From contig SXWC01000035.1 in NCBI GenBank assembly GCA_005789975.1, forward strand, positions 1-26,823: DNA of 26,823 bases, written 5' to 3'. The translations under genes were made by a program, and so were the position numbers. This stretch comes from Planctomycetaceae bacterium. GTDB taxonomy: Bacteria > Planctomycetota > Planctomycetia > Pirellulales > UBA1268. Positions within the stretch are counted from its first letter, which is position 1, and every line of letters starts with the position of its first letter. The notes beneath the pieces are model-generated. The model worked only from the letters and a program-made list of their open reading frames with translations. It made no database searches and had not been told where the DNA came from. Of this stretch, positions 1 to 26,823 are shown piece by piece.

Positions 1-1105
1 CGGTGTCGACCAGCGCCGTGGCCACGATCGTCAGCGACCCCCCCTCCTCCACCTTGCGCGCGCTGCCGAAGAAACGCTTGGGCCGCTGCAGGGCGCCGGA
101 ATCGACGCCGCCGGAGAGGATCTTGCCGGAGTTGGGCACCTCCGAGTTCCAGGCCCGGGCCAGCCGGGTGATGGAGTCGAGGAAGATCACCACGTCACGG
201 CCGTATTCGACGAGCCGCTTCGCCTTCTCGATCACCATGTCGGCCACCTGGATGTGGCGGCTCGAGTTCTCGTCGAAGGTCGAGCTGATCACCTCGCACG
301 ACGGCCCCTTCACCTGCCGTTCCATGTCGGTGACCTCCTCCGGCCGCTCGTCGATGAGGAGCATGAAGACGTAGGCCTCGGGATAGTTGGCGAGCACCGC
401 CTTGGCCATCTTCTGCAGGAGGATCGTCTTGCCCGCACGCGGCGGGCTCACGATCAGCCCGCGCTGGCCGAAGCCGATCGGCACGATCAGGTCGACGACC
501 CGCGTCGCGATCTCCGCGGTCGTGGTCTCCATCACGATCCGCTCGTCGGGATGCAGCGGCGTGAGCTCGTCGAAGAACACGCGGGTGGTCAGCTTCGCGG
601 GATCCTCGCCATTGATCGCCTCCACCCGCAGCAGGGCGAAATACCGCTCGCTCTCCTTCGGCGGGCGGATCTGCCCGGCCACGCTCATGCCGTTGCGGAG
701 ACCGAAGCGGCGTACCTGGCTCGGCGACACGTAGATGTCGTCGGGGCACGAGAGGTAGTGGGCGTCGGCACTCCGCAGGAATCCGAAGCCGTCGGGCAGG
801 ATCTCGAGGGTGCCCTCGCCGAACATCAGGCCGTTGAGCTTGACCCGCTCCTTGAGGATCCGGAACACGAGATCCTGCTTCTTGGCACCGGTCACGTCTC
901 CCAGGTTCTCGGCCCGGGCCAGATCGACCAGTTCCTGCATCGACAGGTTTTGCAGGCTCGTGATGAAGGTATCGCCCTTCTTCAGCGACTCGTAATGGCC
1001 CGTGACGTCGAGACCTTCCTTGACCTCGGCGGCGATCTCCTCGGCGAGCGAGAGCGGTTCGTCATCGCCGTCGTCCCGCGGGGCATTGGGGGTGGAGTTC
1101 ATCAT
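1..1105 (-). CDS. rho: Transcription termination factor Rho, C-terminus cut by window edge
   Basis: Rho is a hexameric RNA-dependent ATPase/helicase that ends transcription of untranslated RNA. I translated the minus strand directly; 368 residues are visible and roughly the last 80-90 of a normal Rho are missing. The protein tracks E. coli Rho closely: an N-terminal RNA-binding half with [15 protein letters not shown] and [13 protein letters not shown], the [14 protein letters not shown] stretch, a P-loop (SPPRAGKT), [13 protein letters not shown], and [19 protein letters not shown] followed by the [11 protein letters not shown]alker B region. It ends in the [14 protein letters not shown] segment. 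Two adjacent ATGs (1105 and 1102) are possible starts; neither has a clear Shine-Dalgarno. It lies 219 nt downstream of coaE on the same strand, with a C-rich leader that may carry its own promoter or self-regulation. The family assignment is certain. Confidence 0.97.
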
Positions 1106-1127
1106 GGTGCACCGGGGGGCCGCGGCG

Positions 1128-1210
1128 TCGAGGGACCGCGAAGAAGGAGGGAGGGACCGACTCGGATGTGTCGAAGGAGAACGAAAGCGGGAGGGTCAAA
1201 ACAACAACGA
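1128..1210 (-). promoter_or_regulatory. C-rich, G-poor leader of rho (rut-like)
   Basis: The coaE-rho gap read on the minus strand is strongly pyrimidine-rich. In 1141-1200 I count 26 C and only 8 G on that strand, in a genome where C and G are otherwise balanced. Just upstream is a T-rich tract (rc of 1195-1210). Rho loads on unstructured C-rich, G-poor RNA, and rho leaders in other bacteria are autoregulated by Rho, so this may be a self-recognition site. That role is inference; only the composition is seen. Confidence 0.4.
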
Positions 1211-1324
1211 CACGGCCCTTGGCAGCGGGCTGCGGAGCCACACGGCCACGGTGCATCGATCGGTGACTTGGACCCCGGGCGGGAATCGGCCGGAAAGACG
1301 ACGATGCGCGAGCTGCCGCGGCTG

Positions 1325-1954
1325 TCAGGCGCCGCGCCATTCGTCGAGGATCCGACCGACCTGCAGCCGAGTATAAGCAGGATCGCCCGAGGCATCCACG
1401 CAACTGGTATTTGCCGCCGTCGCGGGCCGCCTGTAACCCCGCTCCCAGGCACGGTCCCGGGCGATCGCCTGCGTCTCCGACCAACCCCGCGAGGCCAGAC
1501 GCCGCCGCCTCACAGACTCTTCACAATCCACGATGACCAGCCGATCGCAGAGGTCATCCCAACCCGCCTGCACGAGCAGTGGCACGTCCAAAACGACGAA
1601 CTCCGGGGATGCGCCCCCGGCCCGGCGTTCGCGAATCGAGGCGAGCCGCTCCGCGACCCGCCGCCGCACCCGGGGGTGCACGATGCCCTCGAGCGCGCGA
1701 AGCGAATCCTCGCCGGCCCCGTCGCGGCCGAAGACGAGTCCGGCGAGCGCCCCCCTGTGGACATGCCCCTCGTCGTCGAGCACTCCGGCACCGAATCGTT
1801 CCACGACCTCGCGGATCACGACCGGGTCGTCGAGCACCTCGTGGGCCAGGGCGTCGGCGTCGATGACGGTGGCGCCCCGCTCGGCGAACAAACGCGCCAC
1901 GGTCGACTTCCCCGCGCCAATCCGGCCCACCAGTCCGACGACGATCATGGTCAT
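1325..1954 (-). CDS. coaE: Dephospho-CoA kinase
   Basis: Phosphorylates the 3' hydroxyl of dephospho-CoA with ATP, the last step of coenzyme A synthesis, in the cytoplasm. The 209-residue length is normal for the family. The start MTMIVVGLVG leads directly into the P-loop GRIGAGKST. It is followed by the substrate-region motif ATVIDADALAHEVL, then GIVHPRVRRR, the DVPLLVQAGWDDLCD segment and the adenine-side region with the VIVDCEE strand. The C-terminal ANTSCVDASGD-type turn is also present. The ATG at 1954 overlaps the polA stop as ATGA, so translation is probably coupled to polA. A second in-frame ATG lies at 1948. The longer open frame running upstream inside polA is a G+C artefact and was not used. 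Confidence 0.95.
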   Translation of the reverse strand: MTMIVVGLVGRIGAGKSTVARLFAERGATVIDADALAHEVLDDPVVIREVVERFGAGVLDDEGHVHRGALAGLVFGRDGAGEDSLRALEGIVHPRVRRRVAERLASIRERRAGGASPEFVVLDVPLLVQAGWDDLCDRLVIVDCEESVRRRRLASRGWSETQAIARDRAWERGYRRPATAANTSCVDASGDPAYTRLQVGRILDEWRGA

Positions 1955-4752
1955 TCGCACTCCGCCCAGGTGCCCCCCGCCTGCACCGAGACCTCGATCG
2001 GGACCGAGAGGACGAGCGCCGACCGCATCTCCTCCACGACGAGCCGCTCGACGTCGGCCACCTCCTCGGCCGGAGCCTCGAGCAGGAGTTCGTCGTGGAT
2101 CTGGAGCACCAGGGCGGTCCGCCGGCGTTCCGCACGGAGCCGGCCATCGACCCGCAGCATCGCGAGTTTGATCAGATCGGCGGCCGATCCCTGCACCACG
2201 GTGTTGACGGCCTCCCGCTCGGGGAGCGTGAGGGACATCACGCCCGAGGCATTTCTCCGCTTGCCGCGGTCGCGGACCCCCGTGATCCGACGCCGGCGGC
2301 CGAGGATGGTGGTCACGGAGCCGTCTTGTCGGCAGCGGTCGAGGGCGTCGTCCATGAAGGCCGAGGCCCCCTCGAAGACCCGGAAGTAGCCGGCGATGAA
2401 CTCCGCCGCGTCGGCCTGCGGGATGCCGAGGGCCCGCGCGAGCCCGAAGGCCGACTGGCCGTACAGAATGCCGAAGTTCACCGCCTTGGCGACCCGCCGC
2501 ATCGCGGGCGTGACGCTGGCCGCGTCGATCCCATGCACGCTCGCCGCCGTCCGGGTGTGGATGTCCTCGCCCGCCGCAAACGCCGCCTTCATCGCGGCAT
2601 CCCCGGAGAGATGCGCCAGGACCCGCAGCTCGATCTGCGAATAGTCGGCGGCCACGAACCGCCAGCCGGGCTCGCCGGGCAGGAAAGCGGCCCTGATCTG
2701 CTGCCCTTCGGCGGTCCGCGTGGGGATGTTCTGCAGATTCGGGTCGCTCGAGCTGAGCCGGCCCGTCGCGGTCACCGTTTGGTTGAAAGACGTGTGAACG
2801 CGGCCCGAAGACGGATCGACGAGCGCCGGCAGGGCATCGACGTAGGTGCTCTTGAGCTTCGCGTATTTTCGATGCTCGAGCAGCTTCGCCGGCAGCGGGT
2901 GGAGCGGGGCGAGCTGCTCGAGCACCTCCGCGTCGGTGCTCGGGCCGGTCTTGCCCCGCTTCACCACCGGCAGACCAAGCTCGTCGAAGAGCACCGTCCG
3001 CAGTTGCAGCGGCGACGCGATCGCAAAGGGGCGGCCGGCGAGCGCGTGAATCTCGCGCTCGAGCTCCTCGAGCCGGATCGCGTATTCGGCGGACAGGGCG
3101 GCAAGCGCCGCGGAATCGATCCGGACCCCACGCACCTCCATGTCGGCGAGCACCGCAGCCAGCGGCATCTCGACCGTCGCGAACAGCCGGGCGAGCCCCT
3201 GCGATTCCAGCAGCGACGGCAGCCGCGCGGCGAGCTCCTGCACGAGTCGGCAATGCGCGGCCGCCGGCCGGGGCTCGAGCGGATGATCGACCTCGGCCGC
3301 CGCGGCGGGATCGTCGATCGTGACACCGTGGCGGATCGCCGTCTCGGTGAGGCCGAGATTCCGCTCCCCGGCTTCCAGCAGATAGGCGGCGAGCAGCGTG
3401 TCGAACGAGCCGCCGGCCAGCCGGATGCCGAGCGTTCGCAGGGCCACCTCCTGCCGCTTGAGATCGTGCCCCCACTTGGGAACGCCGGCGTCCGCGAGCA
3501 GGCCGCGGAGATCGTCATTCGACGCGAGCGACGCGGCGTCGAACCAGCCGCATGCGTCGCCCGCGGCGAGCGTGGCGGCCAGGGGACGGGCGAGAATCGT
3601 CCCGCCCGAGGGCCGCACCACGCAGAGCGTGAGCGGTCCGGCGGCCCGCAAGCGGGCGACGACGGCGGCGACCTCCTCCGCCCCGCGCGGTTCTTCGACC
3701 GCGATCGGACGCGGCAGCGGCCGGGGGGTGGCCTCGGGCGTGGCAGGCTCCGCGTCGAACATGTCGAAGAGCGTTCTCGCCGCCGGAACCCTCGCCGCCG
3801 GAACCCTCACCGCCTCGACCGGGGCCGCCGGCTCGGCGGACGAGGCCCTGCCCCCGCCGCCCCGCACCACGCGGTCGAGGAGGCTCCGGAAGCCGAACGT
3901 CCGCAGGAGGTCGGCGAGCGCGGCGGAATCGGGCGGATGCAGCGCGCCGGACGCCCAGGGAATCGTCAGCGGCACCGCCCGCTCCAGCATGATCAGCCGG
4001 CGGCCGGCCCGCGCGGTGTCGCCGTGAGCGGCGAGGTTTTCCTTGCGTTTGGCCCCTTGCACGGCGTCGATGTTGGCGAGCAGCGTGTCGAGCGTGCCAT
4101 ATTTCTGCAGCAGTTCCGACGCGATCTTGGGGCCGATCCCCGGAACGCCCGGCACGTTGTCGATGCTGTCGCCGACGAGTGACAGGAAATCGACGACCTG
4201 ACCGGGCCCGATCCCCCATTCCGCCCTGAGTTCATCGACGCCGAGCGGTTTGTTGGTGCGGAGATTGAGCAGTCGCACGTGCGGCCCGAGCAGCTGCCTC
4301 GCGTCTTTGTCGGACGTGGCGATCGTGCAGTCGCCGCCGGCGGACACCGTCTGCGTGGCCAGCGTGGCCAGCACGTCGTCGGCCTCGTAACCCGGCAGTT
4401 CGAGGCACGGGATGCCGAACACCTCGAGCAGCCGGCGCACGAGCGGAATCTGCGGCACGAGGTCGGCGGGCATCTCGGCCCGGTTGGCCTTGTAGGCCTC
4501 GAACATCTCGTGGCGAAAGGTCGGCCCCGGCGGGTCCATCGCGCAGAAGAGATAGTCAGGCTTCTTTTTCTCGACGATGTCGAGCAGGTCGCGGGTCAGC
4601 CCAAACACCACGGACACCGGCGTGCCATCGGCCGCCGTCATCTCGGGCAGCGCGTGGAAGAGTTGGTAGACCCGTGACAGCGTGTCGATCGCCCACACGG
4701 TCTTGCCGTGCAGGTCGGGCGTCGCTTCGGCGGCCGGTGCGTCGATGATCAT
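1951..4752 (-). CDS. polA: DNA polymerase I with degenerate 3'-5' exonuclease
   Basis: Repair and Okazaki-fragment polymerase, 933 residues, full length. Residues 1-290 are the 5' nuclease (AIDTLSRVYQLFHALP, GYEADDVLATLA, TSDKDARQLL, GDSIDNVPGVPGIGPK). Residues about 540-933 are the polymerase: motif A DYSQIELR with Asp about 703, motif B RRVAKAVNFGILYG with Lys about 756 and Phe about 760, and motif C QIHDEL with His-Asp-Glu 886-888. The middle domain keeps the fold, but the metal-binding residues of Exo I (DTE), Exo II (the Asp in the LKYD position reads LKRQ) and Exo III (YxxxD) are gone, so proofreading is probably absent, as in Taq polymerase. A linker around residues 310-325 holds an in-frame duplication, VPAARVPAAR. 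The gene sits 48 nt downstream of the diadenylate cyclase-like gene and overlaps coaE by 4 nt. Confidence 0.97.
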   Translation of the reverse strand: MIIDAPAAEATPDLHGKTVWAIDTLSRVYQLFHALPEMTAADGTPVSVVFGLTRDLLDIVEKKKPDYLFCAMDPPGPTFRHEMFEAYKANRAEMPADLVPQIPLVRRLLEVFGIPCLELPGYEADDVLATLATQTVSAGGDCTIATSDKDARQLLGPHVRLLNLRTNKPLGVDELRAEWGIGPGQVVDFLSLVGDSIDNVPGVPGIGPKIASELLQKYGTLDTLLANIDAVQGAKRKENLAAHGDTARAGRRLIMLERAVPLTIPWASGALHPPDSAALADLLRTFGFRSLLDRVVRGGGGRASSAEPAAPVEAVRVPAARVPAARTLFDMFDAEPATPEATPRPLPRPIAVEEPRGAEEVAAVVARLRAAGPLTLCVVRPSGGTILARPLAATLAAGDACGWFDAASLASNDDLRGLLADAGVPKWGHDLKRQEVALRTLGIRLAGGSFDTLLAAYLLEAGERNLGLTETAIRHGVTIDDPAAAAEVDHPLEPRPAAAHCRLVQELAARLPSLLESQGLARLFATVEMPLAAVLADMEVRGVRIDSAALAALSAEYAIRLEELEREIHALAGRPFAIASPLQLRTVLFDELGLPVVKRGKTGPSTDAEVLEQLAPLHPLPAKLLEHRKYAKLKSTYVDALPALVDPSSGRVHTSFNQTVTATGRLSSSDPNLQNIPTRTAEGQQIRAAFLPGEPGWRFVAADYSQIELRVLAHLSGDAAMKAAFAAGEDIHTRTAASVHGIDAASVTPAMRRVAKAVNFGILYGQSAFGLARALGIPQADAAEFIAGYFRVFEGASAFMDDALDRCRQDGSVTTILGRRRRITGVRDRGKRRNASGVMSLTLPEREAVNTVVQGSAADLIKLAMLRVDGRLRAERRRTALVLQIHDELLLEAPAEEVADVERLVVEEMRSALVLSVPIEVSVQAGGTWAECE
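3777..3810. repeat. Short in-frame tandem repeat inside polA
   Basis: A 15-bp unit (ctcgccgccggaacc) is repeated twice and then partly again. It gives VPAARVPAAR in the linker between the 5' nuclease and the degenerate exonuclease domain of PolA. It looks like recent slippage in a flexible linker. Confidence 0.7.
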
Positions 4753-4800
4753 GACGCGGTCAGCATACCCCGCACCCTCGCCCGGGGCTCACCGCAGCGG

Positions 4801-5730
4801 TCAGTCACCGCTCGGGGGCTCGTACTCGAAGTCTTTCCACTTCATGGCCCGGCGGAAGGGCTCGATCCGGAGCATCACCTCGCCGTTTTGGAAGATGCGG
4901 ACGGTGCCGCTCGTCTCGCTGACCGCCACGGCCACGCTCTTCGTGCGGCGGGTGACGGCCGCGGCGGCCCAGTGACGGGCGCCGAGCCCCTTCGACACGG
5001 AGACATTCTCGGCGGAGGCGTCGATGTAGCGGGCCGCGGCTTCGACGGTGGCGTCGGAGCCGATCACGAAGGCGCCGTCGAGCTGGGCGATCTCCTTGAT
5101 GCCTTCACGAACGCGGGGATCGGTGAGCCGCCGCTCCGCACGACCGTAGCCGCGAACCGGATCGAAGCCGGCGGAGTGGCTCGATTGGATCACCTTTCGC
5201 GTGTCGCCGACGACGAACAGCGTGCCGACCGGCTTGCCTTCACGGCCCTCGCGGCCGATCTCGACGGCCAGATCGACGACCAGTTTGAGCGTCTCGAGCG
5301 GCACCTTGGTCTCGAGGTTCCGCAGGTCGCGGCTGGTGAGTTGGCCGAGATGCTCCTCCAGACGCAGCAGGCTGACGGAGTCGACCGTGCCGGCCTCGAA
5401 GCCGCTGTAAACGGCCACCACCTGGGCGTCGGCTCCGATGATCTCCGCGGCCACGCACTCGAGCAGCGCCTGCGCCAGACGTTCGTGAACCGGCAGGCCC
5501 GAAACGTCGAGCGTGACCTGCTTGATGCCGTGGTCGGAGGCGCCGGCGAGATGGGCCTCGTCGTCGGCGGCCACGAGCACCGGCCCGGAGTGTGCGAGTT
5601 GTCGCACCCGCGCCCAGTCGAGACGCTCGTCGACGAGCAGCAGGATCGCCTCGGCCGACGTCGACTCGAAGAGCCGGACGGCGGCGTCGAGAAGACGCTC
5701 GAGTTGGGGGGTGACGTCGGCCGCTGTCAT
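4801..5730 (-). CDS. Diadenylate cyclase-like protein (DisA_N/DAC domain, DacZ-like)
   Basis: 309 residues. The C-terminal part carries the DAC signature: DGAFVIGSD (Asp-Gly-Ala 218-220), then KGLGARHW (252-254) and VSETSGTVRIFQNG. DAC proteins condense two ATP into the second messenger c-di-AMP. The N-terminal half (about 1-200) is a separate alpha/beta region, an arrangement like the archaeal DacZ type rather than the DNA-scanning DisA, because no helix-hairpin-helix domain is present. The canonical ATP-contacting RHR motif reads RHW here, so activity is probable but not certain. I chose the ATG at 5730 because GGAG lies 7 nt upstream; the longer frame from 5802 adds a proline/serine-rich tail with no similarity. 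It is first in the run with polA, coaE and rho, suggesting a link between c-di-AMP and DNA maintenance. Confidence 0.82.
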   Translation of the reverse strand: MTAADVTPQLERLLDAAVRLFESTSAEAILLLVDERLDWARVRQLAHSGPVLVAADDEAHLAGASDHGIKQVTLDVSGLPVHERLAQALLECVAAEIIGADAQVVAVYSGFEAGTVDSVSLLRLEEHLGQLTSRDLRNLETKVPLETLKLVVDLAVEIGREGREGKPVGTLFVVGDTRKVIQSSHSAGFDPVRGYGRAERRLTDPRVREGIKEIAQLDGAFVIGSDATVEAAARYIDASAENVSVSKGLGARHWAAAAVTRRTKSVAVAVSETSGTVRIFQNGEVMLRIEPFRRAMKWKDFEYEPPSGD

Positions 5731-5860
5731 GAACCCGCTCCAGGCGTGCCGTGAAGGCGCGGTGCGGGACGGATGGGCCGCCGGATCGCCGGATGCTCGC
5801 ACGGAAGGCCCCGCCGCCGAAGCCTACGCGGCAGGGGGGCGTGGTTCAAGGACGACGGGC

Positions 5861-7513
5861 CTATCGACGAGTCGACGTGCCCTCGCCGTCGCCGCGGCCC
5901 GGCTCCGGTCGATCGGCGATCATGGCGGGCGGTGCCGAGGCCTTCATCGAGCCATTGTAGGCGGCGATGCCGCCCGGCAGCACCACGCCCCAGGCCCTTT
6001 CCTGGTAGATGTTCAGCGAGTGAAGGGCATGGCCGAGCGGGCCGATCTTCCACTCCCGCGAGGGCGCGCTGGCCAGCGCGCCGCAGAGATACTCCGCCGC
6101 CGCGACGACCCGCGGCTCGTAGAGCCGCTCCTGATCGAGCGAGGAGACGAGCCATTCGAGGATGTGGCCCGTGGTCTGAATCTTGCGGTCGATGTCGTCC
6201 TCGCGGTCGGCGTGATACTTGAACCACTCCGTGCTGAACGAGCCGTCGCGATTCTGGAGTTTCGTGAGGGCGAAGTTCTGGTAGTCGCGAACATACCTGT
6301 CGGCCCGCAGGTAGGGGCCGTCGAGTTGGCCGGTGGCCCGCAGCCGCCGCTGGCAACCGTACGCGAGGCCGAAGAGCCGGTGCGTGCCGCCGCACGGCGC
6401 CCCGCGGATGGGCTGTGCGATCTCCTCCTCGACGAGTCGCGGCAGCGACCACTTCTCCCCGTTGCGACTCTCCCAGGTCGCTTCGGTGGGGAGGTAATGC
6501 GCCAGGGCGATGAGGGCGAACGTGAGTTCCGTCTTCGACTTGCAGGCCTGCTTTTCCTCCTCGATCAGGTCCGCGACGGTGAACGTCCTGCCCTGGACGG
6601 TGAGGGGCGAGTTGGCGGCGACGCGGCACTGCGCGAGGATCGCGAGATACTGCGCGGAGTGGCCCTGCACGCCGACGCCCTTGAGGGCCACGATCCGATC
6701 ATCCGCCGCGGCGAGCATCACCTGCCCGCGGCAGCGGCCGCCCATGTTCGACCAGCCGATCGCGCTCGCCAGATCGCCGGCCGGGCCGCCGACGCGAACC
6801 TGCGTGGGGATGCCAAACGCGATGAATCCGTGCATGACCTCCCAGGGCGTGTGCTCCGCCGTGTTGAGCGGCCGTCTCTGGTAGGTGGCGAGTGTCTGCG
6901 CGATCCGGCGCCGCAGCTGCTCGAACCGCCGCGTGGCGGGGGGAGGCGCGCCGGTGGGCTGGAGCCGCGTCACGACGAGCGGCGGCGTCTGGCGGCGGCC
7001 CGCCGGCGACGGCTTCACGACGGCGGTCTGCGGCGGCTGAGGCATCGGCCGCCGCCGGGGGATGTATTCCGGATTCGAGGCGTCTTCGATGACCTTGCCT
7101 GCGGCGGTCTTCAGCGACTTGCCGAAGGCGACCGCGTCGGCCACGGTCGGCTTCTTCGCGGGCGAGGCCGGCTTGGCCGTGGTCGCGTCGGCCCGTTTCA
7201 CCGTCGTCTTGGTCGCCCCCTTGGCCTGCAGGCGGGCCTGCCGTTCGGCCGCCTGACGATCGACCTCATCCTGCGACGGCGGCTGCGGCAAGGCGATGAA
7301 GGGAGGCGTCGGCTCGGCCTTCTTCAGCAACCCCTCGAAGAATCCCCCGCGGGTCCGCGTCGGAGGCGCCGCGAAGGCCTGCCAGCCGAACGACGTCGCC
7401 AGGCACGAGGCTGCGATCAGAACCGGCAGCACGCAGCGGCGACGACACGGCGGTGAACACGGGACACACGCCGAATGGTTCGGCGCCCGAGGAGTTACGT
7501 CTTGGTTGGGCAT
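5861..7513 (-). CDS. Secreted protein of unknown function, planctomycete type
   Basis: 550 residues from the ATG at 7513. Residues about 25-47 form a hydrophobic signal segment (VLPVLIAASCLATSFGWQAFA) after an arginine-rich start. A Lys/Ala/Pro/Thr-rich linker (roughly 60-180) follows, then a folded domain of about 350 residues with repeated helical pairs and phrases such as HTPWEVMHGFIAFG, GHSAQYLAILAQ and TELTFALIALAHYLP. NRDGSFSTEWFKY and TTGHILEWLVSSL follow. The pattern recalls an alpha/alpha-barrel (prenyltransferase or terpene-cyclase-like) fold, but I see no catalytic motif and give no function. The frame stays open to 7702, but that extension has no signal character. No clear Shine-Dalgarno. 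It is 204 nt downstream of the HEAT lipoprotein gene on the same strand. Confidence 0.75.
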   Translation of the reverse strand: MPNQDVTPRAPNHSACVPCSPPCRRRCVLPVLIAASCLATSFGWQAFAAPPTRTRGGFFEGLLKKAEPTPPFIALPQPPSQDEVDRQAAERQARLQAKGATKTTVKRADATTAKPASPAKKPTVADAVAFGKSLKTAAGKVIEDASNPEYIPRRRPMPQPPQTAVVKPSPAGRRQTPPLVVTRLQPTGAPPPATRRFEQLRRRIAQTLATYQRRPLNTAEHTPWEVMHGFIAFGIPTQVRVGGPAGDLASAIGWSNMGGRCRGQVMLAAADDRIVALKGVGVQGHSAQYLAILAQCRVAANSPLTVQGRTFTVADLIEEEKQACKSKTELTFALIALAHYLPTEATWESRNGEKWSLPRLVEEEIAQPIRGAPCGGTHRLFGLAYGCQRRLRATGQLDGPYLRADRYVRDYQNFALTKLQNRDGSFSTEWFKYHADREDDIDRKIQTTGHILEWLVSSLDQERLYEPRVVAAAEYLCGALASAPSREWKIGPLGHALHSLNIYQERAWGVVLPGGIAAYNGSMKASAPPAMIADRPEPGRGDGEGTSTRR

Positions 7514-7717
7514 CGCGCACTGCGGTCGGGGGCTGGGATCACACGGCGTGTGTTCGGGGTATCGACCGCCCGACCGCCCGAAACGTTGCCCGTGCCGAAA
7601 CAAGCCGACGGGTCGGGCCAGTTTGCCTCGACCACGCAGACGGCCCCACCTGTCAGGCAGCCGTGAAGCCCCAGGGGCCGCCGCGGGGGTGGGAGCCTCC
7701 ACCGCCGGCCCGGCTGA

Positions 7718-8431
7718 TCAGAACAGCTTGCGAAACTCCTCGGCGACCGACCATTCAGCCGCCGATCCGGCCGGATCCGCGGCCCACTCCCGCCACTTGT
7801 TGACGTCGTCGCCGAGGTCTCGGCCGCTCACCTTCTTGAGGGCCGCCACGGCCCTGTATTGCACGGCGGGATCGGAATCCTCGAGCGCCTTGGCGAGGAC
7901 GGGAATCGCCTGCTGATCGCCGAGTTGCCCCAACTCCCGCAGGGCCCGGAGGCGGACGTCGATTTCCTGATCGCTGCGATACCGCGTGGCGAGCAGTTCG
8001 ACCGCCTCGGGCCCGCCCCGGGTCCGCCAGACGGTGCAGGCCGCCATGCGGACGCGAGGGTCGGGATCTTCAAGGCCCCCCTTGCAGATCGCAACGGCCG
8101 ACGGCGTCTCGAACTCCGCGACCGTCTCCAGGATCACGCACCGCACGCGGGGATCGTGCTCCTCCAGCATGCTCTTCACCTGGCCGCTCGTGAACTCGGC
8201 CTTCTCGGCATGGGTGCCGGCCTTTGCCTTGGCGGCATCGGCGGCGAGCGTCTCGATCCGCTGATCCGCCGTGGACCCGTATTTCCGCTGTTCTTCGAGC
8301 GTTTTCTCGCTGGTTGTCAGCGTCTTCCAGGTCTTGCAGCCCGACAGCAGCGGAGAGCAGGCGACCGCGGCGATCACGGCCAAGCCGCCGGCAGCGCGGC
8401 CCAGTTTGCGGCCCGGTTTGCAGAGCTTCAT
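7718..8431 (-). CDS. HEAT-repeat lipoprotein
   Basis: 237 residues with a lipoprotein signal peptide: a positive start (MKLCKPGRKLGR), a hydrophobic core and the lipobox LLSGC with Cys at 32. The mature part is charged at first (residues 33-85), then carries HEAT/PBS-lyase-like repeats, seen as recurring DPRVRCVILETVAEF, DPDPRVRMAACTVW, DVRLRALRELGQLG and DPAVQYRAVAALKKV. Such proteins usually act as scaffolds in the cell envelope; no specific partner is visible. GGAGG lies 9 nt upstream of the ATG, an unusually clear ribosome binding site for this window. The gene is transcribed divergently from the DUF1570 gene across 94 bp containing a strong dyad. Confidence 0.85.
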   Translation of the reverse strand: MKLCKPGRKLGRAAGGLAVIAAVACSPLLSGCKTWKTLTTSEKTLEEQRKYGSTADQRIETLAADAAKAKAGTHAEKAEFTSGQVKSMLEEHDPRVRCVILETVAEFETPSAVAICKGGLEDPDPRVRMAACTVWRTRGGPEAVELLATRYRSDQEIDVRLRALRELGQLGDQQAIPVLAKALEDSDPAVQYRAVAALKKVSGRDLGDDVNKWREWAADPAGSAAEWSVAEEFRKLF

Positions 8432-8482
8432 CTCGACCAGCCTCCAGGGGGCGTGGGAGACTAGCGGTGCCCCGGGGCGGCC

Positions 8483-8510
8483 GAAAGGTCAACCCGACGG
8501 CTGACCTTTC
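8483..8510. promoter_or_regulatory. Strong dyad in the divergent intergenic region
   Basis: Perfect 9-bp arms, GAAAGGTCA and TGACCTTTC, are separated by 10 nt. As minus-strand RNA the stem extends to 12 bp through one G-U pair, closed by a GUCG tetraloop. It lies 52 nt upstream of the lipoprotein ATG (8431) and 15 nt upstream of the first possible start of the DUF1570 gene (8526). It could be an operator shared by the two divergent genes or a leader hairpin of the lipoprotein mRNA. No T-tract follows, so a terminator is less likely. Confidence 0.6.
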
Positions 8511-8525
8511 ACCGACGGCAAAAAC

Positions 8526-9746
8526 ATGCTCGCATCCCCGGTGGCCAGCCCGCCAAGGCTTCGGATCCCCCCGCCCATGCCCCCTCTGCCCCGCTTCCGC
8601 GTCGCGATCGCCGCCGCGATCGCGGTCTGGTTGGGCCATGGGGCGGCGGCGGACGACGCCACGGTTTCGAGGGAACGGATCGAAGTCCGCACCGCGAACG
8701 GCCGCCGCACGGTCGATGCCGCCGTGCTCGTCGAGGCGGTCGATGGCGGCCTGCTCGTGGAACTCGCCGACGAGCGGTATGAACTGCTCCAGCCCTCTGC
8801 GATCGCCGAACGGCGGCCGCTCACCGCCGCCCCCGCCGAGGAGACACCCCGGGAACTCGGGACGCGGATCCTCGCGGACCTGCCCGCCGGCTTCGACGTG
8901 CTCGTCACCAGGCACTACGTGGTCTGCTTCGACACCTCGCGCGACTACGCAAGGTGGTGCGCGGCGCTGTTCGAGCGGCTCCACGAGGCCTTCGGCAACT
9001 TCTGGAGCAAGGCGGGGCTCGAGGTGTTCGATCCGCCCCGACCGCTCGTGGTCGTGATCTTCGCCGATCGGCGGAGGTACGAGGCCCACGCGAGCCGTGA
9101 TCTCGGTGCCGCGAGCGACCGCGTGGTGGGCTACTACAACCTGCTGACCAACCGCGTCACCACGTTCGACCTCACAGGCACCGACGGGGTGCCGCGGCCC
9201 GCCGGACGAGGCTCGCCCGGCACCGCCCTCGAAATCCTGACGAGCCCCGCGGCGGCCGGCCTGGTCGCCACGCTCGTGCACGAGGCGACCCACCAGATGG
9301 CCTTCAACTGCGGCATGCACCGCCGCCTCGCCCCGGTGCCTCTCTGGGTCAGCGAAGGCATCGCCACCTATTTCGAGACGCCCGATCTGAAAAACACCCG
9401 CGGCTGGCGGGGCATCGGCAACGTGAATCGCCCCCGCCTCGACCACTTCCTCGCGACCCACCGGCCGGGTGACATCGCGGCAATCATCACTTCCGACGAC
9501 CGCTTCCGCGCCGCCGAAGGACCCCTCGACGCCTACGCCGCCGCCTGGTCGCTCACGAGGCACCTCGTCGAGACGCGGAAGAAGGAGTTCACCGACTACC
9601 TGCGGACGCAGGCCGCCAAACCCCCGCTCGCCGAGGATTCCGTCGCCGAGCGGCGCCGGGATTTCGAGGCGGCATTCGGGCAGTCGCCCGAAGCGATCGA
9701 GCAGGAGGTCGTCAAGGCGATGGCGCGGCTCGCGTCACAGCGCTGA
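8526..9746 (+). CDS. Secreted DUF1570 family putative zinc metallopeptidase
   Basis: 406 residues from the first ATG. A better start may be the ATG at 8577, which begins directly with a signal peptide (MPPLPRFRVAIAAAIAVWLG, cleavage near HGAAADD); neither start has a good ribosome binding site. The C-terminal half shows the gluzincin-like pair HEATHQ (the HExxH zinc motif, around residue 258) and WVSEGIATYFE downstream, whose Glu is the expected third ligand. A short N-terminal region (SRERIEVRTANGRRTVDAAV) looks like a small beta domain. DUF1570 proteins are common in planctomycetes and are presumed envelope or periplasmic peptidases; the substrate is unknown. It is followed by 250 nt without a gene that contain structured element A. 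Confidence 0.85.
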   Translation: MLASPVASPPRLRIPPPMPPLPRFRVAIAAAIAVWLGHGAAADDATVSRERIEVRTANGRRTVDAAVLVEAVDGGLLVELADERYELLQPSAIAERRPLTAAPAEETPRELGTRILADLPAGFDVLVTRHYVVCFDTSRDYARWCAALFERLHEAFGNFWSKAGLEVFDPPRPLVVVIFADRRRYEAHASRDLGAASDRVVGYYNLLTNRVTTFDLTGTDGVPRPAGRGSPGTALEILTSPAAAGLVATLVHEATHQMAFNCGMHRRLAPVPLWVSEGIATYFETPDLKNTRGWRGIGNVNRPRLDHFLATHRPGDIAAIITSDDRFRAAEGPLDAYAAAWSLTRHLVETRKKEFTDYLRTQAAKPPLAEDSVAERRRDFEAAFGQSPEAIEQEVVKAMARLASQR

Positions 9747-9794
9747 GCCGTCGCCGGCGGCTCGGCCGGAAGAAACGTCCGGGGATCCCGGCAG

Positions 9795-9906
9795 ACCGTG
9801 GAACAAGTCGGCTCGAGCAGGATGCGAGGATCGTCGACCGCGGAAACCCCCGGCTTTTCCGCCGGGCGATCCGGTGGACAAAGGTCATGGATGACTTCGT
9901 TCATGG
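9795..9906 (+). ncRNA. Structured intergenic element, copy A
   Basis: This 112-nt stretch aligns without gaps to 22754-22865 (88 of 112 identical by hand count). Its two ends pair into a long stem: CCGUG with CAUGG, AAC with GUU and AAGUC with GACUU, 13 bp with a single bulge or mismatch at two points. Inside, GGATCG (element positions 34-39) pairs with CGATCC (73-78), and an apical hairpin CCCGGC-TTTTCC-GCCGGG occupies 9849-9866. G-U pairs favour the plus strand as the RNA. It fills the gap between the DUF1570 gene and the oxidoreductase. It may be a small RNA or a miniature mobile element with terminal inverted repeats. No known family was recognised. Confidence 0.5.
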
Positions 9907-9996
9907 ACAGCCGGGCCGACGCCCACCGCCTCCGGCGGCGGGCGACTTGAGCCACGGCCTGCTAAGTTGAGAGCATTCCGGTGAAGGTCCTTCCCC

Positions 9997-11250
9997 ATGT
10001 CTGGAGATGATCGCATGGCGCCTGATGTGTCTCGCCGGCGGGTCAACCGCCGCTCGTTTCTCGGCGGCTCGTTGGCCGCCGCCACGGTCGGCTCGCTGCC
10101 TGCCGGCGGCGTGTTCGCGGCCGGAAGCGACCTGATCCGCGTGGGTCTCGTCGGCTGTGGCGGCCGCGGCACCGGCGCCGCGCTGCAGGCCGTCGCCGCC
10201 GATCCCGGCGTGATGGTCACGGCCGTCGGCGATCTCTTCTCCGCCCACCTTGCCGCGTCCGTCGAGATCCTCGCGGCACGGCTCGGCGACCGCTTCGCCT
10301 GCCCCGCTGCCAGCCGCTTCACCGGCGCGGCCGCCGGATTCGACACGATCGCGGCCGACATCGACATGGTGATTCTGGCCACGCCGCCGCACCTGCGGCC
10401 CGCGCACGTCGCCGCCGCGGTCGCCGCCAGCCGCCACATCTACTGCGAGACGCCCGCGGCCGTCGATGCGGCGGGCACGCGGTCGATCCTCGCGTTGGGC
10501 GCCGAGGCCCGACGCCGGGGGCTCTCGTTCGCCTCCGGAATGCACTCGCGGCACGACGAGCGGCTCAAGCAGACGATCGGCAGCGTGCTCGACGGCGCCA
10601 TCGGGCGGCCGGTCCGCGGCGTGGCGACGGCCCGACTCGGCCTTCCCTGGCGCCGCGGGCCGCTCCCGGGCTGGTCCCCGGCCGACGCAGCCGCTCGCAA
10701 CTGGATCAGCGACCCGAACGCATCGGGGGGCTGTGTCGTCGAACACCACATCCACGCGATCGACCGCCTGCTGTGGGCGTTCGGCGACGTGGCTCCGGTC
10801 GCCGCCGTGCCGGTCGCCCCGCCGCTCGTCCTCCCTCCGGGCCCCCCGGCCGCCGAATCATCGACGGTCGCCGTGCGGCTTGTCTTCGGCGACGGTGGCT
10901 CGCTCGCCGCCGGCATCGAACGCCGCGCGGGCACGACCACGGAAACCGTGGAACGGTTGGTCGGCACGCGGGGAGAGGCCGATCTTTGCACGCATGCCGT
11001 GTCGGGACGACGCTCCCTGCCCGCGGCGGGAGGCCTGCCCGACAGCCATGCCGCCTGCATGGCCGCGCTCGTCCGCTCGTTGAGGTCGGGGGCGCGGATC
11101 GACGACCTTGCGATGCTCTGCCGGAGCACCATGGTGGCCCTGCTCGCACGCGAGGCGGCCGGGGCCGGGCGGCCGGTGGCGTGGTCGGACCTCTGGCCCA
11201 CAGCCCCGGATTCCCCGCCGCTACGACCCCTACAGAGTGACATCGTGTGA
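9997..11250 (+). CDS. Tat-exported Gfo/Idh/MocA family protein lacking the catalytic lysine
   Basis: 417 residues. The N-terminus has a twin-arginine signal (RRRVNRRSFLGG followed by a hydrophobic stretch to about 42), so it is exported folded with its cofactor. The Rossmann domain begins at 47 with IRVGLVGCGGRGTG, and LATPPHLRPAHVAAAV is typical of the family. In normal members the sequence is EKP and the Lys takes part in hydride transfer; here it reads CETPAAVD (Glu151-Thr152-Pro153, codon acg at 10450-10452). The domain-swap region still has GGCVVEHHIHAIDRLLWAFGD. Planctomycetes hold many secreted paralogues thought to act on sugars or carbohydrate derivatives; whether this one is an enzyme is open. 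AAGG lies about 9 nt before the ATG, within a small palindrome (gaaggtccttc). Confidence 0.88.
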   Translation: MSGDDRMAPDVSRRRVNRRSFLGGSLAAATVGSLPAGGVFAAGSDLIRVGLVGCGGRGTGAALQAVAADPGVMVTAVGDLFSAHLAASVEILAARLGDRFACPAASRFTGAAAGFDTIAADIDMVILATPPHLRPAHVAAAVAASRHIYCETPAAVDAAGTRSILALGAEARRRGLSFASGMHSRHDERLKQTIGSVLDGAIGRPVRGVATARLGLPWRRGPLPGWSPADAAARNWISDPNASGGCVVEHHIHAIDRLLWAFGDVAPVAAVPVAPPLVLPPGPPAAESSTVAVRLVFGDGGSLAAGIERRAGTTTETVERLVGTRGEADLCTHAVSGRRSLPAAGGLPDSHAACMAALVRSLRSGARIDDLAMLCRSTMVALLAREAAGAGRPVAWSDLWPTAPDSPPLRPLQSDIV

Positions 11251-11303
11251 TTCTGCGGCCGCCCCGGTTCCGATGAGACGTCGATTCAAGAGGAACACCA
11301 ATC

Positions 11304-12740
11304 ATGGCGACAAACCCCACGGTCTACCGGCTCAGCATCGCACTCATCGTGTTCGTGCTGCTGACGTTCGTCCTGACGTTCGCCACGTACTTCATGTTCA
11401 AGCAGCGGATGGACGAGCAGTCCAAGGCCCAGATCGCCGAAAAGTCGGCCTCCGAAAGGCAGGCCGAACTGCTCTCGGCGCAGCAGGAACTGGAGAAGTT
11501 TCGGCAGGTGATCGGCGAGCCCGAGGGCACCGCCGCCCAGGCCACGGAAGACAATCTCAACAAGCTTCTCGCCGAAGAGTTCGCCGGCTTCAACGAGGAG
11601 CCGAAGTCGTACAACAAACTGGTCGGATGGCTCAGGGGCCAGATGCGGTCCAAGGACGAGTCGGTCCAGTCCGCGATCGGCAAGACGAAGGAAGCGGAAC
11701 TTGCCGCGACCGAATCCCGTGAGAAGGCCGCGGAGACGGAAAAGGCCGCCGCCGCGGAGGTGAAGGCGGCCAAGCAGGAGCAGGACGACGCCAAGAAGGC
11801 CTTCGACTCGCAGTGGGCCGGCCACGAGGGCGAGCAGAAGAAACTCTTCGACGAGAAGCAGGCCGCGGAGCAGAAGGCCAACCGGCTCGACCTGCTGATC
11901 GCGAGGATCGCCGACGGCGGGCAGTATCTTTCCACCGCCCGGCAGAAAGACTTCAACGCGAAGGACCAGGCCGAAGACAAGCTCGGCGTGATCTACGCCG
12001 AACTGCGTGACCGGGCCAAGGCGATCACCGAACAAAACAAGATTCTCTCCGCGCTGCGGGTCGCCGATCCGCAACTGCAGGAGACGGTGCTCGCGGCCAC
12101 GCCCAAGGACAATCGCGTCGATGGCCTCGACGGCCGGATCCTCTCGGTTGACGAGCCCACGCGGAGCGTGCTCGTCTCGTGCGCGTCCACCCAGGGCATC
12201 CGTCCGGGCATGGTGCTGCACGTGTTTCCGCCGGACGACACGCGTCCGCAGATCGGAGATCGCAAGGGGACGGTCGAAGTGACCGACATCGAGGGGCCGT
12301 CTCTGGTCCGCGCCGCGATCCGTCGCGACTCGATCCGCTCGCCCATCCTGGCGGGCGACGGCGTGGCCACCAGCCTCTGGGCGGCTGGCACCGCACCGGA
12401 GGTGGTGATCGTCGGATACGTGAACCTCGACAACGGCGGCGGGGCCGACAACGAACGGCTGATCGAAATCGTCAAGCGGTCCGGGGCCCGAGTCGCCCAG
12501 GCGGTTTCAACCACGACCGCGATGGTCGTCGATGGCGGCAAGCCCCCGGCCCGGGCCGGCGAAAAAGAGGTGGAGGCCTTCGAGGAGGAGGCCCGGCGGC
12601 AGCGACGCAGCGTCGAGGCTGCCAGACAGTTCGGGGTGCGGGTCGTGGGGATCGACGCCCTCCTCGACATGCTCGGCCTGACCCGCGAGTCCGTCACCGC
12701 GAACAGGCTGCAGCGGTCCGTCAGCACCCCCTCGCTCTGA
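11304..12740 (+). CDS. Membrane-anchored coiled-coil protein with BRCT-like C-terminus
   Basis: 478 residues. One transmembrane helix lies at about 9-31 (LSIALIVFVLLTFVLTFATY). Residues about 34-245 are Ala/Glu/Lys/Gln-rich coiled coil. Residues about 270-355 form a small beta-rich domain (DGRILSVDEPTRSVLVSCA, GIRPGMVLHVFPP, KGTVEVTDIEGPSLVRAAI, ILAGDGVATSLW), of the kind seen in bacterial envelope proteins. Residues about 366-460 resemble a BRCT domain of the NAD-ligase type: EVVIVGYVNL, RLIEIVKRSGARVAQAVSTT, AMVVDGG and AARQFGVRVVGIDALLDML. The last part is therefore predicted to bind a protein or DNA partner, but the topology would place it outside the cytoplasm if the N-terminus is inside. 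The RBS is weak (AGAGG 10 nt upstream). The function is unknown. Confidence 0.8.
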   Translation: MATNPTVYRLSIALIVFVLLTFVLTFATYFMFKQRMDEQSKAQIAEKSASERQAELLSAQQELEKFRQVIGEPEGTAAQATEDNLNKLLAEEFAGFNEEPKSYNKLVGWLRGQMRSKDESVQSAIGKTKEAELAATESREKAAETEKAAAAEVKAAKQEQDDAKKAFDSQWAGHEGEQKKLFDEKQAAEQKANRLDLLIARIADGGQYLSTARQKDFNAKDQAEDKLGVIYAELRDRAKAITEQNKILSALRVADPQLQETVLAATPKDNRVDGLDGRILSVDEPTRSVLVSCASTQGIRPGMVLHVFPPDDTRPQIGDRKGTVEVTDIEGPSLVRAAIRRDSIRSPILAGDGVATSLWAAGTAPEVVIVGYVNLDNGGGADNERLIEIVKRSGARVAQAVSTTTAMVVDGGKPPARAGEKEVEAFEEEARRQRRSVEAARQFGVRVVGIDALLDMLGLTRESVTANRLQRSVSTPSL

Positions 12741-12833
12741 AACCGGTTGGTTCCAGAACCGCCCCATTCGTGGCATACTTCGGAACCGCAGGCGGTTCGT
12801 TCCGCCGAAATCCCGGTCTCCTGAGGACTTGCC
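12741..12833 (+). promoter_or_regulatory. Intergenic stretch with GGTTC/GAACC hairpins
   Basis: The 93-nt gap between the coiled-coil gene and the DUF1080-ThuA gene holds several GGTTC and GAACC words: AACCGGTT at 12741, GGTT-CCAG-AACC at 12749-12760, and GAACCG-CAGG-CGGTTC at 12783-12798. These could form a weak terminator (no T-tract) or an operator for the downstream gene. Neither role is proven. Confidence 0.35.
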
Positions 12834-14387
12834 GTGAACCATTCCGCCCCCACCATGCCGGGCCGTAGGCCCCGAGCCCGTTGGCTTCTCTGCCTGGCCG
12901 CTTTCTTCGTCCCGGGCTGGCCCGCGAGCGGGGCCTCCGCCGCCGATCCGGTGGGCGTCAAGATCTTCGATGGGAAGTCACTGGACGGTTGGGAGGGGAA
13001 GCCCGGTTTCTGGCGGGTCGAGAACGGCACGATCGTGGGTGAAACCACCGCCGAGAAGCCGACCAACGGCAACACGTTCCTCATCTGGCGAGGGGGGCTC
13101 GTCGATGACTTCGAGCTGACATTCAAGTATCGCCTCACGGGGGGCAACAGCGGCGTCCAATACCGCAGCAAGGATCTTGGCGACTTCGTGGTGGGGGGCT
13201 ACCAGGGCGACTTCGAGTCGGGACCGACGTATTCGGGAATCCTCTACGAGGAAAAGGGGCGGGGCATCCTCGCCAATCGGGGCGAGCGGATCACGATCGC
13301 CGCCGACGGCGGGAAAAAGGCCGGTGAACCGATCGGGAAGAACCTGGAGAAGTTCATCAAGCCCGGGGAGTGGAATGAGTTTCGCATCGTGGCGCAGGGC
13401 CCCCGCCTCCGGCACTTCATCAACGGCCAACTGATGTCGGAGACGGTCGATGAAGAGGCCGGCAAGCGGGCGACGCAGGGCGTGCTCGCCCTGCAGTTGC
13501 ATGCCGGCCCGCCCATGAAGGTGGAGTTCAAGGACATCCGCCTCGCGCGGAAAAAACTGACCTCGGGCCTCAAGAAGCTCGTCCTCGTGGCCGGTCAGGC
13601 GAGCCACGCCCCGGGCCAACACGAGTTCCGTGCGGGCGCGATGCTGCTCAAGAAGTGCCTCGATGCGTCGTTTCCCCAGATCGTTTCCGAAGTCTACGAG
13701 GGGGGTTGGCCCGGCGATCCGACGGCGTTTGACAACGCCGATGCGATCTTCTTTTTCTCGGACGGCGGCGGCGGCCACCCCGTGATCCAGAGCAACCGAC
13801 TCGCCCAGATCGACGCGCTGGCGAAACGGGGCGTCGGCATCGCCTGCCTGCACTACGCCGTCGAGGTGCCGAAGGAGAAGGGCGGGCCCGAGTTCCTCGA
13901 CTGGACCGGGGGCTATTTCGAGGCCGGCTGGTCGGTCAACCCGCACTGGAAACTCGCCCAGACGCAGCTCGCCGAGGGTCATCCCATCACCAGCGGCGTG
14001 AAGCCCTTCGAGATCCAGGACGAGTGGTATTACCACATGCGGTTTCGCGATCCGCCCACCGGCCTGACGATGATTCTCACGGCCGTCCCGCCCGACGAGA
14101 CCCGTGAACGGCCCGACGGCCCCCACAGCAACAACCCGACCGTGCGGGCCGCGAAGGGCGCCCGCGAGACGCTGGCCTGGGCCTATGAGCGGCCCACGGG
14201 TGGCCGCGGTTTCGGCTGCACCGGCGCCCACTTCCATGAGAACTGGGCCGAGGAGAACTTCCGGACGATGATGCTCAACGCGTTGGTGTGGACGACCGGT
14301 CTCGACGTGCCGGCCGACGGGGTGCGAACTCCCCTCACACCGGAAGACCTCGTCGCGAATCTCGACGACAAACAGCCGAAGAAGTGA
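12834..14387 (+). CDS. DUF1080 (3-keto-disaccharide hydrolase-like) fused to ThuA-like domain
   Basis: 517 residues, secreted. The GTG start at 12834 is supported by GAGG 7 nt upstream; an ATG follows at 12855. The signal peptide covers about 1-37 (WLLCLAAFFVPGWPASGASAA). Residues about 43-242 are DUF1080, a concanavalin-like beta sandwich of 3-keto-glycoside hydrolases: KIFDGKSLDGW, FWRVENGTIVGET, GNSGVQYRS, KPGEWNEFRIVAQG, HFINGQLM. Residues about 248-500 are a ThuA-like, glutamine-amidotransferase-type fold: KKLVLVAGQASHAPGQHEF, DADAIFFFSDGGGGHP, GVGIACLHYAVEV, DEWYYHMRF, GRGFGCTGAHFHENW. The fusion is common in planctomycetes and points to breakdown of oxidised sugars outside the cytoplasm, fitting the nearby Gfo/Idh/MocA protein. 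The exact substrate is unknown. Confidence 0.92.
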   Translation: MNHSAPTMPGRRPRARWLLCLAAFFVPGWPASGASAADPVGVKIFDGKSLDGWEGKPGFWRVENGTIVGETTAEKPTNGNTFLIWRGGLVDDFELTFKYRLTGGNSGVQYRSKDLGDFVVGGYQGDFESGPTYSGILYEEKGRGILANRGERITIAADGGKKAGEPIGKNLEKFIKPGEWNEFRIVAQGPRLRHFINGQLMSETVDEEAGKRATQGVLALQLHAGPPMKVEFKDIRLARKKLTSGLKKLVLVAGQASHAPGQHEFRAGAMLLKKCLDASFPQIVSEVYEGGWPGDPTAFDNADAIFFFSDGGGGHPVIQSNRLAQIDALAKRGVGIACLHYAVEVPKEKGGPEFLDWTGGYFEAGWSVNPHWKLAQTQLAEGHPITSGVKPFEIQDEWYYHMRFRDPPTGLTMILTAVPPDETRERPDGPHSNNPTVRAAKGARETLAWAYERPTGGRGFGCTGAHFHENWAEENFRTMMLNALVWTTGLDVPADGVRTPLTPEDLVANLDDKQPKK

Positions 14388-14453
14388 TCCCGGGGCCAAC
14401 CGACGCACACCTGCCCCTGACGCCCCCCGACAACCAATGAAAAGGATCTTCCG

Positions 14454-14810
14454 ATGCCCCTGCTGACGGTCGAAGGAAAGGGTTCGTTCGAGGTGCCCGC
14501 CGCCAAGCGGCTGGTCAACGCGCTCGTTGACGAGTGCGGTGTCGATCAGTTGCACGCCTGCGGTGGCGTGGCCCGCTGCACCACCTGCCGCGTCGAGTTT
14601 GTCGCGGGGGAGCCGGCGAGGATGACCCAGGCCGAGAAGGACGTGCTGGCGGCGAAGGGAATCACGACGCCGGGCCTGCGACTCTCCTGCCAGATCGTCT
14701 GCGACGCCGACATGACCGTCCGTGTGATCAGCCGTCTGGAGGGCTCTGGCCGCAAGGACTGCGGGCACCGTGCGGCCGACGAGATCCAGCCTCCACCCGC
14801 CTGGGTGTGA
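14454..14810 (+). CDS. 2Fe-2S ferredoxin
   Basis: 118 residues, cytoplasmic electron carrier of the plant/adrenodoxin fold. The cluster ligands are visible as Cys36, Cys42, Cys45 (HACGGVARCTTC) and Cys79 (RLSCQI), the standard CX5CX2C...C spacing. Two further Cys (28 and 83) are probably not ligands. The C-terminal tail (about 95-118) is longer than the minimal domain and proline-ended. A good ribosome binding site (AAAGGA) lies just upstream. No partner reductase is adjacent; the gene ends 19 nt from the convergent phosphatase-family gene. The redox partner cannot be told from the sequence. Confidence 0.93.
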   Translation: MPLLTVEGKGSFEVPAAKRLVNALVDECGVDQLHACGGVARCTTCRVEFVAGEPARMTQAEKDVLAAKGITTPGLRLSCQIVCDADMTVRVISRLEGSGRKDCGHRAADEIQPPPAWV

Positions 14811-14829
14811 GCCTCGCGGGGAGCCGGAC

Positions 14830-16197
14830 TCACGCCACGCCGAAGAGGTTCGTGATGATTCCCGCCATGTCGGGCATCGCGAGCGTCGGGGCGGCGGTGA
14901 CGTCGGGACGCGACACGATGACGACCGTCTCGTGGGAGTCTGCCGGATCGACCGCGCCGTGGGAGCCCTTCACGAGTGAGGGTTCGAGCGGGATCGCGAT
15001 CTTCGGGAGCTGCAGACGATCGATGTGGAGCTCCAGCGGGTCGTAGCCGGGCTTGCGGTGGATGTCGATCGTGCGGGCGAAGCTCGGGGCCCTCGCGTCG
15101 TCCAGCCAGTAAAAGTAGGTCTGCCAGGAGTCGAGCGTGCTCTCGACCACGACGTCGCCGCAGCGATTCGCCGGAGCGGGCTGCGATCGTGGCACGAGTC
15201 CGGCGGTGACGAGGTCGTCACCCGTCAGAACACGGCCGACGCCCGCCCTGCCCTGAAAAACCCTCGCCACGTCGGCGACGAGCCGATCGTCACCCGGATC
15301 GCGGAGATAGACGTGGCTGATCTGGTGGTCGGCGAGCGCCCAAGCCCGGCTCGCGGTGAAATCGAGCAGCTCCCCCTCGGCGGTGTCACGGACGGCGAGC
15401 AGGCCCGCCTCGCGCAGGATGCGGTTGGGGTGGATCGCATGGGTCACGGGACGGATCCGGTATTCCCCCACCGCCATCACGATCAGATTGTTTCGGCCGA
15501 CGATTCTGCCGAAATCCTCGACGAGCGCCCCGATCTCGGCGTCGAGTTCGCCGCAGGCCGCATGGGCCTGCGGACTGTCCGGGCCGGTGCGTTGGGCGGC
15601 GTAGTCGAGGTGCGGCAGATAGACGCACGCAAACTGGGGCGGGGACTCCCGCGAGGCCTCGACGAAACTCCTCGCGATCCAACGGGACGACTCGATGCCC
15701 GCCACCGGCCCCCAGAACTTGTGGAGCGGAAACTCGCCGAGGTTCTCCCGCAGCGCGGCGTAGAGCGGTTCGGGATTTGTGTGGCACCACATCGTCTCGG
15801 TGCCGTCGGGGTTGTGTTTCGGCGCCGGGAGGCAGACGAGATCGGCGGTGGCGTGCTTCGACTGGAGCATGAACCACGCGGCCGTGCGGAGCCCCGGCCG
15901 GGCCTTCTTCAGCTGGTCCCAGAGTCGCGGTGCGCGGTGGATCGAGTCGGGGCTGATCCACATCTCGAGGTGGTTTGTGCCGCGGTCGAAGAGCCCGTTG
16001 GCGACGATGCCGTGCGCGGCGGGGGGGACGCCCGTCGTGAGCGTGGCCTGCACCGGGCAGGTGAGGGCAGGAAAGCCGGCCGCGAGCGGAATCGACCGGC
16101 CGTTTGCGGCCATGCCGGCGAGCACCGGCATCCGCGGCAGATCCTCCGCTCGCAGCCCGGGGATCGACAGCAGAAGAACATGCGTGGCGGCGGTCAT
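14830..16197 (-). CDS. Alkaline phosphatase superfamily protein (nucleotide pyrophosphatase-like, EboF-like)
   Basis: 455 residues with no signal peptide, so probably cytoplasmic. It has the type I phosphodiesterase/nucleotide pyrophosphatase layout: the N-terminal strand LLLSIPGLRAEDL, then GFPALTCPVQATLTTG with the expected nucleophile Thr46, HGIVANGLFDR, YLPHLDYAAQRTGPDSP, and a late VMAVGEYRI followed by HPNRILREAGLL. Two usual metal sites are altered: the first Asp (normally DG in the first strand) reads IPG, and the Asp-His pair reads Glu-Tyr. A similar divergent phosphatase-family protein is part of the ebo clusters (EboF), which fits the neighbouring UbiA and TIM-barrel genes. Its start overlaps the stop of the upstream TIM-barrel gene as ATGA. 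Assigned as EboF-like by context; the reaction is unknown. Confidence 0.82.
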   Translation of the reverse strand: MTAATHVLLLSIPGLRAEDLPRMPVLAGMAANGRSIPLAAGFPALTCPVQATLTTGVPPAAHGIVANGLFDRGTNHLEMWISPDSIHRAPRLWDQLKKARPGLRTAAWFMLQSKHATADLVCLPAPKHNPDGTETMWCHTNPEPLYAALRENLGEFPLHKFWGPVAGIESSRWIARSFVEASRESPPQFACVYLPHLDYAAQRTGPDSPQAHAACGELDAEIGALVEDFGRIVGRNNLIVMAVGEYRIRPVTHAIHPNRILREAGLLAVRDTAEGELLDFTASRAWALADHQISHVYLRDPGDDRLVADVARVFQGRAGVGRVLTGDDLVTAGLVPRSQPAPANRCGDVVVESTLDSWQTYFYWLDDARAPSFARTIDIHRKPGYDPLELHIDRLQLPKIAIPLEPSLVKGSHGAVDPADSHETVVIVSRPDVTAAPTLAMPDMAGIITNLFGVA

Positions 16198-17039
16198 GCG
16201 GTGGATCCTGGCATCGTTTTCAGCAGGAAGGAAGCCGACTGCCGCGCGGTTTCCCGCCAGCGATGCGCCTGGCGGGGAAGCTCCACGTGGAGGCCACCAC
16301 GATAGCCGACGGCGGCAAGTGCGGCGACCGCGGCCGGGAGATCGACGTCGCCCGCGCCCAGCGGCAGGTGCTCGTGGCGGCAGGCGAGCATGTCATCGAC
16401 GTGGACGTTGGCGACCAGGCCATTCCAAGCCGCGAGGTGCGCCGCGAATGGACGCTCGCCCATGCATTCCATGTGGCCGATGTCAACCGTGAGCCGCAGG
16501 GGCCCGGGGCGTTGGAGCCGGTCGAAGAGCTTCTCCGCCCGGGCCAGCGTGTCGATGAACATTCCTGGCTCGGGCTCGAAAGACACGGTCATGCCCACCC
16601 GCCCGGCATGGTCGATGATCTCCGCCAGGTCATCGGCGAGCCTCGCCCAGACCGTGTCGGCCGGCGCTGCGTCGCGGACGATGCCCGACCAGAGCGAGAC
16701 GCATTCCGCCCCCAGTTCGGCGGCGACGTCGATCGCCCGCCGCGTGAAGTCGATCCGCCGGGCCCGAGCGGCGGGATCCGAGGAGACCAGTGTCGGCTCG
16801 TGCTTGACCGCCGCGTCGAGCAGATGCCTGGCCCCCGTCTCGACGACACAGCCCATGCCGGCGGCGGCCAGGGCCTCTCGCCAGCGGACGGTGCGGGCGG
16901 GCAGATCGGCCGCGAAGGGGTCGAGCGTGTCTCGGTCGAGCGTGATCGCGAGCGATCGATAGCCGAGATCGTGGAGCACCGGGATCGCTTCGAGCGGATT
17001 GACGTCGCCGATGCTGTTGGTGCTGTAGCCGAGTCGCAT
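16194..17039 (-). CDS. Sugar phosphate isomerase/epimerase-like TIM barrel
   Basis: 281 residues of the xylose-isomerase-like TIM-barrel family (AP endonuclease 2 superfamily). It starts MRLGYSTNSIGDVNPLEAI, has RSLAITLD at the second strand, and shows family metal-site phrases VSFEPEPGMFID (Glu), VDIGHMECMGE (Asp, His), ANVHVDDM and HEHLPLGAGDVDL, ending with GLHVELPRQAHRW. Members isomerise or epimerise sugars or sugar-like metabolites using a divalent metal. It lies 36 nt downstream of the UbiA gene and overlaps the phosphatase-family gene by 4 nt, so all are probably one mRNA. The substrate is not evident. Confidence 0.87.
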   Translation of the reverse strand: MRLGYSTNSIGDVNPLEAIPVLHDLGYRSLAITLDRDTLDPFAADLPARTVRWREALAAAGMGCVVETGARHLLDAAVKHEPTLVSSDPAARARRIDFTRRAIDVAAELGAECVSLWSGIVRDAAPADTVWARLADDLAEIIDHAGRVGMTVSFEPEPGMFIDTLARAEKLFDRLQRPGPLRLTVDIGHMECMGERPFAAHLAAWNGLVANVHVDDMLACRHEHLPLGAGDVDLPAAVAALAAVGYRGGLHVELPRQAHRWRETARQSASFLLKTMPGSTA

Positions 17040-17075
17040 GCCGGGAATCGGCGGGCTCGCCCGCCGCCTCCAGAA

Positions 17076-17996
17076 TCAGGTGGGGGAAACGACGCGGCGG
17101 CCCAGCAGGAAGAATGCCAGGAGCAGAAGGACGATGACCGCCCACGCCTCGCCGCAGGCCGCCAGCACGAGCACCGCGTCGAACGTGATGATCGACATGA
17201 TCGCGTTGCCCACCGCGGCCCGCACGCGGCCGGGCGAGGGATCGGCGATCCCGATCAGGGCACGCGCCACGACCGAGCCCGACAGGATGCCCCAGAGCGT
17301 CAGCCAGGTGACGGCGGGGATCCGGGTGAAGGGAAGCCCGCTCCCTTCGCGGAGCGGCAGCCAGACATAGCCCGCCGCGACCGCCAGGCCGGCCAGCATC
17401 AAGACGACCCCCGCCCCCAGGATCGCCGTGCGGCTGCGGCCCGCCTCGTCCCGCGCGTAGCAGGTGATGCCCGCCACGTAGGCCGCCATACCGAGCGGGA
17501 TCAACCACTCGTGTGGCTCCGATGGCCCGCCCGCGGCCGTCATGCCGAGCAGCCAGTTGAGGCCGCGACAGGCTCCCATCACCGTCGGCCCGGCCGCCGT
17601 CCGTTTCGCATGCCGGTCGTAGAGCCAGACGTTCATCGTCAACGCCGCTCCGACGAAAGCCGGCCACGGGGTGTTGGCCATCCACGCCGCACCGCAGGCA
17701 GCGGCCGCGCCGGAAGCCATCAGCAGATTGCCGACCCGGGCCGCATGGCCCACGGCGATCGTCCCGCTGGGCAGCGGCCGCTCGGGCCGCTCGACGCGGT
17801 CGATCGCAAGATCGTAGACGTCGTTGAGCACCATCCCCGCGGCGTAGAAGCCGAGCGACGCCAGCACGGCGAGCCAGCAGGCCGGCGGCGGCCAATCGAC
17901 CACCGTCAGCCCCGCACAGACGAGGAAGCCGGCGAGCGAATCGGCCGCTGCCGTGGCCAGATTCGGAAGCCGCACGAGCCGGAGCCAGTGGAGCAT
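17076..17996 (-). CDS. UbiA family prenyltransferase (EboC-like)
   Basis: 306 residues and about eight or nine membrane helices. The first Asp-rich motif NDVYDLAIDRVERPERPLPSG (residues about 57-77) is the diagnostic NDxxDxxxD of UbiA prenyltransferases, which attach isoprenoid chains to aromatic or other acceptors. The second motif is divergent (CYARDEAGRSR). The phrase VMGACRGLNWLLG resembles EboC, the UbiA member of ebo clusters. I use the ATG at 17996, two nt after the stop of the preceding TIM-barrel gene; a GTG at 18002 overlapping that stop is also possible. The open frame continues much further upstream inside the neighbouring gene, but that part is antiparallel noise. Acceptor and prenyl donor are unknown. 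Confidence 0.88.
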   Translation of the reverse strand: MLHWLRLVRLPNLATAAADSLAGFLVCAGLTVVDWPPPACWLAVLASLGFYAAGMVLNDVYDLAIDRVERPERPLPSGTIAVGHAARVGNLLMASGAAAACGAAWMANTPWPAFVGAALTMNVWLYDRHAKRTAAGPTVMGACRGLNWLLGMTAAGGPSEPHEWLIPLGMAAYVAGITCYARDEAGRSRTAILGAGVVLMLAGLAVAAGYVWLPLREGSGLPFTRIPAVTWLTLWGILSGSVVARALIGIADPSPGRVRAAVGNAIMSIITFDAVLVLAACGEAWAVIVLLLLAFFLLGRRVVSPT

Positions 17997-17998
17997 GA

Positions 17999-18865
17999 TC
18001 ACGCGAGCTCCACGCCGGCCGCCGCGGCGACGGCGAGCAGATGCGACCGGGCGGCGCGGGCCGCGTCGTCGGGGCGATCCCGGTAGGGATAGAGCTCGAC
18101 GGTGATCCAGATGTCGGGCGTTTCGCGGGCGATGGCCCGGAGCACGGCGGCGAAGTCGATCGCCCCCTCTCCCGGAACGAGATGGTGGTGCACGCGGGTC
18201 GCCGCGATGTCCTCGAAGTGGTAGTGCCGGGTATGGGCCTTCATCCGCGGCACCCACTCGGCCGGGTCCTCGCCCACGCAGTAGGCGTGGCCGATGTCGA
18301 AGTTGAGTCCGAGCGCGGGATGGTTCACCCGCTCCGCGAACTCGAGATACTGCCCGAACTTCTCGATCAGGAGCCCGGGTTCGGGCTCGATGAGGAGCGT
18401 CACGCCGCAGTCGGCGGCGACGTCGAGCACGGGCATGATCTCGTCGTAGAAGATGTCGGTGGCCCCGCCGCGGGTCTGGCCCGGTTGCAGCTCGCCCCCC
18501 GGCTCGGTCGACAGGCACCGCGCACCGAGTTCGGCGGCGAGCTTCACGGCCCGCTTCGTGTGCTCTCTGCGGATGGCCCGATAGTGCGGATCGGGGTCGG
18601 TCCAACCGGGGTGCCAGTAGGGCTGCCGCGGGTCGGCGATCGCGTTCATCATGAACGCGTTGATGTTGGAGACGACGAGGCGGCTCTCACGAATCGCCCG
18701 GCGGATCGCCCCCTTCTGCACGTCGAGCAACCCGGCAGGCCAGGCATGGGGCACGTCGGCCAGCAGTTCGATGCCCGCATAGCCGGAGTCCGCGATGCGT
18801 TGGATCGCCTGCTCCACGGGCACGTCGAGATAGGCATTGGAACTGAAGGCGAGCCGAAGCGGCAT
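17999..18865 (-). CDS. Sugar phosphate isomerase/epimerase-like TIM barrel, first in ebo-like run
   Basis: 288 residues, xylose-isomerase-like TIM barrel. Visible phrases include MPLRLAFSSNAYLDVPVEQAI, SGYAGIELLADVPHAW, SNINAFMM, ARCLSTEPGG, LLIEPEPGLLIE (metal Glu), LNFDIGHAYCVGEDP (Asp/His), HYHFEDIA, HHHLVPGEGAIDF and ITVELYPYRDRPDDAA. The Glu/Asp/His set of a metal-dependent isomerase is complete. It resembles the second TIM-barrel gene of the cluster only at the family level, so it is not a recent duplicate. AAGGA about 10 nt upstream may be its ribosome binding site. It precedes the UbiA gene by 2 nt and is probably the first gene of the operon, 89 nt after the broken PEP-CTERM gene. 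The substrate is unknown. Confidence 0.87.
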   Translation of the reverse strand: MPLRLAFSSNAYLDVPVEQAIQRIADSGYAGIELLADVPHAWPAGLLDVQKGAIRRAIRESRLVVSNINAFMMNAIADPRQPYWHPGWTDPDPHYRAIRREHTKRAVKLAAELGARCLSTEPGGELQPGQTRGGATDIFYDEIMPVLDVAADCGVTLLIEPEPGLLIEKFGQYLEFAERVNHPALGLNFDIGHAYCVGEDPAEWVPRMKAHTRHYHFEDIAATRVHHHLVPGEGAIDFAAVLRAIARETPDIWITVELYPYRDRPDDAARAARSHLLAVAAAAGVELA

Positions 18866-18954
18866 GGGTGGGCGATCCTTGGGGACGGAAGCTCCCGAAG
18901 CCTAGCCGCTGCCGCGGCCTCGGCCCAGTCCACGCGTCCCGAAGGGCTCGCCGA

Positions 18955-19943
18955 TCACGCTCGACGCCCGCGCCGGCAAAGCCCCGATATCGAGAAGCCC
19001 GCCCCTACGAGCATGACCACGGCGAGTGCCGCCGGCTCGGGTACGGACACGACCGATGCCCCGCCGAGGTCTCGGAAACCCGTGGTGCCGTTCGTCGTGG
19101 TCGTGAAGTTGAGATCGGTCAGGGAGCCGTTCGCTGTGCTGATCTCATACCACTTGCCGTTGTTGTAGTTGTGGCCGTAGAGCTTGGTGTAGTCCTCGTT
19201 GAACGACAGCTGGAGGCCGATCGGCGAGCTGCCGGAGATCAGACTGAAACTCGACGGCGAGGTCGGCGCGGCAAGATCGAGCGAATAGAATCTGCCACCT
19301 TGGGCTTGTGCCGTGTACCCGAACAGGACATCGGCATCGACGTTGATCGCGTGTCGCCAAAGCGATTCTGCGTCGCCGCCAGGCTCGTCCCCGAGTTCAT
19401 GGTGAAGGTGCTGAAACCGCTCACGCCGGTAGGAACAGCGTTCGCCCCTGTTCCGGAATACGACAGGCTCGCCTTCACGAGGTCGAGCGTGCCCTCGTTG
19501 AAGAACCAGAATGCGTCACCCGCGTACGCCGCATTGGCGGGAATAGTGGCAGCCACGCCATACGACGAACCGGTCGTGGCCAGCAGGGCGAAGGTGCCCG
19601 CCGACTTGTTCCAGACAAACAGACCGTTGGAATACGGTGTGCTGTCGAACGTGCCAGAGGGGTTGATGAAGAACATCTGATCACGGTCACGGTCAAAGGC
19701 GAACGCGTTGGATTGCCCGGCCAGCCCCGTGTTGTAGACGGCCGAAAAACTCTCCTGACCGGGGACGGGGTTGATCTGGTAGATGTCGTTGTTGTCGGCA
19801 ATCCCGTAGATGTAGCTCGGGTCGATCACCTGCCCGTCGGCCGACTGGAGAACGAGCGGTATCACTCCACATGCCACGGCAAGCCAACGGGCCGCCCGCA
19901 CCACGACACGATCCGCGAAGCCCCTCGGGATCCACCGACTCAT
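18955..19943 (-). pseudogene. PEP-CTERM protein gene with a frameshift
   Basis: The N-terminal part (from ATG 19943, with GAGGAG 7 nt upstream) has a signal peptide and then a YIYGIADNNDIYQINPVPG-type repeat, as in beta-propeller-like PEP-CTERM proteins. The frame breaks near 19345-19355, after the residues NRFGDT. Changing to the next frame restores a coherent protein: INVDADVLFGYTAQAQGG, LQLSFNEDYTKLYGHNYNNG and the sorting tail SVPEPAALAVVMLVGAG ending LCRRGRRA, stopping at 18955. The whole would be about 329 residues. The break is equivalent to losing 1 nt or gaining 2. It may be a real pseudogene, a phase-variable gene or an assembly error. PEP-CTERM proteins are exported and processed by an exosortase, which is not in this window. 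Confidence 0.85.
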
Positions 19944-20061
19944 GACCCGGCTCCTCAGGAGGGAACGAACTCGACACGACTCGCTCCGTCGAGCCGCGCG
20001 GAGAGTTTAACAAGTCCCTTGCCTTACGCCACTCGTCAGTCACACCGCGAACGGCGCATCC

Positions 20062-20265
20062 TCACGGCCAGAGAATCAACCGCTGCTCCACCCATCGCGG
20101 CCTGACCGGCAGCCGCTCGAGCTCCGTGTAGAACATCGCCGCGGGGTTGACCTCCCGCACCTCCATTGGCAACGTGCCGCTCGATCAAGGGCCAGTGGCC
20201 GAGCCGCTGCCGTCTCCGCGGCACAGAGGATGACCGTCGAGAGGGCCGCAATCAGGATCGCCGTG
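20062..20265 (-). pseudogene. Decayed second copy of the small membrane protein gene
   Basis: Read on the minus strand, three frames together give a protein parallel to the intact gene at 21112-21333: ILIAALSTVILCAA, then RLGHWPLIERHVA in a second frame, then MEVREVNPAAMFYTELERL and VRPRWVEQRLILWP in a third. Against the intact copy, one nt is gained in the first half and two are lost just before the ATG at 20166. The last 28 residues match at 19 positions. It overlaps the end of the PEP-CTERM gene. A 34-residue piece (20062-20166) could still be translated alone. Confidence 0.8.
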
Positions 20266-21013
20266 ACGCCCGCGTCGACCGGCGCGTCCAACCTCTTCGG
20301 CCTGCCAGCCCCAGGGCAAAGAGGGCGACCGCCAGGCCGGCGCAGGCCGGCTCCGGAACGATCTGCAGTTGCACGTCGTCGAGCCGCCAGGTGTTGGAGG
20401 TGAATGACTGCGGACCATCGACGTTGGAGCCATAGATCCGCAGTTCGATTGCGGCCGAGCCGACAAGCGGCGTCGTGAGCGCCGAGTTGATGTAGACCCA
20501 GGACGAGTTGTTGCTCAGTGTGCCTGGCGTGACAAGGTCGGCCACAAAGTTGTCGAGGCTGCTTCGCAGCGTCCACGCCTTGGGGCCATTGAGCGTCGAA
20601 CGGCTGCCGAAGCCGAGGCCTGTCAGTTCAAAAACCGTTCCCGGATCAGGCGTGACCGTGACCGCAAAGTAGGTGCTGGTGCCGGTTTCGAGCGTAGTGC
20701 CCACGACGGTGTCGGCGCCGAAGTTGAAGGCACCAGAAGCGCTCGTCGAGACGCCGTTCAGCAGGAACGAGTAACTCGAGGACGATGAGGTGGAGTTGTT
20801 GAGGACTTCATTGCCGGCGTTGTTGCCCCTGGAGAATGCTCCGACGGACACCGTGCCCGGCACGTCGGTCGTGCTGGTCGGAAGGAGGTTGCCGGTGCCG
20901 GCGCCAGCATTCCAGTAGACGGTGCCGGCCAAGGCCGCAGAGGACGCCCCGTCGGGACAGGTCGCCAAAAAAATGAGGCCCGCGATGCCGAGACCGATCG
21001 AAGAAATCTTCAT
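20252..21013 (-). CDS. PEP-CTERM sorting domain protein
   Basis: 253 residues. It has a signal peptide at about 1-27 (MKISSIGLGIAGLIFLATC...), a Ser/Thr/Gly/Asn-rich beta-strand body with phrases like GNEVLNNSTSSSSSYSFLLN and TWRLDDVQLQIV, and a PEP-CTERM tail: VPEP followed by a hydrophobic segment (CAGLAVALFALGLAG) and an Arg-rich end. PEP-CTERM proteins are cut and anchored or released at the surface by exosortase. GAGGAA lies about 7 nt before the ATG. The codon style is more AT- and Ser/Asn-rich than its neighbours, usual for surface proteins. It sits between the intact and decayed copies of a small membrane-protein gene. No specific function is visible. Confidence 0.88.
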   Translation of the reverse strand: MKISSIGLGIAGLIFLATCPDGASSAALAGTVYWNAGAGTGNLLPTSTTDVPGTVSVGAFSRGNNAGNEVLNNSTSSSSSYSFLLNGVSTSASGAFNFGADTVVGTTLETGTSTYFAVTVTPDPGTVFELTGLGFGSRSTLNGPKAWTLRSSLDNFVADLVTPGTLSNNSSWVYINSALTTPLVGSAAIELRIYGSNVDGPQSFTSNTWRLDDVQLQIVPEPACAGLAVALFALGLAGRRGWTRRSTRASRRS

Positions 21014-21111
21014 TGACAAATTCCTCGGACGAAAATTGGGGGTCGGGTCATGAGGGCTGGCTGCCGTTGCCGGTGATGCAAGCCGCTGGTGGAGGGCCGT
21101 CGAACGCACCC

Positions 21112-21333
21112 TCAGGGCCAGAGAACGACATGGTCGTCGATCCATTCCGGCCGCAGGGGAAGCCGCTCGAGTTCCGTATAATACATCGCAGCGGGATTGA
21201 CCTCCAGCGACTCCATGGCGGCCACGTGTCGCACGACCACGAGACAGCGGCCGAGCCACGGCAGCGCCACTCCCCAGACGACGCTGACCGCCCCCGCAAC
21301 GAGCGCCAGTCGCCCCGGTGAAAAGTGCGTCAT
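21112..21333 (-). CDS. Small single-pass membrane protein coupled to YeiH-like transporter
   Basis: 73 residues. One hydrophobic helix lies at about 8-33 (RLALVAGAVSVVWGVALPWL and on), followed by a soluble tail with VNPAAMYYTELERLPLRPEW and an end in VVLWP. The ATG at 21333 overlaps the stop of the transporter gene as ATGA, so it is translated from the same mRNA. The last 28 residues are conserved in a second, broken copy at 20062-20265, which shows the tail is a real protein feature. No known family is recognised. It may be an accessory subunit of the transporter; that is inference from the coupling. Confidence 0.75.
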   Translation of the reverse strand: MTHFSPGRLALVAGAVSVVWGVALPWLGRCLVVVRHVAAMESLEVNPAAMYYTELERLPLRPEWIDDHVVLWP

Positions 21334-22730
21334 GGCTCCACCGCCTTCCGGAACAGCCAGCCGAAGGTGAGGCTCGCCATCGCCAGCGAGAGCGCGAGGT
21401 TGAGCAGCTGGCCGCCGACGTAAAGCACGAGCGGCCGGCCGCTGACGAGCACCGGAGCCAGCTCGCGGAAGTTGGTCTGCAGCCCCATGCAGACAAACCC
21501 GGTGCAGAACAGCCATCCACGGAGCCGCGACGTGAAGCCCGTGGTCGTGCCGTCCACCCACAGGGCACCCTCCGGCGAGGAGCTGAAGATGCACGAGCAG
21601 AGCAGCGACGCCGCCAGGAAGCCGAGGATGAATCGGGGAAACCGTCGCCAGGCCTCCGCGACGAGCGAGCCCTCGCGCGGGCCGGCCGAGCGGTCCACCC
21701 AGCCGGCCCAATAGACCGCGACCGCGAAGGCGATGATGCCGATCATCGAGTTCTGGATCATCTTGACCGTCGCCGCCACCTCGCCCGCCTCCCTGCCGAG
21801 AGACTCACCCGCAGCCACGACCGCCCCCGTGGCGTCGATCGTGCCGCCGATCCAGGCGCCCCCCACGATCGAGTCGAGCCCCAGCCAGTCGATGAACGGG
21901 GGCATCGCGACCATCATGATGACCGTGAAGAACAGCGACAGACCGATCGCCAGCGAGAGTTCCTCCTTTTTCGCCCGGCAGGCGGCGCCGGTCGCGATCG
22001 CGGCGGAGACGCCACAGACCGACATGTCGGCCGACACGACCATGCACAGCGACTTGGAGGGAATCTTGAGGAGGTGCACACCGCACCAGTAGGTGGTGAC
22101 GAGCACGATCGGCGTCACGACCCAGGCGGTGAGGAAGCCGGGGAGACCGAGTTCGAGCAGGCGGCCGAAGAGCACCTCCGCCCCGAAGACCACGAGCCCG
22201 GTCTTGATGAGCAACTCACCGGACAGCGGCCGCTGGAGCCACGGCGGCAGGCCGACCACGTTGCCCAGGAGGATCCCGATCAGGAGCGCCCAGAGGGGAT
22301 ACTCGAGGTTGTAGAAGTGGATGACCTTCTGGGCGGAGAGCAGGTAGGCCGCGCCGGCCAGGACGGCGATCGCAATCGCCCCGGGCAGCATCGACGCCAC
22401 CGGCCGGCCGCCGAGCGCCGCCCCGGCCGTCGCCACGGCCACCACCCAGGCGGCTCCGAGCACGACAGGCACCACGATGGAGTTGCCCCGCTTGTCGCGA
22501 AACGCCCCCGCCGGCGAGTCGGCCCAGGTCTGGGGCTTGTCGATCGTGCGGGCCAGCGGCGTGGGCCAGCCCTTCGGCCACCGCTCGCGGCTTCCCGGGG
22601 AGTCGGCCGGCCGTGCCGCCCAGGTCACGGCCAGGGCCAGGGCCACGACGACCAGGCCGATGATCGTGGCAGCCGTGTCCTCGTGGAAACCACGCCACCG
22701 GCCCGACAATCCGCGTCGTGCGTTTTCCAT
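21330..22730 (-). CDS. UPF0324/YeiH family putative sulfate exporter-type transporter
   Basis: 466 residues with about ten or eleven membrane helices. The family pattern is clear: VIHFYNLEYPLWALLIGILLGN, LIKTGLVVFGAEVLFGRLL, SLCMVVSADMSVCGVSAAIA, GGTIDATGAVVAAGESLG, AATVKMIQNSMIGIIAFAV and GFVCMGLQTNFREL near the C-terminus. The family is annotated as putative sulfate exporters; the real substrate is rarely tested. The N-terminus is longer than the E. coli type, with two extra hydrophobic segments (about 20-40 and 85-105) and a charged loop. GGAG lies 6 nt upstream of the ATG. It overlaps the small membrane protein gene by 4 nt. Confidence 0.9.
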   Translation of the reverse strand: MENARRGLSGRWRGFHEDTAATIIGLVVVALALAVTWAARPADSPGSRERWPKGWPTPLARTIDKPQTWADSPAGAFRDKRGNSIVVPVVLGAAWVVAVATAGAALGGRPVASMLPGAIAIAVLAGAAYLLSAQKVIHFYNLEYPLWALLIGILLGNVVGLPPWLQRPLSGELLIKTGLVVFGAEVLFGRLLELGLPGFLTAWVVTPIVLVTTYWCGVHLLKIPSKSLCMVVSADMSVCGVSAAIATGAACRAKKEELSLAIGLSLFFTVIMMVAMPPFIDWLGLDSIVGGAWIGGTIDATGAVVAAGESLGREAGEVAATVKMIQNSMIGIIAFAVAVYWAGWVDRSAGPREGSLVAEAWRRFPRFILGFLAASLLCSCIFSSSPEGALWVDGTTTGFTSRLRGWLFCTGFVCMGLQTNFRELAPVLVSGRPLVLYVGGQLLNLALSLAMASLTFGWLFRKAVEP

Positions 22731-22753
22731 CTGCTGCTCCGCTGCCTGATCAC

Positions 22754-22865
22754 ACCGTGAAACAAGTCTGCCCGGGCAGGATACGAGGATCCTCGATCGG
22801 GGAAATCACCGGCGTTTCCCGCGGTCGATCAGGTGGACGCTGGTCATGCATGATGTTGTCCACGG
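22754..22865 (+). ncRNA. Structured intergenic element, copy B
   Basis: 112 nt aligned end to end with 9795-9906 (about 79% identity, no gaps). Its ends pair as CCGTG with CACGG and ACAA with TTGT plus GTC with GAT, in a slightly shifted register from copy A. The central hairpin is kept with changed pairs (ACC.GCG-TTTCC-CGC.GGT). A perfect palindrome CGAGGATCCTCG lies at 22784-22795. It occupies most of the gap between the transporter gene and the ABC permease stop at 22870, with both genes on the minus strand, so a plus-strand RNA would need its own promoter. Confidence 0.5.
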
Positions 22866-22869
22866 CCTG

Positions 22870-23688
22870 TCAGCTCGACGCTGAACGGTACTTCGCCAGC
22901 GCCCGCTGGAAGATGAGTCGGGAAGCGACCAGGGATCCGATCGCAGCGACGGCGGCGGCCGCCACGCCCACCCACGCCTGCCCTGTCAGTGGCTGGGCGA
23001 TCACCCGCGCCGGCACGTTGACCACGAGCAGGATCGGGATCACGAACGTGCAGAGCATCCGCAGCGGCCCACCCCAGGGGCCCGAATAGATCTCGGCGGG
23101 ATACCGGGAAAAGTTCGTGATGTAGAACCAGAAGTCGTAGAGGCTCTGATTGCGGCCCATGAGGATCGTCGCCGCGGCGAGCATGATCACGAAGCCGTAG
23201 AGGATCGAGACCCCGCAGACGATCAGGAGCGGATAGAGGACCCAGGCCACGACGGGCGGTGGCTGATCCAGCCGGGGCACGGCCCACGCCAGGAGTCCCA
23301 CGCCGACCAGCCCGTTGGCGAGTGCCGAGAAGTCCACCCGGTGCAGCGACAGCAGAAACTGCGCGTCGAGCGGCTGCACGAGCACGGCGTCGAGTCCGCC
23401 GGTGCGCACCATCTCGGTGAGTTCCTCGGCGCTCGGCATGAAGAAGGCCTGCACGATCGAGTTGATGATCAGCCCGGTCGCCACGAAGGCGAAGAAGGGC
23501 TCCTTCGACCAGCCCGTCCCCTTGCCGATCTCGGGAGTGAACGTGAACACGAGGAGATAAAACGCCAGATTCATCGACATCCAGCCGAGGCTCGTGACGC
23601 ACTCGAGGATGAAGTTCGCCCGGAACGTCATGTCGCGGACGAGACATGCCCGCGCGAAGGTGAGAAAGATGGCGAGATAGCGGCCCAC
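22870..23688 (-). CDS. ABC-2 family transporter permease, second subunit
   Basis: 272 residues from a GTG at 23688, chosen because GGAGG lies 5 nt upstream and the gene then follows the preceding stop (23690) with one nt between. An ATG at 23724 gives a longer protein with 35 nt of overlap. It has about six membrane helices. Family PF06182-like phrases are RYLAIFLTFARACLVRDM, RANFILECVTSLGWMSMNLAFY, AEELTEMVRTGGLDAVLVQPLD and DFWFYITNFSRYPAEIY. These permeases work as a pair with an ABC ATPase to export a compound or lipid. The end abuts structured element B. Confidence 0.9.
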   Translation of the reverse strand: MGRYLAIFLTFARACLVRDMTFRANFILECVTSLGWMSMNLAFYLLVFTFTPEIGKGTGWSKEPFFAFVATGLIINSIVQAFFMPSAEELTEMVRTGGLDAVLVQPLDAQFLLSLHRVDFSALANGLVGVGLLAWAVPRLDQPPPVVAWVLYPLLIVCGVSILYGFVIMLAAATILMGRNQSLYDFWFYITNFSRYPAEIYSGPWGGPLRMLCTFVIPILLVVNVPARVIAQPLTGQAWVGVAAAAVAAIGSLVASRLIFQRALAKYRSASS

Positions 23689-23689
23689 G

Positions 23690-24559
23690 TCAGCCTCCGA
23701 AGGCGCTGTATCGCCGCGTGCCACGCCACCAGGCGACTCGGCATACGACCGCCATCACCGCGACCCAGGCCGCCTCGATCGCCAATGACCGAGCAAGATC
23801 GGCCCCCCGGACCTTTCCCAGCCAGACCGCCGAGGAGAAGTAGGCGGTGTATTCGAAGGGAAGCCAGTGCACCACGTCGGCGAGGCTCACCCCCGCGATG
23901 CCGGTCGGCACGCCGGCGAGGAGGTCGATCGGGAACATGTGGCCCGAGAGGAGGTACTGCACGAGCATGTAGCCGAACACGATGCTCGACACCTCCATGA
24001 ACCAGAAGCCGAGCATGCCGAGCGTGGCCTCCAGGAAGAAGCCCAGCAGGAAGGAGAGCACGAGCGACGCCATGAAGGCCGCGATCGTGACCGTATCGGG
24101 CACGGGAGGAAAGTAGCCTCGACAGACGAAGAAGACGCCCGCAAAGGGGAGCAGGGCCACGGCGTAGTAGATGAGTTTGTGGGCCACCCGGGAGGCGAGC
24201 AGGAAGGAGACGTAGTCCACCGGCTGCACGAGGAACTTCTTCACCGAGCCGTCGCGGATGCTGCGGGCGATGCCGCTGGAGAGGCCCGGCATGCTGGAGA
24301 AGGCCCGGGTCACCATCGTGAGCAGGTAGTAGGCCACGATGTCATTCCGCGAATAGCCGCCGATGTCGGTCTTGCTGGTGGCCGCGAAGACGGCCGTCCA
24401 GAGGAAGACCTGCGTGACGATCGGCAGGAACCGCATCAACGTGCCGAGGGCGAAATCACCCCGGTACACGAGCCGCTCCTCGAGGCTGATCCTGAGCATC
24501 GTCCACCAGGTCCGCAGACCCTGAAACGCGACCGCTCGCCGCGCGACGGCATCGCTCAT
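23690..24559 (-). CDS. ABC-2 family transporter permease, first subunit
   Basis: 289 residues, membrane permease of the same type as its downstream partner. MSDAVARRAVAFQGLRTWW leads into MLRISLEERLVYRGDFALG and a first helix. Other landmarks are DIVAYYLLTMVTRAFSSMPG, RSIRDGSVKKFLVQPVDY, SHRV-like helix regions, FFLEATLGMLGFWFMEVS and WLPFEYTAYFSSAVWLG. The start ATG overlaps the ATPase stop as ATGA, so the two are translationally coupled; a much longer frame upstream is only a shadow of the ATPase gene. The two permeases are presumed to form a heterodimer. The substrate is unknown. Confidence 0.9.
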   Translation of the reverse strand: MSDAVARRAVAFQGLRTWWTMLRISLEERLVYRGDFALGTLMRFLPIVTQVFLWTAVFAATSKTDIGGYSRNDIVAYYLLTMVTRAFSSMPGLSSGIARSIRDGSVKKFLVQPVDYVSFLLASRVAHKLIYYAVALLPFAGVFFVCRGYFPPVPDTVTIAAFMASLVLSFLLGFFLEATLGMLGFWFMEVSSIVFGYMLVQYLLSGHMFPIDLLAGVPTGIAGVSLADVVHWLPFEYTAYFSSAVWLGKVRGADLARSLAIEAAWVAVMAVVCRVAWWRGTRRYSAFGG

Positions 24560-25605
24560 GATGCGGCCCCCGCCGAGGCCGCCGCATTGCGGGCATCCGA
24601 GCGGAAGAGTTCCGCGACGATCTCCTCCAGCGGCACGTCCTCCACGGAGACGTCCCGCACCCCCGCAGAACCGAGAATCTCCGGGAGCACTTCGGCGATG
24701 CGATGGCGGTCGATGCGCATGATCACCTGCGGTCCGCGGCACTCACAGGGAAAGCCGAAGCGTTCGATGGTCGCCTGGTCCGGGGCCTCGTCGAGGTCGA
24801 GCGTGACGATCTTGTGCGTCGTGAAGCGATCGACGATCTCGGCGAGCGAACCGTCGTAGAGGATGTCGCCGCGGGTGATCACCACGACCCGCTCGCAGAG
24901 GGCCGCGACGTCCTTCATGTAGTGCGTCGTCAGCACCACGGTCATCCGCCGTCGTGACTGGACACCGCGAAGGAACTCGTGGATCGTGTGCTGGGCGACC
25001 ACGTCGAGGCCGATGGTGGGCTCGTCGAGGAAGAGCACTTCGGGCTCGTGGAGCAGCGCGGCCACGAGTTCGAGTTTCATCCGCTCACCGAGCGAGAGCT
25101 CGCGAACCGGCTGGAGGATCAGCCGCCGTACGTCCAACATGCCCACGAGTTCGTCCCGTGTCCGCTCGAAGCGGACGGGGTCGATCCGATAGATCTCCTG
25201 GTGGAGCCGAAAGCTCTCGGCGGCCGGCAGGTCCCACCAGAGTTGGTTTCGCTGTCCCATCACGAGCGCGAACCGGCGGCGGAAATCGTCGGCACGCTCC
25301 CAGGGCACGTGGCCGAGCACGCGAGCCGTGCCCCGGGAGGGGGTGATGATGCCCGAGAGCAGTTTCAGCAGCGTGGTCTTACCGGCCCCATTGGGGCCGA
25401 GGAGGGCCACGAACTCCCCGCGGCCAACGGTGAGGTCGACTCCCTTCACCGCCTGCACGACCCGGCTCGTGCGGTGGAAGAGCGAACGGACGCTCGCCGC
25501 CAGCCCCTCGGGCTTGTCGTGGACGCGGTACTCCTTGGCGAGCCCCTCCACGCGGATGACCGGATCGGAGGCCGACGGGCCGGAGGCGGAAACGGAGTTG
25601 TGCAT
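24556..25605 (-). CDS. ABC exporter ATPase subunit
   Basis: 349 residues from the ATG at 25605 (357 from 25629). The ATPase domain has Walker A GPNGAGKTT, Q-loop VMGQRNQLWW, signature LSLGERMKLE, Walker B VLFLDEPTIGLD and H-loop LTTHYM. A C-terminal extension (about 240-349) with EDVPLEEIVAELFR belongs to the ABC-2 drug/lipid exporter type. It energises the two permeases encoded directly downstream. The start is uncertain: neither ATG has a good ribosome binding site. TATACT on the minus strand (25612-25617) is placed so that transcription could begin at the 25605 ATG. It diverges from ispF. Confidence 0.93.
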   Translation of the reverse strand: MHNSVSASGPSASDPVIRVEGLAKEYRVHDKPEGLAASVRSLFHRTSRVVQAVKGVDLTVGRGEFVALLGPNGAGKTTLLKLLSGIITPSRGTARVLGHVPWERADDFRRRFALVMGQRNQLWWDLPAAESFRLHQEIYRIDPVRFERTRDELVGMLDVRRLILQPVRELSLGERMKLELVAALLHEPEVLFLDEPTIGLDVVAQHTIHEFLRGVQSRRRMTVVLTTHYMKDVAALCERVVVITRGDILYDGSLAEIVDRFTTHKIVTLDLDEAPDQATIERFGFPCECRGPQVIMRIDRHRIAEVLPEILGSAGVRDVSVEDVPLEEIVAELFRSDARNAAASAGAAS

Positions 25606-25611
25606 GCGGCG

Positions 25612-25617
25612 AGTATA
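25612..25617 (-). promoter_or_regulatory. Possible -10 box of the ABC exporter operon
   Basis: TATACT on the minus strand is close to the TATAAT consensus in otherwise G+C-rich DNA, 7 nt before the ATG at 25605. No good -35 box is seen at the right distance. If used, the mRNA would be leaderless. Confidence 0.3.
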
Positions 25618-25655
25618 GGGGAAAACCATCTCTTTCCCGCTGGAGATCTGCGAAC

Positions 25656-26132
25656 ATGTTCCGCATCGGCCTCGGCCACGACACGCACCGCCTCGGTCCC
25701 GGCGACGGACTCGTGATCGGTGGCGTGCGGATTCCCCACGATCGTGCGGCCATCGGCCACAGCGATGCCGACGTGCTCCTGCACGCCATCACCGACGCGC
25801 TGCTCGGCGGTACGGCGCTCGGCGACATCGGCGAGATGTTTCCCGACACCGATTCGGCCAACAAGGGGCGGGATTCGGCCGAGATGCTGCACCTCGCGGT
25901 GAACCGCGTGCGGGAGGCGGGCTGGCGGATCGTGAATCTGGATTGCGTGATTTTCGCCCAGCGGCCCAAAATCCTCCCGCACCGTCCCGCCATCCGGCGG
26001 CGGATCGCGGAGATTCTCGGCATCGACGAGGACGCGGTCTGGCTGAAGGCGAAGACGGGCGAGGGCATCGGCCCGATCGGCGAGGAACTCGCGGTCGCGG
26101 CCGAATGCGTCGCGCTCGTGGAACGGGCGTGA
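25656..26132 (+). CDS. ispF: 2-C-methyl-D-erythritol 2,4-cyclodiphosphate synthase
   Basis: 158 residues, normal length. Catalyses cyclisation of the CDP-methylerythritol phosphate intermediate in the MEP isoprenoid pathway. The metal and active-site motifs are visible: GLGHDTHRL (Asp9, His11), [18 protein letters not shown] (third metal His), [10 protein letters not shown] and [11 protein letters not shown] near the end. GGAG is about 10 nt upstream of the ATG. It is divergent from the ABC exporter and precedes cysS by 30 nt, the usual ispF-cysS neighbourhood in many bacteria. Confidence 0.97.
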
Positions 26133-26162
26133 GACCACCACCAGGCGGGAGCGGAGGCCAGA

Positions 26163-26823
26163 TGGCAACGGCGGAAACGAATGCGGCACACGGGCTGCCT
26201 GCGATCGAGGTCTACAGCACGCTGACGCGGGCGAAGTCGCCGTTGGTCACCGTGAAGCCGGGAGCGGTGGGGATGTATCTCTGCGGCCCCACGGTCTACA
26301 AGCCAAGCCACATCGGCCACATGGTCGGGCCGGTGATCTTCGACACCGTCAAACGACACCTCGCCTACTCCGGCTGGCAGGTCACCTGGGTCGTCAATAT
26401 CACCGACGTTGACGACAAGATCATCGCCGAGAGCACCGCCCGTGGCACGACGATGGCGAAACTCGCAGAGGAGATGACGGCGGATTACCTGGAGAACCTC
26501 GCGGCCCTCGGCGTGACCGGCATCGACGCGATGCCCAAGGCCACCGAGCACATCGGCACCATCATCACCTTCATCGAGGGGCTGATCGCGAAGGGGTCTG
26601 CCTACGCCAGCGACGGTGACGTCTACTTCGACGTCACCAGGGACGCCGACTACGGCAAGCTCACCAACCGCTCCGTCGAGGCGATGCAGGGGGAAGGGGG
26701 CTCCACCGCGGAGCGGAAGCGTGCGGCGGCCGACTTCGCCCTCTGGAAGAAAGCCAAGGCCGGGGAGCCCGCCTGGGAGAGTCCGTGGGGCCCCGGCCGC
26801 CCCGGCTGGCACATCGAATGCTC
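26163..26823 (+). CDS. cysS: Cysteinyl-tRNA synthetase, C-terminus cut by window edge
   Basis: 220 residues visible of a protein that is usually about 460-500. Loads cysteine onto tRNA-Cys. Motifs seen are MYLCGPTVY (first zinc Cys), PSHIGHMVG (HIGH signature), [13 protein letters not shown] and GRPGWHIEC (second zinc Cys and His-Glu) at the edge. The KMSKS half lies beyond the window. GGAGG lies 4 nt upstream of the ATG. Co-transcribed with ispF. Confidence 0.97.

Follow-up and report, generated by a model that had tools for sequence, protein, structure and literature searches.

Two short intergenic segments of the window, by which we mean the whole stretch of 26,823 nucleotides analysed here, closely resemble each other, and the question they raise is whether they reflect selection on an RNA structure or are copies of a miniature mobile element with terminal inverted repeats, the two alternatives left by the preliminary description. 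The identity it reported, 88 of 112 positions without gaps, was found again, and a 31-base pattern derived from both copies matched the two sites at 0 mismatches; none of 100 shuffles of the window matched it, even with 3 mismatches allowed. The limits of 112 nt were too short, each copy in fact measuring 119 bp: copy A lies at 9792-9910 (+ strand; nhmmer, 104 bits; covariance model R1, 111.2 bits, E 1.1e-33), and copy B at 22751-22869 (+ strand; nhmmer, 84.6 bits; R1, 92.1 bits, E 1.5e-27). The paired ends noticed at first, CCGTG with CATGG in A and CCGTG with CACGG in B, were confirmed, and both are parts of terminal inverted repeats.

Copy A is located between a DUF1570 gene ending at 9746 and a Gfo/Idh/MocA oxidoreductase gene starting at 9997 (Pfam assignments), all on the same strand. 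Its left terminal inverted repeat, CAGACCGTGGAACAAGTC, occupies 9792-9809 and the right one, CTTCGTTCATGGACAG, 9895-9910 (both + strand), and the 4-mer CCGG is found on either side, at 9788-9791 and 9911-9914. A third copy, C, partial and inverted, abuts A at 9915-9961 (- strand). Only its left half is present, with its own end at 9961 followed outward on its strand by TTAG; it scored 20.8 bits with nhmmer (E 1.3e-4, 9912-9965) and 38.7 bits with the covariance model (E 2e-10, 9831-9964, a match that extends into A). Copy B directly adjoins the stop codon of a - strand gene for an ABC-2 permease (Pfam ABC2_membrane_6): the TCAG at its right end (22870-22873, - strand) contains, in its first three bases, the permease stop codon TGA. 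The 4-mers flanking B, TGAT and TCAG, do not match, unlike those of A. No transposase was recognised among the window proteins scanned, a plasmid collection gave 0 matches, and an exact 22-base pattern was found 0 times in genome contigs. A 16-base pattern had 26 loci in viral contigs, which were treated as chance; the alignments of these to A and B were short (14-28 bases), around the pattern or scattered.

Relatives were reached through the DNA polymerase I of the window, which pointed to two closely related metagenome genomes whose protein is 89% identical (locus L027 in genome G001, L028 in G002) and to two more distant planctomycetes (73% and 67%). Copy A served as the BLAST query (E ≤ 1e-3) against the family of G002, represented by 72 genomes of one species each. 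Further copies, the existence of which in related planctomycetes was one of the points to be checked, were found in at least 49 of the 72 genomes: at least 42 by BLAST and 7 more, blank to BLAST, by R1 (G005, G015, G021, G023, G037, G057 and G058). Copy A also matched G001 and G004, weakly and in part, and these matches were left out of the counts. In all, 133 distinct copies were collected. An end pattern, searched on both strands, had 172 matches in G011, 63 in G020, 62 in G045, 53 in G019, 22 in G041, 17 in G042, 12 in G050 and 10 in G049, compared to 0-2 for the reversed pattern in each of these 8 genomes. Many left ends in G011 read TGTGGATAAAG, which we take to resemble a DnaA box. A class-wide search with R1, under stricter filters than the family search, was positive in at least 19 of 397 genomes, 14 of them within the family's 72. 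Outside the family five genomes matched: G120 at 46.6 bits, G390 with 3 copies of 34-38 bits each, and three others whose scores were close to the threshold. The G390 copies (L216, L217, L218) are longer, 155-171 nt in the covariance model match, with ends CAGCCCGTTGAA...TTCAACGGACTG and CTAG-like flanks.

Complete copies start like CAGACYGTGGAACAAGTC, finish like CTTTGTCCACGGACAG, carry terminal inverted repeats, and have a 4-mer of consensus CTAG on either side; 59 of 100 measured copies are 119 bp long, within a range of 107-155. Duplication of the 4-mer was evaluated on 48 non-duplicate full copies, three further matches being dropped for want of an anchor. Out of 192 positions, 142 are the same in the two flanking 4-mers (the shuffles average 109.4, and 0 of 20000 reach 142), and the duplication is perfect in 21 of the 48 copies, against a shuffle mean of 5.4. 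Agreement between 4-mer and reverse complement was at chance (103 versus 104). Duplications other than CTAG were also seen, namely GTAG/GTAG, CTCA/CTCA, CGAG/CGAG, CCAG/CCAG and, around A in the window, CCGG/CCGG. In some head-to-tail copies, the 4-mer is common to neighbouring units.

Sites without the element were found in relatives. The window is collinear with L027 and L028 over the stretch compared, except around A: in L027 the site measures about 90 nt and the element is absent, and in L028 a different repeat is present instead of it. The genes flanking site B are separated, counting what lies outside the matches, by 48 nt in G001 and by 184 nt in the window, and the same gene end is without element in G001, G002 and G003. 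A copy of G041 sits in a 263-nt intergenic gap. In all seven relatives inspected, a subset of the many genomes possessing both G041 flanks, 34-55 nt separate the same two genes. No copy was detected by nhmmer (E ≤ 1) over the 13 empty-site loci. None of these sites is empty to the exact base, and the gap in G041 is larger than the element. The L067 site, sought in G001 and G003, gave many scattered matches.

Which enzyme could have moved these copies? IS701 (DDE_5) was rejected as a parent: it was found in 7 of the 72 genomes, and two copies, although flanked by CTAG, end differently. Elements of IS701 type at L179:1300-2765 and L180:1300-2760 have the ends TTCGACTTTTGCAG and likewise lie between CTAG 4-mers; in L180, the sequence directly after the element starts like another CAGGCCGTGG end. 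A DDE_Tnp_1 search, positive in 6 of 13 genomes, was the route to a better candidate. An intact transposase of 448 aa with domains DUF772 and DDE_Tnp_1_6 is encoded in G041 (L269:832-2178). The best of the 6 models listed for it is IS1182 NF033551 (E 1.4e-53), at a score, 182.5 bits, below the cut-off of 270, and we therefore call it IS1182-like, or a divergent member of that family. Such a transposase was found in 21 of the 72 genomes, many copies being fragments or containing stops. In L307, the insertion sequence (IS) starts after a flanking CTAG with CAGCCTGTGGAAAAAGTC and finishes with CACTTTGTCCACGGCCTG before a second CTAG; its right end is to be compared with that of copy A, as the IS left ends are with the left end of A. 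Other IS copies are similar, and a few flanks deviate, for instance on the left side of the G041 copy, which has ATAG. Between IS and element, the terminal repeats correspond over some 16-18 bp with mismatches, and in none of the genomes were both seen with identical ends.

Since this IS1182-like IS resembles the repeat in its ends and is also flanked by CTAG, an IS1182-type MITE is the best reading of the repeat, which the enzyme of a larger transposon appears to have moved. IS and element share terminal repeats of the type CAGRCYGTGG..AAAGTC; the element differs in having no transposase and an interior unrelated to the IS end regions examined. Over these regions (about 118 nt on the left, 80 nt on the right), only the terminal repeat is common to IS and element, and judged from these regions the interior is not IS-derived. 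We conclude that the mobile-element alternative was right, supported as it is by the 4-bp duplications, by relatives' sites without the element and by an IS1182-like candidate parent with matching ends. The concern that the copies might lie inside known transposon ends proved partly justified, in that the ends which the element itself carries belong to a known IS family.

The other alternative, selection on RNA structure, concerns the interior. Folded singly, A and B do not surpass shuffled sequence (z scores of 0.13 and -0.10), and for this reason the structure described here rests on the family alignment and not on the two copies of the window. Alignment A1 contains 44 copies, and a structure of 33 pairs in three hairpins, H2, H3 and H4, was drawn from the pairs of highest mutual information, the top column pairs (55-103, 28-49, 63-84, 113-153, 27-50 and 128-148) being nested. 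In copy A, H2 lies at 9813-9829 (columns 27-50, loop AGGAT), H3 at 9833-9870 (columns 54-104, loop around CCCCCGG) and H4 at 9874-9904 (columns 108-158, hexaloop ATGGAT), all on the + strand. In copy B, which falls into the same columns without gaps relative to A, they occupy 22772-22788 (loop AGGAT), 22792-22829 and 22833-22863 (loop ATGCAT, without GGA), also on the + strand. A further hairpin, H1 (CAGACT/AGTCTG), was left out of the model, being paired in only part of the copies, and RNAalifold alone gave 15 pairs and missed H2.

Paired cells make up 90.8% of the total versus 80.1% in shuffles, 17 pairs show double changes versus 10.7, and covariation is 0.275 versus 0.107 (0 of 500 shuffles in each case; slid structures reach at most 0.071). 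These figures should not be taken as probabilities: the alignment on which they were obtained also served to choose the structure, and copies that share descent can surpass shuffles even when unstructured. The family alignment shows covariation beyond shuffles, and the covariance model recovered the extra copies in 7 genomes mentioned above. The initial two-copy evidence was too thin by itself, and one part of it was not reproduced: at the closing pair of the central hairpin, columns 69/77 as placed here, a change from C-G to A-T was announced, and we read C.T in A and T.G in B. A true double change between A and B, from C-G to G-C, is present at columns 63/84 of the family alignment; at 62/85, the pair beside it, A has G-C and B has G.G. 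The covariation over the 44 copies supports, for the family, selection on a base-paired form.

Conservation of the interior extends to features outside the pairs. The H2 loop is NGGAT in 35 of 44 copies and contains GGA in 38, with CAGGATG in 18; the H4 loop has the form C-ANGGAN-G, with ANGGA in 36 of 44; the H3 loop is conserved and CCTCGGC-like (CCUCGGC in RNA letters); and a bulged G at column 127 is kept in 42 of 44. Within H2, two G.A/A.G mismatches (15 copies) alternate with two C-G pairs (19 copies). A relative at L127:11957-12077, scoring 65.9 bits with the covariance model, keeps the fold and two loops, its stem bases being largely different. MITE interiors are generally expected to decay freely. 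Here the three-hairpin interior was kept, which suggests that the hairpins themselves do something.

Some arrays and shared loci deserve mention. Tandem copies were observed at L125:6144-6450 (end of G019:C1), in L126 and in L128, some of them at or near contig ends; the G019 units have a period of 105 nt and miss the left part of the unit. In the distant relative L127:11700-12100, tandem units of about 104-106 nt have different stems and the same H3 loop, and one has an ATGGAT loop. Copies at one locus were found in three genomes (L110:1495-1620, L115:241-366 and L111:1478-1603). Between L110 and L115 a 240-nt flank is identical and several differences fall within the element, maybe by gene conversion or assembly error.

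Could the compensatory changes have arisen by mutation alone? Arm-to-arm correction is known for quasipalindromes, and template switching between the arms of an imperfect palindrome would restore pairing without selection; in its favour, the helices H3 and H4 are long. This would leave unexplained the conserved loops, the bulged G at column 127 and the switch between mismatches and C-G pairs in H2, and we regard such a mutational artefact as very improbable. Compensatory changes and conserved loops together favour selection on a single-stranded form, RNA or DNA.

Between these two forms, counts of wobble pairs were used. G.U cells outnumber A.C cells 61 to 44 (p 0.12) in the 44 non-redundant copies found by BLAST or end pattern (loci up to L174), and 108 to 70 once copies found by the covariance model were added, a set biased by its ascertainment. 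The form under selection, base-paired according to the covariation, may thus be RNA. The hairpins might instead be selected as DNA, as cruciforms or single-strand hairpins used by the IS1182-type transposase, the interior then belonging to the transposition machinery and having no RNA function. In favour of this, the asymmetry falls short of significance when copies found by the covariance model are left aside, copies occur in both orientations, and such a role for DNA has to be envisaged because IS1272, cited as a member of the IS1182 family, is reported to replace target stem-loops by a mechanism proposed to be structure-dependent (passages of PMC5678879). The same passages report IS1272 to transpose without target duplications, unlike the element (PMC5678879). 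The three hairpins are, moreover, absent from the IS end regions examined, and loop sequences are conserved while stems vary. A role purely as DNA is thus possible, although we consider it rather unlikely.

Our preferred reading, which we hold with good confidence, is that A, B and C belong to an IS1182-type MITE mobilised in trans, with a hairpin module of its own selected in single-stranded form, most likely as protein-bound RNA. An IS1182-type DDE transposase would recognise the terminal repeats and mobilise the element in trans, and insertion at a CTAG-like 4-bp target would duplicate the latter. The element would carry, between IS-type ends, its own three-hairpin module, transcribed either along with adjacent genes or under its own promoter. 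The hairpins would be selected in single-stranded form, most likely as RNA, and their conserved loops would be bound by a protein; both the RNA step and the protein are what we infer.

Around the insertion sites, genes were called with a simple codon-score caller trained on the window genes, and 93 copies could be judged. A gene stop codon falls within the 4-mer in 36 of the 93: at the right end, the gene being antisense to the element, in 29 cases (copy B of the window among them), at the left end in 8, and at both in 1 (binomial p 0.0008). This comparison sets only the two orientations against each other, and p values are approximate, because some copies are orthologous (L110, L111) or closely related. 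CTAG often consists of a stop codon plus the preceding base, and insertions at gene ends therefore keep the stop. As for gene context, 30 copies lie between convergent and 13 between divergent genes, and between genes of the same direction 20 are sense and 37 antisense (33 of the 133 copies were unclassed). The same orientation bias would be expected if the target preference of the transposase were itself asymmetric; among IS copies at scored gene stops, few in number, 2 have the stop at the right end and 0 at the left.

A candidate for the bound protein is CsrA. The element might be a mobile CsrA-binding RNA, its GGA loops binding CsrA and its copies acting as sponges or as CsrA sites on neighbouring transcripts. 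The counts for H4 (ANGGA, 36 of 44) and H2 (NGGAT, 35 of 44) point in this direction. CAGGAUG is the repeat of CsrB, and the hairpin loops of TwoAYGGAY RNAs are AYGGAY. According to parts of a review, the RsmE hexaloop is ANGGAN and the CsrA SELEX consensus RUACARGGAUGU (PMC7652899); the loops of the element match the former and resemble the latter. CsrA is encoded in 72 of 72 related genomes, by 1-6 genes each, which makes the reading feasible and, every genome of the family encoding it, does not discriminate. GGA also occurs, by our own reading, in the two hairpins of a second repeat family whose ends are different, in 12 of 13 loops of one hairpin and in 13 of 13 of the other; as background, GGA was found in 33 and TCC in 40 of 521 hairpin loops of 5-6 nt (25 loci, second family unmasked). 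The comparison with Rfam gave 0 matches at gathering level over the whole window, and, by E-value, 9 weak matches over 6 related loci. One of these is RsmV, on the element of L114 and on the same strand (E 0.61, 16.6 bits versus a cut-off of 100), and it is the best match to a known Csr/Rsm RNA family, none of which reached its cut-off.

Other observations argue against CsrA. The H4 loop of copy B is ATGCAT, and H2 in the G005 subfamily has ACGAT. Most SELEX ligands have at most 4 contiguous pairs according to the same parts of PMC7652899, and the H4 stems of the element exceed this length. Copies at gene ends are mostly antisense, and readthrough from that gene therefore yields UCC and not GGA. 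On balance, we consider CsrA binding by the element unlikely. The broader proposal, that a transposon family disperses CsrA-binding hairpins as a mobile, high-copy Csr sponge or plug-in CsrA site, the second repeat family carrying loops of the same kind between unrelated ends, is put forward with even more reserve.

The second repeat family has 17-bp terminal repeats, GGGGCTGCCCGTGCCCC, and two GGA-loop hairpins flanked by GNA/GNA internal loops. It was matched 17 times, 13 copies being aligned, with loci L028:4600-4790 (- strand), L127:5134-5330, L094, L083, L132, L137 and L151, and it is one of its copies that takes the place of copy A in G002.

The MITE reading invites comparison with repeats already described, the element itself having no description that we found in the openly licensed PMC literature. 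RUP of Streptococcus pneumoniae, an IS630-type MITE of 107 bp with 108 copies, whose mover was inferred from ends shared with the IS, is likewise short, multicopy and IS-ended; it differs by its IS family, its TA target and, as far as the passages of PMC2229807 devoted to it go, the lack of a known functional motif inside. CIR (about 110 bp) and ERIC (about 127 bp) are intergenic repeats with RNA structure; CIR exposes a conserved GANTC near a loop, and ERIC acts on mRNA in an orientation-dependent manner (extracts of PMC2229807). Compared with these by description, the element has covariation over many genomes, three hairpins and a named candidate parent IS. GTAG/CGTC REP elements, also known from Planctomycetes, are high-copy palindromes of 20-40 bp with a tetranucleotide at one end (sections of PMC3733652). 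This definition of RAYT-associated REP/REPIN sequences does not apply to the present element, which mostly measures 119 bp, ends in terminal repeats and has a duplicated 4-mer on either side. Hairpin loops of the type ANGGA (PMC7652899, in part) or AYGGAY are also a feature of CsrB/Rsm-type RNAs and of the TwoAYGGAY motif, the latter named in a table of PMC2864571; unlike these, the element consists of dispersed mobile copies and not of one gene. The Rhodopirellula-1 motif, listed for Proteobacteria and Planctomycetes in the same table of PMC2864571, may be related to the element.

The family is best read as a new one of IS1182-type MITEs with an unusually well kept structured interior, whose function is putative. 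Tandem copies at or near contig ends indicate that the element may disturb assemblies in this lineage. The analysis ties it to a concrete protein candidate, CsrA, and to an insertion niche, stop codons with an orientation bias; if CsrA binding were true, the predominance of antisense copies at stop codons would result from selection that keeps CsrA sites out of the mRNA of the gene concerned. An IS1182-type MITE that keeps a three-hairpin module and its loops over at least 49 species-level genomes offers a clear test case of the question whether functional RNA is carried by mobile repeats.
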